DNA from: Chryseobacterium sp. T16E-39
GTDB taxonomy: Bacteria; Bacteroidota; Bacteroidia; Flavobacteriales; Weeksellaceae
Length of the DNA: 64,000 nt
Assembly (NCBI RefSeq): GCF_002216065.1
Contig: NZ_CP022282.1
Span: 1-64,000 of the forward strand
Direction: 5' to 3'
A program made the translations under genes and the position numbers. Below are positions 1 to 64,000 of the stretch, piece after piece. Under the pieces are notes generated by a model that searched no databases, was not told where the DNA came from, and saw nothing but the letters and a program-made list of their open reading frames with translations. The number at the start of each line of letters is the position of its first letter. Position 1 is the first letter of the stretch.

Positions 1-1455
1 ATGGATGAAAATTTAATGATGATATGGCAGAAGTGCCTTCAGTTTATGCGCGATAATCTCAACGCAGCTGAAGACAATTCTGATTTGAAAAAGCTTGAAA
101 AATCTTTCGACTTGTTGTTCGATAAAGTGCAGCCAATTTCTTTGGTTGACAACAATCTTACACTAATGGTACCTAGTGATTTTTACAAAGAATATATTGA
201 GGATAATTACTTGTCTCTACTTTCTGCTGCCCTGAAGAAAAATATAGGAAAAGGAGTAAAATTATGGTATTCTGTAATGGAAAATAAACCTAACGGTTTA
301 GAAAAGCCTGTTACAATGAATATGAAAGGGAAAAGCGTACCAACTCCTAAAGTTCAGGAAACAATGCCTCAAGGTTTTTCATCTAATATTGTTAATCCTT
401 TTGTCGTTCCTGGAATCAAAAAAGTAAATATTGATTCTAATTTGAAATCTGATTTTTCCTTTGATAACTATGTAGAAGGAGAAAGCAATAAATTTGCAGC
501 AACAGTAGCAAGATCTATTGCAAAAAGACCGGGAGCAACAGCTTTTAATCCATTGTTCTTATATGGAGGATATGGAGTAGGTAAGACACACTTGGGACAA
601 GCAGTAGGATTGGAAGTTAAAAGCCAGTTTCCTGATAAAGTTGTTCTTTATTTATCTTCTGAAAAATTTATACAGCAATTTATTTCAGCAGCAAAAGCAC
701 ATAAACAAACTGAATTTGCTAACTTTTACCAAATGGTAGATGTTTTAATTATAGATGATATTCAGTTTCTTTCCGGCAAATCAGCTACTCAAGATAGCTT
801 CTTCCATATTTTTGATTATTTACATCAGAATGGAAAACAGATTATCCTGACTTCTGATAAAGCTCCTGTGGATATTATGGATATCCAGGACAGAATTGTT
901 TCCCGTTTCAAATGGGGACTTTCTGCAGAGATCAAATCTCCGGATCTTGATACCAGAAGAAAGATCATTGTAGATAAACTAAGCAGAGATGGGATAGTTT
1001 TAACCGAAGATATGCTTGATTTCTTAGCTGCTGAGGCTAAGACTAACGTAAGAGAGCTAATTGGAGTAATCAATTCAGTAATTGCCTACTCGACAATCTA
1101 TAAATCTGATTTAAGTCTTGAATTATTAAAGGATACCATTAATAAGATTGCTGCTAATCAGAAAAAAATCATCAATATTCCTTATATTCAGGAGATTGTG
1201 TGTGATTATTTTGGAATCAAAAGAGAGCAGTTGCTATCTAAAACAAGAAAAAGAGAGATCGCACTTCCAAGACAGTTGGCCATGTATTTTGCAAAAGAAT
1301 TTACCAACGCTACTTTCACAAAAATTGGTGAGGAAATGGGAGGTAAAGATCATTCCACAGTAATGTACGCTTGTGAAACGATAAAAGATGTTTCCAAGAT
1401 CGATAAAGAAGTTAAAAAGTACGTAAAAGAACTTACGGAAAGGATCAAGCACTAA
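1..1455 (+). CDS. dnaA: Chromosomal replication initiator protein DnaA
   Basis: DnaA binds DnaA boxes at the origin, melts it and helps load the replicative helicase. The 484-residue protein has the family order: an N-terminal interaction domain (about 1-90), a variable linker, an AAA+ domain with Walker A GGYGVGKTH at 189-197 and Walker B VLIIDDIQF near 248-256, and a C-terminal helix-turn-helix carrying the DnaA signature GGKDHSTV near 447. Length and motifs are complete, so the gene looks functional. The window starts on its ATG, so its promoter and any upstream origin are outside view. No DnaA-box cluster was noticed downstream. A terminator-like hairpin follows the stop codon. Confidence 0.98.
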   Translation: MDENLMMIWQKCLQFMRDNLNAAEDNSDLKKLEKSFDLLFDKVQPISLVDNNLTLMVPSDFYKEYIEDNYLSLLSAALKKNIGKGVKLWYSVMENKPNGLEKPVTMNMKGKSVPTPKVQETMPQGFSSNIVNPFVVPGIKKVNIDSNLKSDFSFDNYVEGESNKFAATVARSIAKRPGATAFNPLFLYGGYGVGKTHLGQAVGLEVKSQFPDKVVLYLSSEKFIQQFISAAKAHKQTEFANFYQMVDVLIIDDIQFLSGKSATQDSFFHIFDYLHQNGKQIILTSDKAPVDIMDIQDRIVSRFKWGLSAEIKSPDLDTRRKIIVDKLSRDGIVLTEDMLDFLAAEAKTNVRELIGVINSVIAYSTIYKSDLSLELLKDTINKIAANQKKIINIPYIQEIVCDYFGIKREQLLSKTRKREIALPRQLAMYFAKEFTNATFTKIGEEMGGKDHSTVMYACETIKDVSKIDKEVKKYVKELTERIKH

Positions 1456-1479
1456 AATAATTTAATTTTACAATAAAAG

Positions 1480-1516
1480 AAAATGAAGGATAGAAATTAT
1501 TCTTCATTTTTTGTTT
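1480..1516 (+). terminator. Intrinsic terminator after dnaA
   Basis: A 9-bp perfect stem, AAAATGAAG (1480-1488) with CTTCATTTT (1502-1510), closes a 13-nt loop and runs into T's. It lies 25 nt after the dnaA stop. Confidence 0.65.
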
Positions 1517-1523
1517 AATTTTG
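1516..1523 (+). promoter_or_regulatory. Candidate -7 promoter box of the phosphatase operon
   Basis: TAATTTTG fits the Bacteroidetes -7 consensus TAnnTTTG, 37 nt before the ATG at 1561 and just behind the dnaA terminator. No clear TTG is seen at the -33 position, so this is moderate evidence. Confidence 0.45.
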
Positions 1524-1560
1524 GTAGAAAGGTTAGTTTTTAATTGATACAATTATTCAC

Positions 1561-2010
1561 ATGAAAATATTGATGGTATGTCTGGGGAACATATGCAGGA
1601 GCCCTTTAGCAGAGGGAATTATGAAAGAGAAGCTTCCTTCTGGTTTTTTAGTGGATTCTGCAGGAACGATTTCAATGCATGAAGGGGAGCATCCGGACAA
1701 ACGGGCAATAAAGACAGCTACCAATCATGGAATTGATATTTCAAAACAGAGATCAAGACCCATTACAAGTGCTGATTTTGAAAAATTTGATAAAATATAT
1801 TGTATGGATATTGATATTTATAGTGATGTCATTTCAAAAACTAAAAATGAAGCGCAGAGACAAAAAGTCTTTTTGTTTTTAGAAGCAGCAGGCAATCATC
1901 AGAATGCGGAAGTTCCTGATCCTTATTGGGGAGATATGAATGATTTTGAAGATGTTTATCAACTTTTAGATGATGCATGCAATATAATACGAAATCAAAT
2001 TTTAAAATAA
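1561..2010 (+). CDS. Low-molecular-weight protein-tyrosine phosphatase
   Basis: Cytosolic phosphatase of the LMW-PTP/arsenate reductase fold. The P-loop CLGNICRS (C7 to R13, the C-X5-R signature) is at the N-terminus, and the general-acid loop VPDPYWGD lies near residue 120. At 149 residues the length is typical. The natural substrate cannot be read from the sequence; relatives act on phosphotyrosine in proteins, often linked to exopolysaccharide synthesis. It heads a tight operon: the next gene starts 1 nt after its stop, and the one after that follows within 4 nt. Confidence 0.93.
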   Translation: MKILMVCLGNICRSPLAEGIMKEKLPSGFLVDSAGTISMHEGEHPDKRAIKTATNHGIDISKQRSRPITSADFEKFDKIYCMDIDIYSDVISKTKNEAQRQKVFLFLEAAGNHQNAEVPDPYWGDMNDFEDVYQLLDDACNIIRNQILK

Positions 2011-2011
2011 T

Positions 2012-2512
2012 ATGAAATATTTTTTTTTACTATTTATTCTTATGGGTACTCTTTCTTTTTCTCAGACTAAGGATGAGGTTGCCATTCGAAAAGTAATGGA
2101 TGATTTTATGGGCTGTATTAAAACTGGGGATGAAGTGAAATACCTTTCCTTATTTCAGGAACCTGTTCTCTGGACTGGTGTTTATGCTGATCGTACACAA
2201 GTAAAACGTTTAGAAAAAAATCCTAAAGCTGACAGTCATTTTGCTGATGATTACAAAACATTTATCAAAGGATTTAAAGATGATAAGTCAGAAGAAAAAT
2301 TTGATAATATTAAAATTATTGAAGATGGATCAATCGCTTCAGCCAATTTTGACTATAGTTTCTGGTATGATGGAAAAATGAGCAATTGGGGAAAAGAGAT
2401 ATGGACCCTAATGAAAATTAATGGTTCGTGGAAAATTACTTCGGTAACATTTTCAATGGACCTGACAAAATATTTCCCACAACCTTCACTCAAAGAAAGA
2501 ACCCAAAAATAA
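2012..2512 (+). CDS. Secreted NTF2-like (SnoaL/DUF4440-type) protein
   Basis: A 166-residue protein with a signal peptide of about 18 residues (MKYFFLLF...SFSQ). The rest resembles the NTF2/SnoaL-like alpha+beta barrel: an early helix (DEVAIRKVMDDFMGCIKTGD), a LFQEPVLWTG strand region, and a late GKEIWTLMKINGSWKI strand typical of DUF4440-type proteins. No catalytic residues can be assigned, and no function is claimed beyond a likely ligand-binding or enzyme-like pocket outside the cytoplasm. It is translationally linked to the phosphatase upstream (1-nt gap) and to the methylase downstream (4-nt gap). A second secreted NTF2-like protein occurs at 24358 in the starch locus. Confidence 0.8.
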   Translation: MKYFFLLFILMGTLSFSQTKDEVAIRKVMDDFMGCIKTGDEVKYLSLFQEPVLWTGVYADRTQVKRLEKNPKADSHFADDYKTFIKGFKDDKSEEKFDNIKIIEDGSIASANFDYSFWYDGKMSNWGKEIWTLMKINGSWKITSVTFSMDLTKYFPQPSLKERTQK

Positions 2513-2516
2513 AAGA

Positions 2517-3215
2517 ATGCTTTTTTTACTTCCAGCCTATTTATCAGAAAATACACCTCTTACCCATTTTTCACCAGTTATGAATGATTATATCATGCAG
2601 ACTGATTATTTTTTTGTGGAAAATGAAAAGACCGCCCGAAAAGTCATTAAATTTTTTGCACCTGAAAAAAAACAGGCAGATCTTAAACTTTTTTTATTAG
2701 ATAAATACACTGAAAATGCTGATATCAAAGAAGCTCAGGAATTGATGTTAAAAGGTCAGGATTTTGGATTGCTTTCTGAAGCAGGGCTCCCATGTATAGC
2801 TGATCCTGGAAACCTTATTGTAAAATGGTGTCATGAGAAAAATATTAGAGTAATCCCTATTTCAGGGCCATCTTCTATTATTCTGGCTTTGATTTCAAGT
2901 GGATTCAATGGTCAGGAATTTTCTTTTAACGGATATCTTCCAATCGATAAAGGAGAAAAAAAGAAACAGATTTTACATTTAGAAAGCTTAGTGCAGAAAA
3001 CAGGGTTTTCTCAGATTTTTATGGAAACACCTTACCGGAATAATCCTCTTTTTGAAGATTTGTGTAAATTCTTATCACCTAATACAAAACTGTGTATTGC
3101 AGCTAATATCAATGATCCGGAACATGAATTTATCCGGACAAAAACCATTAAAGATTGGCAGAAACAAAAACCAGAGCTTCATAAAATACCAGCTGTTTTT
3201 GTGCTTGGCAAATAA
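2517..3215 (+). CDS. SAM-dependent methyltransferase, RsmI/tetrapyrrole methylase family
   Basis: The 232-residue protein belongs to the tetrapyrrole (corrin/porphyrin) methylase fold. GLLSEAGLPCIADPG (about 80-95) corresponds to the conserved SDAGxPxISDPG loop of RsmI-like enzymes, and VIPISGPSSIILALISSG follows as the second SAM-site motif. RsmI 2'-O-methylates C1402 of 16S rRNA, but this protein is shorter and more divergent than E. coli RsmI and is one of the RsmI-like paralogues common in Bacteroidetes, so the substrate is uncertain. It closes a three-gene operon. The ATG at 2517 follows the preceding stop by 4 nt. Confidence 0.85.
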   Translation: MLFLLPAYLSENTPLTHFSPVMNDYIMQTDYFFVENEKTARKVIKFFAPEKKQADLKLFLLDKYTENADIKEAQELMLKGQDFGLLSEAGLPCIADPGNLIVKWCHEKNIRVIPISGPSSIILALISSGFNGQEFSFNGYLPIDKGEKKKQILHLESLVQKTGFSQIFMETPYRNNPLFEDLCKFLSPNTKLCIAANINDPEHEFIRTKTIKDWQKQKPELHKIPAVFVLGK

Positions 3216-3250
3216 TTGTCTTTGCGATCCGTATGGCGAAGCAATCTCAA
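3216..3250. repeat. Degenerate copy of the TCATTGCG-type intergenic repeat
   Basis: The stretch reads TTGTCTTTGCG...GGCGAAGCAATCTCAA and resembles the dispersed element seen better at 11322 and 12162 (GTCATTGCG...AAGTGAA...CAATCTC). It sits directly behind a stop codon, as the others do. Confidence 0.5.
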
Positions 3251-3297
3251 AAAGAAAGAACTTTTTATAGAACGATGGGAGACCATTGGATCAATAA

Positions 3298-3328
3298 AAA
3301 TCCGGATATGAATTTCATATCCGGATTT
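3298..3328. terminator. Bidirectional terminator between converging genes
   Basis: A 14-bp perfect stem (AAATCCGGATATGA with TCATATCCGGATTT) with a 3-nt loop, flanked by A's on the left and TGTTTT on the right. It lies between the methylase stop (3215) and the DUF4349 gene stop (3332) and can serve both strands. Confidence 0.85.
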
Positions 3329-3331
3329 GTT

Positions 3332-4204
3332 TTATTTTTTTCTTCTTCCTTTCCATTTTCTCCATAAGAACACGATTAAAGGAATTACTAAAAAGAATGG
3401 CCAAAAAGAGATAATGCCCAATATGAAAGCGATAAAACTATTCCAGCCTTCAGTAATAGAATCTCCAAAACGGTTTCCGAACCCTATTTTTGAGGTAGCA
3501 GAACTTCTTACTTTCTCCTTATATAAATTTAAATTTAAAGTACTGTAATTAACTCTGTCATCAATGAAACGAAGCTTCCCTTCGGCTACATCGATCTCAT
3601 CTTCTAAACCACGTATTTTTTCCTGAATTTCAAGCATATCTTTTGTGTTAGAAGCTCTTTTAAGTAAATCGCGATACTTTTCAAGATAGATTTTCTTATT
3701 GGCAAGCTTTATGGAAACGTCGGTATATTCTTCAGTTACATCCTGGGAAGAGATGTTTTTTGACAATACCGAGCCTATTCCGTTAGAAAAAGAATTAACA
3801 AGAGCATCGAAATTTTTATGAGGAACACGTATTGTTAATTCTAGATTTTCATCAACATCGGAGTTTCGAAAATCTTCAGTCTGGATATAAGCATTATTTT
3901 TCTTTAAGATTTCAGCCGCCTGAATTTGGGATTTTTTAATATCTCCTACCTGAATACGCAAATCTCCATTCTTTATAATTTTCTTAGAAATAGTATCTGT
4001 TTTTTTTGAAAGATTTTTTTGCGTTGGTTCTTGAAGTGCTGGCGGAGGCGGAGGTGGTGGTTCGTTTTCTGTTGAAGTAATATTTTTATCTTCTTGCATT
4101 ACTTCTAAGAGATCCGCCTTAACCTCATGGCTCACTTTCTCATTAGATTTACTACAATGCACAACAATGACTAAACAAAATAGAAGTAGAATTAATTTTT
4201 TCAT
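3332..4204 (-). CDS. DUF4349 lipoprotein with C-terminal membrane anchor
   Basis: Starting at the internal ATG at 4204 gives 290 residues beginning MKKLILLLFCLVIVVHCSKS, a lipoprotein signal with lipobox VVHC; the longer reading from 4237 would add 11 residues before it. A proline-rich stretch (EPPPPPPPALQEP) follows. Then comes the DUF4349 region, with NGDLRIQVGDIKKSQIQA and VPHKNFDALVNSF, a predicted coiled coil rich in K/E (LEIQEKIRGLEDEIDVAEGK), and a C-terminal hydrophobic helix followed by WRKWKGRRKK. No enzymatic function is known for this family. It is most likely an envelope protein anchored at both ends. It converges with the methylase gene across a shared terminator. Confidence 0.85.
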   Translation of the reverse strand: MKKLILLLFCLVIVVHCSKSNEKVSHEVKADLLEVMQEDKNITSTENEPPPPPPPALQEPTQKNLSKKTDTISKKIIKNGDLRIQVGDIKKSQIQAAEILKKNNAYIQTEDFRNSDVDENLELTIRVPHKNFDALVNSFSNGIGSVLSKNISSQDVTEEYTDVSIKLANKKIYLEKYRDLLKRASNTKDMLEIQEKIRGLEDEIDVAEGKLRFIDDRVNYSTLNLNLYKEKVRSSATSKIGFGNRFGDSITEGWNSFIAFILGIISFWPFFLVIPLIVFLWRKWKGRRKK

Positions 4205-4263
4205 AAATGATTTTGAATGAATGTTATCAAAAATCATGCTTGAGTATAAGAAATGGTTAAAAA

Positions 4264-4737
4264 TTAATATCTTATCCCCGTTTTCTTTAAGATAAATGTT
4301 AAAAGCCAGACAGGTCCAATTAAAAGAAACTTAAGATCTTTTAAAAAAGGTGGCTTTTTACCTTCAATTTGATGTCCGAAAAAACGTAAAATCCAGGTGG
4401 CAGCAAACAGAGATAAGTAAATAATCCATGCACTGTTCCAAAAATTAATATTAACGGTATATACTAACCGTTCCATCAGAAGCATTATAATGAGCATTAT
4501 AATGCTGATCAGTAATGATAGCCGAAGGTAAAATACCGTAATCAGAGCTACTGCGATGGTGCTTATAATACTGATGCAGCCAAAATAGGGTGAACACATA
4601 TGGGGTGACGGAATAAGAGAAATAAAACCTAAAATAGTCCAGAAAGTCAAAGGAACACATATCCAATGAATGAATTTGTTCGTTTTGTTTTGGTGACTTT
4701 TACAATATTCTGCAAAGAACAGGTCTATTTTTCTCAT
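4264..4737 (-). CDS. DUF962/Mpo1-like membrane protein
   Basis: A 157-residue protein with the N-terminal signature of the DUF962 (YGL010w/Mpo1) family: FFAEYCKSHQNKTNKFIHWICVPL, holding the conserved H..N..HWI..P pattern. Four hydrophobic segments follow, and the C-terminal part has FFGHQIEGKKPPFL, matching the conserved GH..xEG..P motif. In yeast Mpo1 is an iron-dependent dioxygenase for 2-hydroxy fatty acids and these histidines bind the metal; the same activity here is only inferred. It is divergent from the AraC regulator and separated from it by 71 bp. Confidence 0.85.
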   Translation of the reverse strand: MRKIDLFFAEYCKSHQNKTNKFIHWICVPLTFWTILGFISLIPSPHMCSPYFGCISIISTIAVALITVFYLRLSLLISIIMLIIMLLMERLVYTVNINFWNSAWIIYLSLFAATWILRFFGHQIEGKKPPFLKDLKFLLIGPVWLLTFILKKTGIRY

Positions 4738-4773
4738 GCTAAGGAATTATGACAATACTAAATTAATAAAATT

Positions 4774-4804
4774 TTGCAACCGTCCAAGAGATTGAATAAA
4801 TTTG
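4774..4804 (+). promoter_or_regulatory. Promoter of the AraC gene, leaderless type
   Basis: TTG (4774-4776), a 20-nt spacer, then TAAATTTG (4797-4804) match the Bacteroidetes sigma consensus TTG-N19-21-TAnnTTTG. Only 4 nt (CGTT) separate the box from the ATG at 4809, so transcription should begin at or next to the start codon. Confidence 0.75.
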
Positions 4805-4808
4805 CGTT

Positions 4809-5654
4809 ATGTCTGTCTTAGAAAAATTTGGTGTAGAAATTTTCACACAACATAATATTTTCGAGAGAATCTCTACTGAAAAGCCTTTCCGTCCTGATAA
4901 TCCTGCGTTTATTTTTGTGAAAACAGGAACGATAAAGATTCGTCAACATTTTAGAGATCTGGAGCTTAGTCCGAATATGTTTATGGTAACTGATCCACAA
5001 ACAGTGTATGAAATGATATCTGTAAGTGATGACTTTCAATCCAGGATGGTTTCTTACAAAAGAGAGTTTATATCTGCTCTGTCCCTCAAGTTTAATCGTT
5101 TAATAGGATACCGGTATTTCAGACAGCAAATGAACAAAGGAGTTCCCTTTAAACAGGATGAAATGGAGGTGGTATGGAAAAGTGTCAACTTCCTTAAATA
5201 CATATTAGATTCTGACACAGAAATGATGTATAAAAAAGAAATGGTAGAGCATTTATTTTCTGTTTTCTGCTACCAGATGGCGGGAATTATTTCTAAGGAA
5301 GACAGTAATTCACTCGGGCAAATGTCCAGACAGGAAGAAATTGTTTTTATTTTTTTAACTGATCTTGCCGAGCATCATAATACCCAAAGGACAGTGGAGT
5401 TTTATGCCGGAAGACAATCTATTACAACCAGACATCTTTCCTCGGTGGTTAAGATGATTACGGGAAAGTCTGCGAGTCATATTATCGCGACCATTGTTCT
5501 CAATGAAGCGAAAGTTCTTTTAAACTCTTCCAGCAGGCCGGTTTCAGAAATATCATCGATGCTTGGATTCAGTGATCAATACTCATTTTCTCATTTTTTC
5601 AAGAAACATCTGGCAGTAAGTCCAAGCCAATACAGAAATCAATTTGAAGGGTAA
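4809..5654 (+). CDS. AraC-family transcriptional regulator
   Basis: 281 residues: an N-terminal cupin-like sensing region (about 1-150, with NPAFIFVKTGTIKIRQHF) and a C-terminal pair of helix-turn-helices (about 180-280). The second HTH shows the family signature VSEISSMLGFSDQYSFSHFFKKHLAVSPSQYR. It lies 88 bp upstream of, and codirectional with, the TolC-HlyD-MFS export genes, so it is probably their activator; the inducer is unknown. Its own promoter is of the leaderless type, which fixes the ATG at 4809. Confidence 0.92.
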   Translation: MSVLEKFGVEIFTQHNIFERISTEKPFRPDNPAFIFVKTGTIKIRQHFRDLELSPNMFMVTDPQTVYEMISVSDDFQSRMVSYKREFISALSLKFNRLIGYRYFRQQMNKGVPFKQDEMEVVWKSVNFLKYILDSDTEMMYKKEMVEHLFSVFCYQMAGIISKEDSNSLGQMSRQEEIVFIFLTDLAEHHNTQRTVEFYAGRQSITTRHLSSVVKMITGKSASHIIATIVLNEAKVLLNSSSRPVSEISSMLGFSDQYSFSHFFKKHLAVSPSQYRNQFEG

Positions 5655-5683
5655 ATCCTACATTTGAACATCTTTTTCCAATT

Positions 5684-5701
5684 ATCAAACATTTGTTTGA
5701 T
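5684..5701. promoter_or_regulatory. Inverted-repeat operator candidate before the export operon
   Basis: Arms ATCAAACA and TGTTTGAT (8 bp, perfect) are separated by 2 bp. The site covers the -33 TTG at 5693-5695 of the exporter promoter. A regulator binding here would compete with or contact RNA polymerase. The AraC protein encoded just upstream is the obvious candidate, though AraC sites are more often direct repeats. Confidence 0.5.
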
Positions 5702-5722
5702 TTCTTTGTCGCCGTAACTTTG
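5693..5722 (+). promoter_or_regulatory. Promoter of the tolC-hlyD-MFS operon
   Basis: TTG (5693-5695), 19 nt, TAACTTTG (5715-5722), 20 nt before the ATG at 5743. Both boxes and the spacing match the Bacteroidetes housekeeping consensus. Confidence 0.75.
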
Positions 5723-5742
5723 CCTTTGTAAAACAAGGTAAA

Positions 5743-7053
5743 ATGATAAACAAGGTAAAAACAGCACTATCAGTATTGATAGCTATATTCCCTGCGCTGT
5801 TTTTTGCGCAGGAAGTCAGACAAATGACGGCAAATGAGATTGCTGAACTCGCAATTCAGAATCATCAGCAGTTAAAAGTTTCAGCTCATAATATCAATAT
5901 AGCGAAACAACAAACAGATATTACCAAGCTTCAAAAGCTACCCAATATCACCGCATCAACAAGTCAGTTTTATTTGGGTAATGCAGTAGCAATTGATAAA
6001 GATTTTTCCAATTCTACCTCTATTCCCATGCCTCACTATGGAAGTTCTTATGCAGTACAGGCTACACAACTGATATTCAAAGGAGGTTTGGTAAATAAGT
6101 CTATTGAAATGGCAGGATTGCGTGAGCAGCTTTCCGAGCTTGATCTCGAAAAGAATAAGCAGGAGGTCAAAATTCTCGTCATATCCAATTACTTAGATGT
6201 ATACAAGATCCTTAACCAGGAGTCCGTTTTTCAAAACAATAAAAAACTTGCCCAGGAACGTTTAAAGAATATTCAAAAGTTCTATCAGCAGGGTATGGTG
6301 ACGAGAAATGAAGTCATTCGTGGTGAATTAGCCATCAAAAATTTGGATCAGGGAATCTTAACGCTTGTCAATAATCGGAAGATCCTCAATTATAACCTGA
6401 ATATTGCCTTGGGATTACCAGACGGTACAGAAATTATCCCCATTGAAAGTTTAACCAATAAAGAAGCAGGCATTGGAATGGATTATTATATGGACTTAGC
6501 TCACAACAGTAATCCGCAATTGAAATCTGCAAAAAAGAATATTGACCTTGCCGATAAAAATGTAGAGATCATAAAAACTGATCAGCTTCCTACATTATCA
6601 GGTTTTGGAGGTTATACGTTACAGCGCCCTATTACCACAAGAAGTCCTGTTTTGGATATGTATTCAGGAGGATGGCAGGCCGGAGTTTCTTTAAGCTATA
6701 ATATCGATAATCTTTATAAAACCAAGGAACGGATAAAGCTTGGAGAGATGCAGAAAGTGCAGGCCGGAGATGCCATGACTCTCACACAGCAGAATGTAGA
6801 TATGGGAGTAAATGCTGCTTACGTAAAATACCAGGAATCTATCCAGCAGGCTGATATCTTGAATGATGCTAAACAATTAGCAGAAGAAAACTATAAGATC
6901 ACAGAAGCTAAATACTTAAATCAGCTTGCTGTACAGGCAGAAATGATCGATGCACAAAATCAGAAACTACAATCGGAGCTGGATTTTGCCAACGCGGAGA
7001 TCAATGTGTTATATCAATATTATAATCTTTTAAAATCAACAGGAACCCTTTAA
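5743..7053 (+). CDS. TolC-family outer membrane efflux protein
   Basis: The 436-residue protein has a signal peptide (to about residue 22, ...PALFFAQ). Two outer-membrane-efflux repeats follow, rich in long amphipathic helices (NEIAELAIQNHQQLKVSAHNINIAKQQ at the start; QQADILNDAKQLAEENYKITEAKY near the end). It should form the trimeric outer-membrane channel of a tripartite exporter. The adaptor (7078) and inner-membrane MFS pump (8267) follow in the same direction with short gaps, so all three parts are encoded together under the promoter at 5693-5722. Confidence 0.93.
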   Translation: MINKVKTALSVLIAIFPALFFAQEVRQMTANEIAELAIQNHQQLKVSAHNINIAKQQTDITKLQKLPNITASTSQFYLGNAVAIDKDFSNSTSIPMPHYGSSYAVQATQLIFKGGLVNKSIEMAGLREQLSELDLEKNKQEVKILVISNYLDVYKILNQESVFQNNKKLAQERLKNIQKFYQQGMVTRNEVIRGELAIKNLDQGILTLVNNRKILNYNLNIALGLPDGTEIIPIESLTNKEAGIGMDYYMDLAHNSNPQLKSAKKNIDLADKNVEIIKTDQLPTLSGFGGYTLQRPITTRSPVLDMYSGGWQAGVSLSYNIDNLYKTKERIKLGEMQKVQAGDAMTLTQQNVDMGVNAAYVKYQESIQQADILNDAKQLAEENYKITEAKYLNQLAVQAEMIDAQNQKLQSELDFANAEINVLYQYYNLLKSTGTL

Positions 7054-7077
7054 TTTTTAAAACTGAAAGACAAGATA

Positions 7078-8193
7078 ATGGAAAACAAGGAACAACAAAA
7101 TATAGACTCTACTCCCGCTACACCAAGTGCAGGAGCTAAGAAAAAAGAGGCTAGAAAAAATAAGATACGTGCGATCATTTCTAATATTATCGTATTTCTG
7201 ATCATAGGTTTTGGACTATTCTGGCTGGTTAGGGAATATTTTCACATTGGAGATAAGAGCTATACGGAGGCTGCTCAGGTAGAGGAATTTATTAATCCCA
7301 TCAATACTAGGGTTTCAGCATATATAAAGGAAATAAAATTTATAGAACATCAACAGGTAAAAAAAGGAGATACGTTGGTGGTTTTAGATAAAAATGAAAT
7401 TATAACACAATTGGGACAAGCGGAAGCTGCCTATCAAAACGCCTTAGCACAACGATCTGCTACCAGTTCATCAGTTAATACTGTTTCCAATAATGTCAAT
7501 GTTATGGAGTCTAATATTGCGGGTGCAAAAGCAAGATTATGGAATGCAGAACAAAATCTGAATAGATATAAAAATCTTTTAGCTTCCGAAGCAGTTACCA
7601 GACAACAGTACGATCAGGTAAAAACGGAGTATGATGCGCAAAAAGCTGCTTATGAAACTTTAGTTAATCAGAAACAATCTGCTAACCTTTCTACTACAGA
7701 GGTTAAAAGCAGATTGGGAATCAATGATGCTGAAATTAAAAGGACAAAATCAGCTTTGGACATGGCCAGGATCAATCTTTCTTATACGGTGATCACTGCT
7801 CCTTATGATGGGATTATGGGGCGAAGAACAATTTCTGAGGGTCAGTTGATCCAGCCCGGACAACAGGTTGCAACGATTGTTTTAAATGGAGAAAAATGGG
7901 TGACAGCAAACTTTCTTGAAAGCCAGATGCCGAATATAAAAATCGGCGAAAAAATCACAATGTCGGCAGATGCTTTAGGAGGTAAAAAGTTTGAAGGAGT
8001 TGTTAAAGCGATCTCTGCAGCTACCGGATCCAGATATTCAAGTGTTCCAACGGATAACTCCACAGGTAACTTTATTAAGGTGCAGCAGAGAATCCCTGTA
8101 AGAATAGAATTTACCCGTTCCAACAAAAAAGAAGATGTGGATCAACTGAGTGCGGGAATGAACATGAATGTGAGTATTGACGGGAAAAATTGA
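7078..8193 (+). CDS. HlyD/EmrA-family membrane fusion protein
   Basis: 371 residues with a single N-terminal transmembrane helix (about 31-51), a biotinyl-lipoyl-like half motif (VSAYIKEIKFIEHQQVKKGDTLVVLDKNE, about 80-108), a long coiled coil of about 100 residues, then VITAPYDGIMGRRTISEGQLIQPGQ, the second lipoyl half, and a beta-barrel domain. This is the EmrA/HlyD adaptor that bridges an inner-membrane pump to TolC. It lies 24 nt after tolC and 73 nt before the MFS pump gene, which suggests an EmrAB-TolC-like exporter. Substrate is not readable from sequence; nearby iron genes raise siderophore export as a possibility. Confidence 0.93.
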   Translation: MENKEQQNIDSTPATPSAGAKKKEARKNKIRAIISNIIVFLIIGFGLFWLVREYFHIGDKSYTEAAQVEEFINPINTRVSAYIKEIKFIEHQQVKKGDTLVVLDKNEIITQLGQAEAAYQNALAQRSATSSSVNTVSNNVNVMESNIAGAKARLWNAEQNLNRYKNLLASEAVTRQQYDQVKTEYDAQKAAYETLVNQKQSANLSTTEVKSRLGINDAEIKRTKSALDMARINLSYTVITAPYDGIMGRRTISEGQLIQPGQQVATIVLNGEKWVTANFLESQMPNIKIGEKITMSADALGGKKFEGVVKAISAATGSRYSSVPTDNSTGNFIKVQQRIPVRIEFTRSNKKEDVDQLSAGMNMNVSIDGKN

Positions 8194-8203
8194 GATTCTA
8201 CCA

Positions 8204-8262
8204 ATCTTTAACTTTCCACTTTCAATTTTCCACTTTTAACTACTAACTAACAACTAGCAACA
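8204..8262. repeat. TTTCCACTTTCAATTTTCC-type filler repeat
   Basis: Low-complexity run of CTTTAACTTTCCACTTTCAA-like and ACTAACTAACAACTAG-like words. Bases 8218-8234 are the exact reverse complement of 48004-48020 (17 bp), showing a dispersed family. Related sequence also lies at 30720-30770. Confidence 0.6.
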
Positions 8263-8266
8263 AAAA

Positions 8267-9859
8267 ATGTACAACAAAGGACTATACCGTAATTGGGTAC
8301 CAAAACCAGTTCAGCTCTTGCTGATGGTCTTGTCACTATCTGTAATAATGCCGTTAGGGGGTGTTTATACAGGGAATATCAGCTATCTTGTTGGAGGTAC
8401 AGGAGCTCTTTCTGAGTATTTTGTTTGGGCCAATTATGCAACAACAATAGGAATGGGTGCCTGTATGCCTGTACTTCTCAGAATAAAAATGAGATTTAAA
8501 ATTCGTGATAAGATCACGCTGATTCTGGTTTTAGTAGGATTGTTGAGTTATATCAATTCAACTACTTTACAACCAATGGTTATGGTAACAACTTCTCTTG
8601 TTATTGGATTTTTAAAAATGATGGTCGCTATCGAATTGTTTTTACCATTAATGGCAATCATCGGAAATAGAGGGGTGTTTTATGGAGTATTCTATTCTTT
8701 TGTTTTAATGATGAGTCAGGTTGCAAGTTACTTGGCAGCGGAGGTTTCAGTTCTTTATAATTGGCAGCACTTTTATGTTATAGTGGCTATTTTGTGCTTT
8801 GTTTTAGCACTTTTACACTGGATCCTGATGCATGATAAATACTTTGCACTTAAGGTTCCTTTGCATTATATCGACTGGTTGAGTATTTTGCTTTTCATTT
8901 CAACATTTATGTTTTCAGCTTATGTGTATTCATTTGGAAAGCAGCAGGACTGGTGGAATTCACCCAAAATCATGTATGCAAGTATTGCGGCATTTATAAG
9001 TTTTGCTTTGTTGGCGACCCGTCAATTAACTCTAAAAAGACCTTATTTATCATTTGTTGTATTCAAAAAAAGTAATGTTCAGAACGGTTTATTTATGCTC
9101 TTCTGGTTGGGAATGTTCCTTGGGACCGCAACATTACAGAACACTTTTGCGGTAGGAGTACTTGGATATGATCAGGTCACTAACAGCAGTCTCAACATCT
9201 TAATGATTCCTGGGATCATATTTGCCGGGATTGTTGCTGTCTTTTGGTTTAAAAAGGAAAAGCCTTTAAAAATGTTTGTTTTCTCTGGATTCTCTTCAAT
9301 GATAGGATATGTAATCGTCATGTATTTTTCTATGGTATTAGAATTTAATTATGATGGATGGTACCTTCCTATGTTTTTAAAAGGCTATGGAATGTGTTCA
9401 TTATTTGTTTCTGTTTGGTATTATACATTAGATAAACTGGAACTAGATGATATGTTGGCGGCGATCGGCCTGGTATTGGTTTGGAGAACTTTTTTAGCGG
9501 TGGGTTTTTTCTCTGCTCTCTATTCGTGGTTTCAATATCACTTTCAGGTTGTTGCTATTGGAGATCTGGCAGTCTATATTGATGGGATGACCATAACTCC
9601 GCAAACATTAGCGGGCAAAATGAAGACTGTTCAGCTAAATGCGGTTATCATTGCAAGTAAAAAAATATTTGGTTATATCATTATAATGGGCTTCGGAGTG
9701 TTGGTGTATGTTCTGGGACACCATTTTGGACGAGAACGTTTCCAATACGGAAGATTTATCAGAATGCTTAGCGGTAAATCAGTAATTGCCCGAAGAAGAT
9801 TGGAAGAACGAAAAAAATTATTGGAAGAAATAAAAGATGCGGCAGGTCCCGCAATGTAA
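8267..9859 (+). CDS. MFS efflux pump, DHA2/EmrB-like
   Basis: The 530-residue protein has about 14 hydrophobic segments, the number expected for the DHA2 (EmrB) drug:proton antiporter group, and a basic C-terminal tail (ARRRLEERKKLLEEIKDA). Its place after tolC and the EmrA-like adaptor supports an inner-membrane role in a tripartite pump. The conserved DHA2 loop motifs are weak, as is common in flavobacterial members, so the family assignment rests on topology and context. The gene is followed by a hairpin terminator. Confidence 0.87.
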   Translation: MYNKGLYRNWVPKPVQLLLMVLSLSVIMPLGGVYTGNISYLVGGTGALSEYFVWANYATTIGMGACMPVLLRIKMRFKIRDKITLILVLVGLLSYINSTTLQPMVMVTTSLVIGFLKMMVAIELFLPLMAIIGNRGVFYGVFYSFVLMMSQVASYLAAEVSVLYNWQHFYVIVAILCFVLALLHWILMHDKYFALKVPLHYIDWLSILLFISTFMFSAYVYSFGKQQDWWNSPKIMYASIAAFISFALLATRQLTLKRPYLSFVVFKKSNVQNGLFMLFWLGMFLGTATLQNTFAVGVLGYDQVTNSSLNILMIPGIIFAGIVAVFWFKKEKPLKMFVFSGFSSMIGYVIVMYFSMVLEFNYDGWYLPMFLKGYGMCSLFVSVWYYTLDKLELDDMLAAIGLVLVWRTFLAVGFFSALYSWFQYHFQVVAIGDLAVYIDGMTITPQTLAGKMKTVQLNAVIIASKKIFGYIIIMGFGVLVYVLGHHFGRERFQYGRFIRMLSGKSVIARRRLEERKKLLEEIKDAAGPAM

Positions 9860-9879
9860 AAATACCTTGTTTTTCACTA

Positions 9880-9915
9880 GTAAAACCCTGAACTTTTTGT
9901 GAGTTGGGGTTTTAC
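9880..9915 (+). terminator. Terminator of the export operon
   Basis: GTAAAACCC (9880-9888) pairs with GGGTTTTAC (9907-9915); an inner AACT/AGTT pair extends the stem. GTTTT follows. It lies 20 nt after the MFS stop codon. Confidence 0.7.
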
Positions 9916-10002
9916 GTTTTCCTGATTCCCCTAAAAAGAAGTGCTGACTTTAAATATGAAAAATTTCATACATTCTAATTTTTATTTAGACGTAATAAAA
10001 AT

Positions 10003-10010
10003 TAAATTTG
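10003..10010 (+). promoter_or_regulatory. -7 promoter box before the TonB-receptor remnant
   Basis: TAAATTTG, a perfect TAnnTTTG, 29 nt before the ATG at 10040. No matching TTG at -33 is obvious. It could now drive the siderophore-interacting protein gene through the remnant. Confidence 0.55.
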
Positions 10011-10039
10011 GGAATTATTATAAAACTATTAATAAAAAA

Positions 10040-10335
10040 ATGAAAAAGCAGCATGTAGTAACTTTATTGGCTTCAGGAATGATTTTTTCTCAGGTAATTC
10101 AGGACTTAGCTTCTAAAAATGTCGAAGATGTGGTTGTTTTAGCTTCAGGAAAACCTACAAAGATCTTCGAAATTCCCGGAACGGTTGGGGTAGTACAGAA
10201 GGAAAAGATTCAGGAGCAGGTAAAAAGTGGAGTTCCTATCAAAGAAATGTTATATTCTACATAAGGACTTCCGAACTCTTTAATTATAAAGGAAGAGGAA
10301 GAACATTCGATTTATCTTATACATTCGATTTTTAA
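10040..10335 (+). pseudogene. TonB-dependent siderophore receptor remnant with internal deletion
   Basis: The first 74 codons (10040-10264) give a signal-like start (MKKQHVVTLLASGMIFSQ) and the beginning of a TonB plug domain (VEDVVVLASGKPTKIFEIPG...VGVVQKEKIQEQVKSGVPIKEML), then a stop. About 20 nt later, in another frame, the sequence up to 10335 reads TSELFNYKGRGRTFDLSYTFDF and stops, the typical last beta-strand of an outer-membrane receptor ending in an aromatic residue. Intact receptors have roughly 650-800 residues, so almost the whole plug and barrel are missing. The simplest explanation is one large internal deletion joining the two ends out of frame. The intact reductase gene follows 22 nt on. 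Confidence 0.85.
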
Positions 10336-10357
10336 ATTAATCTCAAAAAATTCAGTT

Positions 10358-11167
10358 ATGGCTAAAATGCAAGCCGGCCAGATTGTTGCCGAAGTGACCA
10401 GAAAGGAGTATATAACACCCCATTTTATAAGGGTTTATCTTCATTCTGAGGAAGTATCACAGTTTAGAAATACTACGATTGGAGATAACAATAAAATTGC
10501 GATCCCGCCACAGGGTTTAAATGAGATCCATTTTCCGACCTGGGGTGACAATCATGAATGGATATATCCGGAGAAAGAAATAGCTCCTTCTATCAGAACC
10601 TATACCCATCGCGGAATCAATTGGGAAACCAATGAATTGTATATCGATTTTGTAGATCATGGTGATGGGGGGCCTGCTTCAAAATGGGCAAGAGAAGCCG
10701 AAAAAGGTTCAAAATTGGGAGTGATGATGCGAACTGAACCAAGAGAACTCTATCCTCAGGTTGACTGGTATTTTTTGATTGGCGACGGTACTGCGATCCC
10801 GGTTTTAGGTGCTATTTTAGAAGCGCTTCCGGAAACGGCCAAAGGAGTTTGCATTATTGAAGTTCATGGGAAAGAAGATGAACAAAAATTAGAAACTAAA
10901 GCTGCCATAGAATTCATATGGGTTCATAATCAGGATTCTCATTTGGGAAATAATATGACACAAACGGTAAAATCAGTAAAAATCCCTGAAACTTCGAAGT
11001 TCGGATACCTAGCCTGTGAGCTTTCAACAGTAAAAGAGGTTCGAAACTATTTCAGAAAAGAAAAGAACTGGAAACAATCAGAATTGTATGCCTATTCTTA
11101 CTGGAAAGCGGGCCTGTCCCAGGATCAGTCCCAAAGTGAACGAAGAAAGGATAATTCAGATCACTAA
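10358..11167 (+). CDS. Siderophore-interacting protein (FAD-dependent ferric reductase, ViuB/SIP family)
   Basis: 269-residue cytosolic flavoprotein. RTYTHR at 80-85 is the FAD-binding RxYTxR motif, HGDGGPASKWA (101-111) is the conserved phosphate-binding stretch, and the C-terminal region (LIGDGTAIPVLGAILEALP, then YAYSYWKAG) belongs to the SIP domain. Such proteins reduce ferric siderophores in the cytoplasm to release iron. It sits directly behind the TonB receptor remnant and was probably its operon partner. It is full length, so it may still serve another uptake route. A terminator follows. Confidence 0.92.
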   Translation: MAKMQAGQIVAEVTRKEYITPHFIRVYLHSEEVSQFRNTTIGDNNKIAIPPQGLNEIHFPTWGDNHEWIYPEKEIAPSIRTYTHRGINWETNELYIDFVDHGDGGPASKWAREAEKGSKLGVMMRTEPRELYPQVDWYFLIGDGTAIPVLGAILEALPETAKGVCIIEVHGKEDEQKLETKAAIEFIWVHNQDSHLGNNMTQTVKSVKIPETSKFGYLACELSTVKEVRNYFRKEKNWKQSELYAYSYWKAGLSQDQSQSERRKDNSDH

Positions 11168-11173
11168 AAATAG

Positions 11174-11197
11174 ACCCAGGAGCATGTCTGGGTTTTT
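11174..11197 (+). terminator. Terminator after the siderophore-interacting protein gene
   Basis: ACCCAG (11174-11179) pairs with CTGGGT (11188-11193), with an 8-nt loop and a TTTT run. It lies 6 nt after the stop codon. Confidence 0.6.
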
Positions 11198-11271
11198 AGT
11201 GGCGAAAATACTATTCCTATTTTTCGAATAATGATTAAGAGCTCTTTCCCGCTATTCACTCATACTCTTCT

Positions 11272-11349
11272 TTTATCCTGAGCCTGTCGAAGGAGGGTAA
11301 CCGTTCCTATCGGGACTAGCTGTCATTGCGAATAAAGTGGAGTCACTTC
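11272..11349. repeat. Two dispersed intergenic repeat fragments
   Basis: The gap 11168-11447 holds a CCTGAGCCTGTCGAAGGA word (about 11276-11293), a motif widely seen in intergenic repeats of Bacteroidetes. It is followed by GTCATTGCGAATAAAGTGGA (from 11322), a copy of the element at 12162. Nothing coding is seen in this gap; TATCTTTA near 11420 is a near-match to a -7 box for the next gene. Confidence 0.5.
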
Positions 11350-11447
11350 ATTCATAGTCTATCAAAGATTGCTCAACAACTGTAATCTTAGTAGTTGTAA
11401 TTATTTTTCAAGCCAAAACCCGTATCTTTAGCCTTTTAAAAATTGGT

Positions 11448-12152
11448 ATGAAAGATTTAATGGGTAAAGCGATCTGGGATTATTATCACAATGAAAATTC
11501 AGAAGATCTGCAGACTGAAACTTCTATTTCTGAACTGGATGAACTTCCTGTAGATTACCTTTTCAGGGATTTTGAAGAAATGAATGGTCTTGAACAGAAA
11601 GCTTTAGAACTATCTCATGGAAAAGTTTTGGATATTGGAGCCGGAGCCGGTTCTCATGCTTTATATCTTCAAAATGAAAGAAATCTGGATGTCGTGGCGT
11701 TGGATATTTCTCCAAAATCTGTTGAGGTTTGCCAGTTAAGAGGAATTAAAAATGCTGTTTGCCAAAATATACTTGATTTCTCCGGGGAAACCTTTGATAC
11801 CATTTTATTATTGATGAATGGTACGGGAATTTTTGGAAGTTTAGAAGAGATAGATAGCTATCTTCAGAAATTACAATCTTTACTTAATGATAAAGGGCAA
11901 ATCTTAATTGATAGCACAGATATTTTATATATGTTTGACCGTGATGAAGATGGGGGAGTATATATTCCGGCAGAAGGGTATTATGGAGAATTGGATTACA
12001 TTGTTCATTATAAAGGTGAATCAGAAGACCCAATCAAATGGCTCTATCTTGATTTTAATACGCTGCAAAACGCTGTGCACAGTAATGGTTTTGCTATTGA
12101 AATGGTCATGCAGGATGAAGATGCTTATTTGGCAAGACTCACAAAAAAATAA
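11448..12152 (+). CDS. Class I SAM-dependent methyltransferase
   Basis: A 234-residue protein with motif I VLDIGAGAGSHALYL (about 62-76), an acidic strand VVALDIS (about 84-90) and the FDTILLLMNG segment of the Rossmann-like methyltransferase fold. N-terminal residues 1-55 (KAIWDYYHNENSED...DELPVDYLFRDF) are characteristic of a small family found in Bacteroidetes whose substrate is not known to me. It is monocistronic: terminators and repeats lie on both sides, and it converges with metG. Confidence 0.88.
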   Translation: MKDLMGKAIWDYYHNENSEDLQTETSISELDELPVDYLFRDFEEMNGLEQKALELSHGKVLDIGAGAGSHALYLQNERNLDVVALDISPKSVEVCQLRGIKNAVCQNILDFSGETFDTILLLMNGTGIFGSLEEIDSYLQKLQSLLNDKGQILIDSTDILYMFDRDEDGGVYIPAEGYYGELDYIVHYKGESEDPIKWLYLDFNTLQNAVHSNGFAIEMVMQDEDAYLARLTKK

Positions 12153-12161
12153 TCTATCCTC

Positions 12162-12230
12162 GTCATTGCGGGCAAAGTGAAACAATCTCAAATAATTTAT
12201 AGATGACATTTCTTCGTTCCTCGCAGTGAC
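12162..12230. repeat. Palindromic TCATTGCG intergenic element
   Basis: Left arm GTCATTGCGGGCAAAGTGAA (12162-12181) is imperfectly repeated in inverse orientation by TTCTTCGTTCCTCGCAGTGAC-like sequence at 12210-12230, with about 28 nt between. CAATCTC follows the left arm as in the copies near 3216 and 11322. This is a REP-like dispersed hairpin, not a transposon. Confidence 0.65.
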
Positions 12231-12242
12231 AGTAGCAGAAAT

Positions 12243-12276
12243 AAAAAAAGACACATGAAAATCATGTGTCTTTTTT
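12243..12276. terminator. Bidirectional terminator between methyltransferase and metG
   Basis: GACACATGA (12250-12258) pairs perfectly with TCATGTGTC (12262-12270) around AAA. Seven A's precede and six T's follow, so it can act on both strands of this converging pair. Confidence 0.85.
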
Positions 12277-12294
12277 ATTATAAAATATCGTTGA

Positions 12295-14331
12295 TTATCC
12301 TATTTCAATACCATTTTCAACATTGCTGTCGTCGGGAGTAACGAAAGATAATTTACCATCTGGTTTAGTGGTTAACAAAAACATTCCCTGAGATTCAATC
12401 CCTCGGATTTTTCTTGGGGCAAGGTTTAATAAGATCATTACCTGCTTTCCAACCAATTCCTCAGGAGTAAAGCTTTCAGCAACACCAGAAACAACTGTTC
12501 TGATATCCACGCCAGTATCCACTGTAAATTTCAATAATTTATCAGCTTTTTCTACTTTTTCAGCTTCCAGAATAGTAGCTGTTCTTAAGTCAATTTTTGA
12601 AAAATCGTCAAAAGTAATTTCCTCTTTCATAGGTGTTGCGTTAGGATTTGTCTTTTTATTGTTTTGTTTTGTGTTTTCTAGTTTTTGAATTTGGGCCTCA
12701 ATAACGTCATCTTCTATTTTTGAGAAAAGAAGAGATGCTTCATTGATGGTATGTCCACTTTCAATTAAAACAGATTTTGTTTCAACATCATTCCAGCTTA
12801 ATTTCTGAGCATTGAACATATTCAGTAATTTTTCAGAACTGAAAGGCATAAAAGGTTCACAAAGCTGAGCAAGGGCTACAGCGATCTGAGCACCGACAAA
12901 TAATGAATGTGCTGCCTTTTCAGGATTGTCCTTAATTGTTTTCCAAGGCTCTTCAGTTTGGAGATATTGGTTTCCAAAACGAGCTAAGTTCATTAAAGCA
13001 GTTAAAGAATTTCTGAATTCATAGTTTTCTAAAAATCCTGAAATTTCTTTCGCCGATTTATTGATTTCCTGTAATTCGGGAGCATTTTTATCTCCTTGAG
13101 GAACCACTCCGTTATAATATTTATGAATAAGAACCGCAACTCTATTGATGAAGTTACCAAAGATTCCTACCAATTCAGAATTGTTTTTTGTTTGGAAATC
13201 CTTCCAAGTGAAGTTATTATCTTTTGTTTCCGGAGCTGATGAAAGTAAGGCATATCTCAAAACATCCTGTTGCCCTGGAAAATCTTCAACATATTCATGC
13301 GCCCATACCGCCCAGTTTCTCGAAGTTGAAATTTTCTCATTTTCTAGATTCAGGAATTCAAATGCGGGAACATTGGTAGGCATGATGTAATCCCCATGGG
13401 CTTTCATCATCGCCGGGAAAATAATACAGTGGAAAACAATATTATCTTTTCCGATGAAATGGACCAGATCACTGTTTTCATTTTGCCAGTAATCTTTCCA
13501 GTCTTTTCCGTTTTTCTCTGCCCATTCCTGAGTGAAGGAAATATATCCGATCGGTGCATCAAACCACACATAAAGTACTTTACCTTCTGCGTCAGGAAGT
13601 GGAACTGGAACTCCCCAGTTCAAGTCTCTGGTCATGGCACGAGGTTTTAAACCATCATTCAACCATGATTTTACCTGTCCGTATACATTGGGCTTCCAAT
13701 CATCCTTATGTCCTTCAATGATCCATTCATTTAAGAAATCTTCATATTCATTTAGAGGAAGGTACCAGTTTTTGGTCTCTTTTAAGATGGGAACATTTCC
13801 ACTTAGCATTGATTTCGGATTAATCAGTTCAGATGGAGAAAGGGTAGTACCACATTTCTCACACTGATCTCCGTAAGCATTTTCATTGCCACAGTTAGGA
13901 CATGTTCCTACAATATAACGGTCAGCTAAAAATTCATTAGCCTGCTCGTCAAAGTACTGTTCAGAAATTTCTTCGGTGAATTTTCCTTTTTCATATAAGG
14001 TTGTAAAGAAATCCTGGCTGGTTTCGTAATGTTTTTTAGAAGTTGTTCTGGAGTATTCATCGAATGAAATTCCCAGATCTGAAAAAGATTTTTTAATGAT
14101 TTCGTGGTATTTGTCCACAATATCCTGAGGGGTTACCCCTTCTTTTTTTGCTCTTATGGTAATAGGAATTCCATGCTCATCTGAACCACAGATAAACGCT
14201 ACATCTTTTCCTGATCTTCTTTGAAATCTTGCGTAGACATCCGCAGGAATATAAACACCTGCCAAATGTCCTATATGAACCGGTCCGTTTGCATAGGGCA
14301 AAGCTGCCGTAATCATCTTTCTGTTTGACAT
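12295..14331 (-). CDS. metG: Methionine-tRNA ligase
   Basis: Charges tRNA-Met with methionine. The 678-residue protein has the class I HIGH motif (19-22 in PVHIGHLAG), a zinc knuckle with two CxxC pairs (CPNCGNENAYGDQCEKCG, about 143-160), and a KISTS sequence serving as the KMSKS loop. A C-terminal EMAP-type tRNA-binding domain begins near 575 (FDDFSKIDLRTATILEAEKVE). This is the MetG1 type with fused C-terminal dimerisation domain. Length and motifs are complete. A TATATTTG box lies 20 nt upstream of the ATG on the minus strand. Confidence 0.97.
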   Translation of the reverse strand: MSNRKMITAALPYANGPVHIGHLAGVYIPADVYARFQRRSGKDVAFICGSDEHGIPITIRAKKEGVTPQDIVDKYHEIIKKSFSDLGISFDEYSRTTSKKHYETSQDFFTTLYEKGKFTEEISEQYFDEQANEFLADRYIVGTCPNCGNENAYGDQCEKCGTTLSPSELINPKSMLSGNVPILKETKNWYLPLNEYEDFLNEWIIEGHKDDWKPNVYGQVKSWLNDGLKPRAMTRDLNWGVPVPLPDAEGKVLYVWFDAPIGYISFTQEWAEKNGKDWKDYWQNENSDLVHFIGKDNIVFHCIIFPAMMKAHGDYIMPTNVPAFEFLNLENEKISTSRNWAVWAHEYVEDFPGQQDVLRYALLSSAPETKDNNFTWKDFQTKNNSELVGIFGNFINRVAVLIHKYYNGVVPQGDKNAPELQEINKSAKEISGFLENYEFRNSLTALMNLARFGNQYLQTEEPWKTIKDNPEKAAHSLFVGAQIAVALAQLCEPFMPFSSEKLLNMFNAQKLSWNDVETKSVLIESGHTINEASLLFSKIEDDVIEAQIQKLENTKQNNKKTNPNATPMKEEITFDDFSKIDLRTATILEAEKVEKADKLLKFTVDTGVDIRTVVSGVAESFTPEELVGKQVMILLNLAPRKIRGIESQGMFLLTTKPDGKLSFVTPDDSNVENGIEIG

Positions 14332-14351
14332 TTATAGTAATAATTTAACTA

Positions 14352-14359
14352 CAAATATA
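14352..14359 (-). promoter_or_regulatory. -7 promoter box of metG
   Basis: On the minus strand the bases read TATATTTG, a perfect TAnnTTTG, ending 20 nt before the metG ATG. A proper -33 TTG is not evident. Confidence 0.6.
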
Positions 14360-14439
14360 CGGAATATCTCCCGAAAATTCCTGATAGCTCGTAATATTAG
14401 CAATCTTAAGCTGTAATTATAAAATAAATATTACATTTT

Positions 14440-14457
14440 GTTAAACGGATGTTTAAC
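14440..14457. promoter_or_regulatory. Inverted repeat upstream of susC
   Basis: GTTAAAC-GGAT-GTTTAAC is a perfect 7-bp inverted repeat 160-180 bp before the susC start, inside the 287-bp metG-susC gap. It could be a regulator site for the starch locus. The regulator is not in the window. Confidence 0.4.
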
Positions 14458-14618
14458 TATTTGTTAATACCTGGATAATATTATGTATTGCATAGGATCG
14501 TGTAAATAAATGAAAAGCAGAAATCTAATCTTTGGGCCGCGTTTAATTTACATAAAATTATCTAAAGTTTTATTAAATTTATGATAATTCTAATTTTTTT
14601 ATAAATTGCAAGTCTGGT

Positions 14619-17414
14619 TTGAACACCATTATTACTACAAAAACGAAACTATATAAAAACAATATTGTGAGAAATTTTACAACGGTATTAAAAATCGCGC
14701 CTGCTTTTTTATTGGCCAGTTCGATGGTTTATGCACAAGACTCTGTGACCAAAGAAAAGAAAATAGAGGAAGTCGTGCTGATTGGATATGGAAAGCAGAA
14801 AAAATCGGACGTAACGGGTTCGATAACCTCCGTATCTTCAAAAGATTTTAACGGTGGTGCTACATCTGCAGGACAGCTGATCCAGGGAAAGACTCCCGGA
14901 GTACAGATTACCAACAATAGTGGTGCTCCTGGTGCAGGAACTGCTATAAGAATTAGAGGAACAGCTTCTTTAAATGGTAACAATTCACCATTGATTGTTA
15001 TCGATGGTGTGCCACAGGATTTTGTAGGGGTAAACGGTGCATCTGATCCTTTATCATTGATTAACCCTAATGATATTGAGACGTTTGATATTTTGAAGGA
15101 TGCATCTGCTACTGCTATTTATGGTAACCGGGCTACAAACGGTGTTATTCTCATTACAACGAAGAAAGGAAGCGCAGGTAGATTTAGAGTTAACTTTTCG
15201 ACTGTTTCTTCCGTTTCCACAAAAATGGGAAATGTTGATGTCCTGGATGCAGATCAATTTAGAAACTTTGTAAATACTTATGCACCCGCTGCCTATAAAA
15301 CAAAGTTAGGAAATGCGAATACCAATTGGCAGGATCAAATCTATCAGGCAGCATGGGGAACTGATAACAATGTAGCGTTTTCAGGTGGTGTTAAAGGCTT
15401 GCCTTACCGTTTATCAATTGGCTATAATGAACAGAATGGTATCGTAAAAACCAATTCATTTAAAAGAACATCTGTTGGATTAAATTTAAATCCTAAATTT
15501 TTTGACAATCACTTGTCTGTAAATATAAGTACAAAAGGAACTTTTACGGATAACAGATTCGTTGATGGAGGGGTTATTAAATCAGCTACTTATTTTGATC
15601 CTACACAACCTGTGTATTCAGGGAATTCTAATTTTGGAGGATATTATGAATGGCTGGATGCAGGATCTGCAAATGGTACTAATGTAAATGCTACTTCAAA
15701 TCCATTAGGAATGATTAATGGGATTCACGATGTTTCATCGGTTTTAAGAGGTTTGGGAAATATCCAGTTGGACTATAAATTTCATTTCCTTCCTGATTTG
15801 CATTTTAATGTAAATGCCGGTTATGATTATACAAGAAGTGATGGACAGAAAAAAGTGAGTGCACTCTACAGACCTGGGGTAAACGATATGGGTAGTTCTT
15901 CTATCTATAGAATGGAAAAAAAGAATAAGTTATTGGAAACTTATTTTAATTATGTAAAAAATATTTCTGCGATTAATACAGGGATTGATCTTACTGCTGG
16001 TTATTCTTACCAGGATTTCCGTACTATTATACCTGGGTCGATCAATTATAAAGGAAATGCTCCAACTAAGATTAATAATGATTTTGAAACCCAAAATACT
16101 TTAATATCATTCTATGGAAGAGCAATATTCACCATTGCAAATAAATATATTATTTCAGGATCATTAAGAAGAGATGGATCTTCTCGTTTCTTTAATGGAA
16201 CAAAAGATAATCTTTGGGGTAATTTTCCGGGAGTATCTCTTGCCTGGAAGCTAAATGAAGAAAGCTTTATTAAAAATATTTCTTCTATCAGTACATTAAA
16301 ACTGAGAGCTGGATGGGGGAAAACAGGACAACAGGAATTACCAGGTTTAGATGGTAACAGACCATTTAATTATCCTGCTTATGCCGCTTATAATCCAAGT
16401 AATGATGGTGCTTATTACCAATTTGGTAATCAGTATTATTATATGTTCAGACCTAATATTTATAATCCAAATCTTACTTGGGAAACAACTACAACGAAGA
16501 ATTTAGGAATCGATTATGGGTTTTTAAATAATAGAATCTTTGGTTCTATTGATGTTTTCCAGAAAGATACTGAAAAACTATTGGTTTTAGCTCCAATTGC
16601 CGCAGGTGACTTAAGTAACCAAAATTTACTGAATGTAGGTAATATGAAAAATAAAGGAATTGAGGGTAGTATTACTGTTGTTCCTATTAAAAATTCAAAT
16701 ACAACCTGGGAGTTGAGTTTTAACGCAACACATTATAAGCCGGAAATAACAAATCTTTTAGAAAGAGCAGATGCAAGCTTTAATATTCCTGTTGGGGGAA
16801 TTGACGGAGGATCAGGAAATACTATTCAGGCTCATGCAGTAGGATATGCACCGAATGCTTTCTGGGTGTATCAACAGGTTTATGACAATAATGGAAAACC
16901 TTTAGATGGAGTATTTGTTGATAGAAATGGAGATGGAGTTATAAATACTTCGGACAAATACTACTATAAGTCTACAACACCAGATGCAATTTTAGGATTC
17001 TCTACTAAGGTTTCTTACAAAAACTGGGATTTTGGTTTAAGTGCCAGAGCGGTATTAGGTAATTATGTTTATAATAATGCAGCGTCAAATAGTTCATTGC
17101 AGTCCGCTTCTACTAATGAGTATCTCCAAAATGTATATTCAACAGCACCATCTTATCAGTTTTCGTTACCACAGTATTTTTCGGATGTTTATGTGGAAAA
17201 TGCTTCATTCTTAAGGTTGGATAACGTTAATATAGGATATAATTTTGGTGAAGTATTCTCTAAAGGAAGTAGCTTGAGAGTATATGGTATGGCTCAGAAT
17301 GTTTTTGTTATAACAAAATATTCGGGGATAGATCCTGAGGTTTTCAATGGGATAGACAATGGTTATTACCAAATGCCTAGAATTTATTCATTAGGTCTTA
17401 ATTTTCAATTTTAA
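14619..17414 (+). CDS. susC: SusC/RagA-type TonB-linked outer membrane receptor
   Basis: The 931-residue outer-membrane beta-barrel imports oligosaccharides, here probably maltooligosaccharides. After a signal peptide ending near AFLLASSMVYAQ it has a TonB-box-like stretch (KKIEEVVLIGYG), the SusC plug (TSAGQLIQGKTPGVQITNNSGAPG, IRIRGTASLNGNNSPLIVIDG), the DILKDASATAIYGNRATNGVILITTKKG signature, and a long barrel ending in NFQF. It lacks the carboxypeptidase-like N-terminal domain of larger SusC proteins. The frame opens with TTG at 14619; GTG at 14667 is the alternative start and would give a more usual signal peptide. No ATG precedes. SusD follows 11 nt after the stop. Confidence 0.95.
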   Translation: MNTIITTKTKLYKNNIVRNFTTVLKIAPAFLLASSMVYAQDSVTKEKKIEEVVLIGYGKQKKSDVTGSITSVSSKDFNGGATSAGQLIQGKTPGVQITNNSGAPGAGTAIRIRGTASLNGNNSPLIVIDGVPQDFVGVNGASDPLSLINPNDIETFDILKDASATAIYGNRATNGVILITTKKGSAGRFRVNFSTVSSVSTKMGNVDVLDADQFRNFVNTYAPAAYKTKLGNANTNWQDQIYQAAWGTDNNVAFSGGVKGLPYRLSIGYNEQNGIVKTNSFKRTSVGLNLNPKFFDNHLSVNISTKGTFTDNRFVDGGVIKSATYFDPTQPVYSGNSNFGGYYEWLDAGSANGTNVNATSNPLGMINGIHDVSSVLRGLGNIQLDYKFHFLPDLHFNVNAGYDYTRSDGQKKVSALYRPGVNDMGSSSIYRMEKKNKLLETYFNYVKNISAINTGIDLTAGYSYQDFRTIIPGSINYKGNAPTKINNDFETQNTLISFYGRAIFTIANKYIISGSLRRDGSSRFFNGTKDNLWGNFPGVSLAWKLNEESFIKNISSISTLKLRAGWGKTGQQELPGLDGNRPFNYPAYAAYNPSNDGAYYQFGNQYYYMFRPNIYNPNLTWETTTTKNLGIDYGFLNNRIFGSIDVFQKDTEKLLVLAPIAAGDLSNQNLLNVGNMKNKGIEGSITVVPIKNSNTTWELSFNATHYKPEITNLLERADASFNIPVGGIDGGSGNTIQAHAVGYAPNAFWVYQQVYDNNGKPLDGVFVDRNGDGVINTSDKYYYKSTTPDAILGFSTKVSYKNWDFGLSARAVLGNYVYNNAASNSSLQSASTNEYLQNVYSTAPSYQFSLPQYFSDVYVENASFLRLDNVNIGYNFGEVFSKGSSLRVYGMAQNVFVITKYSGIDPEVFNGIDNGYYQMPRIYSLGLNFQF

Positions 17415-17425
17415 TTAGTAGTAAA

Positions 17426-19024
17426 ATGAAATCAAATAAAAGTTTTAAAAATATATTTTTAACAGCCTCTGTTATTGGGCTGTTATCAGTCACATCGTGT
17501 GTTAACGACCTTGAGAGAGAACCTATCACAGATATTACTTCTGCAAATGTTTACAAGGATTTTGGTAATTATCCTAATATTTTAGCAAAATTATATGGTG
17601 GATTGGCCATGGGAGGCCAGGTTAGTGGAGATGGAGCAAACTATCCGGATACTGATATTAATGGAATTAATGGTGGTTTTTCTCAATATACCAGATTAAT
17701 GTATACCATGAATGTTGTTTCCACAGATGAGGCAGTTATTGCATGGAATGATGGTAATTTACATACTATTCATAAGATGACCTGGGATTCCTCTAATGAA
17801 TTTATCTCTGCCTTATATTATAGAATCTTTACTGAAATTGCTTTTTGTAATGAATTTTTGAGGAATGTAACAGATGAGAAATTAGCAGAAAATAATATTA
17901 CTGGAGATAATCTGGCTCAGGCGAAGCTAATGCGCACAGAAGCAAGATTTTTAAGAGCACAATCTTATTATCATGCACTGGATATGTTTGGAAATGTTCC
18001 ATTTGTAAAAGAAGATTATCTTCCTGGATCTGTAAATCCACCACAAAGGATTGAAAGAGCTGCTTTATTCAATTTTGTTGAACAGGAATTGTTGGCTTGT
18101 AGTAATGATTTAAAAGATCCGAAAGCAAATGTATATGGTAGAGCAGATAAAGCAGCGGCGTGGTCATTATTGGCAAGATTATATCTAAATGCTTCTGTGT
18201 ATACAGGAACACAAAGAAATAATGACTGTATTACCTACTGTAACAAAGTAATTGGAGCTGGTTACTCTTTAAAGCCTAAATATGGAGATTTGTTCCTTGC
18301 AGATAATAATCTTAATAATCCTGAAGCAATTTTCTCAATTAATTTTGATGGAATAAATACACAAACCAATGGAGGAACAACGTATCTGGTTCACGCTGCT
18401 ATAGGCGGATCAATGCAGGCTGCAGATTATGGAGTAAATGGAGGCTGGGGTGGTCTTAGAACTACAAAAGCTTTTGTAGGTAAATTCCCTGCAAATGGTG
18501 CTGATAAAAGAGGTAATTTCTTCACTACCGATCAAAATCTGGAAATTAATGATCTAGGTTCATTTAATGACGGCTATGCTTTTATTAAATTTAAAAATAT
18601 TAAAAGTAATGGAGTGGCCGGAGCTGACAAAACCTGGGTAGAAGCTGATATTCCATTGTATCGTTTAGCAGATATTTATTTAATGTATGCTGAAGCAACC
18701 CTTAGAGGGGGAAGTGGAAATATTGCCACTGCGGTAGGTTATATTAATCAATTGAGAGAAAGAGCATATGGAAATACTACTGGTGATGTTACTGCAATCA
18801 ACCTGGATTTCATTTTAGATGAAAGATCAAGAGAACTGTCATGGGAAATGACAAGAAGAACGGATCTTATTCGTTATGGAAGATATACTACAGGTGATTA
18901 TTTATGGCCATGGAAAGGAAATGTGAAAGAAGGTAAAGCAGTTGAAAGCTTTAGAAATTTATTCCCAATTCCTGCTAAAGACCTTGTAGCCAATCCTAAT
19001 TTGATTCAAAATCCCGGGTATTAA
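17426..19024 (+). CDS. susD: SusD/RagB-type glycan-binding lipoprotein
   Basis: 532-residue surface lipoprotein that caps SusC and binds glycan. The signal peptide ends in lipobox SVTSC (C at about 26), followed by the conserved N-terminal LEREPITDITSANVY. TPR-like helices (AKLMRTEARFLRAQSYYHALDMFGNVPFV) and the C-terminal SusD motif (LDFILDERSRELSWEMTRRTDLIRYGRY ... NLFPIPAKDLVANPNLIQNPGY) are complete. It lies 11 nt after susC and 21 nt before the SusE gene, so one operon is evident. Confidence 0.97.
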   Translation: MKSNKSFKNIFLTASVIGLLSVTSCVNDLEREPITDITSANVYKDFGNYPNILAKLYGGLAMGGQVSGDGANYPDTDINGINGGFSQYTRLMYTMNVVSTDEAVIAWNDGNLHTIHKMTWDSSNEFISALYYRIFTEIAFCNEFLRNVTDEKLAENNITGDNLAQAKLMRTEARFLRAQSYYHALDMFGNVPFVKEDYLPGSVNPPQRIERAALFNFVEQELLACSNDLKDPKANVYGRADKAAAWSLLARLYLNASVYTGTQRNNDCITYCNKVIGAGYSLKPKYGDLFLADNNLNNPEAIFSINFDGINTQTNGGTTYLVHAAIGGSMQAADYGVNGGWGGLRTTKAFVGKFPANGADKRGNFFTTDQNLEINDLGSFNDGYAFIKFKNIKSNGVAGADKTWVEADIPLYRLADIYLMYAEATLRGGSGNIATAVGYINQLRERAYGNTTGDVTAINLDFILDERSRELSWEMTRRTDLIRYGRYTTGDYLWPWKGNVKEGKAVESFRNLFPIPAKDLVANPNLIQNPGY

Positions 19025-19045
19025 TTTTTAAACTCAATCTGAAAA

Positions 19046-20161
19046 ATGAAACATTTTTTTAAAATATTAGCCATAGCGTTCATTGGGCTTCTCGTTATTT
19101 CATGTGATAAAGATGAGGATCAGGCTATACTTGGCGAGAACAGCCAGGGTAAAATTTCTTCGGATAAAACCAATGTCGTTCTGAATGAAGTTACTGCAGG
19201 CAACACAGCTATTAGTTTTACCTGGGTAAATCCAACCTATAATACAGCCATTGTACCTAAAAGACAAATAGAATTTGGAGTTAAAGGGAAGGGTTTTAAG
19301 GATAGTTCTGTGTTTGATGTAAGCAATGATATTACTACCATTTCGATGACTCATGCGCAACTTAATGCAGCAATGTATAGCTGTGGAGCGACTCCGGATA
19401 TTTCGAATCAAATTGAAATAAGATTAAAAACAATAGCAGGAACTGCATTTTTTTATTCCAATACGATTAATGTAACCGTAACTCCATATACTCCGAACCC
19501 GGATTTGGTTTATCCCAAAATAAATGTACCGGGAGCTTATGCTGGAGCAGCGGGTTATGCAGATTGGACTCCGGGTAATTCTCCTAATTTATTTTCACCT
19601 GGAAAGGATGGGAAATATAGAGGATTTATTTATGTAACAACCTTGGCTAGTGATAAAGGCAAATATAAATTTGCAATTAATGAGGACTGGCCGGGCAATA
19701 AAGGGGATGATGGTACACTTTCGGGTAAATTAAAAGTTGATGGTGCAGATATAGCTGCAAGTGCTGTTGGAACACATTATTTAAAAGTAGATTGGGCTGG
19801 AAATACCTACTCATCTGTGGCGGCTAATTTTGGAGTAATTGGAGATGCTACACCTACAGGTTGGAATTCAGATACTGATTTAGTATATAATCCTTCTACC
19901 AAAAAATATGAAATAGCATCTATTCAATTATCAAGTACTGGGTTGTTTAAATTCAGAGCTAATGATGATTGGGCAATGAAGTTTCAACCTTCAAATGGCG
20001 ATCAGGCATTAGTGTCAGGAACAGGAGTGCAGACATTCTTTAACATTGAAGGTACTGTAACTGGGGATTCCGGTTATAAGGTTGCCGTTACGGGAGCATA
20101 TAAAATAGAATTAGACTTACATAATTCTGCTAATTACAAATTAACGATTACAAAATTATAA
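19046..20161 (+). CDS. susE: SusE/SusF-like starch-binding lipoprotein
   Basis: 371 residues with a lipoprotein signal (lipobox VISC, C at about 20). An N-terminal SusE domain follows (KTNVVLNEVTAGNTAISFTWVNPTYN, about 42-67). Two SusE/F-type carbohydrate-binding repeats come next: GKYRGFIYVT...KGKYKFAINEDWPGN and STKKYEIASIQLSSTGLFKFRANDDWAMKF. SusE/F proteins sit on the cell surface and hold starch for the SusCD transporter. The two repeats share the K.KFxxNxDW pattern. Position between susD and GH97 is typical for maltooligosaccharide loci. A hairpin after the stop may attenuate expression of the downstream enzymes. Confidence 0.93.
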   Translation: MKHFFKILAIAFIGLLVISCDKDEDQAILGENSQGKISSDKTNVVLNEVTAGNTAISFTWVNPTYNTAIVPKRQIEFGVKGKGFKDSSVFDVSNDITTISMTHAQLNAAMYSCGATPDISNQIEIRLKTIAGTAFFYSNTINVTVTPYTPNPDLVYPKINVPGAYAGAAGYADWTPGNSPNLFSPGKDGKYRGFIYVTTLASDKGKYKFAINEDWPGNKGDDGTLSGKLKVDGADIAASAVGTHYLKVDWAGNTYSSVAANFGVIGDATPTGWNSDTDLVYNPSTKKYEIASIQLSSTGLFKFRANDDWAMKFQPSNGDQALVSGTGVQTFFNIEGTVTGDSGYKVAVTGAYKIELDLHNSANYKLTITKL

Positions 20162-20179
20162 AACAGGCTGGAATGCCTG

Positions 20180-20217
20180 ATAAAGTGTTGTTTTATTAGC
20201 AACACTTTATTTATTTT
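20180..20217 (+). terminator. Hairpin with T-rich tail between susE and GH97
   Basis: ATAAAGTGTTG (20180-20190) pairs perfectly with CAACACTTTAT (20200-20210), followed by TTATTTTT. A short CAGGC/GCCTG hairpin precedes it. Being inside the operon, it may reduce read-through so that surface proteins exceed enzymes, as in other sus loci. Confidence 0.6.
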
Positions 20218-20237
20218 TAAACATATAAATAGTCATT

Positions 20238-22394
20238 ATGAAGAAAATTACAGTTGGAGCTTTATTGTTTTCAATGATGTTTGCGGGCGTTAATGCACAA
20301 ACTTTAAAATCACCGGACGGGAAGTTCGAAATGGACTTTCAGGTAAAGCAGGGAGTACCTTATTATAACTTAAAATATAATGGGACGATAGTTGTTGAAG
20401 ATTCTAAATTGGGATTGAGATTATTTAAAGACTCAGCTATCAAATTTGCCTCTGAAATTGCGAAAGCAGACGATGCTAAATTTGATCTGAATAACGGTTT
20501 TACTAAAACAGACGAAAAAAGAGATTCTAAAAATGAAATCTGGCAGCCGATTCTTGGTGAGAAGAAAAATTATATTAATAACTATAACGAATTAGCAGTA
20601 ACCCTTAATCAGGCTTCTTCAGACAGAAGTATTGTGGTGAAGTTCAGATTGTTTAATGATGGATTAGGGTTCAGATATGAATTTCCACAACAAAAAAATC
20701 TTAACTATTTTGTCATCAGAGAAGAGGATTCTGAAATCGATTTTCCAACAGATATGAAAGCGTGGTGGATCGTAGCGGATTATGATTCTCAGGAATATCA
20801 ATACCAGGAGACAAAAATTTCTGAAATTCCTGCAAGATGGGATAAAGCTTTTGACGCCAATGCTTCACAATCATTGGTAAAAAATGCAGTTCAATCTCCT
20901 TTAATGTTAAAGAAAGAGGGAAAAACCCCTTTGTATGTTAACGTTGCGGAAGCGGCTGTTTTAGATTATCCAGCCTCTCATTTAGAAGTAGATGCTCAGA
21001 ATTTTAAATTCAAAACTCATCTTACTGGAGACAGACAAGGTGCAAAAGGATACATTCAGACACCATCTGTTACCCCTTGGAGAACGATCATTGTTTCGCC
21101 AAAAGCAGAAGAGGTGATGGATTCTAAAATGATTTTTAACCTTAATGAGCCGACAAAATATAAAGATACCTCTTACATTCACCCAACAAAATATATGGGT
21201 GTATGGTGGGAGATGATCATCGGAAAATCCCAATGGGCTTATTCTACAGCAGAAAATGTTCATTTAGATAAAACTGATTTTACTAAACTGACTCCAAACG
21301 GAAAGCATGCTGCTAATAATACAAAGGTTAAAGAGTATATTGATTTTGCGGCTGAAAATGGTTTCCAGGGACTGTTGATTGAAGGTTGGAATATTGGATG
21401 GGAAGACTGGTTCGGGCATTCCAAAGACTTTGTTTTTGATTTCATTACCCCTTACCCGGATTTTGATATCAAAATGCTGAATGACTATGCACACTCAAAG
21501 GGAATAAAATTAATCATGCACCATGAAACTTCCGGTTCAGCAGCGAACTATGAAAGATGGGCGGACAAAGCATTCCAATTGATGAATAAATATGGATATG
21601 ACGCTGTAAAAACAGGGTATGTGGGAGATATTATTCCAAGGGGAGAGCATCATTATTCTCAGTGGACGATCAACCATTTCTACAGGATTGCTGAGAAAGC
21701 GAATGAGTATAAAATCATGATCAATTCTCACGAATCCGTACGTCCAACGGGTGAAAGCCGTACCTACCCGAATTATATTTCTGCTGAAGCAGCCCGTGGA
21801 ACAGAATATGAAGCATTCGGAGGAAACAATGCGGATCACCAGACTATTTTACCATTCACAAGATGGATGGGAGGTTCAATGGACTATACTCCAGGAATTT
21901 TCCAGACTAAACTGGATTATTATTTCCCTGGGGATAAACGTTTTGTAAAAACGACTTTGGTAAAACAATTAGCGTTATATGTTACGATGTATATGCCGCT
22001 TCAGATGGCTGCTGATTTACCTGAGAATTATAAAAAGCATATGGATGCTTTCCAATTCATCAAAGATGTGGCTGCAGACTGGGATGATACCAAAATCTTA
22101 GCAGCAGAGCCTGGAGATTATGTAATCACGGCAAGAAAAGCTAAAGGAACTGATAACTGGTTTGTAGGCGGAATTACCGATGAAAACAAACGTGAGTATA
22201 CGGTAGATTTCTCTTTCCTGGATAAAGGTCAGAAATACGAGGCAACGATTTATGAAGATGGAAAAGATGCTGATTATATCGACAATCCACAAAGCTATAA
22301 TATCTACAAAAAGCAGATAACGAGCAAGTCTAAGATCAACTTTAAAATGGTAAGAAGTGGCGGTTTTGCGATCTCCATTAAACCCATAAAATAA
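20238..22394 (+). CDS. susB: Glycoside hydrolase family 97 alpha-glucosidase (SusB-like)
   Basis: 718 residues with a signal peptide (to about 20, GVNAQ), so periplasmic. It has the GH97 N-terminal beta-sandwich, a TIM barrel (GLLIEGWNIGWEDWFG, MHHETSG, NSHESVRPTGESRTYPNY, SAEAARGTEYEAF) and a C-terminal beta domain. E430, E499, E517 and E523 keep the same spacing (69, 18, 6) as E439, E508, E526 and E532 of the inverting SusB of B. thetaiotaomicron, each nine positions lower. This supports calcium-dependent inverting alpha-glucosidase chemistry on maltooligosaccharides. It stands 77 nt after susE. Confidence 0.95.
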   Translation: MKKITVGALLFSMMFAGVNAQTLKSPDGKFEMDFQVKQGVPYYNLKYNGTIVVEDSKLGLRLFKDSAIKFASEIAKADDAKFDLNNGFTKTDEKRDSKNEIWQPILGEKKNYINNYNELAVTLNQASSDRSIVVKFRLFNDGLGFRYEFPQQKNLNYFVIREEDSEIDFPTDMKAWWIVADYDSQEYQYQETKISEIPARWDKAFDANASQSLVKNAVQSPLMLKKEGKTPLYVNVAEAAVLDYPASHLEVDAQNFKFKTHLTGDRQGAKGYIQTPSVTPWRTIIVSPKAEEVMDSKMIFNLNEPTKYKDTSYIHPTKYMGVWWEMIIGKSQWAYSTAENVHLDKTDFTKLTPNGKHAANNTKVKEYIDFAAENGFQGLLIEGWNIGWEDWFGHSKDFVFDFITPYPDFDIKMLNDYAHSKGIKLIMHHETSGSAANYERWADKAFQLMNKYGYDAVKTGYVGDIIPRGEHHYSQWTINHFYRIAEKANEYKIMINSHESVRPTGESRTYPNYISAEAARGTEYEAFGGNNADHQTILPFTRWMGGSMDYTPGIFQTKLDYYFPGDKRFVKTTLVKQLALYVTMYMPLQMAADLPENYKKHMDAFQFIKDVAADWDDTKILAAEPGDYVITARKAKGTDNWFVGGITDENKREYTVDFSFLDKGQKYEATIYEDGKDADYIDNPQSYNIYKKQITSKSKINFKMVRSGGFAISIKPIK

Positions 22395-22418
22395 ATTTTA
22401 AGCATTCACTTAAAACTT

Positions 22419-22454
22419 AAACCTTACAGGTGTATGATCCTGTAAGGTTTTTTT
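22419..22454 (+). terminator. Terminator-like hairpin between GH97 and GH13 genes
   Basis: AAACCTTACAGG (22419-22430) pairs with CCTGTAAGGTTT (22439-22450) around an 8-nt loop, then TTTT. A second hairpin inside the sus gene string. Confidence 0.75.
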
Positions 22455-22467
22455 AAACCTGTCCATT

Positions 22468-24330
22468 ATGAAAAAACTATATATAATTGTAGCCCTTTCA
22501 GTTGTTTCGTTTGCTTTCTCACAATTAAAAACGTTGGAAAGGGTAGAACCTGCTTTTTGGTGGAAGGGAATGAAAAATCCTGAACTTCAGTTGTTGGTGT
22601 ATGGAAAAGATATTGCAAGTAATGAGATTGAACTGTCAGATGGCGTTACAATAAAAGATATTCAGAAAGTTGAGAATCCTAACTATATCTTTATTACCAT
22701 TAATACGGATGAGGTAAACGTCCCTGAATTTAAGATCAACATAAGAAAGGGAGAAAAAAATATAGCTTCTTATTCTTATGAACTGAGACAAAGAAATCCC
22801 AATTCAGCGGATCGGGAATCTTTTACCTCTAAAGATGTTATGTATCTGATTATGCCCGATCGCTTTGCGAATGGTGACGAAAAGAATGATTCCCGTCCTG
22901 ATCTCACTGAAAAAGCAGACAGAAACCTACCTAATGGAAGACACGGAGGTGACCTTCGCGGAATTATCAATAATCTGGATTATATTCAAAATTTGGGAGC
23001 GACATCTGTATGGTTAACTCCTGTTACTGAGGATAACGAAAAAGTGTATTCTTATCATGGATATGCACAAACGGATCTTTACAAAATCGACGGTCGTTAT
23101 GGAACCAACGAAGAATACCGTGAGTTATCCCGTGAATTGAATAAAAGGAAAATGAAGTTGGTGTTGGACTATGTCACCAATCACTGGGGAGTTTCCCATT
23201 GGATGATCAAAGACCTTCCTACAAAAGATTGGATTCACTGGTTTAAAGAAGGTGAAAATGGTTTTTATAGGTCCAATTATAAAACAACCACCCAATTTGA
23301 TACGAACGCATCTGAAATTGATACCAAATATGCCTTAGATGGGTGGTTTGATAAAACAATGCCTGATATCAATCAAAAAAATCCGCTTGTTTTAAGATAT
23401 TTGATCCAAAATGCAATCTGGTGGATTGAATATGCGGAGTTAGGAGGTTTTCGTGTGGATACCTATCCTTACAATGATAAAGAAGCAATGGCAAAATGGG
23501 CCAAAGCAATTACTGATGAATATCCAAAATTTAATATCGTAGGTGAAACCTGGCTCTATACGGCAGGTCAGATTTCAGCCTGGCAAAAAAATTCAAAAAC
23601 AGGAGAAGCAGCAAACTATAATTCTAATCTGCCTTCGGTAATGGATTTCATGCTGTATGGTGATCTTCCAAAAGCATTTAATGAAAAAGAAAGCTGGGAT
23701 AGCGGATTAATTAAATTATATAATGTATTTACCAGTGATTTCCTTTATCCGGATATCAATAATATGCTGGTCTTTTTTGAAAACCATGATACGGAAAGAT
23801 GGAATGAAATTTTTAAGGGAAATCCGGAAGCTTATAAAATGGCACTCACTGTAATTGCTACGGTGCGGGGAATTCCACAAATCTATTATGGCTCTGAGAT
23901 CGGAATGCGAGGTGATAAAAATAAGGGAGGTGATGCTGATATCAGAAGAGATTTTCCGGGAGGATGGAAATCGGATCAACAAAACGCTTTTAAGCTATCC
24001 ACGCAAACAGCAGAACAGAAACAGTTTTATGAGTTTACCCAAAAGCTTTTGAACTGGAGAAAGGGAAAAGAGGTTATTCATACAGGAAAAACTAAAAACT
24101 ATATTCCTCAGAAGAATGTTTTCGTATATTTCAGATATAATGAAAAAGACAGTGTAATGATTATTCTAAACAATGATAAAAAGGAGCAAACTCTGGATTT
24201 AAAACGCTTTAACGAATCTCTAAGCAACATTCAAAGAGGGAAAGATATCATTTCGGGAAAAGAATTTTCTTTACAAAATAGCCTAACCATACCGGCAAAA
24301 ACTTCTATGGTTATTGAATTACAAAAATAA
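22468..24330 (+). CDS. GH13 alpha-amylase/neopullulanase (SusA-like), periplasmic
   Basis: 620 residues with a cleavable signal peptide (VSFAFSQ, no lipobox), an N-terminal cyclomaltodextrinase-type domain (VEPAFWWKGMKNPELQLLVYG) and a (beta/alpha)8 barrel. Catalytic residues by motif are nucleophile D331 (GFRVDTYPY), acid/base E360 (IVGETWL) and transition-state D441 (FFENHDTERW). DYVTNHWG carries conserved region I. It hydrolyses maltooligosaccharides or cyclodextrins in the periplasm before the permease at 24898 imports the sugars. It lacks a lipoprotein signal, so it does not replace a SusG-type surface amylase, which is not encoded here. Confidence 0.94.
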   Translation: MKKLYIIVALSVVSFAFSQLKTLERVEPAFWWKGMKNPELQLLVYGKDIASNEIELSDGVTIKDIQKVENPNYIFITINTDEVNVPEFKINIRKGEKNIASYSYELRQRNPNSADRESFTSKDVMYLIMPDRFANGDEKNDSRPDLTEKADRNLPNGRHGGDLRGIINNLDYIQNLGATSVWLTPVTEDNEKVYSYHGYAQTDLYKIDGRYGTNEEYRELSRELNKRKMKLVLDYVTNHWGVSHWMIKDLPTKDWIHWFKEGENGFYRSNYKTTTQFDTNASEIDTKYALDGWFDKTMPDINQKNPLVLRYLIQNAIWWIEYAELGGFRVDTYPYNDKEAMAKWAKAITDEYPKFNIVGETWLYTAGQISAWQKNSKTGEAANYNSNLPSVMDFMLYGDLPKAFNEKESWDSGLIKLYNVFTSDFLYPDINNMLVFFENHDTERWNEIFKGNPEAYKMALTVIATVRGIPQIYYGSEIGMRGDKNKGGDADIRRDFPGGWKSDQQNAFKLSTQTAEQKQFYEFTQKLLNWRKGKEVIHTGKTKNYIPQKNVFVYFRYNEKDSVMIILNNDKKEQTLDLKRFNESLSNIQRGKDIISGKEFSLQNSLTIPAKTSMVIELQK

Positions 24331-24357
24331 TTTACATCAATTTACTTATTCTAGACT

Positions 24358-24882
24358 ATGAAAAAATTAACGATCATTTATGTACTGGCACTTTTGGTGC
24401 TTAATCTTACCCATTTATCAGGGCAATCCAAAGAGACCAAATTTGGAAAAGATAAAACGGAGATCAATACGATGCTTGACGGCTTCAATGTAGCAGCAGC
24501 AAAAGCTGATTTTGATGCTTACTTTAATTATTTTGCTGATGAATCAACATTCATTGGAACAGATGCAACTGAAGTTTGGGATAAAAAAGCCTTTATGGTT
24601 TGGGCTAAACCTTATTTCGACAAAAAGAAAACCTGGAATTTTACTTCACTTAAAAGAAATGTCTATTTCAGCAAAGATGGAAAACTGGCTTGGTTCGATG
24701 AATTATTAGATACTCAGATGAAAATTTGTCGTGGTTCGGGTGTTGTAGAAAAGATAAATGGAACCTGGAAAGTAAAGCAGTATGTTCTTTCGGTTACCGT
24801 TCCCAATGAGGTGGTAGATAAAGTGGTCGTTGAAAAAACTCCTATTGAAGATGCACTTTTACAACAACTGAAAACCAAATAA
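24358..24882 (+). CDS. Secreted NTF2-like (SnoaL-type) protein in the starch operon
   Basis: The 174-residue protein has a signal peptide of about 22 residues (...NLTHLSGQ). The rest has an NTF2/SnoaL-like pattern: INTMLDGFNVAAAKADFDAYFNYFADESTFIGTDATEVW at the start, KLAWFDELLDTQM in the middle and VVEKINGTWKVKQYVLSVTVPNE near the end. Function is unknown. It lies between GH13 (27 nt) and the MFS permease gene (15 nt), so it is cotranscribed with alpha-glucan genes and should be expressed with them. It resembles the protein at 2012 in fold but is not a close copy. Confidence 0.8.
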   Translation: MKKLTIIYVLALLVLNLTHLSGQSKETKFGKDKTEINTMLDGFNVAAAKADFDAYFNYFADESTFIGTDATEVWDKKAFMVWAKPYFDKKKTWNFTSLKRNVYFSKDGKLAWFDELLDTQMKICRGSGVVEKINGTWKVKQYVLSVTVPNEVVDKVVVEKTPIEDALLQQLKTK

Positions 24883-24897
24883 TATCTTACAGAGAGA

Positions 24898-26280
24898 ATG
24901 GGTAAAAAAGTAAAACCAAACTTGTCCATGGCTCAGATCATCAATATGAGCATGGGGTTTTTAGGAATTCAGATGGCTTTCGGTTTACAGAACGGAAATG
25001 CCAGTAGGATTCTTGCCAATTTTGGGGCTGATGTTCATGAATTATCCTGGTTTTGGTTGGTAGCCCCCGTCACAGGACTTATTGTGCAACCCATTATCGG
25101 GCATATGGGAGATAATACCTGGAGTCCATTGGGGAGAAGGAAGCCTTATTTCTTAATTGGAGCTGTTTTATGCGCAATTGGTCTGGTTTTACTTCCGAAT
25201 GCCGCTTCTGCTACGCATATGATGGCCGCTAATGTATTATTGTTAGCTGTTATATTTTTAGCAATGATGGATGCTTCTATCAATGTTGCAATGGAGCCTT
25301 TCCGTGCATTAGTGGGAGATATGCTTCCAAAGCATCAGGGAACGATAGGGTTTTCAGTTCAAACAATCCTCATTGGAATAGGGGCTGTGATAGGGTCTTA
25401 TTTACCGGATTGGCTGACCCGATTAGGTATTTCTAATGAAGCTCCTTCTGGTTTTGTAGCCAATAATGTTATTTATGCATTTTATATAGGTGCTGGAATA
25501 TTGTTATTGACTATATTATATACGATACTAAGTACAAAGGAATATTCTCCAAAAGAGTTTGCAGAATTTGAAAATGGGAAAGAAGTAGTTGAGGAACCAT
25601 CCAAATTCACGGATATCTTTAAAGATTTTGCTAAAATACCCTTACTCATGAAAAAGCTTGGTGCTGTACAATTTTTCTCATGGTTTGCCTTGTTTACCAT
25701 GTGGGTATTCACGACAAGTGCTTTAGCAACGCATCATTTGGGGCTTTCTCCCCAGGATACACATTCTGTTGAATTCAATAAAGCCGGAGATCTTACCGGG
25801 AAATTATTTGGATACTATAATTTATGGGCGATTCCATTTGCCTTTTTATTAACTCCTATTGCCAAAGTAATTGGAAAAAAACAAACACATGCTCTGGCTC
25901 TTCTTTGTGGTGGTATTGGACTAATTTCAATGTACTTTATTAAAGATGTAAGTTACCTTAAGATTTCTATGATAGGATTAGGTTTCGCATGGGCAAGTAT
26001 TCTGGCAATGCCTTATGCGATGTTAATTGATGCAATTCCTCAAAAGAAAATGGGGGTCTACATGGGAATTTTTAATTTCTTTATTGTGATTCCACAAATT
26101 ATTAATGGTCTTTTTGGAGGACCTATTGTAAGTAAGTTCTTTGGAAACTATGCTATCGGTTATGTTGTTGTGGGTGGTGTCTGCATGATTTTGGGAGCAA
26201 TTCTTACAATGATTTTTATTAAATCAGAAGATGAAACACCTAAAGAAATTGAAGAAGAAATACAGCAGGTGCATTTTTGA
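24898..26280 (+). CDS. MFS sugar permease, SLC45/sucrose-maltose transporter type
   Basis: 460 residues and about 12 membrane segments. The N-terminus (FGLQNGNASRILANFGADVHELSWFWLVAPVTGLIVQPIIG) and the loop DNTWSPLGRRKPY carry the GPH/SLC45-type signature found in bacterial maltose permeases of the MFS. The C-terminus MGVYMGIFNFFIVIPQIINGLFGGPI fits the same group. It is the last gene of the alpha-glucan locus and most probably brings maltose or glucose released by GH97 and GH13 across the inner membrane. A terminator hairpin lies 37 nt after the stop. Confidence 0.92.
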   Translation: MGKKVKPNLSMAQIINMSMGFLGIQMAFGLQNGNASRILANFGADVHELSWFWLVAPVTGLIVQPIIGHMGDNTWSPLGRRKPYFLIGAVLCAIGLVLLPNAASATHMMAANVLLLAVIFLAMMDASINVAMEPFRALVGDMLPKHQGTIGFSVQTILIGIGAVIGSYLPDWLTRLGISNEAPSGFVANNVIYAFYIGAGILLLTILYTILSTKEYSPKEFAEFENGKEVVEEPSKFTDIFKDFAKIPLLMKKLGAVQFFSWFALFTMWVFTTSALATHHLGLSPQDTHSVEFNKAGDLTGKLFGYYNLWAIPFAFLLTPIAKVIGKKQTHALALLCGGIGLISMYFIKDVSYLKISMIGLGFAWASILAMPYAMLIDAIPQKKMGVYMGIFNFFIVIPQIINGLFGGPIVSKFFGNYAIGYVVVGGVCMILGAILTMIFIKSEDETPKEIEEEIQQVHF

Positions 26281-26680
26281 TGAGGTTACAATTTAATACA
26301 TAAAACATATTAATAGAAGCGGGCTTTAGCCCGCTTTTATATTTTAATACATCCGGGAAAGCTTTGATTCAAAACATTATTTACATCTCGCAGATTTAGC
26401 AGATCCCGCAGATTTTTGGTCATTTTTAAAATATTATGAACATCAATAGGGGTGGGCTTTAGCTCACATTCTATTATTATGCATCCAAAAACGGCTTTAG
26501 CTAAAACCTAATTTTAACCTCATATTTTTAGTAAAGAATACAGATATTTTTTGACCATTTTCATTTATGATTTTCTCATAAAATGCCTTCTCTTTATTTA
26601 TACAATCAATTAGAATTTAATTTTTAATTAAGCTAAGCCTTGCTTTAAATCTCTAACTTAGATTAACCAAATAACTGAAA
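26281..26680. repeat. 400-bp intergenic region with GGCTTTAGC hairpin repeats
   Basis: No gene is seen. It holds AAGCGGGCT-TT-AGCCCGCTT (26317-26336), a strong hairpin with a TTTTA tail that can end the sus operon. A second copy, GTGGGCTTTAGCTCAC (26452-26467), lies in similar flanks (AACAT..TAATAG before, AT(A/G)CATCC after), and a third degenerate copy, ACGGCTTTAGCT, starts at 26491. Between them is a CGCAGATTTAGCAGATCCCG word (about 26387-26412). The rest is AT-rich and should contain the promoter for the GMC oxidoreductase, but no perfect TAnnTTTG is evident. Confidence 0.7.
26317..26340 (+). terminator. Terminator of the alpha-glucan operon
   Basis: Nine-base perfect arms AAGCGGGCT/AGCCCGCTT around TT, followed by TTA; 37 nt after the permease stop. 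The same hairpin occurs in repeat copies downstream, so it may be a repeat serving as a terminator. Confidence 0.65.
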
Positions 26681-28204
26681 ATGTACGATATCATCATTAT
26701 AGGAAGCGGAGCAGGAGGAGCAACAATGGCTTATAAACTAGCCGATACTGGGAAAAAAATTCTGATCATCGAAAGAGGTGACTATGTTCCTGTTGAAAAA
26801 GAAAATTGGGACTCTGTCGAGGTTTTTGAAAAGAACAGATATACAACCACCGATTTATGGCTGGATAGGCATGATAAACCCTTTCGACCGGGAATGCATT
26901 ATAATGTAGGTGGAAATACTAAATTTTATGGGGCAGCTTTATTCCGTTTGAGGGAAGAAGACTTTAAAGAGATAAAACATTACGGAGGAATTTCACCTTC
27001 CTGGCCTATTCAATATGAAGATTTAAAGGAGTATTATCTTGAAGCAGAGAAACTTTTCCATGTTCATGGTAAAAGAGGATCTGATCCCACTGAACCTTTT
27101 GATTCAGAACCATATCCTAATCCGCCATTACCTCATGAACCTAGAATACAAGAGATCGTTGATCAACTGACCGATTATGGATTTCATCCTTTTGAATTGC
27201 CTGTTGGAGTCAATTTTAAACCTCATAATGCTGCAAACGCTCCTTACACATTAGATCGTTTTGATGGTTTTCCGGATGCTTCCGAAAGAAAGGGTGACGC
27301 TCATCTTTGTTCACTATCAAAAGCGTTGGAGTATCCCAATGTAGAATTGATGATCAATACAAAAGTTCTCAGATTACATCCCAATGATTCGGGAACCAAA
27401 ATTTCAGAAGTTGTCGTGGAACAAAATGGTGACATAAAAACCCTGACTTCAGATTTGGTCATCCTTTCAGCTGGCGCTATTAACTCCGCTGCCATATTAT
27501 TGGAAAGCAAGAACGAACAATTTCCTTATGGTCTGGCTAATACTTCAGATCAGGTTGGAAGAAATTATATGTTTCATCAGAATACAGCGTTAGTTGCATT
27601 GTACACAGAACCAAATCCCACGAAATTTGGAAAAACTTTTGGGATAAACGATTTTTACCACGCCAACAGAGGATACGAATTTCCTTTGGGGCATATTCAA
27701 ATGTTGGGAAAATCTGATGAACACCAGATTAAAGCGGATAGTCCAGTTGCAGCACCTGGCTTTACTTTTGAGCTAATGGCAAAACATGCGGTGGATTTTT
27801 GGCTGACTTCAGAAGATCTTCCGGATCCTGAAAATAGGGTAACCGTTGAAAACGGACAGATCAAGATTACCTATTCTGAAAACAATCAAAAAGGACATGA
27901 GCTGTTGAAAGCAGAGCTGATCAAAGCTTTAAAAGCATCTGGCAAGTTTGAAAGCTTTCTGTTCAAGGGATTTTATTTCAGTAAAGGAATGGATGTAGCT
28001 TCTCCAGCCCATCAAAATGGAACTACAAAAATGGGAACAGATCCTAAAACTTCAGTGGTTGATACCTATTGTAAAGCACATGATTTAGAAAATCTGTATA
28101 TCGTCGACGGAGGATTTTTTGTTTCGAGCGGGGCAGTAAATCCTGCATTGACCATTATTGCTATGGCATTGCGCGTAGCAGATTATCTTAAAAATTCTTT
28201 TTAA
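26681..28204 (+). CDS. GMC-family FAD oxidoreductase
   Basis: 507 residues. The N-terminal Rossmann motif IIGSGAGGATMAYKLADTGKKILIIERGD binds FAD, and NVGGNTKFYGAALFR is the GMC signature region. The C-terminal domain has SPAHQNGTTKMGTDP, with the catalytic histidine position, and IVDGGFFVSSGAVNPALTIIAMALRVADY. Related enzymes oxidise alcohols or sugars (glucose, choline, glucosides). No signal peptide or Tat motif is seen, so it is cytosolic. It forms a two-gene unit with the MFS permease 4 nt downstream, which probably imports its substrate. The substrate is unknown; the neighbouring starch locus hints at a sugar. Confidence 0.93.
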   Translation: MYDIIIIGSGAGGATMAYKLADTGKKILIIERGDYVPVEKENWDSVEVFEKNRYTTTDLWLDRHDKPFRPGMHYNVGGNTKFYGAALFRLREEDFKEIKHYGGISPSWPIQYEDLKEYYLEAEKLFHVHGKRGSDPTEPFDSEPYPNPPLPHEPRIQEIVDQLTDYGFHPFELPVGVNFKPHNAANAPYTLDRFDGFPDASERKGDAHLCSLSKALEYPNVELMINTKVLRLHPNDSGTKISEVVVEQNGDIKTLTSDLVILSAGAINSAAILLESKNEQFPYGLANTSDQVGRNYMFHQNTALVALYTEPNPTKFGKTFGINDFYHANRGYEFPLGHIQMLGKSDEHQIKADSPVAAPGFTFELMAKHAVDFWLTSEDLPDPENRVTVENGQIKITYSENNQKGHELLKAELIKALKASGKFESFLFKGFYFSKGMDVASPAHQNGTTKMGTDPKTSVVDTYCKAHDLENLYIVDGGFFVSSGAVNPALTIIAMALRVADYLKNSF

Positions 28205-28208
28205 GGTC

Positions 28209-29375
28209 ATGAACTCCAGAACAGTCACCATTGTTGTTGTCTATTTATTAGCTTTTTTAACAGGAGTTAATTTCGTTGTATTTCCGGCATTAGGAACTGC
28301 TTTTACGGATCAGTCATTATTTGCGTTAACTCCGTCACAGTTTGGAAATCTATTTATTCCACAGGTGATCTGTATTATTCTTTCCTGTTTGGGAGCTCCT
28401 TTTTTAGTTAATAAAACAGGACCTAAAATAGTTTTGGTTGCCGGTCTTTTATTAATGATTATATCCACAGGAAGTTTGTGGCTGCTCCATCATTTCATTG
28501 GTGTTAAGTCCTTATTATTTCCTGTATTAATGATTTTGGTAGCATTTACGGGAACAGGATTTGGTCTTTCTATCACAACACTGAATCCATTAGCGGCAAG
28601 TTTGTTTGAAGATAAAAGGTCTTCTGCGATTTTGATTTTACAGTTTTTAGTTGGATTGGGAACTTCTACTTCTCCTTTAATGATAAACCTTGTAGGAGGT
28701 GTTAAAAACTGGATGTACCTCCCCGGAAGTATATTTGTTGTGGTGGTTATTGCCTTTGCAGCTTTTTTATTTTTAAAATTAGAGAAAGGATCTTTTTTTG
28801 AGCTTCCCAACCATTTTAAAACTCCGGGAAAATTATGGATTTTCTTTATTGCTATTGTTTTGTATGGCTGTATAGAAGGTACTTTCGGAAGTTTTGGAGG
28901 AATTATACTTAAAAATCAGGGTTTAGATAATAATAAAGCCAGTCTTGGGCTCTCTCTATTTTGGGGAGGCATTGCTTTGAATCGACTGTTATTTGGAATT
29001 TTTTCAAAACGGTTTGACCTGTCTTATGTTTTTCTTACTTCGCCTCTTTGGGTAGCAGGCTTTCTTTTTATAATGTTAATCGATCCCAATATAAATATCC
29101 TATTATTCCTAATGTTCTTTATTGGGTTTTTCATGGGAAGTATTTTCCCCGGATCTATTGGTTGGGGAACGGTAGAATTTCCTACACTTTCTGTCTTGGT
29201 GTCGGGGTTTATGATGGCGGCCAATCAGATCGGGACTGGTGTTGTAACCAATGTCTTAGGTAGCTTTTCAAATGATACTTCTATCATATTGGAATTTCTA
29301 ATCTTTTTTATGCTCATCATTTGCGTTTTGCTCTTTTATCTTAAGCGGAATTCAAAGATTAAAGAAGCATTTTAA
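28209..29375 (+). CDS. MFS transporter paired with GMC oxidoreductase
   Basis: 388 residues and about 11-12 hydrophobic segments with no large loops, typical of small major facilitator permeases. The segment PSQFGNLFIPQVICIILSCLGAPFLVNKTGPKIVLVAGLLL resembles the loop 2-3 motif region. The gene starts 4 nt after the GMC oxidoreductase stop, so translation is probably coupled. The two may form a substrate uptake-and-oxidation pair. A strong terminator follows, shared with the converging azoreductase gene. Confidence 0.88.
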   Translation: MNSRTVTIVVVYLLAFLTGVNFVVFPALGTAFTDQSLFALTPSQFGNLFIPQVICIILSCLGAPFLVNKTGPKIVLVAGLLLMIISTGSLWLLHHFIGVKSLLFPVLMILVAFTGTGFGLSITTLNPLAASLFEDKRSSAILILQFLVGLGTSTSPLMINLVGGVKNWMYLPGSIFVVVVIAFAAFLFLKLEKGSFFELPNHFKTPGKLWIFFIAIVLYGCIEGTFGSFGGIILKNQGLDNNKASLGLSLFWGGIALNRLLFGIFSKRFDLSYVFLTSPLWVAGFLFIMLIDPNINILLFLMFFIGFFMGSIFPGSIGWGTVEFPTLSVLVSGFMMAANQIGTGVVTNVLGSFSNDTSIILEFLIFFMLIICVLLFYLKRNSKIKEAF

Positions 29376-29380
29376 AATAA

Positions 29381-29410
29381 TAAAAGCGGATCTGAGTGAA
29401 TCCGCTTTTA
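29381..29410. terminator. Bidirectional terminator
   Basis: TAAAAGCGGAT (29381-29391) pairs with ATCCGCTTTTA (29400-29410). It lies between the MFS stop (29375) and the azoreductase stop (29446). Confidence 0.8.
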
Positions 29411-29445
29411 ATTTACAAGTCCGAAACTTTAATAGTTTTCATTAA

Positions 29446-30045
29446 TTATGCGAAAACAGCTTCTATTTCTGAAACGGTTTTAAGTAAATTTTCCTCTTTA
29501 AGTTGAGGGATCATAGTTCCTTCAGATTTGAAAATTTCAATATCTGTAATTCCGATGAATCCGAATAAAGTTGTTAGATAATGTTCCATATTTTCAACAA
29601 TTCCATTATCGTAAATTCCACCCACTGCCAGATTGAGATACAATTTTTTATTCTTTAATAATCCCTTCAGTATTCCGTCACTGTAGGAAAATGTTTTATT
29701 GGCAACTGCAATACTGTCGATCCAGGATTTTAGAGTAGAGGGAAAAGTAAAATTGTAAAAAGGAACACCAATCACGATAATATCAGCTTCCTGAATTTCT
29801 TTTAAAGCTTCATCAGAATATCTTGATGCATTTTTTTGGTCATTATTTTTTTCCTCATCAGGAATAGCAAGTGATGCAAAATGTTTAATTTCCATATGAG
29901 GGATCGGATTTGTAGACAAATCACGAACAACTACTTCGCTTCCAGGATTTTTTTCTAATAATTGACTGATAAGAATTTCAGAAAGCTTATTACTTATCGA
30001 ATTTTCACCATTGATGCTTGTTTTGATATTTAAAATGTTTGCCAT
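29446..30045 (-). CDS. azoR: FMN-dependent NADH-azoreductase
   Basis: Flavodoxin-like quinone and azo-dye reductase of the AcpD/AzoR family. Starting at the ATG at 30045 gives 199 residues beginning MANILNIKTSINGENSISNKLSE; the longer reading from 30156 runs through the promoter and is rejected. VIGVPFYNFTFPSTLKSWIDSI (FMN-binding) and TFSYSDGILKGLLKNKKLYLNLAVGGIYD are characteristic. Such enzymes reduce quinones by two electrons. It is divergent from an HxlR regulator, the same arrangement as azoR/YodB-type pairs in other bacteria, so quinone- or electrophile-responsive control is likely. Confidence 0.93.
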   Translation of the reverse strand: MANILNIKTSINGENSISNKLSEILISQLLEKNPGSEVVVRDLSTNPIPHMEIKHFASLAIPDEEKNNDQKNASRYSDEALKEIQEADIIVIGVPFYNFTFPSTLKSWIDSIAVANKTFSYSDGILKGLLKNKKLYLNLAVGGIYDNGIVENMEHYLTTLFGFIGITDIEIFKSEGTMIPQLKEENLLKTVSEIEAVFA

Positions 30046-30075
30046 TTTGTTTTTATTTTTGTTGATTATTAATGA

Positions 30076-30105
30076 CAAAATTATTGTAAATTTACTTTCA
30101 AAAGT
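30076..30105 (-). promoter_or_regulatory. azoR promoter and HxlR operator candidate
   Basis: On the minus strand TAATTTTG (30083-30076) fits the -7 box, 30 nt before the azoR ATG. The palindrome ACTTT-CA-AAAGT (30094-30105) covers its likely -33 region and is followed by AGTATAGTAGTTACC, reminiscent of HxlR/YodB-type sites. The -33 to -7 spacing (15) is short. Confidence 0.45.
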
Positions 30106-30135
30106 ATAGTAGTTACCTAAAGGAAAGTGGAAAAA

Positions 30136-30513
30136 ATGGAAAAGCAACCCAACCATAAAGAATGCATGCAGGTCTTGAAACCTGTTCGTGATACCCTGGA
30201 TATTATTAGCGGCAAATGGAAATTACAGATTATCATTTCCCTGAATGCCGGAAATAAGCGTTTTACAGAAATTGAACGAAGTATTCCTAAACTTACATCA
30301 AAAGTTTTAGCTAAAGAATTAAAAGATCTGGAGCAAAATGGTTTGGTTGAGAGAATAGTGAAAGACACCTATCCCGTTTCCATTGAATACTTGCCGACAG
30401 AATATACCAAAACGTTGCATCCGGTTATAGGATCATTAAGTGAGTGGGGGAAAAATCATCGGCAACATATTTTTGGGACTACTATGACAGAGGTGGCTGA
30501 TAATGGTAGCTAA
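30136..30513 (+). CDS. HxlR-family winged-helix regulator
   Basis: Starting from the ATG at 30136 gives 125 residues (a GTG at 30127 is the alternative). The HxlR core is complete: CMQVLKPVRDTLDIISGKWKLQIIISLNAGNKRFTEIERSIPKLTSKVLAKELKDLEQNGLVER. One cysteine (in HKECMQ) sits just before the winged helix, where YodB-like regulators carry their redox-sensing cysteine. It probably represses the divergent azoreductase gene and releases it upon modification by quinones; this is inferred from family and arrangement. Confidence 0.93.
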   Translation: MEKQPNHKECMQVLKPVRDTLDIISGKWKLQIIISLNAGNKRFTEIERSIPKLTSKVLAKELKDLEQNGLVERIVKDTYPVSIEYLPTEYTKTLHPVIGSLSEWGKNHRQHIFGTTMTEVADNGS

Positions 30514-30838
30514 AAGGGTTAATAACTAAGAGGCAAAATGACTCAAATGTTAAAGCGTAAGGCTTTAAACTATAAACGCAATCTTTGTCATTCCGTAGGA
30601 ATCTATATTATTCTTTAAACTTTAAAATGTTTAGATTCCTACGGAATGACAAGGTCGGCTAATAAATGCTTCGGGTAAACAAAAAACTCTCTCTTGGAAA
30701 ATTCTAAATTTATAATCAAAATTTACAACTATCAACTATCAACTTTCCATTTTCAACTTTCAACTCATTCTCTTTCTTATCCTACATCAACATCCATCCC
30801 ACCCACACTCCCTACATTTGTATCATAATTAATCAAAG
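30514..30838. repeat. 325-bp intergenic region with long inverted repeat and filler repeat
   Basis: No gene. A perfect 21-bp inverted repeat (30585-30605 and 30632-30652; arm begins TTGTCATTCCGTAGG) closes a 26-nt loop, a REP- or MITE-like element. It is followed by a TCAACTATCAACTTTCC-type filler (about 30724-30770) and the promoter box of the pirin gene at 30813-30820. Confidence 0.8.
30813..30820 (+). promoter_or_regulatory. -7 promoter box of the pirin gene
   Basis: TACATTTG, a perfect TAnnTTTG, 18 nt before the ATG at 30839. No clear -33 TTG. Confidence 0.55.
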
Positions 30839-31567
30839 ATGAAAACAGTATATCATAAATCAGATTCAAGAGGCCATGCTAATCATGGTTGGTTAAACAG
30901 TTACCATACTTTCAGTTTTGCGAATTATCAAAATCCTGAAAGAACAAACTTTGGAGTTTTAAGAGTATTGAATGATGACACCGTTTCTCAGGGAATGGGA
31001 TTTGGAGCCCACCCTCACAGAGATATGGAAATTATTTCTATTCCTTTAGAGGGAGATTTGGAGCATAAAGATTCAATGGGAACTACGGCTGTTATTAAAA
31101 AAGGGGAAATTCAGGTGATGAGTGCCGGAACTGGTGTTCAACATAGTGAATACAATAAAAACAAAGATGAAGAAGTAAAATTCTTACAAATCTGGGTTTT
31201 CCCAAGAGAATTGAATGTAGAACCTCGATACGATCAGAAAAGCATTAAAGAAGGGGAAAAAGTGAATGGATTCCAGCAGATTCTTTCACCCAATAAAAAT
31301 GATGATGGTGTTTGGATTCACCAGGATGCATGGTTCAACCTGGCGAATTTTACGAAAGGGAATGGTAAAAACTATGTTTTCAATAAAAAAGGAAACGGAG
31401 TTTATGCTTTTGTATTAAAAGGAAGCGCCAAAGTAGGTGACCGGGTTTTAAATGAAAGAGATGGATTAGGTATTTGGGATACTCAGAGTTTTAACATCGA
31501 GGCTGTTGAGGATACAGAAATATTATTGATGGAAGTTCCGATGGAATTACCGTCTTATTTGAAATAA
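30839..31567 (+). CDS. Pirin-family bicupin protein
   Basis: A 242-residue protein of the pirin family. The N-terminal cupin carries the metal ligands in FGAHPHRDMEIISIPLEGDLEHKDSMG and GEIQVMSAGTGVQHSEYN (His, His, His, Glu pattern); the C-terminal cupin is more degenerate. Bacterial pirins include quercetin 2,3-dioxygenases (YhhW type), but the true substrate here is unknown. It has its own promoter box and stands among flavin reductases, suggesting a role in handling redox-active aromatics. Confidence 0.93.
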   Translation: MKTVYHKSDSRGHANHGWLNSYHTFSFANYQNPERTNFGVLRVLNDDTVSQGMGFGAHPHRDMEIISIPLEGDLEHKDSMGTTAVIKKGEIQVMSAGTGVQHSEYNKNKDEEVKFLQIWVFPRELNVEPRYDQKSIKEGEKVNGFQQILSPNKNDDGVWIHQDAWFNLANFTKGNGKNYVFNKKGNGVYAFVLKGSAKVGDRVLNERDGLGIWDTQSFNIEAVEDTEILLMEVPMELPSYLK

Positions 31568-31571
31568 AAAT

Positions 31572-31579
31572 TAAATTTG
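31572..31579 (+). promoter_or_regulatory. -7 promoter box of the FMN reductase gene
   Basis: TAAATTTG, 24 nt before the ATG at 31604, directly after the pirin stop. It implies that this gene is not solely dependent on the pirin promoter. Confidence 0.55.
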
Positions 31580-31603
31580 TAGACATTAAAAAAATTAAAT
31601 AGA

Positions 31604-32158
31604 ATGAAAGTTTTAGCAATAGCAGGAAGTAATTCCGAAGCATCAATGAATAAGCACTTGGTATCTTATGCCGCTTCTATGTTTGGAGAAAAAGCAGAAA
31701 TAGAAGTAATCGATTTAAATCCTTTTGAAATGCCAATTTATAAGCATGAAAGAGAATTAGCTGGTGGTGTACCTCAGGAAGCAAAAGATTTTGCTGCAAA
31801 GATTGATGGTGCCAATTTATTGTTGGTTTCTTTAGCTGAACATAACGGAACTTACTCAACGGCTTTTAAAAATGTATTCGATTGGGTTTCTAGAATTAAA
31901 GACAGAACGGTTTGGAATGAAGTGCCTATGCTTTTAATGTCTACATCACCTGGTGGTAGAGGAGGAGCCGGAGTTTTGGAAGCTGCTGGTAAACGTTTTC
32001 CTTTCCACGGTGGAAATGTGGTAGAAACATTTTCGCTTCCTTTCTTCAATGATAATTTTGATAAAGCGGCTGGAAAAATATCTAATGAGGAAAAAGACAG
32101 TGAGTTAAGAGAGAAAATTATTAAGATTTCTGCCATTGAAACAATCTTGGAAAAATAG
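31604..32158 (+). CDS. NAD(P)H-dependent FMN reductase family protein
   Basis: 184 residues with a flavodoxin-like fold. VLAIAGSNSEASMNKHLVSYA at the start is the FMN-phosphate loop, LLVSLAEHNGTYSTAFKNVFDWVSR is the central family motif (usually PEYNxxxPxxLKNxxDW, here AEHNGTYSTAFKNVFDW), and MSTSPGGRGGAGVLEAAG follows. It reduces flavin, quinones or metals at the expense of NAD(P)H. It follows pirin by 36 nt with its own promoter box. Confidence 0.92.
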   Translation: MKVLAIAGSNSEASMNKHLVSYAASMFGEKAEIEVIDLNPFEMPIYKHERELAGGVPQEAKDFAAKIDGANLLLVSLAEHNGTYSTAFKNVFDWVSRIKDRTVWNEVPMLLMSTSPGGRGGAGVLEAAGKRFPFHGGNVVETFSLPFFNDNFDKAAGKISNEEKDSELREKIIKISAIETILEK

Positions 32159-32161
32159 AAT

Positions 32162-32191
32162 TTGAAATCTAATTTAAAATTACTATTTTTG
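32162..32191 (+). promoter_or_regulatory. Promoter of a mini transcription unit upstream of purM
   Basis: TTG (32162-32164), 19 nt, TATTTTTG (32184-32191). Both boxes and the spacing match the Bacteroidetes consensus. It reads into a 24-codon frame and an intrinsic terminator within 130 bp. Confidence 0.7.
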
Positions 32192-32205
32192 CAAAAAGAA
32201 AAGAG

Positions 32206-32280
32206 ATGAAAATTCAGTCCACTTTCAAAGAATGTTTTTCAATAAAAGGGAAAACTGTGGGCTCTAAAATTCTCAGATAA
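32206..32280 (+). CDS. Possible 24-residue peptide or leader ORF
   Basis: ATG at 32206, 14 nt after a good promoter box and behind an A/G-rich stretch (AAAAAGAAAAGAG), opens 24 codons ending in TAA at 32278-32280. The peptide starts MKIQSTFKECFS and ends VGSKILR; it is basic (5 K, 1 R) with one Cys. An intrinsic terminator follows 8 nt later. Its short length makes coding unproven: the unit could equally be a small RNA of about 125 nt or an attenuator before purM. The coincidence of promoter, frame and terminator is what makes it worth listing. Confidence 0.4.
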   Translation: MKIQSTFKECFSIKGKTVGSKILR

Positions 32281-32288
32281 AATACTGG

Positions 32289-32320
32289 CCGATAATCTAC
32301 TAAGATTGTCGGCTTTTTTA
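32289..32320 (+). terminator. Intrinsic terminator of the mini unit before purM
   Basis: GCCGATAATCT (32289-32299) pairs with AGATTGTCGGC (32304-32314), with one T-G wobble, around ACTA, then TTTTTT. A textbook terminator with only 8 nt between the short frame's stop and the stem. Confidence 0.85.
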
Positions 32321-32360
32321 TTTTCAAAGTTTTGAATAAAATTAATATAAAAGATAAGAT

Positions 32361-32418
32361 ACATCAGATGACAGATATTACAATAGTCTGCAATCTGAGA
32401 TCTCGCATCTAAAATCTA
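32361..32418. repeat. CAGAT/ATCT-rich filler before purM
   Basis: Run of words such as ATCAGATGACAGATATTAC and CTGAGATCTCGCATCTAAAATCT directly upstream of purM. Similar sequence occurs before purN (33420) and guaA (38194). Confidence 0.55.
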
Positions 32419-32426
32419 AATACAAC

Positions 32427-33419
32427 ATGAGCAACACTTACAAATCTGCAGGAGTAGACAAAGAAGAAGGATACAAAACCGTTGATAAGATCAAAAAAGC
32501 GGTCGGTGAAACCCACAATTCCAATGTATTGAATCATTTGGGGAGTTTTGGTGCTTTTTATGAGATCGGGGGTTATAAAAACCCGGTATTGGTTTCAGGT
32601 ACAGATGGAGTAGGAACAAAGCTTAAAGTAGCTTTAGATTCTAAAAAATATGATTCTATTGGGGTAGATTGTTTCGCAATGTGTGCTAATGATATTCTTT
32701 GCCACGGTGCTAAACCATTATTCTTCTTAGATTATTTGGCTTGTGGAAAATTGGATTCTGAAATTGCTGCAGAAATCGTTTTAGGAATGGTGGCAGCTTG
32801 TAAAGATAACAACTGTGCATTAATTGGTGGAGAAACTGCTGAAATGCCGGGAATGTATCAGCCAGGAGATTATGATGTTGCCGGATTCTGTGTAGGAATT
32901 GTTGAGAAAGATCAGATCATTGATGGTTCTAAAATAAAAGCGGGTGATAAAATCATTGCATTACCAAGCTCAGGATTCCATTCTAATGGATTTTCGTTAG
33001 TAAGAAAAGTATTCCCGAATTTTGACGAAGAATTTGAAGGAAAACCATTATACGAAACACTTTTGGTTCCTACCAGATTATATTATAAAGACATTCACAA
33101 AGTAATTGAAGAAGTAAAGGTTGCGGGGATCGCTCACATTACCGGAGGAGGTTTATATGAAAATATTCCAAGAATTATTGGTGATGGTTTATGTGCTTCT
33201 ATTGATGCTTCAAAAATTCAGATTCCAAGTATCATGCTTGAATTGGAAAAAAGAGGTGGCGTAGCACGTGAAGAAATGTTCGGAACCTTCAATATGGGAG
33301 TAGGGATGATCGTTGTAGTCGATCCTCAGCATGCTGAAAAAGTATTACATCTTTTAGATGATGCTTACGAAATAGGAGAAATTACTGAAGGAAGCGAGAA
33401 AATTAATTTAACATTTTAA
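32427..33419 (+). CDS. purM: Phosphoribosylformylglycinamidine cyclo-ligase
   Basis: Catalyses ATP-dependent ring closure of FGAM to aminoimidazole ribotide (AIR), the fifth step of purine synthesis. 330 residues. VSGTDGVGTKLKVALDSKKYDSIGVDCFAMCANDILCHGAKPLFFLDYLACG is the PurM N-terminal ATP-binding region, GGETAEMPGMYQPGDYDVAGFCVGIVE the central signature, and AHITGGGLYENIPRII begins the C-terminal domain. Complete and typical. It opens the purine cluster and is followed 75 nt later by purN. Confidence 0.97.
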   Translation: MSNTYKSAGVDKEEGYKTVDKIKKAVGETHNSNVLNHLGSFGAFYEIGGYKNPVLVSGTDGVGTKLKVALDSKKYDSIGVDCFAMCANDILCHGAKPLFFLDYLACGKLDSEIAAEIVLGMVAACKDNNCALIGGETAEMPGMYQPGDYDVAGFCVGIVEKDQIIDGSKIKAGDKIIALPSSGFHSNGFSLVRKVFPNFDEEFEGKPLYETLLVPTRLYYKDIHKVIEEVKVAGIAHITGGGLYENIPRIIGDGLCASIDASKIQIPSIMLELEKRGGVAREEMFGTFNMGVGMIVVVDPQHAEKVLHLLDDAYEIGEITEGSEKINLTF

Positions 33420-33493
33420 AGACTTCAGATTCCAGATATCAGATTCCAGACTTTCGTCTAGTATCTAGTGTCTGACATCTAGCATCTAAACTT
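33420..33493. repeat. CAGAT/TCTAG-rich filler between purM and purN
   Basis: Low-complexity run of CAGATTCCAGATATCAGATTCC and TCTAGTATCTAGTGTCTGAC-like words filling the whole purM-purN gap; a 9-10-nt periodicity is visible. Confidence 0.6.
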
Positions 33494-33494
33494 A

Positions 33495-34067
33495 ATGAAA
33501 AACATCGTTGTACTCGTTTCAGGTTCCGGAACCAATCTTCAAAGGATTTTAGATACCATTGACAACGGAGAAATCCAAAATGCAAAAGTATCTCTTGTTG
33601 TTGCAGATAGAGAATGTTACGGACTTGAAAGAGCAAAAAATCATAACATAGATACTATTCTTATTCCAAGAGGGAAAAATTTTAGTAACGAATTGACTAA
33701 AGTAATTCCTGAAAATACAGATTTAATTGTATTGGCGGGCTTCCTGTCTATTCTTAAACCTGAATTTTGTGAACATTGGAATGGTAAAATAATTAATATA
33801 CATCCTGCTTTGCTTCCTAAATATGGAGGAAAAGGGATGTGGGGAATGAATGTTCACCATGCGGTTATTGAAGCTAAAGAAAAAGAAAGTGGTGCAACCG
33901 TTCATTTTGTAACTCCCGGAATTGATGAAGGAGAAGCAATTCTTCAGAAATCATTTGAAGTGACAGAAAGTGACAGTCCGGAAACATTAGCTGAAAAAGT
34001 ACATAAGATTGAATATGAAATATTTCCGATAGCAATCAATAAAGTACTCAAGAATCAACACCAATAA
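33495..34067 (+). CDS. purN: Phosphoribosylglycinamide formyltransferase
   Basis: Transfers formyl from 10-formyl-THF to GAR in the third purine step. The 190-residue protein has VLVSGSGTNLQRILDTI at the N-terminus (substrate phosphate loop), VLAGFLSILKPEF, and the active-site region IINIHPALLPKYGGKGMWGMNVHHAVIEAKEKESGATVHFVTPGIDEGEAIL. This holds the conserved Asn, His and Asp (N-I-H, and D in GIDEG). Complete. A lipoprotein hydrolase gene interrupts the run of purine genes 11 nt downstream. Confidence 0.97.
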   Translation: MKNIVVLVSGSGTNLQRILDTIDNGEIQNAKVSLVVADRECYGLERAKNHNIDTILIPRGKNFSNELTKVIPENTDLIVLAGFLSILKPEFCEHWNGKIINIHPALLPKYGGKGMWGMNVHHAVIEAKEKESGATVHFVTPGIDEGEAILQKSFEVTESDSPETLAEKVHKIEYEIFPIAINKVLKNQHQ

Positions 34068-34078
34068 ACACCAATAAA

Positions 34079-35113
34079 ATGACAATGAGAATTTTTATTT
34101 CTCTTTTGACTGTTTTTATCCTGTTTTCGTGTAACAAGGTTGCAACGAAAGATCAGGAGATCAAAATAGAAAAGTATTTTGATTATGGAGATTCTATTGA
34201 ATCAGGAGGAGTGAAGATGATTCCAATCACGACACCTGCCGGAGACTTTAAAGTGTGGACAAAACGTTTCGGGAGCAATCCGAAGATCAAAATTTTGCTT
34301 TTACACGGAGGTCCGGGAATGACGCACGAATATATGGAATGCTTTGAAACTTTCTTCCAGAAAGAAGGTTTTGAGTTTTATGAATATGATCAGTTGGGAT
34401 CTTATTACAGTGACCAACCGAAGGATGACAAACTTTGGACGACGGATCGTTTTGTAGATGAAGTAGAACAGGTACGAAAAGCAATTGGTGGAGACCAGTC
34501 TAATTTTTATGTTTTGGGTAATTCCTGGGGTGGAATTTTAGCCATGGAATATGCGCTGAAATATCAGAAAAATTTAAAAGGATTAATCGTTGCCAATATG
34601 GTTGCCAGTGCACCGGAATATGGCAAATATTCAGAGGACGTTTTGGCAAAGCAGATGAAGCCGGAAGTTTTGAAAGAGATAAGAGAAATCGAAGCAAAAA
34701 AAGATTTCAATAACCCACGTTATATGGAATTGCTCGTTCCTAATTTTTACAATGAGCATATATGCCGCTTGAAAGAATGGCCGGATGGATTAAACCGGGC
34801 GATAAAACATGCTAATGCAAATGTGTATACATTGATGCAGGGACCGAGCGAATTTGGAATCAGCGGACGCTTGGCAAACTGGGATGTTAAGAACCAGTTG
34901 CACAATATCAGTATTCCGACATTAATGATCGGTGCAAAATATGACACGATGGATCCAAAAGCGATGGAAGAACAAAGCAAATTGGTGAAAAAAGGAAGAT
35001 ACCTTTATTGTCCAAACGGAAGTCATCTTGCAATGTGGGACGATCAAAAAGTTTTTATGAATGGAGTCATTAATTTTATAAAGGATGTTGATTCTCAAAA
35101 TTTTAAGAAGTAA
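34079..35113 (+). CDS. Alpha/beta hydrolase lipoprotein, proline iminopeptidase (S33) type
   Basis: 344 residues with a lipoprotein signal (MTMRIFISLLTVFILFSCNK, lipobox LFSC, C near 18). The alpha/beta hydrolase carries LLHGGPGMTHEYME (oxyanion HGGPG), nucleophile elbow LGNSWGGILAMEY (GxSxG) and a late GSHLAMWDD with the catalytic His. HGGPG plus this elbow is characteristic of prolyl aminopeptidases and relatives, which release N-terminal proline from peptides. A periplasmic or surface lipoprotein has no obvious purine role, although it lies between purN and purH in one direction with only 11 nt to purN. Confidence 0.9.
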   Translation: MTMRIFISLLTVFILFSCNKVATKDQEIKIEKYFDYGDSIESGGVKMIPITTPAGDFKVWTKRFGSNPKIKILLLHGGPGMTHEYMECFETFFQKEGFEFYEYDQLGSYYSDQPKDDKLWTTDRFVDEVEQVRKAIGGDQSNFYVLGNSWGGILAMEYALKYQKNLKGLIVANMVASAPEYGKYSEDVLAKQMKPEVLKEIREIEAKKDFNNPRYMELLVPNFYNEHICRLKEWPDGLNRAIKHANANVYTLMQGPSEFGISGRLANWDVKNQLHNISIPTLMIGAKYDTMDPKAMEEQSKLVKKGRYLYCPNGSHLAMWDDQKVFMNGVINFIKDVDSQNFKK

Positions 35114-35211
35114 GCAATTAATAAGAATCTCAAAATTTATAATTGCAAAAACAGATAGCCCTGAATCTGTAAAATATTGTTTTAAAAAAATCTAAGTAAA
35201 TAAAAGTAAAT

Positions 35212-35251
35212 CCGGAGGTGAAAGACCGGGAATACAGTTTGAAATGGCTGT
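35212..35251 (+). other. Possible structured 5' leader of purH
   Basis: CCGG (35212-35215) can pair with CCGG (35226-35229), and ACAG (35234-35237) with CTGT (35248-35251), in an otherwise AT-rich 160-bp gap ending 24 nt before purH. The GC-rich island AGGTGAAAGACCGGGAATACAG stands out, but it matches no riboswitch I know. Confidence 0.25.
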
Positions 35252-35275
35252 GAAAAGTAAAAAATTGAAAGTAAA

Positions 35276-36793
35276 ATGAGTAAAAAGAGAGTTTTAATCA
35301 GTGTTTCTGACAAGAACGGATTAATAGAATTCGCTCAGTTTCTGGAAGCCCAGAACTACGAATTGATTTCTACTGGAGGAACATTCAAGCATTTGAAAGA
35401 AGCAGGTTTAAATCCTATTCAGATCGATGAGGTGACCAACTTCCCTGAGATGTTGGATGGTAGAGTGAAAACTTTACACCCAAAAGTTCATGGCGGATTA
35501 TTAGCTGTTCGTTCGAATGAGGAACACATGAAGACGGTTCAGGAACATGGAATTGGTTTGATCGATATGGTTATCGTAAATCTTTATCCTTTCTTTGAAA
35601 ATGTAAACAAAGACATTTCTTTACATGAAAAGGTAGAATTTATTGATATCGGTGGTCCTTCTATGCTTCGTTCAGCAGCTAAAAACTTTGACTCTGTTAC
35701 TGTAATTACTGACGTGGAAGATTATACAGCAGTAAAAATTGAAATGGAGCAGAACGGAGATACCTATATTGAAACCCGTAAAAAATTGGCTGGTAAAGTA
35801 TTTAACCTTACTTCTGCTTATGATGCTGCTATTTCAAGAATGCTTTTAGAAGAAGAATATCCTACTTATTTAAGTGCTTCTTACAAAAAAGCAGCTGACT
35901 TAAGATACGGTGAAAACCCTCATCAGACTGCTGCTTACTATGTTTCTACTTTCGAAAACGGAGCAATGAAAGATTTCGAACAGCTTGGAGGAAAAGAACT
36001 TTCTTTCAACAATCTTCGCGATATGGACCTTTGCTGGAAAGTAGTTACCGAATTCAAAGAAGAATTGGCTTGTTGTGCAGTGAAACATTCTACTCCTTGT
36101 GGAGTTGCTATTGGAACTTCTGCATTGGAAACTTATCAAAAAACTTTTGAATGTGATCCAATTTCAATCTTTGGCGGAATTGTTGCAATGAACTACAAGA
36201 TCGATGCAGTGACTGCTGAAGAATTAAATAAAACTTTCCTTGAAATTGTAATGGCTCCTGATTTTGATGAGGAAGCTTTAGAAGTTTTGAGAAAAAAGAA
36301 AAACTTGAGAATTATAAAAATCGTTAATCCGGTTTCTGATAAGCAGACTTGGGTGAAGATTGACGGAGGTATTTTAGTTCAGGATAATGATACTTATTTT
36401 TCTGAGGATATTAAAGTAGTAACCGACGTACAACCTACCGAAGAGCAGAAAAAAGCATTGCTTTTCTCTCAGAGAGTAGTAAAATACGTAAAATCAAATG
36501 CGATTGTTGTTTCCAACGGAATTCAGGCCTTTGGAATCGGTGGTGGACAGGTTAACAGAATCTGGGCTACTCAACAGGCAATTGAAAGAGCTAAGGAGAA
36601 ATTCTCCGGAAATCTTGTACTGGCTTCAGATGCATTTTTCCCTTTCCGTGACGTAGTAGATTTCTGCGCTGAGCAAGGTATCAAAGCAATCATTCAGCCG
36701 GGAGGTAGTGTAAAAGATCAGGATAGCATCGAAGCCGCAAACGAACACGGAATTCCAATGATGTTTACTGGAGTTAGACATTTTTTACATTAA
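35276..36793 (+). CDS. purH: Bifunctional AICAR transformylase/IMP cyclohydrolase
   Basis: Performs the last two steps to IMP. 505 residues: an N-terminal MGS-like IMP cyclohydrolase domain ([53 protein letters not shown]) and a C-terminal AICAR transformylase domain. The latter holds the catalytic Lys-His pair K270-H271 in AVKHSTPCG and a C-terminal [12 protein letters not shown]...[18 protein letters not shown] signature. Complete. It follows a 160-bp gap with a possible structured leader. Confidence 0.97.
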
Positions 36794-36847
36794 TTAAATT
36801 AGAATTAAAAAGTAGTTTTGAGGTGGCATTTATCGCTTTCAAAATTA

Positions 36848-36855
36848 TATATTTG
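36848..36855 (+). promoter_or_regulatory. -7 promoter box of purD
   Basis: TATATTTG, 30 nt before the purD ATG. The nearest TTG is 27 nt upstream, too far for a standard -33. Confidence 0.45.
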
Positions 36856-36885
36856 TATATTATAGACTAGATAATTAAATAAAGT

Positions 36886-38124
36886 ATGAGAATCTTAATT
36901 ATAGGTGAAGGTGGAAGAGAGTCTGCATTGGCAGCGAAACTTCATAATGACTCCAGAGTTACTAAAATGTTTTTTGCTAATGGAAATGCAAGTACGGATG
37001 TAATAGGGAAAAATATTCATTTGTCGGAAATTAAAGAACTTAGAGATTTTGCTATCAAAGAAAAAGTGGATTTGACGATCGTAGGTCCTGAAGCTCCACT
37101 TGTAGCTGGTTTGAAGGATGAATTTAAGAAGCATGATCTTAAAGTTTTTGGTCCAAGCCAGAAAGTAGCAAGTCTTGAAGGAAGTAAAGCTTTCTCTAAG
37201 AAATTTATGCAGACCTATGATATTAAAACAGCTAAAGCTGTTGTATTTGATTCCTATAATGAGGCTAAAGAGTATGTAAAGACTCAGGAATATCCTTTAG
37301 TAATTAAGGCAAGTGGTTTAGCTGGTGGAAAAGGTGTTGTAATTTGTGATACTTTAGAAGAAGCTGAAGCTACGATCCATGATTTCATGATTCGCAGAAT
37401 TTATGGAGATGCGGGTATCCGTTTAGTTATCGAAGAATTTTTACAAGGTTTTGAAGCATCTATTATAGCATTCTCAAACGGTGAAAAATTATTCCCTTGT
37501 ATTGCTGCCAAAGATTATAAAAAAGCTGGAAACGGTGATACAGGACCAAATACAGGAGGTATGGGATCTGTGGCACCAAGCCCGGAATTTACGGCAGAAC
37601 ATCAGGCTGATTTCGAAAAGAACATCTTAGAACCTACGGTTCATGGTCTTAAAGAAGAAGGATTCAGCTTCAAAGGAATTATCTTCTTTGGATTGATGGT
37701 GACTAAAAACGGAACTTACCTTCTTGAATACAACATGAGATTCGGAGATCCTGAAACTCAGGTGTTGATGGCTCTTATGGAAAACAACCTGTTAGATGTT
37801 ATCAATGACTGTATGAATGGTAAAGACATTGAGCTTAAGTTTAAAGACGAAAAAGCAGTATGTCTGGTAATGTGTTCAGGTGGTTATCCAAGAAACATTG
37901 AAGTAGGCTTTGAGATCAAAGGAGAAGACAAAGTAAAACATAGCCAGTTATTGCATGCAGGAGCTATCAGAAAAGGAGACAAAGTTGTTTCTAATGGAGG
38001 TAGAGTTCTTAACCTGGTTGCAACTGGAGCTACTTACGAAGAAGCTCGCAAGAAAGTATACGAAGATGCACTTCCGGTTCACTTCGATTACAGTTTCTAC
38101 AGAGAAGATATCGGAAAGTTTTAA
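36886..38124 (+). CDS. purD: Phosphoribosylamine-glycine ligase (GAR synthetase)
   Basis: ATP-grasp enzyme joining phosphoribosylamine and glycine, the second purine step. 412 residues: an N-terminal MRILIIGEGGRESALAAKL, VDLTIVGPEAPLVAGL, the ATP-grasp core (YPLVIKASGLAGGKGVVICD), the signature NTGGMGSVAPSPEF and the metal-binding YNMRFGDPETQVLM. Complete. It stands 92 nt after purH with its own possible promoter box, and ends at a strong terminator. Confidence 0.97.
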   Translation: MRILIIGEGGRESALAAKLHNDSRVTKMFFANGNASTDVIGKNIHLSEIKELRDFAIKEKVDLTIVGPEAPLVAGLKDEFKKHDLKVFGPSQKVASLEGSKAFSKKFMQTYDIKTAKAVVFDSYNEAKEYVKTQEYPLVIKASGLAGGKGVVICDTLEEAEATIHDFMIRRIYGDAGIRLVIEEFLQGFEASIIAFSNGEKLFPCIAAKDYKKAGNGDTGPNTGGMGSVAPSPEFTAEHQADFEKNILEPTVHGLKEEGFSFKGIIFFGLMVTKNGTYLLEYNMRFGDPETQVLMALMENNLLDVINDCMNGKDIELKFKDEKAVCLVMCSGGYPRNIEVGFEIKGEDKVKHSQLLHAGAIRKGDKVVSNGGRVLNLVATGATYEEARKKVYEDALPVHFDYSFYREDIGKF

Positions 38125-38134
38125 TAAAAATCAT

Positions 38135-38169
38135 AAAAAAAGATTTGGAACGTTTCCAAGTCTTTTTTT
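38135..38169 (+). terminator. Terminator after purD
   Basis: AGATTTGGAA (38141-38150) pairs with TTCCAAGTCT (38154-38163), with one T-G wobble, around CGT; six A's lead in and a T7 run follows. Confidence 0.85.
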
Positions 38170-38193
38170 GTAAAACAATTAATATTAGAAATA

Positions 38194-38263
38194 AGATTTC
38201 AGATGCTAGATTCAAGACTTCAGACCTAAAAATCTGATATCTGATGTCTAAAATCTGATATCT
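38194..38263. repeat. CAGAT/ATCTGAT-rich filler before guaA
   Basis: Words such as AAATCTGATATCTGATGTC, then AAATCTGATATC again (exact 12-bp repeat at 38230-38241 and 38250-38261), fill the gap between the purD terminator and guaA. Same family as before purM and purN. Confidence 0.6.
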
Positions 38264-38285
38264 TTCAAACAAATCAATTATAAAA

Positions 38286-39815
38286 ATGAACAACGGTATT
38301 ATCATATTAGATTTCGGATCACAGTACAACCAGCTTATCGGAAGAAGAATCCGTGAGATGGGTGTATATTCTGAAATCTTACCTTACAATACACCTTTAC
38401 AAGAAATTTTAGAACGCCAGCCGAAAGGAATTATCCTTTCAGGTGGTCCAAGTTCAGTAAATGCAGAAAATGCTCACCTGGTTGAGAAAGCGTTATACGA
38501 GCAGGGAATTCCTGTATTGGGTATCTGCTACGGAATGCAGCTTACAGCGCATGTTTTAGGTGGTAAAGTAAACAAAGGAGAAAAAGGAGAGTATGGAAAG
38601 GCTCACTTAGATATTATTAAAGAAAATGCTTTATTAAAAGGGGTAAGCCAGAACTCTGTTGTTTGGATGAGCCATTTTGATGAGGTGGGTGATTTACCCG
38701 CTGGATTTGAATTGAATGCAAAATCTGGTGTTATCGCTTCTATATCCAATCCTGAGAGACAAATTTATTGCGTTCAGTTCCACCCTGAGGTTTCTCATAC
38801 TGAAGAAGGTGGGAAAATGCTTGAAAACTTTGTTTTCGCGATCTGTAATGCAGAGAAAAACTGGAAACTGACCAATTATATTGAAAAAACAGTAGCTGAG
38901 ATCAAAGAAAAAGTAGGAGACAATAAAGTGATCCTTGGGCTTTCCGGAGGGGTAGACTCTTCCGTAGCGGCAGTTTTGATCCATAAAGCAATCGGAGATC
39001 AATTGACATGTATCTTTGTTGATACAGGTTTATTGAGAAAGAATGAAGATGTAAAAGTAATGGAAAACTATGGAGAGCATTTCCATATGAACATTAAATT
39101 GGTTAACGCTTCAGAAAGATTCTTAACAAAATTAGCGGGAGTAGACGATCCAGAACAGAAAAGAAAGATCATCGGAAACGAATTTATTCATGTTTTTGAT
39201 GAAGAATCCCATAAAATTGAAGGCGCTAAGTTTTTAGCGCAAGGAACGATTTATCCTGATGTTATCGAAAGTCAGTCTGTAAACGGACCTTCTGCGGTAA
39301 TTAAATCTCACCATAACGTAGGCGGACTTCCAGAGGAAATGGAATTTGAACTTTTGGAGCCTCTTAGAGAGCTTTTCAAGGACGAAGTAAGAAAAGTTGG
39401 AGAAGAATTAGGTATTCCTCATCATCTGGTACACAGACACCCTTTCCCTGGTCCTGGTTTAGGAATCAGAATTTTGGGAGCTGTTGATGCTGAAAAAGTG
39501 AAAATTCTACAGGAAGCTGATGATATTTTCATTGAAGAATTATACAAAAATGACCTATACGAAAAAGTGTCTCAGGCTTTTGTAGTATTACTACCTGTTA
39601 AATCTGTTGGAGTAATGGGAGATGAAAGAACGTATGAATACACTGCTGTAGTTCGTTCTGCAAATACCATCGATTTTATGACGGCAACGTGGAGCAGACT
39701 TCCTTATGAGTTTTTAGATACTGTTTCAAGCAGGATCATCAACGAAGTAAGAGGGATCAACAGAGTGGCGTATGATATTTCAAGTAAACCACCTGCAACG
39801 ATTGAGTGGGAATAA
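38286..39815 (+). CDS. guaA: GMP synthase (glutamine-hydrolysing)
   Basis: Converts XMP to GMP. The 509-residue protein has a class I glutamine amidotransferase domain, with nucleophile C81 in LGICYGMQLTAHVLGG and the His-Glu pair in VQFHPEVSHTEEGG. The ATP pyrophosphatase P-loop is LGLSGGVDSSVAAVL (near 220), and the C-terminal dimerisation domain carries HRHPFPGPGLGIRILG and ends in KPPATIEWE. Complete. Preceded by a filler repeat and no recognisable promoter box; followed by two terminators. Confidence 0.98.
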   Translation: MNNGIIILDFGSQYNQLIGRRIREMGVYSEILPYNTPLQEILERQPKGIILSGGPSSVNAENAHLVEKALYEQGIPVLGICYGMQLTAHVLGGKVNKGEKGEYGKAHLDIIKENALLKGVSQNSVVWMSHFDEVGDLPAGFELNAKSGVIASISNPERQIYCVQFHPEVSHTEEGGKMLENFVFAICNAEKNWKLTNYIEKTVAEIKEKVGDNKVILGLSGGVDSSVAAVLIHKAIGDQLTCIFVDTGLLRKNEDVKVMENYGEHFHMNIKLVNASERFLTKLAGVDDPEQKRKIIGNEFIHVFDEESHKIEGAKFLAQGTIYPDVIESQSVNGPSAVIKSHHNVGGLPEEMEFELLEPLRELFKDEVRKVGEELGIPHHLVHRHPFPGPGLGIRILGAVDAEKVKILQEADDIFIEELYKNDLYEKVSQAFVVLLPVKSVGVMGDERTYEYTAVVRSANTIDFMTATWSRLPYEFLDTVSSRIINEVRGINRVAYDISSKPPATIEWE

Positions 39816-39841
39816 TCCTAATTTGAAAATAAAAAAAACAG

Positions 39842-39876
39842 AATCCTACTTTTTTAGTAGGATTTTGATTTTTTAT
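39842..39876 (+). terminator. Terminator after guaA
   Basis: AATCCTACT (39842-39850) pairs perfectly with AGTAGGATT (39856-39864) around five T's, followed by TTGATTTTTT; an AAAAAACAG run precedes it. Confidence 0.8.
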
Positions 39877-39910
39877 GATTATACTCATGGATAATTCATT
39901 TTTTACACCG

Positions 39911-40011
39911 TACCTTTGTACAAGAATTACATGATTTATATTGAATAGATATAATAATTTTTTTTTCATCATTTGTGTTTTTGACCTCCCTTCGGGGAGG
40001 TTTTGTTTTTT
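39911..40011 (+). ncRNA. Candidate small RNA between guaA and a glycoside hydrolase gene
   Basis: TACCTTTG (39911-39918) is a perfect -7 box behind the guaA terminator. About 75 nt later ACCTCCC-TTCG-GGGAGGT (39984-40001) forms a UUCG-capped hairpin followed by TTTGTTTTT, a strong terminator. The only frame between is MIYIE. A transcript of about 85-90 nt is predicted. No -33 TTG is seen, and the hairpin could simply be a second guaA terminator, so confidence is low. The rest of the 324-bp gap 39816-40139 holds the guaA terminator and the promoter box at 40093. Confidence 0.35.
39984..40011 (+). terminator. UUCG-capped intrinsic terminator
   Basis: Seven-base GC-rich perfect stem ACCTCCC/GGGAGGT with a TTCG loop and a T-rich tail TTTGTTTTTT. 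Confidence 0.85.
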
Positions 40012-40092
40012 ACAATAAGCATTTTTAAAGCCTTTCCTTTTAAATATTTACGTTAGAGGGATTAAATATTTTCTATGTATTTTGATTTATAC

Positions 40093-40100
40093 TAAATTTG
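40093..40100 (+). promoter_or_regulatory. -7 promoter box of the large glycoside hydrolase gene
   Basis: TAAATTTG, 39 nt before the ATG at 40140. A start read at the TTG of 40098 would lie inside this box, which supports the later ATG. Confidence 0.55.
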
Positions 40101-40139
40101 GAAAACAGAAACAGTTTTTACCATTTTATTCAATTTAAT

Positions 40140-43112
40140 ATGCTTTTAAAAACATTTTTTCCACTATTACTTACAGGAATTTTTTTTCCTAATTTAATTT
40201 CAGCACAGCACATGTATCCTCCTCGAACCCAGAAATGGAATGCTGATGAATTGGGAAATCAGCGGGCCGTTTTACGATGGGAAGCATCTACAAAACAAGC
40301 CAAAGCTACTATTCCATGGAGAAATGTAAAAGTAAGTTCAGATCAGAAACTGATTATTATAGACAGTCTCACTCAGAAACAATATGAGCCGGACACTTAT
40401 CTGAATGTCAATGAGGAAGAAGGTTCATTCATTTTCACTCCAATATCAGGAAAAGGAATTTACTATGTTTACTTTCTTCCCTATCAGCTTGACAAAAGGA
40501 CTAATTATCCAACAGCATCTTATCTGAAAAAGAATGATAAAGGAACAGGAAAGGAAGTAGAGATGCCATTGGCCAATCTATTAAAAATAGAATCGGTGGA
40601 TTCATTTGACAGCAATGAACCGATGGAGATGATCGCTACTCAAAAAGAAGTCGATCAATATAAAGCGAAACATCAGAATGAGGCTTATCTTATTTTCCCT
40701 GAAGTTAGGGAGAATCCGATTAAGATGAATAGAATCCCTCAACATTGGGTAGATGGTAGAAAAAATTCCTCGGTGCTACAGGGGAAAACGGAAAGAGGAA
40801 TGTTTTATGCCTTCCAAATCGGAGTTTTACCTCTTAAAACGGATCTTAAAAAAGTGAAAATTATAGCTTCTTCATTAAAAAATGTTTTAGGAGCTACTAT
40901 AGAATCTCAATATTTTAATTGCATTAATACGGATGGTATAGGGTATAATGGAGACCAGCTTCAGCTTAATGTAGATGTGAAAAAAGATGATCTGCAAGCT
41001 TTTTGGTGTGGTTTTGATATTCCGGAAACTACATCTCCGGGAACTTACAAAGGAACAATTATGGTTCAGCCTGAAAATGCGGCCGCACAAATGGTAAAAA
41101 TTATATTGACCGTAGGTGAAGGAAAGGCTGTTAATAAAGGTTTCGATGAGCCTTGGAAGATGACCCGTTTGCCATGGCTTAACTCAACCTTGGCACAAGG
41201 CAATACCGTAATAAAACCCTATACACCTTTACAGGTTAAAGGACAGGAGATTTCATTGCTGGGAAGAAAAGTAATATTAGATGGTTCAGGATTTCCGAAA
41301 CAGATTGAGACTTTCTTTACTCCTGAAATGACCTCGATTGGAAAAAGAGCCAACCCTCTACTCAACAAGCCTATTCATTTTGTGACAAAAAGCTCAGGGA
41401 CAAATATCGATAATTGGAAAAGCTCAGGAATCCAGTTTGCCGGACAAGAGGAAGGTAAAGTGTCCTGGAGCAGTACAAGCACTTCAGAAAATCTGAAAAT
41501 GCAGGTTGAAGGTTCTATCGAATTTGATGGTTTTATGGAATATACAGTGAAGATCACTGCATTGAATGATATTGCTCTTCAGGATATTGCCATGCAGATC
41601 CCTTTTGCAAAAGATAAAGCAACTTATATGATGGGATTGGGTCAGAAAGGAGGATACAGACCTGAAAATTTTGAATGGAAATGGGATGTTGCCAAGAAAA
41701 ATCAGGATGGGGCATGGCTGGGAAATGTAAATGCCGGAATACAATTTTCCTTACGCGATCAAAATTATTCGAGACCCCTCAATACCAATTTTTATCTGCA
41801 AAAACCTTTGATTCTTCCTGCTTCATGGGGGAATGACAACAAGGGAGGAGTGAGTGTTAAAGAAATGGAAGGTGGTGTTTTGGTCAATAGCTTTAGCGGT
41901 GCCAGAAATATGAAAAAAGGGGAGGAGCTTTATTATAACTTTCACTTGTTGATCACCCCATTTCATCCTATCAATACTGAGGAGCAGTGGAACAACCGTT
42001 TTTATCATGCTTATAAACCAGTTGATACAATTAAAGCCAGTGGTGCAAATGTGATCAATATTCATCATGGTAATGAGATCAACCCTTATATCAATTATCC
42101 TTTCGTAGCAACTAAAGAAATGAAAGAGTATATCGCTAAGGCTCATGAAAAAGGGCTTAAGGTGAAGATCTACAATACGATTCGTGAGGTATCCAACAGA
42201 ATGTATGAGCTGTATCCTGTAAAAAGCCTGGGACAGGAAGTTTTTTCTTCCGGAAAAGGAGGCGGTTACTCATGGCTACAGGAACATCTTCATGACAATT
42301 ATATAGCAGCCTGGTATGTGCCTGAGTTTAAAGATGCGGCCATCATCAACAGTGGGATGAATCGTTGGCATAATTATTATGTGGAAGGAATGAATTGGCT
42401 GGTTAATAATCTAGGGATTGATGGGATTTACCTCGATGATGTAGCCTTTGATAGGGTAACGATGAAAAGAATAAAAAGGGTGATGACACAAAATGGACAT
42501 CCCGGTATCATTGATCTGCATTCTGCCAATCAATACAATGATAAAGATGGTTTTAATAATAGTGCTAATCTTTATCTTGAACATTTTCCTTATATCAATC
42601 GCTTATGGTTTGGTGAATATTTCGATTATAATAATAACAGTCCTGAATTTCTGTTAACGGAAGTGAGCGGTATTCCTTTTGGGTTGATGGGAGAAATGCT
42701 ACAGGATGATGGAAATCCATGGCGGGGAATGCTTTACGGTATGACCAGTCGCCTGGGTTGGTCTGGAAAAAGCAATCCGACCCATCTTTGGAAAGCCTGG
42801 GATGATTTTGGAATCAAAGGATCAAAAATGATTGGCTACTGGGTGAATGATAATCCTGTTAAAACAGATAACCCTGCAGTATTGGCTACCATTTATCAGC
42901 AAGGTAAAAAAGTAATGATCTCACTTGCGAGTTGGGCTCCGGATGATACACAGGTAAGATTAAAAGTGGATTGGAAAAAATTAGGACTGAATCCAAAAAA
43001 CCTGAAAATGAGTCGTCCTGCAATTAAGGATTTTCAAGAAGCGAAAATATTTAACATGGATGAGGAGATCAGTATTCCAAAGAATAAAGGTTGTTTGTTA
43101 ATTATCCAATAG
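40140..43112 (+). CDS. Large secreted glycoside hydrolase-like protein (DUF6067-type)
   Basis: With the start at the ATG of 40140 the protein has 990 residues and a clean signal peptide (MLLKTFFPLLLTGIFFPNLISAQ). An N-terminal beta-rich region includes NYPTASYLKK and a DUF4091-like middle. A TIM-barrel-like C-terminal half has VINIHHGNEINPYINYPF, GLKVKIYNTIREVSNRMYEL, GIDGIYLDDVAFDRVTMKRI (a plausible catalytic acidic loop) and LYLEHFPYINRLWFGEYFDY. This matches uncharacterised glycoside hydrolase domains common in Bacteroidetes; I cannot name a substrate. It stands alone, without SusCD partners, with its own promoter box. Confidence 0.8.
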   Translation: MLLKTFFPLLLTGIFFPNLISAQHMYPPRTQKWNADELGNQRAVLRWEASTKQAKATIPWRNVKVSSDQKLIIIDSLTQKQYEPDTYLNVNEEEGSFIFTPISGKGIYYVYFLPYQLDKRTNYPTASYLKKNDKGTGKEVEMPLANLLKIESVDSFDSNEPMEMIATQKEVDQYKAKHQNEAYLIFPEVRENPIKMNRIPQHWVDGRKNSSVLQGKTERGMFYAFQIGVLPLKTDLKKVKIIASSLKNVLGATIESQYFNCINTDGIGYNGDQLQLNVDVKKDDLQAFWCGFDIPETTSPGTYKGTIMVQPENAAAQMVKIILTVGEGKAVNKGFDEPWKMTRLPWLNSTLAQGNTVIKPYTPLQVKGQEISLLGRKVILDGSGFPKQIETFFTPEMTSIGKRANPLLNKPIHFVTKSSGTNIDNWKSSGIQFAGQEEGKVSWSSTSTSENLKMQVEGSIEFDGFMEYTVKITALNDIALQDIAMQIPFAKDKATYMMGLGQKGGYRPENFEWKWDVAKKNQDGAWLGNVNAGIQFSLRDQNYSRPLNTNFYLQKPLILPASWGNDNKGGVSVKEMEGGVLVNSFSGARNMKKGEELYYNFHLLITPFHPINTEEQWNNRFYHAYKPVDTIKASGANVINIHHGNEINPYINYPFVATKEMKEYIAKAHEKGLKVKIYNTIREVSNRMYELYPVKSLGQEVFSSGKGGGYSWLQEHLHDNYIAAWYVPEFKDAAIINSGMNRWHNYYVEGMNWLVNNLGIDGIYLDDVAFDRVTMKRIKRVMTQNGHPGIIDLHSANQYNDKDGFNNSANLYLEHFPYINRLWFGEYFDYNNNSPEFLLTEVSGIPFGLMGEMLQDDGNPWRGMLYGMTSRLGWSGKSNPTHLWKAWDDFGIKGSKMIGYWVNDNPVKTDNPAVLATIYQQGKKVMISLASWAPDDTQVRLKVDWKKLGLNPKNLKMSRPAIKDFQEAKIFNMDEEISIPKNKGCLLIIQ

Positions 43113-43193
43113 AATAAAAAACACCCGATAATAGGAGAAAGTTCGGCTTACAATTTGATTTATTTTACCTAAATTTAATAAAATTTATATCAA

Positions 43194-44702
43194 ATGCAAG
43201 TAGATACAAGGACTTTAAGCGTTCAGGATTATGATGGATTAGTTGAAACCATGAGGCGTGCTTATCCGCAAATGTCAGAATATGTCTGGTCTAAAAAAAG
43301 CATCGAAAAATTAACGAAGATATTTCCTAAAGGCCAGATCTGTATTACTGTAGATGGTAAACTGGCAGCTGTAGCTTTATCCATAATTGTTAATTATGAT
43401 GAATTTGGAGATGATCATACCTACAGTGATATTACGGGAAATTATACTTTTAATACCCATTCTTCCACAGGAAATGTTCTTTATGGTATTGAGGTTTTTG
43501 TAGATCCTGAATATAGGGAGTTACGGCTGGGAAGAAGATTATACGATGCAAGAAAAGAATTGTGCGAGCAATTGAATCTGAAATCCATTGTTCTTGGTGG
43601 TCGGATTCCCAATTATCACAAATATAGCGATGAATTATCAACAAGAGAATATATTAGAAGGGTAAGGGATAAAGAAATTTATGACCCTGTTTTGTCTTTT
43701 CAGCTATCCAATAATTTCTTACCCATTAAAGTTCTTAAGAAATACCTTCCGGAAGACGAATCTTCAAAGGAAAATGCGGTTCTTCTGCAATGGAATAATA
43801 TCTATTACAGCAAAAATCCCAATACAATGCAGGACAGTATCATTCGACTGGGTCTTGTCCAATGGCAAATGAGACATTTCAAGAATATTGATGCTTTTTA
43901 CGAGCAGGTTGAGTTCTTTGTGAATGTAATGGGTGATTATAAATCAGATTTTGTTCTTTTTCCGGAACTCTTCAATACTCCTTTATTAGCTCCATTTAAT
44001 AAGCTGTCAGAAAGAGATAGTATGATTGAATTGGCTAAGCTTACCGAGCAGATCAAGGTAAGAATTTCAGAACTGGCAATCAGTTACAATGTTAATATTA
44101 TTTCCGGAAGTATGCCTGTTTTTGATTCAGATAATAATGATCTTTATAATGTGAGCTATCTGATGCACCGTGATGGACGGATTGATGAATACCGTAAAAT
44201 ACACATCACACCCAATGAAAGAAAGTATTATGGAATGAAGGGTGGTAATGAGATTAAGGTATTTGACACAGACTGTGGAAAAATTGGACTTGTAATTTGT
44301 TATGATGTGGAATTTCCGGAGCTGCCCCGAATCCTGGCAGATCAGGGGATGAAAATTTTGTTTGTTCCCTATCTGACAGATACACAGAATGCCTATATGA
44401 GAGTGCGCCACTGTGCGGCAGCAAGGGCCATTGAAAATGAATGTTATGTTGCAATAGCAGGATGTGTAGGGAATTTACCCGGAGTAAATAATATGGATAT
44501 CCAGTTCGGTCAGGCGGCTGTATTTACCCCTTCGGATTTTGCCTTTCCATCAAATGCCATAAAGGGAGAAGCTACTCCAAATACAGAAATGACTCTTATT
44601 GTAGACGTAGATTTAAATCTTTTAAAAGATCTCCATTATAACGGTTCCGTGCAGATCCTCAAAGACCGACGAAATGATCTTTATGAGACGTACTTAAAAT
44701 AA
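43194..44702 (+). CDS. GNAT acetyltransferase fused to a nitrilase-family carbon-nitrogen hydrolase
   Basis: The 502-residue protein joins two enzymes. Residues 1-190 form a GNAT domain, with LYGIEVFVDPEYRELRLGRRLYDARKELCEQL carrying the acetyl-CoA loop (R-x-x-R-x-G-R-R-L). Residues 215-500 form a carbon-nitrogen hydrolase with the catalytic triad E258 (VLFPELFNTP), K335 (YRKIHITPNE) and C369 (GLVICYDVEFPEL). Such fusions are known in many bacteria, but the substrate is unclear; acetylation or deamidation of a small amine or amide is plausible. Cytosolic, monocistronic, and ended by a terminator shared with the converging gene. Confidence 0.93.
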   Translation: MQVDTRTLSVQDYDGLVETMRRAYPQMSEYVWSKKSIEKLTKIFPKGQICITVDGKLAAVALSIIVNYDEFGDDHTYSDITGNYTFNTHSSTGNVLYGIEVFVDPEYRELRLGRRLYDARKELCEQLNLKSIVLGGRIPNYHKYSDELSTREYIRRVRDKEIYDPVLSFQLSNNFLPIKVLKKYLPEDESSKENAVLLQWNNIYYSKNPNTMQDSIIRLGLVQWQMRHFKNIDAFYEQVEFFVNVMGDYKSDFVLFPELFNTPLLAPFNKLSERDSMIELAKLTEQIKVRISELAISYNVNIISGSMPVFDSDNNDLYNVSYLMHRDGRIDEYRKIHITPNERKYYGMKGGNEIKVFDTDCGKIGLVICYDVEFPELPRILADQGMKILFVPYLTDTQNAYMRVRHCAAARAIENECYVAIAGCVGNLPGVNNMDIQFGQAAVFTPSDFAFPSNAIKGEATPNTEMTLIVDVDLNLLKDLHYNGSVQILKDRRNDLYETYLK

Positions 44703-44723
44703 ACTTTCTAAAATTAAATATAT

Positions 44724-44749
44724 AAATCCTGTCTTTGAAGACAGGATTT
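44724..44749. terminator. Bidirectional terminator
   Basis: AAATCCTGTCTT (44724-44735) pairs with AAGACAGGATTT (44738-44749) across a TG loop, between converging genes that stop at 44702 and 44765. Confidence 0.8.
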
Positions 44750-44764
44750 TATGTAAGCTATACC

Positions 44765-45382
44765 TTATGAAGGCTGTTTTTGGAATACCAATTTTGACCA
44801 CATTACATTTTCTTTACCTTTTATCAGACTAGGCTGGTTTTCAAGGAACATAAGGGTCTTGAATCCCAATTGTTCGGCATGTCTTATTGTTTTTTCTCCA
44901 TTGGTATCATAAATATGACTTCCCACACCTGCTGGTCCATTTCGGAGAGTTAGCGCAAAAATACCATTGGGAGCTGTAAGACTGGCAATTTTGGATATAG
45001 AAAGATATTGCTCTTCAGGGGCAAGATGATGCCAGATTCCTGATGCTAATACAAAATCAAATAAGATATCAGAATTTTTTAATGTTGTAAGCTCTGGTAA
45101 AGAATCGTCGAGCCATTCAATAGTAGAATCCGGGAACAGTTCTTTTCCTAGTGTTCGGAACTCTTGTAGAGGCTCTACTGCCGTCACAGAATGTCCCATT
45201 TCAGAAAATACAGCAGCATCTCTTCCTATTCCGGCACCAATATCAAGAATAGAACCTGGTTTTTTAGGAATAAATTGAATAAAATCCTGATGGAGCTCAA
45301 AAAAATCGATCGAAAGAGTGGCTTTCGTAAATTTTTCCAGAGCTTCAACATAGCCTCGGGTTCCGTAAATTTCCTTTTTCAC
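44765..45382 (-). CDS. Class I SAM-dependent methyltransferase near the Cys-rich peptide gene
   Basis: 205 residues with motif I SILDIGAGIGRDAAVFSEMG (about 42-61), motif II VTAVEPL (about 64-70) and post-motif FVLASGIWHHLAPEEQ typical of small-molecule or protein methyltransferases with a Methyltransf_25/11 domain. The substrate is unknown. It is encoded 77 nt downstream of the cysteine-rich leader peptide gene on the same strand, with a terminator hairpin in between, so limited read-through could link them. Whether it modifies that peptide is pure speculation. Confidence 0.88.
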   Translation of the reverse strand: MKKEIYGTRGYVEALEKFTKATLSIDFFELHQDFIQFIPKKPGSILDIGAGIGRDAAVFSEMGHSVTAVEPLQEFRTLGKELFPDSTIEWLDDSLPELTTLKNSDILFDFVLASGIWHHLAPEEQYLSISKIASLTAPNGIFALTLRNGPAGVGSHIYDTNGEKTIRHAEQLGFKTLMFLENQPSLIKGKENVMWSKLVFQKQPS

Positions 45383-45412
45383 AATGGGATCCGTATTATT
45401 TTGATACAGAAA

Positions 45413-45432
45413 AGACAGGTTTTCACCTGTCT
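45413..45432 (-). terminator. Terminator after the Cys-rich peptide gene
   Basis: On the minus strand AGACAGGT-GAAA-ACCTGTCT, a perfect 8-bp stem with a GNRA-type loop, followed by TTTC. It lies 28 nt after the peptide stop and 30 nt before the methyltransferase start. Confidence 0.7.
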
Positions 45433-45459
45433 CTCTTTATACTGTTATCCTTTGTTGGA

Positions 45460-45624
45460 TTATGCTAACTGTGGACAAACCACAGCAGGGCAGATCAATC
45501 TTGGACATCTTGGTCTTCCGTCAGTAGGGCAACATTGATTTGAGCATCCTACAATGATAATTCCAGCTCCTGAAACTGTTCTCAATTCTTCTCTAGATAG
45601 TTTTTTGATAGGTAAATTTTTCAT
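45460..45624 (-). CDS. Cysteine-rich RiPP/bacteriocin-like precursor peptide with double-glycine-type leader
   Basis: A 54-residue frame too short for most gene callers. It starts MKNLPIKKLSREELRTVSGA, a leader of the bacteriocin class (MKxLKKLSREELKxVxGG/GA) known in chryseobacteria and other Bacteroidetes; a cut is expected after the GA at 19-20. The core of about 34 residues begins GIIIVGCSNQCC and has six cysteines (27, 31, 32, 40, 45, 50), four of them in CP pairs, and ends CPQLA. No C39 peptidase, ABC exporter or cyclodehydratase lies in the window, so processing would be in trans. A promoter-like TTG-N18-TATCTTTA lies upstream and a terminator downstream. The mature product and its job (bacteriocin, signal or metal binding) are unknown. 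Confidence 0.8.
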   Translation of the reverse strand: MKNLPIKKLSREELRTVSGAGIIIVGCSNQCCPTDGRPRCPRLICPAVVCPQLA

Positions 45625-45664
45625 TTTGTAATATTTTACAGGTTAGTAATAATTTTGTACCCTA

Positions 45665-45693
45665 TAAAGATAAAAAAAACTAATAAATAACAA
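45665..45693 (-). promoter_or_regulatory. Promoter candidate of the Cys-rich peptide gene
   Basis: Minus strand TTG (45693-45691), 18 nt, TATCTTTA (45672-45665), one base off the -7 consensus TAnnTTTG, 40 nt before the ATG. Confidence 0.5.
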
Positions 45694-45781
45694 TAAATAT
45701 GAAATTTTTTCTTCGCTCCCTATTTTAAATAATGCATAGGAACAGTTTTTGGAGTAATTTGCAATCATTATCTATAACAAC

Positions 45782-47431
45782 ATGTTTGATAAACAACAAC
45801 GAAAACTGAAAAGATCCGCCAGACTGATCTCCGTATTAAGTAAATATGGATTTAAAGATATGCTGGCAAGAATGAATGGAGGGAATAAGCAAGAAGAGGA
45901 TTCTGGAAATTCCGATGAAATTATATCAAAAGGGACAGTTTATGAAAGGATCAGATTGGTTTTGGAAGAATTGGGCCCCACATTTGTAAAATTAGGTCAG
46001 ACATTCAGCAACAGAGAAGATTTACTTCCACCAGAACTAATTCAGGAATTACAGAAGCTACAGGATAAAGTGGATACAGTCGAGATGAACGTCACTGAAA
46101 TTCTGGAAAATGAATTTAATATTTCCACTAAAGATCATTTTCAGGAAATTCAGGTACAGCCTTTAGCCACTGCTTCTATTGCTCAGGTGTACAAAGCTAC
46201 CCTGCTTGATGGAACAGAAGTGATTCTGAAAATAAAAAAGGCAGATGTACAAACGGTTATAGAGGATGACTTGCTTTTAATAAAAGATCTTGAAAAAATT
46301 GTTTCTTCGTATTCTGAAATAGGAGAGAAGCTTAATTTAAAACAGGCAATCTCCACTTTTGAAAAATCTTTGCTCGAAGAAGTTTCGCTGATCAATGAAA
46401 AGGATAATATTTTACAATTTGCCCGGAACTTTAAAAATAGTAAAGAAACCTATGTTCCGAAAGTCTATGAAGAATTCTCCAACAATAATGTTCTTTGTAT
46501 GGAGTTTATTGATGGGATCAAGGTAATAGACAAAGCTCAGCTTTTGGCCCATAATATTGATCCGGTAAAAATTTCTGAAGTAGGATTGAGATTATTTGTT
46601 TCGCAGATATTGGACTATGGTTTTTTTCATGCGGATCCACACGCAGGAAATATTTTGGTGAAAAAGGACGGAAAGGTTGTTTTCATAGATTTTGGAGCCG
46701 TAGGACAAATTCAGCCTAATGACAAGGAGATTCTTGAAAATCTTATTGTGAGCTTTGTTGCTAAAAACTCACACAAAATAGTCAGATACCTGAAGAAAAT
46801 GGCTATTAGCTATGAGATTCCGGATGAAAGGAGATTTGAAAATGATGTGAATGACATTCTGAACTTTGTTCACAGTTCTTCATTACAGGAGATCAATGTC
46901 CAGGTGATGATCAATAAAATGAAAGATATTCTTAAAGATAACCGACTGCATATGCCGGATTATTTTTATCTGTTATTTAAAGGAATCAGTCTCATAGAAG
47001 GAGTAGGAAGGACAATTAATCCTGATCTCGATATTGTAAAAAGTCTTAGCCCGTACACAAAAAAAATATTTGCTAAAAAAATTAGCCCGAAGAATATTTT
47101 AAAGACAGGAATGGATAAAATGATGAATTTTACAGATAATGTTGATGAAATTCCCAAGGAACTTCGTTCTGTCTTACAGAAACTGGATGAAAATAAATTT
47201 ACTATTTCCAGTGAAATTAAAAATATCGACAAGACCAATCAGATTATCAAATCGAGTGCTATTAATATGATATTAGCTTTAATTCTCGGTGCAAATATGA
47301 TTGCGACAGCCATTGTTTTTGTTTCAGAGGCTCCGCCCCGAATAGGAGAAATGTCGTTAATCGCTGTTTTAGGTTTTATCTTTTCAGTGATATTGGTTGT
47401 GATCATTTTGCTTAGAATAACAAGGAAATAA
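45782..47431 (+). CDS. ABC1/AarF/UbiB-family atypical kinase
   Basis: 549 residues. GPTFVKLGQTFSNREDLLPPELIQELQKLQDKV contains the KxGQ motif that defines the UbiB family; ATASIAQVYKATLLDG is the A-rich nucleotide loop. FFHADPHAGNILV and KVVFIDFGAVG give the catalytic Asp and DFG-like metal site. Two C-terminal transmembrane helices (about 495-545) end the protein. Members support ubiquinone or menaquinone synthesis or lipid handling at the membrane as ATPases. No quinone genes lie nearby, so its partner is unknown. It stands divergent from the Cys-rich peptide gene. Confidence 0.94.
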   Translation: MFDKQQRKLKRSARLISVLSKYGFKDMLARMNGGNKQEEDSGNSDEIISKGTVYERIRLVLEELGPTFVKLGQTFSNREDLLPPELIQELQKLQDKVDTVEMNVTEILENEFNISTKDHFQEIQVQPLATASIAQVYKATLLDGTEVILKIKKADVQTVIEDDLLLIKDLEKIVSSYSEIGEKLNLKQAISTFEKSLLEEVSLINEKDNILQFARNFKNSKETYVPKVYEEFSNNNVLCMEFIDGIKVIDKAQLLAHNIDPVKISEVGLRLFVSQILDYGFFHADPHAGNILVKKDGKVVFIDFGAVGQIQPNDKEILENLIVSFVAKNSHKIVRYLKKMAISYEIPDERRFENDVNDILNFVHSSSLQEINVQVMINKMKDILKDNRLHMPDYFYLLFKGISLIEGVGRTINPDLDIVKSLSPYTKKIFAKKISPKNILKTGMDKMMNFTDNVDEIPKELRSVLQKLDENKFTISSEIKNIDKTNQIIKSSAINMILALILGANMIATAIVFVSEAPPRIGEMSLIAVLGFIFSVILVVIILLRITRK

Positions 47432-47478
47432 TCCTTTAGGAGAAGAAGTATTTAAATAAAAAATAAAAAAATAACCGG

Positions 47479-47988
47479 ATGAAATTACTGATCTTACTTG
47501 CGATGACGCTTTACAGTTCTTTTTTATTAGCCCAGGAAACCAATACTAAGGGGATACAGGGTGACTACGATGGAAATGGGACAAAAGAATATGCCTATAT
47601 TAAAATAAATGATTGTACAGAGGAATGTGACGGAAAATGTGAAACCGTGGTTTATTTTAGTGATAAGAATATAAAGTCTTTCACAGTTTCACAAGCCAAT
47701 GGGGTAGAATTATATAATCTTGGCGATCTGAATGGGGATGGAAAAGACGATATAGGAACGTATACGCTTTGGTGTACAAGTTGTTGGGCTCCATTTAGTA
47801 CTTATACCTATAATAAAACGGGTTGGAAAGCTTTGGTGAAACCGATTACTACTCATTGTTCACAATGGGAAGCGGATAAATTCCCAATTAAAAAAGACCC
47901 TAAAAAGAAGGGGAATGTTATTATTACTTCCAGCGAATGGAAAGATGATGATATTAAGATTGTGACTAAAAGCGTTAAAGTGAATTGA
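47479..47988 (+). CDS. Secreted FG-GAP/VCBS-like protein
   Basis: 169 residues with a signal peptide (MKLLILLAMTLYSSFLLAQ). Two calcium-binding-like loops, GDYDGNGTKEYAYI (about 28-41) and GDLNGDGKDDIGTY (about 82-95), follow the D-x-D/N-x-D-G pattern of FG-GAP/VCBS repeats. Five cysteines lie in CTEECDGKCE and WCTSCW, with one more near the C-terminus. No enzymatic motif is seen; it may bind calcium at the cell surface or in the periplasm. It starts 48 nt after the UbiB gene. Confidence 0.75.
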   Translation: MKLLILLAMTLYSSFLLAQETNTKGIQGDYDGNGTKEYAYIKINDCTEECDGKCETVVYFSDKNIKSFTVSQANGVELYNLGDLNGDGKDDIGTYTLWCTSCWAPFSTYTYNKTGWKALVKPITTHCSQWEADKFPIKKDPKKKGNVIITSSEWKDDDIKIVTKSVKVN

Positions 47989-48021
47989 AAATTGAAAGTG
48001 GAAAGTGGAAAATTGAAAGTT
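47984..48021. repeat. AATTGAAAGTGGAAA-type filler repeat
   Basis: Repeated AATTGAAAGTGGAAAGTGG words behind the FG-GAP gene. Bases 48004-48020 equal the reverse complement of 8218-8234. Confidence 0.6.
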
Positions 48022-48034
48022 ATGAATTATTTTT

Positions 48035-48108
48035 GCTAGAAGCTAGAAGCTAGAAGCTAGAAGCTAGAAGCTAGAAGCTAGAAGCTAGAAGCTAGAAGCT
48101 AGAAGCTA
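48035..48108. repeat. Tandem heptamer (GCTAGAA), about 10.5 copies
   Basis: Seventy-four bases are a perfect tandem array of GCTAGAA, between a secreted protein gene and the DEAD-box helicase gene, ending 36 bp before the helicase -7 box. There is no error in the array, so it is either young or kept homogeneous by slippage. Copy number is likely to vary between strains. Confidence 0.97.
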
Positions 48109-48143
48109 TTCAACTATCATTTCCCATTATACATATTAATACC

Positions 48144-48151
48144 TATCTTTG
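48144..48151 (+). promoter_or_regulatory. -7 box of the DEAD-box helicase gene, leaderless type
   Basis: TATCTTTG, then 4 nt (CAAA), then the ATG at 48156. The spacing equals that at 4797 and 57506 and predicts a leaderless transcript. No -33 TTG is seen at the usual distance. Confidence 0.6.
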
Positions 48152-48155
48152 CAAA

Positions 48156-49508
48156 ATGGAAAAACTCACTTTTGCAGATTTTGGCCTGCCGGTTAAAATT
48201 CTTGATGTTTTAGCGGATTTAGAATTATTCGAACCTACACCTATTCAGGAAAAGAGCATCAGTCCGATACTTTCCGGAAGGGATGTAATGGGGATTGCTC
48301 AAACCGGAACAGGGAAAACGCTTGCTTATCTTTTGCCGGTTCTTAAGACCTGGAAATATAATAAAACAGGAAACCCAACAGTTTTAGTGCTGGTACCTAC
48401 AAGAGAATTGGTGGTTCAGGTAACAGAAATTCTTGAAAAACTAACAGAAAATCTTACTGCAAGAGTTATAGGAATCTATGGTGGGAAGAATATTAATACA
48501 CAAAAGCTTTTATTTAATGACGGTTGTGATATTTTAGTGGGAACTCCGGGAAGGGTAATGGATTTGGCTATTGATAATGCAATTTCTCTGAGAGAGGTCC
48601 AGAAACTGATTATTGATGAGTTTGATGAAATGCTTAATTTAGGATTTAGACCGCAATTAACACATATTTTTGAAATGATGAAGGAGAAAAGACAAAACAT
48701 TCTTTTCTCTGCAACAATGACGGAAGCTGTAGATGAAATGCTGGATCAGTATTTTGCACATCCAATTGAAATTTCATTGGCAAAATCTGGAACTCCACTT
48801 GAAAAAATAGAGCAGACTGGCTATAAAGTTGAAAACTTCAATACAAAGATCAATTTGCTCGAGCATTTATTAAAAAGCGAGGCAGATATGTCTAAAGTGT
48901 TGATTTTTACTAATAATAAAAAGAATGCAGATTTACTGTTTGCTAAGATTGATGAGTTATTTCCAGAGCAGTTTGACGTTATCCACTCAAATAAATCTCA
49001 GAACTACAGATTGAAAGCAATGAAGCGTTTTGAGAATGAAGAGATCAGAGGATTGATAACAACAGATGTCATGGCAAGGGGATTGGATATTTCGAATATC
49101 ACACACGTGATCAACTTTGAAACTCCTGAAGTGCCGGAACAATATATTCATAGAATTGGTAGAACCGGTAGAGCAGATAAAGATGGTAAAGCCATTACTT
49201 TTGTGACTAAAAAAGAAGAATCTTTGGTATTGGATATTGAACTCTTAATGGACAAAGATTTGAAATTTATTGATTTCCCTGAAGAAGTAAAAATAAATCC
49301 TAAAAAGATCGCTTCTGAGGAAGATCAGGTTGTCATGAAAAACCCGGCACAGGTAAAGTTATATGATGGTGGCGGAGCTTTCCACGAGAAAAAAGATAAG
49401 AATAAAAAAGAAAACTGGGGTGGACCTTCCAAAAGAAAAGCACCAAAGAAATTTGGAGCTAACAGGGCACAACAGAAGGCGATTTCAAAATCGAAAAGAA
49501 AGAAATAA
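48156..49508 (+). CDS. DEAD-box ATP-dependent RNA helicase
   Basis: 450 residues with every motif of the family: Q motif region (FADFGLP...PTPIQEKSI), AQTGTGKT, VPTRELVVQV, IYGGKN, VGTPGRVMD, IIDEFDEML (a DEFD variant of DEAD), LFSATM, VLIFTNNKKNADLL, TTDVMARGLDI and YIHRIGRTGRADK. The C-terminal tail is very basic (GPSKRKAPKKFGANRAQQKAISKSKRKK) and should aid RNA binding. Role is in rRNA processing or RNA turnover, probably cold-related as in relatives. It has a leaderless-type promoter just downstream of the heptamer array. Confidence 0.96.
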   Translation: MEKLTFADFGLPVKILDVLADLELFEPTPIQEKSISPILSGRDVMGIAQTGTGKTLAYLLPVLKTWKYNKTGNPTVLVLVPTRELVVQVTEILEKLTENLTARVIGIYGGKNINTQKLLFNDGCDILVGTPGRVMDLAIDNAISLREVQKLIIDEFDEMLNLGFRPQLTHIFEMMKEKRQNILFSATMTEAVDEMLDQYFAHPIEISLAKSGTPLEKIEQTGYKVENFNTKINLLEHLLKSEADMSKVLIFTNNKKNADLLFAKIDELFPEQFDVIHSNKSQNYRLKAMKRFENEEIRGLITTDVMARGLDISNITHVINFETPEVPEQYIHRIGRTGRADKDGKAITFVTKKEESLVLDIELLMDKDLKFIDFPEEVKINPKKIASEEDQVVMKNPAQVKLYDGGGAFHEKKDKNKKENWGGPSKRKAPKKFGANRAQQKAISKSKRKK

Positions 49509-49510
49509 TA

Positions 49511-49540
49511 AAAAAGAAGCTCTATAAGAGCTTCTTTTTT
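49511..49540. terminator. Bidirectional terminator
   Basis: GAAGCTCT (49516-49523) pairs with AGAGCTTC (49527-49534) across ATA, with A5 before and T6 after. It is shared by the helicase and the converging TPR gene. Confidence 0.85.
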
Positions 49541-50508
49541 TATAGTTGCATATTGTTCTTTTGAAGAATTTCTTTAAATTTTTCAATCTTCCCTTTTTCT
49601 TTCATACTTTTATAAATTGCTGACATCATGGCTTCAGCATCACTCCTATAGGGCGATTTTTGATCACTATAAATCCGGTAAGCTTTACAGATATAATCTA
49701 ATGCTTTTTCTTCATCTTTAATACCTGAAAAATAAATCTGCCCCATCCCGTAATATACTTCCGGATCTCCAGGATATATTTTGTCTAAATCTAAATATGC
49801 ATCAATTGCTTTTTGAAAATCTTTTTTGTAGATATAAACGAGTGGAATGTTTTGTAACGGCATTTTTCCTTTAGGATCTATTTCAAGAGATTTTTTGTAA
49901 GCAAAAATAGCTTTGTCATATTCATTTATCCTTCTATAATTGATCCCTAAATTATCCCAGGCGTACTTAAATTTTGGATCTTTTTCTACGGTTTTCTCGT
50001 AGTTTATGATAGCTTCTTTCCAGTCTTCCTTCTGTGAAGCTTGTAATCCCTTATTATAGAATTCTAATGCAATAGGATCTTTTGAAAGTTCATCATTTTT
50101 AGTTTCTGATACCTTAGTTGCATATTTTACACTCTCACAATTCCTCATTAGATAGCTCTCTAATTCATTATAGCTATCGATATATTGCTGAGATTTTTTG
50201 TTCGTGTTAAAGGTTAGATTGATTTGTTTTTTACCATCGACTTCAGGCGCATTTTTTTGTAAAGTTTCGACGCTTCCTAGAAGTGATCCCATTTGTAAAG
50301 CACCTGCCTGCTTATCAATACAATCATTAATATCCTTTAAAATGTCTTTTTTATCCCGATTTAATAGAGTGATTGAATCAGTACATTTACAGGCATTGTC
50401 GGAAAGCTCTTGAATAAGTTTCTTCTTATCAAAATCTTTATCTTTTTGTCCAAACGCCCATGAACAAATGAAAAAAAGAATTAAAATGGTTACTGTTTTT
50501 TTTATCAT
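49540..50508 (-). CDS. Secreted tetratricopeptide repeat protein
   Basis: 322 residues with a signal peptide (MIKKTVTILILFFICSWAFGQ). An N-terminal Cys-containing region of about 110 residues (DNACKCTDSITLLNRDKKDILKDINDCIDKQAG) is followed by at least four TPRs: PIALEFYNKGLQASQKEDWKEAIINYEKTVEKDP, FKYAWDNLGINYRRINEYDKAIFAYKKSLEIDP, and two more. TPRs mediate protein contacts; the partner is unknown. Its start lies 7 nt after the stop of the SGNH hydrolase gene at 50516-51172, so the two are cotranscribed. Confidence 0.88.
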   Translation of the reverse strand: MIKKTVTILILFFICSWAFGQKDKDFDKKKLIQELSDNACKCTDSITLLNRDKKDILKDINDCIDKQAGALQMGSLLGSVETLQKNAPEVDGKKQINLTFNTNKKSQQYIDSYNELESYLMRNCESVKYATKVSETKNDELSKDPIALEFYNKGLQASQKEDWKEAIINYEKTVEKDPKFKYAWDNLGINYRRINEYDKAIFAYKKSLEIDPKGKMPLQNIPLVYIYKKDFQKAIDAYLDLDKIYPGDPEVYYGMGQIYFSGIKDEEKALDYICKAYRIYSDQKSPYRSDAEAMMSAIYKSMKEKGKIEKFKEILQKNNMQL

Positions 50509-50515
50509 CTTTAAA

Positions 50516-51172
50516 TTATTTCATATAAGGTCTTATAACATCCGCCCATATCTTATTTCCTTCGGGAGTAAGATGTAGCATATCTTCCAGAAAAAGATCC
50601 CTTCTTACATTACCATTGGCATCTTCCATTGCTTTTGTAATATCAATATATTCCGAGTTTTTCTGTTTTTTTATAAAAGCCTTAATCTCAGTGTTTGTTT
50701 CTTTCATTTGCTGCCACAGGATTTCTCTGCTTGGCGAAAATTTTATGGAAATATAATCAACCTCTATATTAGGAAATCTTTTCCGAATTTTTCTGTAAAA
50801 TGTTTTAAAGCGTTCAACTACAACTTCAGCCTTTAACTGATGATCATCCGCAAAATCATTGTCTCCACAATAAATAATAATTTGTTTTGGCTGGTAAGGA
50901 GCAAGCAGATCATCAGCAAACTCATTAAGATCTGTTAATCTTGAGCCGCCAAATCCACGGTTTATGAGCGTTTTATCGGGAAAATAACTGGCTATATCTG
51001 TCCATCTTGTAAAAGATGAACTTCCGATTAAAAGGATGGCATCTTTTGGAGGAGGTGTTTCCTTATCTAATTTTTTAAAATTTTGTATGTCCTGCCAGAA
51101 CATTGATTTTTTTTCCTGTGAAAAGAAAATGGCAAATGACAGCAATAAAAATGCTGATAGAATCTTCTTCAT
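50516..51172 (-). CDS. Secreted SGNH/GDSL-family hydrolase
   Basis: 218 residues with a signal peptide (to about 19, AIFFSQ). AILLIGSSSFTRWTDIASYFPD is block I with the nucleophile Ser, NRGFGGSRLTDL is block II (Gly), IIIYCGDNDFADDHQ is block III (the G.ND motif) and DMLHLTPEGNKIWADVIRPYMK is block V with catalytic Asp and His. It acts as an esterase or acetylesterase in the periplasm; the substrate is unknown. The gene is the first of a two-gene minus-strand unit with the TPR protein. Confidence 0.93.
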   Translation of the reverse strand: MKKILSAFLLLSFAIFFSQEKKSMFWQDIQNFKKLDKETPPPKDAILLIGSSSFTRWTDIASYFPDKTLINRGFGGSRLTDLNEFADDLLAPYQPKQIIIYCGDNDFADDHQLKAEVVVERFKTFYRKIRKRFPNIEVDYISIKFSPSREILWQQMKETNTEIKAFIKKQKNSEYIDITKAMEDANGNVRRDLFLEDMLHLTPEGNKIWADVIRPYMK

Positions 51173-51208
51173 TTTTTTAATAATTTTTAGTTATTGAAAA
51201 CCCGTCTC

Positions 51209-51236
51209 AAAAAAAACTCCCGAATTTTTCGGGAGT
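51209..51236 (-). terminator. Terminator of the lipocalin-like gene
   Basis: On the minus strand ACTCCCGAA-AAA-TTCGGGAGT (perfect 9-bp stem) is followed by a T7 run. It lies 6 nt after the stop at 51243. Confidence 0.85.
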
Positions 51237-51242
51237 ATGGTT

Positions 51243-51704
51243 TTATCTTTTGTAACTGATGTAGATGTTATCTACCACCGTATCACCATTTACATCAATA
51301 TTTCCAAATAGCTGTTGTAGCTTTAATTCTGTGTTGTTTAGAATAACAACTCTGTATTTAAGCTCAGTATCGTTGTTGTATTTTATTGTTAAATCTTTTG
51401 TATCTGTATTATATGTGAAGGTACCTTCACTTTTTCCATTTTGCTGGCAATCTGCACCCACTCCTGCATAAGAAGTATATGACGTAAAATAATCCGTTCT
51501 GAATACTGTAGTGTTTTTCGTACTACATCCGCTAGGAGTGTCGGAGGAAAGTACAGTTTTATTGTCTTTTCCGGAGATAATTTCTGTTTTACTCGTCTTC
51601 CAATCTCCCTTCATCATATCCAGTTCATAAGCTTGTATATTATCATCTTCACAAGAAGTAAGCGCCAGCGCTGAAAAGGCAAATAAAAGTAGCTGTTTTT
51701 TCAT
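51243..51704 (-). CDS. Lipocalin-like lipoprotein
   Basis: Starting at the ATG at 51704 gives 153 residues with a lipoprotein signal (MKKQLLLFAFSALALTSCED, lipobox LTSC). A longer GTG reading from 51710 would begin inside the promoter box and is rejected. The mature part resembles lipocalin-like domains of Bacteroidetes: LDMMKGDWKTSKTEIISG, an NTTVFRTDYFTSYTSY strand, GTFTYNTDTKDLTIKYNNDTELKYRVVILNNTELKLQQ near the end. It probably binds a small hydrophobic ligand in the envelope. Monocistronic with its own promoter and terminator. Confidence 0.82.
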   Translation of the reverse strand: MKKQLLLFAFSALALTSCEDDNIQAYELDMMKGDWKTSKTEIISGKDNKTVLSSDTPSGCSTKNTTVFRTDYFTSYTSYAGVGADCQQNGKSEGTFTYNTDTKDLTIKYNNDTELKYRVVILNNTELKLQQLFGNIDVNGDTVVDNIYISYKR

Positions 51705-51709
51705 TTTCA

Positions 51710-51717
51710 CAAATTTA
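51710..51717 (-). promoter_or_regulatory. -7 box of the lipocalin-like gene, near-leaderless
   Basis: Minus strand TAAATTTG, then 5 nt (TGAAA), then ATG. Another member of the class with the start codon at the predicted transcription start. Confidence 0.6.
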
Positions 51718-51773
51718 AGAATATGCTAAAATATAAATAAATTTGAAATATTTGTAATGAAATTAAGGTTTTT

Positions 51774-51787
51774 TAAACATATGTTTA
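51774..51787. promoter_or_regulatory. Perfect 14-bp palindrome in intergenic DNA
   Basis: TAAACATATGTTTA lies in the 207-bp gap between the lipocalin gene and the yqhD stop, near a plus-strand TAAATTTG box (51738-51745) and a 33-codon ATG frame at 51757-51858. Nothing else supports a gene here. Confidence 0.3.
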
Positions 51788-51911
51788 CAAATAAATTAAT
51801 TTCAAGTTTAAAACTGGAAGTTCAAAGCAATATAGAATTTAAAGATGTAAGAATTTAAATAGTTTAAAAATTAAAAACCTTTCATCCTTTGACTTCTTGT
51901 TTCAAGCCTTA

Positions 51912-53075
51912 TTAATAACTCATTTCTACAATCTTATAAGCATCCTGAGGGGTTAGTTTTTTATATTCTCCCAAACCAAGCCAATTTCTTTCTGTAAATG
52001 CTTTTTCTACTCTCTCAGCTGTTCCTTTATAGTCTTCTGTATATTCCGAAAGTTTGGTCTGGATATCTAAACGGTGAAAAAATTCTTCCATTTTTTTGAT
52101 TCCGGCTTCTGCTTTTTCTTCAATACTTCCTTCTGTTATTCCCCAAACTCTTTCAGCATATTGTGCTAATTTTCCTTTTTTAGTATCAAAATTATAACGG
52201 TAATGAGAAGGAGCTATAATAGCTAGTGTTCTTGCATGGTCGATTCCATAGTAAGCTGTTAATTCATGTCCCATGGCATGAACAGCCCAGTCTGTAATCA
52301 CCCCTTTCTGAATTAAGCCATTAAGAGCCATTGTACAGCACCACATAAAGTTTCCGGCAGCATCATAATCAAAATTATCGGCAAGAACCTTTGGAGCTGT
52401 TTCCTGAAGACTGATCAATATACTTTCGGCAATTCTTTCCTGTAGATCGGCAGAAGAAGGAGCTGTCATATATTGTTCCAGTACGTGAGTATAAGCATCA
52501 GTAATTCCGTTTACGATCTGTCTTTTAGGAATAGACCTTACAACTTCAGGATCTAAAACTGAAAACTGTGGGAAAAGACCAGGTCCCCCTGTTGATAATT
52601 TTTCGTTGGTTTCCCTTCTTGAAATAACGTATCCGGAATTCATCTCTGAACCAGTTGCGGGAAGCGTTAAAATACTACCGAAAGGCATACCTTCACCTTC
52701 AAATGTTCTCACAGGTTTTGTAAGAATCTCCCAAGGCTCACCATTATAGTTTGCTGCTGCGGAAAGAAATTTAGTTCCGTCAATAACCGATCCACCACCT
52801 ACTGCCAGTAAGAAAGTAATTCCTTTTTCTTTGATCTCCTGAAGCGCATTAATAAGAACTTCATATTCAGGATTGGCAGGAATACCGCCAAATTCATGTA
52901 CTTCATGATTTTTCAGGGCTTCCTTTACCTGATCATAAACCCCGTTATTTTTAATGCTTCCGCCCCCGTAAATCATTAGTATTTTGGCATCAGCAGGAAT
53001 TTCTTTTGAAATTTTAGCGATTTCACCTTTTCCAAAAAGTATTTTGGTTGGATTTTTAAATTCGAAATTGAGCAT
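51912..53075 (-). CDS. yqhD: Iron-containing alcohol dehydrogenase, YqhD type
   Basis: A 387-residue NADPH-dependent aldehyde reductase of the Fe-ADH superfamily. FEFKNPTKILFGKGEI at the start and ILMIYGGGSIKNNGVYDQV hold the nucleotide-binding strand with the GGGS motif; LLAVGGGSVIDGTKF follows. Metal ligands are the Asp and His in GITDAYTHVLEQY and the two His in VHAMGHELTAYYGIDHARTLAI. E. coli YqhD detoxifies short aldehydes and glyoxal. It has a promoter box 21 nt upstream and stands 114 nt downstream of an HxlR regulator gene on the same strand, fitting electrophile stress control. Confidence 0.95.
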   Translation of the reverse strand: MLNFEFKNPTKILFGKGEIAKISKEIPADAKILMIYGGGSIKNNGVYDQVKEALKNHEVHEFGGIPANPEYEVLINALQEIKEKGITFLLAVGGGSVIDGTKFLSAAANYNGEPWEILTKPVRTFEGEGMPFGSILTLPATGSEMNSGYVISRRETNEKLSTGGPGLFPQFSVLDPEVVRSIPKRQIVNGITDAYTHVLEQYMTAPSSADLQERIAESILISLQETAPKVLADNFDYDAAGNFMWCCTMALNGLIQKGVITDWAVHAMGHELTAYYGIDHARTLAIIAPSHYRYNFDTKKGKLAQYAERVWGITEGSIEEKAEAGIKKMEEFFHRLDIQTKLSEYTEDYKGTAERVEKAFTERNWLGLGEYKKLTPQDAYKIVEMSY

Positions 53076-53096
53076 TATTTTGATTTTATTTTAAGT

Positions 53097-53104
53097 CAAA
53101 TTTA
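53097..53104 (-). promoter_or_regulatory. -7 promoter box of the yqhD gene
   Basis: Minus strand TAAATTTG, 21 nt before the ATG at 53075. The yqhD gene therefore has its own promoter separate from that of the HxlR gene. Confidence 0.55.
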
Positions 53105-53189
53105 CGCAATGCAATATGAAAATTGAGTTAATGAAGTTTTAAAATTGAAATACTTTCATTTTATAAAAACTATTAATAATGGGTCCTTA

Positions 53190-53594
53190 TTATCTTTCGC
53201 TTAAATAGATTTTAGCAGTTTCTATAAACTTCTCTTTATTTTTCTTCATGTTTTCTATCATTTTCTTTTTGTCGGGAGGAGTAGGCAGGTATTTATCTCC
53301 CCAAATATTAATCTCGACAATAATAGGAATCAGATCAATACCTTTTTCTGTAAGGTGATAGAGGATTTTTAATTTACTATCCGGGTGATTCTTTTTATCA
53401 ATAACACCATTGTCCAATAAGTGCTGCAATCTGGAAGCTAATATATTGGTGGCAATCTTTTCATCAGCTTTAAGAAATTCTCCATAGGTGCATTCTTTAT
53501 TGAGCATGAGATCACGGATGATTAAGAGAGACCATTTATCTCCCCATATTTCAAGGGATGAGCTAATCGGGCAGTCAGATCTTTTTTTAGTCAT
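53190..53594 (-). CDS. HxlR-family winged-helix regulator
   Basis: Starting at the ATG at 53594 gives 134 residues (MTKKRSDCPISSSLEIWGDKWS); the upstream ATG at 53621 lies inside the inverted repeat and is less likely. The domain core is DKWSLLIIRDLMLNKECTYGEFLKADEKIATNILASRLQHLLDNGVIDKK. Cys8 (in SDCP) stands where YodB/HypR-like members carry a sensing cysteine, and a second Cys is in KECTYG. It is divergent from lpdA-like 53692 and upstream of yqhD, and an excellent inverted repeat lies in the divergent promoter region. It probably represses itself and the neighbouring dehydrogenase. Confidence 0.93.
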   Translation of the reverse strand: MTKKRSDCPISSSLEIWGDKWSLLIIRDLMLNKECTYGEFLKADEKIATNILASRLQHLLDNGVIDKKNHPDSKLKILYHLTEKGIDLIPIIVEINIWGDKYLPTPPDKKKMIENMKKNKEKFIETAKIYLSER

Positions 53595-53614
53595 AATTTT
53601 TACATTAAAAAATA

Positions 53615-53660
53615 CTTGCAAAATGAAAGTTTTTATTTAAATTTACTTTTATTTTGCAAG
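53615..53660. promoter_or_regulatory. Long inverted-repeat operator between hxlR and lpd genes
   Basis: CTTGCAAAATGAAAGT (53615-53630) is matched at 15 of 16 positions by the inverse ACTTTTATTTTGCAAG (53645-53660), 14 bp apart. Each arm contains ATTTTGCAAG on its outward strand, which resembles a -7 box, so a bound regulator would block both divergent promoters. Confidence 0.75.
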
Positions 53661-53691
53661 CAAATTTAATCATAAATAAATTAATAGATCA

Positions 53692-55092
53692 ATGGAAAAT
53701 TATGACGTTGCCATAATAGGTTCTGGTCCTGGTGGATATGTAGCAGCAATCAGGGGCGCACAATTGGGTTTCAAGACTGTGATTATAGAAAAGTATGATA
53801 CTTTAGGAGGAACATGTACGAATGTGGGCTGTATCCCCACGAAAGCATTACTGGACAGTACGCATCATTATGCAGATGCCAGAAACAACTTTAAAATTCA
53901 TGGAATTAATCTCAATGAAATCAATCTTGACTTCTCTCAAATGTATAAAAGGAAATCAGAAGTGGTGGGTAAAAATACTTCTGGGCTTGAGTTTTTAATG
54001 AGCAAAAATAAAATTACCCGTTTGCAAGGTGTTGCCAGGTTTATCAATAATTCTACTTTGGAAATTACCGGAAAAGAAGGAGTCCAAACAATAGTTGCAA
54101 AGAATTATATTATTGCAACCGGCTCTAAGCCTTCCACTATACCAGGAATAGTTATAGACAAGCGAAGAATTATTACTTCTACAGAAGCGCTTGCTCTTCA
54201 GGAAAAACCTAAAACCATGGTCATTATTGGCGGTGGGGTGATTGGAGTGGAAATGGCATCTATTTTTAACCGTATGGGAACTCAGGTAACAATCCTTGAA
54301 TACGCTGATCGTCTTATTTCAACAATGGATCATGAGCTGGGTAAAAATCTTCAAAAGATTTTAAAAAAGGAGGGTATTGATATTCATCTTAATCAGTCTG
54401 TTTATAAAGCAGAAAATATAGGTTCTTCTGCCAATGTATTTTTTCGGGATGAAAAAGGAAAGGAGAATGTGATGGAAGCCGAATATGTTCTTATGGCAGT
54501 AGGGAGAAGACCATATACAGAAGGATTAGGTTTAGAAAATACAAATGTGGAACTTGATCAGCGTGGTTTTATTAAAGTGAATGAAAAATGTCAGACATCA
54601 GTATCTGCTATTTACGCAATTGGTGATGTTATTGGAGGCGCAATGCTAGCTCATAAAGCGGAAGAAGAAGGAGTTCTGGTTGCGGAAACAATTGGGGGTC
54701 AAAATCACCATATTCATTATAGCCGTATCCCATCTGTCGTATACACTTGGCCGGAGGTAGCGTCTGTAGGATATACTGAAGAGTATCTGAAAAATAATCA
54801 GATTGAATATAAAGCAGGTAAGTTTCCATTTTCGGCAAGCGCACGGGCAAGAGCTTCCATGGATACGGAAGGTTTTGCAAAAGTCTTGGTCGATCCTAAA
54901 TATGGTGAAGTTTTAGGAGTGCATATTATTGGGGCAAGGGCAGCTGATTTAGTTGCTCAGGCAGTTATTGCCCAGGAATTTGAAGTGACAGCTGAAGATA
55001 TGTTCCGTATTTCCTATGCGCACCCAACCTATTCAGAAACGTTGAAGGAAGCTTATTTGATTGCATCCGGACAGGGAGCAATTAATATATAA
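53692..55092 (+). CDS. lpdA: Dihydrolipoyl dehydrogenase-like flavoprotein disulfide reductase
   Basis: 466 residues of the class I pyridine nucleotide-disulfide oxidoreductase family. FAD motif VAIIGSGPGGYVAAIRGAQLG is at the N-terminus, the redox-active pair C42/C47 in GGTCTNVGCIPTK, the NAD motif TMVIIGGGVIGVEMASIFNRMG in the middle, and the C-terminal interface HPTYSETLKEA with catalytic His. It reoxidises dihydrolipoamide of 2-oxo acid dehydrogenases or glycine cleavage. No E1 or E2 genes are nearby, and the promoter overlaps an HxlR-type operator, so it may be a stress-regulated orphan form rather than the housekeeping enzyme. Confidence 0.95.
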   Translation: MENYDVAIIGSGPGGYVAAIRGAQLGFKTVIIEKYDTLGGTCTNVGCIPTKALLDSTHHYADARNNFKIHGINLNEINLDFSQMYKRKSEVVGKNTSGLEFLMSKNKITRLQGVARFINNSTLEITGKEGVQTIVAKNYIIATGSKPSTIPGIVIDKRRIITSTEALALQEKPKTMVIIGGGVIGVEMASIFNRMGTQVTILEYADRLISTMDHELGKNLQKILKKEGIDIHLNQSVYKAENIGSSANVFFRDEKGKENVMEAEYVLMAVGRRPYTEGLGLENTNVELDQRGFIKVNEKCQTSVSAIYAIGDVIGGAMLAHKAEEEGVLVAETIGGQNHHIHYSRIPSVVYTWPEVASVGYTEEYLKNNQIEYKAGKFPFSASARARASMDTEGFAKVLVDPKYGEVLGVHIIGARAADLVAQAVIAQEFEVTAEDMFRISYAHPTYSETLKEAYLIASGQGAINI

Positions 55093-55108
55093 TAGTTTTA
55101 ATCTCTAT

Positions 55109-55138
55109 AAAAACTACTCTTTCCAGGGTAGTTTTTTT
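55109..55138. terminator. Bidirectional terminator
   Basis: AAACTACTCT (55111-55120) pairs with AGGGTAGTTT (55125-55134), one T-G wobble, around TTCC. T's follow on the right, A's on the left; it lies between the converging genes that stop at 55092 and 55137. Confidence 0.8.
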
Positions 55139-55742
55139 ATTGAGTGATACACTCATCGCTTTTATCATAAATTCCATTAGTTTTTGCTTCGAGTTTTCCG
55201 GTTTTCCTATTGATTTTAATGAGGAATGACTCTTTTGTAACGGGACAGTCTTTTGATTTTAAACCATATATCGAAACGTACTTATCTTCTATTTTATAAG
55301 ACCCTGTGAATCTATTTTTCGTGTCAATTGAATAACCATATGTTTTGGCGATTAATAAAGCCTCCGGAAGGTTGTCAATTGTTCCTATAAAATCTCTTAG
55401 TTGCTGTTCTGTGGAAAAATACACTGATCTTTCTTTTTTGCAGGCAAGAATATAAGAGAAACATCCTTCTCCAATACATTTTTGGAAAAACCCCTTTTCA
55501 GGAAAAGGTTCGTTGATCGTCATAGGGCCCGGCATCTGACTTTCATAAATAACAGCCTTATCAGGATCGGTGATGTTGCTTAGTACTCTCCAATAAGCAT
55601 ATTCTTTACTTGGTATGATGAATGGATACAGATAATCAGTGGTATCCAGAATATCAGGAATTTTTTTGTAATCATCCGGAACTTTAATCTGTGCGAAAAA
55701 CAAATTGGATATGATGAGGGAAGCAGCAATGATTAGTTTCAT
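55137..55742 (-). CDS. Secreted protein of unknown function
   Basis: Starting at the ATG at 55742 gives 201 residues with a signal peptide (MKLIIAASLIISNLFFAQ). The start at 55763 would fall in the promoter box and is rejected. The mature part has cysteines in KCIGEGCFSYILACKKE (three), one in SKDCPVTKESF and one in SDECITQ at the very end, consistent with disulfides outside the cytoplasm. I recognise no family; it resembles other flavobacterial exported proteins of about 200 residues. Monocistronic, with TAAATTTG upstream and a shared terminator downstream. Confidence 0.75.
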   Translation of the reverse strand: MKLIIAASLIISNLFFAQIKVPDDYKKIPDILDTTDYLYPFIIPSKEYAYWRVLSNITDPDKAVIYESQMPGPMTINEPFPEKGFFQKCIGEGCFSYILACKKERSVYFSTEQQLRDFIGTIDNLPEALLIAKTYGYSIDTKNRFTGSYKIEDKYVSIYGLKSKDCPVTKESFLIKINRKTGKLEAKTNGIYDKSDECITQ

Positions 55743-55760
55743 AGATGAAAGTGTTTCTGA

Positions 55761-55768
55761 CAAATTTA
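55761..55768 (-). promoter_or_regulatory. -7 promoter box of the secreted protein gene
   Basis: Minus strand TAAATTTG, 18 nt before the ATG at 55742. Confidence 0.55.
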
Positions 55769-55842
55769 CGAAATGGAATTTTTATTCCATTATTGAATCG
55801 GGTTATTCCTTAACTGCTTTATTAACGGATTAAAAATTTATG

Positions 55843-57327
55843 CTACTGTTTGTCTTTCAAATAATCAGCAGCATTTGTATTTCCCGGATTTAAAAGAAGT
55901 GACTTCTTATAATTGACAATAGCTTCTTTTCTGTTTCCCATAGTTTCTAAAATCTCACCATAACTGTCAAAAACATTTGCGCTTTCAGGAAATAATAAAG
56001 TGTTTAGTTTAAATACATTTAATGCCTCATTCTTTTTATTGAGACCTAATAATTGGTAACCCCATGCATTTATTTCGTCTTCTGTTAAAGAGAAGTCTTT
56101 ATGATCTTTTTTTAATGTTTTATATGCTTTGTCGATATTGCTGAATCCACCGTTTATGACTTGTTTACGTAATAATTTCATATTAGAACTTAAACCAAAA
56201 CCGTTTTCAATTTTCATATCTGGACTATAGTAACTGGCTATTTCATCAATAAACCATTCTGGATTCGAGCCTTGAAGATTCGTTAAAACAACAATGGATA
56301 AGTTATCCTGAGGGTAAACGAATAATGCAGAGCGCATTCCTCCAACCGGGGCTGCTGCCGGATGGTCGTCTCTGACTACGGTAGGCCAACCCAGTGCATA
56401 CCCGTTTGTTAATTTATTAAAGCCATCGACATGTCCATCATTGAGTTTTGTGGTAGTGAAAAGCTGTTTGATACTGTTTTTGTCTTTTAGTAACTGGCCA
56501 TTTTGCAATGCAATAAGCCATTTACCAAGATCTTCAGCAGAAGAAATAATTCCTGTTGCTGTTCTGAAAAAAACAGGAAAAGTAGCAAAAGCATTATGCT
56601 GTTTTCCATCGTTGATCCACTTTCCATCCGTATTGATGATCGTAGAATAAGCTCCGGCACTATTGGGAATGATGTCATTGGAATCCCCAAACTATGTAAC
56701 AGTCATTTGGCATGGTTTAAATTGATTGTCTTCAATAAATTTTGTAAAATGCTGACCACTCAACTTGGTAATGATTCGTCCTAAAATATAATATCCGGTC
56801 TGATTATAACTAAACCTTTCTCCCGGGCTGAATTCCATGGGTAGCTTTTTGACCAATTCCCAATTCTTTTCTTCAGAGCCATCCCCTAAAACCTGTTCTT
56901 TATTGTCGATATTATTAGGAAGTCCGGAAACATTACTTAAAACCTGTCTGATGGTGATCGGCTTCCATTCGTTTGGAATATCAGTAATATAGAGGGAAAT
57001 AGGATCGTCAACTTTTAATTTTCCTTCTTCTTGCAGTTGTAAAATAGCCACCCCAACAAAAGCTTTGGTCATGGAATTAATGGAAAATACAGTATTTGTT
57101 TTTACGGCAACCTGATGCTCAACGTTGGCTAGCCCATAGTTGTTGAGCTTTTCAAGTTTCCCGTTTCTGATAATAGCCAATTGGAGCCCTGGTATTTTGA
57201 GCTGTTCCATTTTATGCTCAAGAAAAATGTCGATACTATCTGAAGTTTTTTGTGCTGAAACCAGATAAGAAAGTAATAGTGAAATTGCTATCAATGCATT
57301 TTTTCCGGATAATGATAAGTATTTCAT
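55843..57327 (-). pseudogene. Serine hydrolase (beta-lactamase/PBP-like) with TPR tail, interrupted by one in-frame TAG
   Basis: One continuous reading frame from the ATG at 57327 to 55843 encodes 494 codons, broken only by TAG at codon 212 (56694-56692, minus strand). Before it are a signal peptide (...SYLVSAQ), the SxxK motif SMTK in FSINSMTKAF and the YNQTGY second motif. After it the same frame continues FGDSNDIIPNSAGAY..., then VGGMRSALFVYPQDNLSIVVLTN and two C-terminal TPR-like repeats. The join is seamless, so a point mutation (for example CAG to TAG) or a sequencing error is the simplest cause. As it stands only an inactive N-terminal fragment would be made unless the stop is read through. 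An ATG at 56508 opens the downstream part. Confidence 0.88.
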
Positions 57328-57505
57328 AGAGTAGGATTTATACATAGAACATCTTTGGTGGCTATTAAGTTACATAGGTACATACAATATTAATAGAAAA
57401 GAGAATTTTATTGTTCGGAAATTCCATACTAACAGAAGGTTTAATATTTACTCATATTTTATATTTTTTTAATTAAAATAAGCACCAATTACAAACAAAA
57501 TCTCC

Positions 57506-57513
57506 TAAATTTG
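57506..57513 (+). promoter_or_regulatory. -7 box of the PEP carboxylase gene, leaderless type
   Basis: TAAATTTG, then 4 nt (TTAT), then the ATG at 57518. Same geometry as at 4797 and 48144. No -33 TTG visible. Confidence 0.6.
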
Positions 57514-57517
57514 TTAT

Positions 57518-60052
57518 ATGATACATGACCAACGCGCAGAGAAATTCAGGCAAATTGTAGAAAATAAGTTTCAGATCTACAACTCTTTATTTATGAGTTT
57601 GCCTTATGATAAAATGACGAATATCGGGATGCTACTCCCGTTTTTATATGAGGAAAGTAAAAATGGTTACGAAGCCGGAAAGACTCCCGAAGAAATTGTA
57701 GAGGATTTTTTTAAAAGCCATACCGATTTACATACGGAAGAACAAAAACTTGAATTGCTTTTTAAGATCATACAATATATCGAAAGGCAGGTGGTTTTAT
57801 TCGACAGTATTGAAGATGCTGCTTTTCCTAATCTTCACTCTGAAAGCGATAACGGGACAGTAACGAATCTTTTTGAGCGTTCCCAACAGGATCATAAACT
57901 TGAAAAAGTCCGGGAAAAATTAAGGGATTTTACTGTTAAGGTTGTTTTTACTGCTCACCCTACACAATTCTATCCAAGTTCTGTTCAAAGAATCATTCAG
58001 GATTTAAGGTCGGCGATTACTACAGATTCTGTAACGAATATTGACATGTTATTACAGCAGTTAGGCAAAACACCATTTGTTAATAAAGAGAAACCAACAC
58101 CGATTGATGAGGCATTAAGTATCATTTCTTATTTGCGATATGTGTATTATGATACGATCGGTGAGTTATTTACCAAGATCAGAAAAACTTTTGGAAACGG
58201 ACATTTTCATTTGCATGAAGATATCATCCAGCTTGGCTTCTGGCCTGGAGGTGACAGAGATGGAAATCCTTTTGTAACGGCTGATGTTACCAAAAGAGTA
58301 GCCGAGGAACTTCGTTCTGCAATTTTAAAATCTTATTACAGCCATTTGAAGTATATCAGGAGACGTTTAAGTTTCAGAGGGGTGTCAGAAGTACTGCAGC
58401 AACTTAATGATGAACTATATGCAGCCATTTTCAATAATCATAAGATCACCACTGAAGATATTCTGAAAAGAGCGGACAAAGCGGAACATATTCTTGTAAA
58501 AGAGCATAATTCATTGTTTTTAGAGCTGCTAATGAATTTCAAGGATCGTGTTAAGATTTTCGGAACCCATTTCGCAACCCTTGATATTCGTCAGGACAGC
58601 AGGATTCATCAGCAGGTTATTGATGAGGTTTTTGCTAAAGTGTATGGGAATGTCGAAGCTGATCACAACGAAAAATTTAATAAATTAATTCAAATCACAG
58701 ATAGAGTAAATGCTGATGATTTTGAAGGAATTGTAAAAGATACTTTACTTACAGTTTCAGAGATTACTGAAATTCAGCAATTGAATGGATTGCGAGGGAT
58801 GAACCGATACATTATCTCTAATTCTGATGCTGTAAAAGATGTGATGAATGTATATGCATTTTTTAAAATCTGTGGTTATAAGGAAGAAGACATCAATATG
58901 GATATTGTCCCATTGTTTGAAACCATGGAAGGGCTTGATAATGCTGAAAATGTAATGAAGGAGCTTTATGAAAACCCTGTTTACAAGAAACATCTTGAAA
59001 AAAGAGGGAACCAGCAAACCATTATGCTTGGTTTTTCTGACGGAACAAAAGATGGAGGATATTTAAAAGCCAACTGGGAGATTTATAAAGCTAAAGAGGC
59101 GTTGACCAAACTTTCTGAAGAAAGCGGGATCAAAGTTGTTTTCTTTGATGGTAGAGGCGGACCACCTGCGAGAGGAGGAGGTAAGACCCATGACTTCTAT
59201 GCTTCTCAAGGAAACACTATCGCCAATAATAAAATTGAACTAACGATCCAGGGTCAAACAATCACCAGTATTTTTGGGAATAAAGAACAGGCAAAATATA
59301 ATTTTGAGCAACTTCTTACAGCAGGAGTAGAAAATGATGTCTTTAAAAATTCTAAAAAAGATTTCACTGAGAAAGAAAGGAAACTCATTACAGAATTGGC
59401 TGAAATCAGTTATAAGAAATATTCAGATCTGAAAGCACATCCGATGTTTGTTCCCTACCTTCAGGAGATGAGTACATTGGAATATTACGGTAAAACAAAT
59501 ATTGGAAGCCGGCCATCAAAACGTGGAAATGGAAATGAATTAAAATTTGAAGATTTAAGGGCTATTCCTTTTGTAGGTTCATGGTCACAGTTGAAACAAA
59601 ATGTGCCCGGGTTCTTTGGTTTTGGCTTTGCCATGGAAGAAATGAAGAAACAGGGAAGGTTTGAAGAAGTAAGAGAATTGTATAAGGGATCAGACTTCTT
59701 TAAAACTTTAGTTTTAAACTCTATGATGAGTATGAATAAATCTTATTTCCCGCTTACATACTATATCAAAAACAATCCGAAATTTGGAGCATTCTGGAAT
59801 GTATTGTTTGAAGAATATAGCCTTTCAAAAGATATTATGCTGGAACTAACGGGATTTACAATGCTTCAGGAAGAAGACCCATTATCGAGAAAATCTGTGA
59901 AAATCCGTGAAAAGATCGTTTTGCCATTATTGAGTATCCAGCAATATGCTTTAATGAAAATCCAGAAAGGAGAAGGGAATAAAGAAGCTTATGAAAAGCT
60001 GGTAACCCGATCATTGTTTGGAAATATTAATGCGAGTAGAAACTCAGCTTAA
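57518..60052 (+). CDS. ppc: Phosphoenolpyruvate carboxylase
   Basis: Adds bicarbonate to PEP to give oxaloacetate, refilling the TCA cycle. 844 residues. The catalytic His is H147 in VVFTAHPTQFYPS; GFWPGGDRDGNPFVT (about 243-257) and FFDGRGGPPARGGG (about 542-555) are the substrate and bicarbonate loops. GSRPSKRGNG and PFVGSWSQLKQNVPGFFGFG follow, and the protein ends near NINASRNSA, with the conserved C-terminal N-A-x-R-N-(T/S)-(G/A) pattern of the family. Shorter than E. coli Ppc (883) as in many flavobacteria. Monocistronic with a leaderless-type promoter; a very strong terminator follows. Confidence 0.95.
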   Translation: MIHDQRAEKFRQIVENKFQIYNSLFMSLPYDKMTNIGMLLPFLYEESKNGYEAGKTPEEIVEDFFKSHTDLHTEEQKLELLFKIIQYIERQVVLFDSIEDAAFPNLHSESDNGTVTNLFERSQQDHKLEKVREKLRDFTVKVVFTAHPTQFYPSSVQRIIQDLRSAITTDSVTNIDMLLQQLGKTPFVNKEKPTPIDEALSIISYLRYVYYDTIGELFTKIRKTFGNGHFHLHEDIIQLGFWPGGDRDGNPFVTADVTKRVAEELRSAILKSYYSHLKYIRRRLSFRGVSEVLQQLNDELYAAIFNNHKITTEDILKRADKAEHILVKEHNSLFLELLMNFKDRVKIFGTHFATLDIRQDSRIHQQVIDEVFAKVYGNVEADHNEKFNKLIQITDRVNADDFEGIVKDTLLTVSEITEIQQLNGLRGMNRYIISNSDAVKDVMNVYAFFKICGYKEEDINMDIVPLFETMEGLDNAENVMKELYENPVYKKHLEKRGNQQTIMLGFSDGTKDGGYLKANWEIYKAKEALTKLSEESGIKVVFFDGRGGPPARGGGKTHDFYASQGNTIANNKIELTIQGQTITSIFGNKEQAKYNFEQLLTAGVENDVFKNSKKDFTEKERKLITELAEISYKKYSDLKAHPMFVPYLQEMSTLEYYGKTNIGSRPSKRGNGNELKFEDLRAIPFVGSWSQLKQNVPGFFGFGFAMEEMKKQGRFEEVRELYKGSDFFKTLVLNSMMSMNKSYFPLTYYIKNNPKFGAFWNVLFEEYSLSKDIMLELTGFTMLQEEDPLSRKSVKIREKIVLPLLSIQQYALMKIQKGEGNKEAYEKLVTRSLFGNINASRNSA

Positions 60053-60130
60053 GTGCTATGTGATACTAATTAAGTATATCATTTAGAGTGAAGCGGAATG
60101 AAGAATTTCAATAGTACAAATAATTGATAA

Positions 60131-60165
60131 AAGAACAGGCCTCTCAATTTGAGAGGCCTGTTCTT
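60131..60165. terminator. Bidirectional terminator
   Basis: A 17-bp perfect inverted repeat (60131-60147 and 60149-60165) contains AACAGGCCTCTCAA and its inverse and is followed by T's. It lies between ppc and the converging subtilase gene, whose stop is at 60168. Confidence 0.9.
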
Positions 60166-60167
60166 TT

Positions 60168-61772
60168 TTATTCTTTTATAAATTTCTCATAATATATTTT
60201 CTCATTCGTCTGAATTTTTAGGTAATAGGTTCCCTTCGAAAAATGGTCAACTTTAATTGATTTTTGTTGGGTATTTTTCATCATCAACCTTCCAAGGTTA
60301 TCATAGATCTCAAGCGATAAAACCTCGGTTTCTGAAGCTACATTTAAAATATTCTTAACCGGATTAGGAAATATAGCAATCTTTTGCTTTTTTACGGTTT
60401 CAGACGTGCTTAAAGTTCCATTGTAAAAGCTTCCAAAATTCAAAATTCCATAACCCATCTGATCGGTATGACCAGGATATAAGGATGCAGTTTGTCGTAA
60501 TCTGTTTTTCATCAGATCTCTATTCATCGTTGAAAAAGCCTGAATTAAGCAAGCTACTCCTCCTGCGGCAATAGGTGTTGCTATGGAAGTTCCGTTAACG
60601 ACGGTTGTAGAATTATTCAATACGGTAGGGGTTGCAGTACCTCTTGTGCTTCCATCGGGTTTAATTGCTCCCAATGCATTAGGTCCATAAGAAGAAAATC
60701 CTGAAGAATTTCCTGCTGAATCAACGGAACCGATTGTAAAGACATTCGTATTGTCAGCTGGAGTTGTGATATAATGCCAGGGTTGTTGTCCTGAATTTCC
60801 TGCAGCAATTAAAACAAAAATTCCTTTGGTTGTAGCAATATTAGCCGCTCTGGCAATAAATGAAGTGCTCCCATTCATATCCGAATACTGATAATTATAT
60901 TTTGAATCATCAAATGTTGAATACCCCAAAGAAGTGGTGATAAGGTCAACTCCTTTTCTGTCGGCTTCTTCAGCGGCTTCGATCCAGTAGAGTTCTTCTT
61001 CAGGAACTTCAACCGTAGAGTTTTCACTTCGGTAAAGATAAAAATCTGCATCTGGTGCTGAACCAACAAATGTATCCTGGATGTAACCTCCAATAGCCCC
61101 TAAAACTACAGAACCATGAGCATTGAGGGATGGATTGTAGATGTCATTGGTTTTTGTAACAAAATCGTAACTTGCTTTAATCCTATTGTTCGTCCATAAT
61201 CTGGAAAAAGCAGAACCTGTATTTACGGTTGGAAACCCAGTGTCTATCACAGCAATCGATACTCCGGTTCCTGTAAATCCTGCCAAGTGAAGTGGTCTGA
61301 GATTGATCTGATCGATTTGCTCAGCCCCTGAACCATAATCAAAAGTGGTTAGATTTTTATTGGTATTATCAAAATTTTCCCATTTATTAATATTCAGTTG
61401 TTTAGTTCCCGTTGAGGCATTTCTAGCAAAACTTTCTACCGACTGTACATAAGGCTGAGATTGGAGGGTTGTAATCTGAGCAGAGGTCGCATTGACTGCC
61501 ACTCCATTGAGCCATTTTGAATAGTCTATAACCGTAAAACCAAGATTTTGGATATTTTGAATATAGGATTGTTCAATAGGGGCATCCTGATCGTTTAGAG
61601 AAATTCCCAGGGATGTTCTCCTGTTTAATGACTTCTGACTAAGCTCAGACAGCGGATTTGCATAGAAAACTGATTTATTAGGTTTATCTTTAAAAAAGAC
61701 AAAAACTAGTGCTGTTTGAGCAAAACTAAGAGAATAACCTGTTAAGAGACAAAAGAGTAGAGTTTTTTTCAT
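60168..61772 (-). CDS. Subtilisin-like S8 peptidase exported by the type IX system
   Basis: 534 residues: signal peptide (to 19, SLSFAQ), an inhibitor-like propeptide (about 20-120, with SLNRRTSLGISLNDQDAPIEQSYI), and a catalytic domain with the triad D177 (VSIAVIDTGFP), H219 (NAHGSVVLGAIGG) and S396 (VNGTSIATPIAAG) and oxyanion N326 (AAGNSG). A C-terminal Por/T9SS type A sorting domain follows from about 455 (IAIFPNPVKNILNVASE...LEIYDNLGRLMMKN...FSKGTYYLKIQT). The CTD shows it crosses the outer membrane by T9SS and is likely cell-attached or released. Monocistronic. Confidence 0.95.
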   Translation of the reverse strand: MKKTLLFCLLTGYSLSFAQTALVFVFFKDKPNKSVFYANPLSELSQKSLNRRTSLGISLNDQDAPIEQSYIQNIQNLGFTVIDYSKWLNGVAVNATSAQITTLQSQPYVQSVESFARNASTGTKQLNINKWENFDNTNKNLTTFDYGSGAEQIDQINLRPLHLAGFTGTGVSIAVIDTGFPTVNTGSAFSRLWTNNRIKASYDFVTKTNDIYNPSLNAHGSVVLGAIGGYIQDTFVGSAPDADFYLYRSENSTVEVPEEELYWIEAAEEADRKGVDLITTSLGYSTFDDSKYNYQYSDMNGSTSFIARAANIATTKGIFVLIAAGNSGQQPWHYITTPADNTNVFTIGSVDSAGNSSGFSSYGPNALGAIKPDGSTRGTATPTVLNNSTTVVNGTSIATPIAAGGVACLIQAFSTMNRDLMKNRLRQTASLYPGHTDQMGYGILNFGSFYNGTLSTSETVKKQKIAIFPNPVKNILNVASETEVLSLEIYDNLGRLMMKNTQQKSIKVDHFSKGTYYLKIQTNEKIYYEKFIKE

Positions 61773-61858
61773 AGAGTTATTTTGTATAAAGGTAAAACAA
61801 AATCAATAAAATTTTTGAATGGATTTTAAATTCCTTATTTTTACGGAAATATTTATTT

Positions 61859-62983
61859 ATGAAAAAAATTCAGATGGTTGACTTGCAAAGTCAGTATTAC
61901 AAAATAAAGAATGATGTAGATAATGCAGTATTAAATGTAATGGATTCAGCGGCTTTTATCAATGGCCCAGAAGTAAAGTCCTTCCAGAATGAATTGGAAT
62001 CTTATTTAGAAGTAAAGCACGTAATCCCTTGTGCAAACGGGACAGATGCTTTACAGATTGCTTTGATGGCTTTAGACCTTAAAGAAGGGGATGAGGTGAT
62101 CACTGCCGATTTTACTTTTGCAGCTACTGTAGAGGTAATTCATTTATTGAAACTTAAATCTGTTTTAGTAGATGTAGATTACGATACATTCACCATTTCA
62201 ACAGAAGAAATAAAAAAAGCAATTACTCCAAGGACGAAAGCAATTATTCCGGTACATATTTTTGGACAATGTGCCAACATGGAAGAGATCCTGAAGATTG
62301 CTGAAGAGAATAATTTGTTTGTTATTGAAGATAACGCGCAGGCCATTGGTTCAGACTATACCTTTTCTGATGGTACTGTAAAACAGGCAGGGACTATGTC
62401 TACTGTAGGAACTACTTCTTTCTTTCCTTCTAAAAATTTAGGATGCTATGGAGATGGAGGTGCTATTTTTACCAATAATGATGAGTTAGCTCACCGTTTA
62501 AGAGGAATTGTAAATCATGGGATGTATGAAAGATACTATCATGATGAGGTAGGGGTGAACTCTCGTTTAGACAGTATTCAGGCTGCTATTTTAAGAAAAA
62601 AACTTCCAAACCTTGATTCTTATAATGAAGCGAGAAGAAAGGCAGCTGATTACTACGATGAGGCTTTTGCAGGAAATTCAAACATATTAACTCCAAAAAG
62701 AGCTGAAAACACGACACACGTATTTCATCAGTATACGTTAAGAATATTAAATGGAAAACGTAATGAATTACAAAAATTCCTTACAGAAAAAGAAATTCCT
62801 GCAATGATCTATTATCCGGTAGCATTGAGAAAACAAAAAGCTTATTTTCAGGAAAGTAATGATGCCGACTTTGTGAATACGGACAAGTTATTGGATCAGG
62901 TTATTTCTCTTCCGATGCATACGGAATTGGACGAAGAACAGTTGAAGTATATTACTGATGCTGTGTTGGAGTTTATGGGGTAG
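61859..62983 (+). CDS. DegT/DnrJ/EryC1/StrS-family sugar aminotransferase
   Basis: The 374-residue PLP enzyme makes amino sugars from keto-sugar nucleotides. PLP Lys is K192 in SFFPSKNLGCYGDGGAIF, with D158 in VIEDNAQAIG contacting the ring; NGTDALQIALMALDLKEGDEVI and VGVNSRLDSIQAAIL are family hallmarks. Closest in character to WbpE/WecE-type enzymes that aminate UDP- or dTDP-sugars for O-antigen or capsule. A nearby galE start (63471) supports an envelope polysaccharide region beginning here. The exact sugar is not readable. Confidence 0.93.
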   Translation: MKKIQMVDLQSQYYKIKNDVDNAVLNVMDSAAFINGPEVKSFQNELESYLEVKHVIPCANGTDALQIALMALDLKEGDEVITADFTFAATVEVIHLLKLKSVLVDVDYDTFTISTEEIKKAITPRTKAIIPVHIFGQCANMEEILKIAEENNLFVIEDNAQAIGSDYTFSDGTVKQAGTMSTVGTTSFFPSKNLGCYGDGGAIFTNNDELAHRLRGIVNHGMYERYYHDEVGVNSRLDSIQAAILRKKLPNLDSYNEARRKAADYYDEAFAGNSNILTPKRAENTTHVFHQYTLRILNGKRNELQKFLTEKEIPAMIYYPVALRKQKAYFQESNDADFVNTDKLLDQVISLPMHTELDEEQLKYITDAVLEFMG

Positions 62984-62984
62984 A

Positions 62985-63440
62985 ATGAGAGAAGAATTTT
63001 TCTTAAAAGGTAAAAAATATAAATTCTTTTTAGGATTTCATCTTTTTGTTTTGGTGCTATACTCAATATTTATGATTATTGCTCTTAAATCTCATCATTC
63101 TTCATCCAGCTATAAATACTATGAAAGTAATATTTCAGAAACTCTTTTTAAATATACCTTTTATATTATAATAAATTTGATTTTATCTCTGGTACTTTAT
63201 TTAAAGATAAAGAATGCAAAAGTTATTCTTAATCTTTTTGCAACAATAATTTTTATAATACTTTGTTACGCATTGTATACTTTGATAATAACTTACCAGA
63301 ATAATACATATTATAATTTTGTAATTTGTTTTAATATTTTGATTGTTGGATTTATAATTTTTTATATCTCCTATCTGAATATTAAAAGTCAAGAAGATCA
63401 GAATAACGAAATAGAAAGTTTAGGACAAGACGAAGAATAA
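62985..63440 (+). CDS. Small four-helix membrane protein
   Basis: 151 residues from the ATG at 62985 (1 nt after the aminotransferase stop; an in-frame ATG at 62958 would overlap the upstream gene). Four hydrophobic segments (about 14-34, 52-70, 78-98, 104-124) and an acidic C-terminal tail (SQEDQNNEIESLGQDEE). I recognise no family. Base composition is very AT-rich, typical of such membrane proteins. It is probably cotranscribed with the aminotransferase and galE. Confidence 0.7.
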   Translation: MREEFFLKGKKYKFFLGFHLFVLVLYSIFMIIALKSHHSSSSYKYYESNISETLFKYTFYIIINLILSLVLYLKIKNAKVILNLFATIIFIILCYALYTLIITYQNNTYYNFVICFNILIVGFIIFYISYLNIKSQEDQNNEIESLGQDEE

Positions 63441-63470
63441 AAATTCAAAATATAAAAATATAAAACATAA

Positions 63471-64000
63471 ATGGCAATACTGGTAACAGGAGGTCTTGGA
63501 TATATAGGTTCTCACACTGTTGTAGAACTTCTTAATAATAACTTTGATGTTGTTATTGTAGATGATTTATCCAATTCAGAAAGATTTATTTTAAAAAATA
63601 TAGAAGAAATTACAGGAAAGAAACCTGTTTTTTATCCTTTTGATTTAAAAAGAAAGGAACTTTTGACTCAGGTTTTTGATGCCCACCAAATTGATGGATG
63701 TATTAACTTTGCAGCTTCTAAGGCTGTCGGAGAAAGCCAGGTAATGCCGGTTGACTATTACGAGAATAATTTATTTTCTTTGATCAATATTCTTCAGGAA
63801 TTTAAGAAAAGAGAAATTTCTAATTTTATTTTCAGCTCTTCATGTACTGTTTATGGGCAGGCAGACGTAATGCCTATAGATGAAAATACTCCCTTAAAGC
63901 TGCCAGAGAGTGTTTATGGGAAAACGAAACAGATGGGAGAGGAAATCATTAAAGATTTTGCGAATGCATACAAAAGAAAAGTTTCCCTATTAAGGTATTT
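63471..64000 (+). CDS. galE: UDP-glucose 4-epimerase (partial, runs off the window)
   Basis: ATG at 63471 opens a frame that continues to the last base (176 codons seen; no stop). VTGGLGYIGSHTVVELL (about 5-21) is the NAD-binding glycine motif, VIVDDLSNS follows, FAASKAVGESQ matches the GalE F.A.KAVGES motif, FSSSCTVYG holds the catalytic Ser, and SVYGKTK the YxxxK pair. It interconverts UDP-glucose and UDP-galactose. About half of the usual 335-345 residues are visible. It starts 30 nt after the small membrane protein gene. Confidence 0.93.
   Translation, partial: MAILVTGGLGYIGSHTVVELLNNNFDVVIVDDLSNSERFILKNIEEITGKKPVFYPFDLKRKELLTQVFDAHQIDGCINFAASKAVGESQVMPVDYYENNLFSLINILQEFKKREISNFIFSSSCTVYGQADVMPIDENTPLKLPESVYGKTKQMGEEIIKDFANAYKRKVSLLRY

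Follow-up and report, generated by a model that had tools for sequence, protein, structure and literature searches.

The window analyzed here is a stretch of 64,000 nt, positions 1 to 64,000 of the single-contig genome of Chryseobacterium sp. T16E-39. On its minus strand, an ATG at 45624 opens a frame of 54 amino acids that ends with a stop codon at 45462-45460. This translation agrees exactly with the original prediction, which described a 54-residue minus-strand frame with six cysteines in a 34-residue core, four of them in Cys-Pro pairs. The frame (45460-45624, minus strand) carries MKNLPIKKLSREELRTVSGA at its head, and the 34 amino acids that remain after residue 20 form the core. The core cysteines are residues 27, 31, 32, 40, 45, and 50 (spacing C-x3-CC-x7-C-x4-C-x4-C), and proline directly follows four of the six. 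A Pfam scan of the peptide matched no family. Assuming three disulfides, the computed monoisotopic mass of the core is 3545.70 Da.

Coordinates of the precursor gene, its putative signals, two neighboring genes, and the distant exporter gene
Feature	Position	Strand	Basis
Precursor gene, 54 aa plus stop	45460..45624	-	Translation and coding constraint
Leader, residues 1-20	45565..45624	-	NF047798 score over cut-off and alignment; cleavage site predicted
Core, residues 21-54, six Cys	45463..45564	-	Alignment, pN/pS, and mass; disulfides predicted
Promoter-like pair, TTG-N18-TATCTTTA	45665..45693	-	Consensus match only; 40 bases before ATG
Terminator-like hairpin	45413..45432	-	Pattern scan and folding
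ABC1-type kinase gene, flanking (name is our own reading)	45782..47431	+	Context only
Methyltransferase gene, downstream	44765..45382	-	Neighbor test
Operon PCAT	3872144-3874336 (own genome)		C39 match

The gene had also been credited with promoter-like and terminator signals of its own. The upstream pair is a consensus match to the Bacteroidota promoter type, and inspection by eye showed its TATCTTTA element, unchanged or little altered, ahead of the gene in many relatives. A scan for sigma-70-type promoters returned three sites against 2.3 expected, and a sigma-70 promoter was rejected because this count is what chance predicts. The terminator-like hairpin was flagged by the pattern scan on the plus strand only, and the minus strand downstream of the gene folds with a z score of -5.7.

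Of 173 genomes of the genus, the own one counted, 140 have a match to the window peptide at E<=1e-4; some of these matches may be paralogues, as is a second match in the own genome. A scan of named genomes gave 45 loci, 44 from genomes titled Chryseobacterium and one from a genome titled Weeksellaceae bacterium. Selection was assessed on 45 intact sequences, the window plus 44 relatives, after exclusion of one locus (L053) with a broken frame. The pN/pS ratio was 0.083 for residues 27-52, 0.39 for the spacer (residues 21-26), 0.41 for the leader (residues 1-20), and 0.23 overall; within residues 27-52 the third position varies at all 26 codons, the first at nine, and the second at four. In an alignment of 25 of the 46 peptides (window plus 45 loci), all six cysteines are invariant. 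The grounds on which the original prediction was to be given up, a lack of conserved homologs or of coding constraint, were looked for in these 45 loci and were not found. The frame is a real gene. Its short length is what might suggest a chance frame or a decayed gene, but the breadth of the matches across the genus and the variation of third positions with little amino acid change refute that reading, and we regard its probability as negligible. In the excluded locus (Chryseobacterium sp. RU37D, L053:5001-5126) the frame diverges from the others past the CC pair and ends early.

The chromosomal place of the gene is also largely kept. The ABC1-type kinase gene was found at 43 of the 45 loci and a C-N hydrolase gene, a name that is again our own reading, at 42. 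The methyltransferase gene was present at only two, so it is probably unrelated to the peptide and was rejected as a partner. Among the six neighbor genes tested at the 45 loci, no third gene was tied to the peptide as an immunity gene would be. None of the six stands beside the peptide in Chryseobacterium gilvum GMJ5 (L036), and the hydrolase alone of those tested was found at L053. Because the cysteine region is little changed over most of the genus, the peptide probably does something conserved. Strong conservation of the core argues against a fast-evolving bacteriocin, and a cysteine region so conserved at one fixed place fits an arms race no better than it fits a steady task. The sequence, and hence the expected mass, varies little between species, which makes this core a good first target.

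The leader family is already known to NCBI. Residues 1-20 scored 26.6 bits against NCBIfam NF047798 (cut-off 23.5), or 24.8 bits when the model was searched against the whole genome, so the proposal of a double-glycine-type leader is upheld. NF047798 (leader_Chryseo, 'bacteriocin-like protein') is an 18-position leader model that covers no core; five of seven related peptides scanned with it exceeded the cut-off and two fell under it (L012, 23.3 bits; L028, 21.6 bits). Double-glycine peptides exported by PCATs have Gly at position -2 and Gly, Ala, or Ser at -1 of the cleavage site, as G19-A20 of the window peptide does, and cleavage is predicted after this pair. G19 is invariant in the 25 aligned peptides, and in some of them residue 20 is Asn, which is unusual directly before a double-glycine-type cleavage site. 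Leaders of this type had been described as established in Bacteroidetes RiPP or bacteriocin-like families; the double-glycine type stands, RiPP-type modification beyond disulfides is unnecessary, and the leader proves to be an NCBI family that already has a name. The window peptide is not a member of the CCPGW family of putative bacteriocins (NF047792; 18.3 bits, cut-off 80), to which its similarity is weak and extends into the leader. At two loci the window-type gene has a tandem partner immediately downstream that encodes a diverged peptide of its type (L009:5386-5541 and L021:5329-5496); the one in L009 scored 33 bits against the same CCPGW cut-off of 80.

A search for further genes with this leader, as had been suggested, was productive. 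NF047798 gave 60 matches at E<=10 in the 4.87-Mb genome, 31 of them over the cut-off, and 57 could be read as peptides after two weak partial matches and one at 1145997, inside a 439-aa frame, were left out; start codons were chosen by hand. The cores are of many kinds, and the cysteine number is even in 55 of the 57: six in 35 peptides, four in 17, and eight in three. Each of the remaining two has five. Even numbers were likewise found in 52 of 54 distinct leader peptides from the operon regions of 20 other genomes, against 24 of 44 leaderless frames of similar length with at least four cysteines from the same regions (p 8e-7). An alternative control with a threshold of at least three cysteines (24/83 even) is unfair because three is both odd and common. 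Even counts over cores of so many kinds suggest disulfides. Ten of the 57 have the order C-C-CC-C-C, that of animal and plant knottins; the window core differs from knottins in its order, C-CC-C-C-C, which it has in common with three other peptides of the genome.

Several other members of this set stand apart. A five-cysteine leader peptide at 3075210-3075263 (L099) and one in another genome (L123:8153-8320) have cores that are 77% identical over 26 residues; these break the even-cysteine rule and might be joined chain to chain or have a binding role. An 89-aa leader peptide at 995223 (L107) has a long Gly/Val-rich stretch and four cysteines, is unlike the other cores, and looks from its sequence like a membrane-active type. 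Arrays of six and seven leader peptides (1267013-1268757 and 2360992-2362525) lie >100 kb from all four of the PCAT exporters described below.

The absence of processing or export genes near the peptide had been noted from the start, and all six C39 matches in the genome indeed lie outside the window, with none in 1-64000. Four of the six are C39-peptidase exporters over the cut-off, so the exporters that were to be sought elsewhere do exist. One of them lies in an operon (region L122) with the order VKOR-thioredoxin fusion, cysteine peptide with an aberrant leader, PCAT, leader peptide, and HlyD adaptor. The PCAT carries DCGPTCL and NHF motifs, which we take to be its catalytic residues. The fusion joins VKOR to Thioredoxin_4 and has the six conserved cysteines expected of such a disulfide-making enzyme: the VKOR part supplies two pairs and the thioredoxin part a CGFC motif, and none of the six varies among the 21 sequences compared. 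No other VKOR in the genome exceeds the cut-off (the second match has 16.9 bits), and no DsbB candidate reached the cut-off in the same genome. Against solved structures the fusion gave DsbA-like and copper-resistance thioredoxin-type matches, and its VKOR matches were weak (E 0.16 and worse). The N-terminal part of the fusion scored 17.3 bits against C39, under the cut-off, and hhalign gave a probability of 0.85% against C39 domains; leader recognition by the fusion is speculation because this C39-like part matches so weakly. The peptide between the fusion and the PCAT in this operon (L122:8411-8587) has four cysteines and GTGG in its aberrant leader, and matches no Pfam or NCBIfam family.

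Each of the three other PCATs has neighbors of a different system: LanB/LanC-type genes at one, a radical SAM gene at another, and at the third a gene that matches JmjC weakly (19.9 bits, cut-off 22). L111:7989-15879 holds a class I lanthipeptide cluster that includes a PCAT; a pinensin-type precursor (leader_pinensin, 44 bits) is encoded there on the opposite strand. Of L118:6704-10549 and L114:7962-11733, one has the radical SAM gene and one the weakly JmjC-like gene; each also has a small GG-containing frame that may be its precursor and matches no NCBIfam family.

Operon regions from 20 other genomes were then compared. They are a non-random choice, two taken for a window-type core beside the fusion, thirteen mostly for a near leader, and five for diversity, which inflates the number of leaders counted within operons. 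Counted by hand, the fusion and PCAT are consecutive on one strand in 17 of the 20 (in one region the PCAT is split, and in two it was not found within the region), and leader peptides lie between fusion and PCAT in 14. In two regions, a window-type core lies between fusion and PCAT, with 83% (L123) and 90% (L124) identity over 30 residues; the L124 peptide matches that of C. gilvum GMJ5. More widely, 11 of the 57 peptides of the own genome have a core relative in an operon region of another genome, and ten of these 11 lie >15 kb from their own operon. One such relative, L123 8153-8320, is on the opposite strand beyond HlyD. That the same kind of peptide stands in cis in some genomes and is an orphan in others is the best evidence for action in trans.

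The leader and the fusion also occur together. Across 197 genomes of the family, all that were drawn, the leader (E<=0.01) was present in 65 and the fusion (E<=1e-10) in 67; 61 genomes have both, four the leader alone, six the fusion alone, and 126 neither (p 1e-38). Within the genus, leader and fusion are both present in 48 of 50 genomes and both missing from two; outside it, the corresponding counts are 13 both, four leader alone, six fusion alone, and 124 neither (p 4e-11), and the pattern recurs in several genera. These p-values are too small because the profiled genomes share ancestry. The four genomes with the leader alone (G016, G018, G107, and G178) have one or two weak leader matches each, and in the six with the fusion alone (G022, G055, G101, G109, G111, and G137) it is a fragment or has 29-38% identity. 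Some of the 61 fusions are poor as well (26% identity in G057, fragments in G126, in pieces in G003 and G155, partial in G194), and some contain stops. The radical SAM gene that lies by one of the other PCATs, used as a control, was found in 43 of the 197 genomes and 24 of the 65 with the leader; its association with the leader is weak over all 197 (p 8e-4), and outside the genus there is none (p 0.31). In a sample of 296 genomes at the level of the order, which partly comprises the same genomes, NF047798 (E<=0.001) was found in 31 and the fusion (E<=1e-20) in 47, including all 31 leader genomes. The other 16 genomes belong to another family, and in them the fusion scores lower and the leader is missing; the fusion is thus not tied to NF047798-type leaders alone. 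The best fusion outside the family is in G377 (L143), where a VKOR fusion (47%), PCAT (64%), HlyD (42%), and leader peptide stand together, which suggests that the whole operon was transferred between families.

These data lead us to propose that the 20-residue leader of the window peptide would be recognized by the PCAT encoded elsewhere in the genome, which would cut after G19-A20 and export the 34-residue core with the adjoining HlyD adaptor. VKOR uses quinone as an electron sink; the VKOR-thioredoxin fusion would form disulfides and hand them to the core, giving a mini-protein with three. The operon would act in cis on the peptides that it encodes and in trans on dozens encoded elsewhere in the genome, the window peptide among them. 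We consider it likely that the window peptide is such an orphan substrate, with its leader cleaved and its core exported and given three disulfides by the distant operon in trans. We infer the cleavage site, disulfides, export route, and trans action from sequence; the original prediction had already implied a maturation system acting in trans, and operon linkage and co-occurrence support it.

As to function, we lean, tentatively, toward an antibacterial or competitive peptide of the bacteroidetocin type. We place this ahead of the rather unlikely reading that the peptide is not a weapon and leaves the cell, under a bacteriocin-type export tag, to act as a signal, in biofilm, or at the surface, as the EbfG proteins exported by PteB would exemplify. 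The latter would sit well with a cysteine region that is nearly invariant and kept at one chromosomal place, and with the lack of an immunity-like third gene among the six neighbors tested; there is also precedent for double-glycine peptides that are not bacteriocins in the part of the literature on EbfG considered here (PMC4997328). The lack of an immunity gene says little, however, because bacteroidetocins too are without obvious immunity genes in the sections of that report drawn on here (PMC6671954).

The chemistry of the core was weighed in the same way. ChrA is a RiPP of Chryseobacterium made by MNIO chemistry, and the window core could in principle carry enzymatic cross-links of that kind, or lanthionines or thioethers, instead of plain disulfides; two of the other PCATs in the genome do have a lanthipeptide cluster and a radical SAM gene, respectively, next to them. 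We consider this improbable. No match to PF05114 at E<=0.001 was found in the own genome, and MNIO chemistry was rejected on that ground. Lanthionines were rejected because the lanthipeptide cluster has its own precursor with another leader (leader_pinensin is not among the matches of the window peptide) and because the core offers a single Ser and a single Thr beside its six Cys. The radical SAM gene was rejected as a partner on its weak co-occurrence with the leader, which does not exceed chance outside the genus, and the probable precursors at the two remaining PCAT loci have no NCBIfam match. Six cysteines within 34 residues might suggest a metal-binding peptide with free thiols outside the cell, but the linkage to a disulfide-making enzyme and the even cysteine number of almost every leader peptide, whatever the kind of core, make this more improbable still than enzymatic cross-links.

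Taken further, the findings may point to a genome-wide secretion program for disulfide-knotted mini-proteins, in which a single operon (PCAT, HlyD, and a VKOR-thioredoxin fusion devoted to peptides) would oxidize and export dozens of diverse cores behind one shared leader, ten of the 57 with the knottin order of cysteines, while genes shuttle between the operon and orphan locations. On this view the window peptide, retained over most of the genus, would belong to the set permanently and have a conserved task, and would not be a bacteriocin. We regard this as possible, with more doubt than confidence. In the open-licence literature searched (titles and the beginnings of abstracts; most subscription papers lie outside it), a VKOR-PCAT operon was not described as a general maturation system. 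If the proposal is true, one oxidizing export system releases a large repertoire of cysteine-knitted mini-proteins from the cells of a Gram-negative genus. That would give a testable route to a family labeled merely 'bacteriocin-like protein', account for the many leader genes that stand alone without export genes, suggest a role for the genome's only clear VKOR, and offer a natural way to make disulfide-rich peptides.

Several known systems can be set beside this one. A survey of Flavobacteriaceae and Weeksellaceae describes, in the part considered here, many genus-specific RiPP clusters in Chryseobacterium (PMC10734526); orphan precursors would probably be missed by a cluster search. The Chryseobacterium RiPP with ChrH/ChrI comes from the same genus, but it is reported to require a DUF692/MNIO enzyme (PMC10214503), and an MNIO gene was not found here. 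EbfG1-4 of Synechococcus elongatus are small double-glycine proteins with a role in biofilm, whose export is helped by PteB; as proposed here, several small double-glycine proteins share one C39-peptidase protein, whereas the sections of that paper considered describe no disulfide-forming partner comparable with the fusion (PMC4997328).

The closest likeness is to the bacteroidetocins, which are also cysteine peptides of Bacteroidota (35-50 residues long) with a double-glycine leader. From the sections of the report drawn on here, their peptide gene shares its region with genes for a C39-type peptidase ABC exporter and a five-TM protein and, in most cases, for a thiol oxidoreductase; deletion of the TM or oxidoreductase gene attenuated activity, the four genes sufficed in E. 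coli, the leader is cut after the double glycine, and gel shifts were consistent with disulfides (PMC6671954). Bacteroidetocins kill Bacteroidales, and their target, according to the portion of a second paper considered, is BamA (PMC8546649). The operon described here resembles this gene set (PMC6671954), with the VKOR and thioredoxin parts fused; our guess is that the five-TM protein corresponds to the VKOR part. Such a gene context is absent at the window locus and present, with the fused VKOR-thioredoxin, for close relatives of the peptide in L123 and L124. The bacteroidetocin leader has 15-16 residues, and bacteroidetocins A and B have four cysteines in 42 (PMC6671954), whereas the window peptide has a leader of 20 and six cysteines in 34; the bacteroidetocin peptide gene, moreover, lies in cis, whereas here scattered genes by the dozen seem to depend on a single operon. 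Because leader length, cysteine number, and location differ, we suggest that the window peptide works like the bacteroidetocins and is not one of them.
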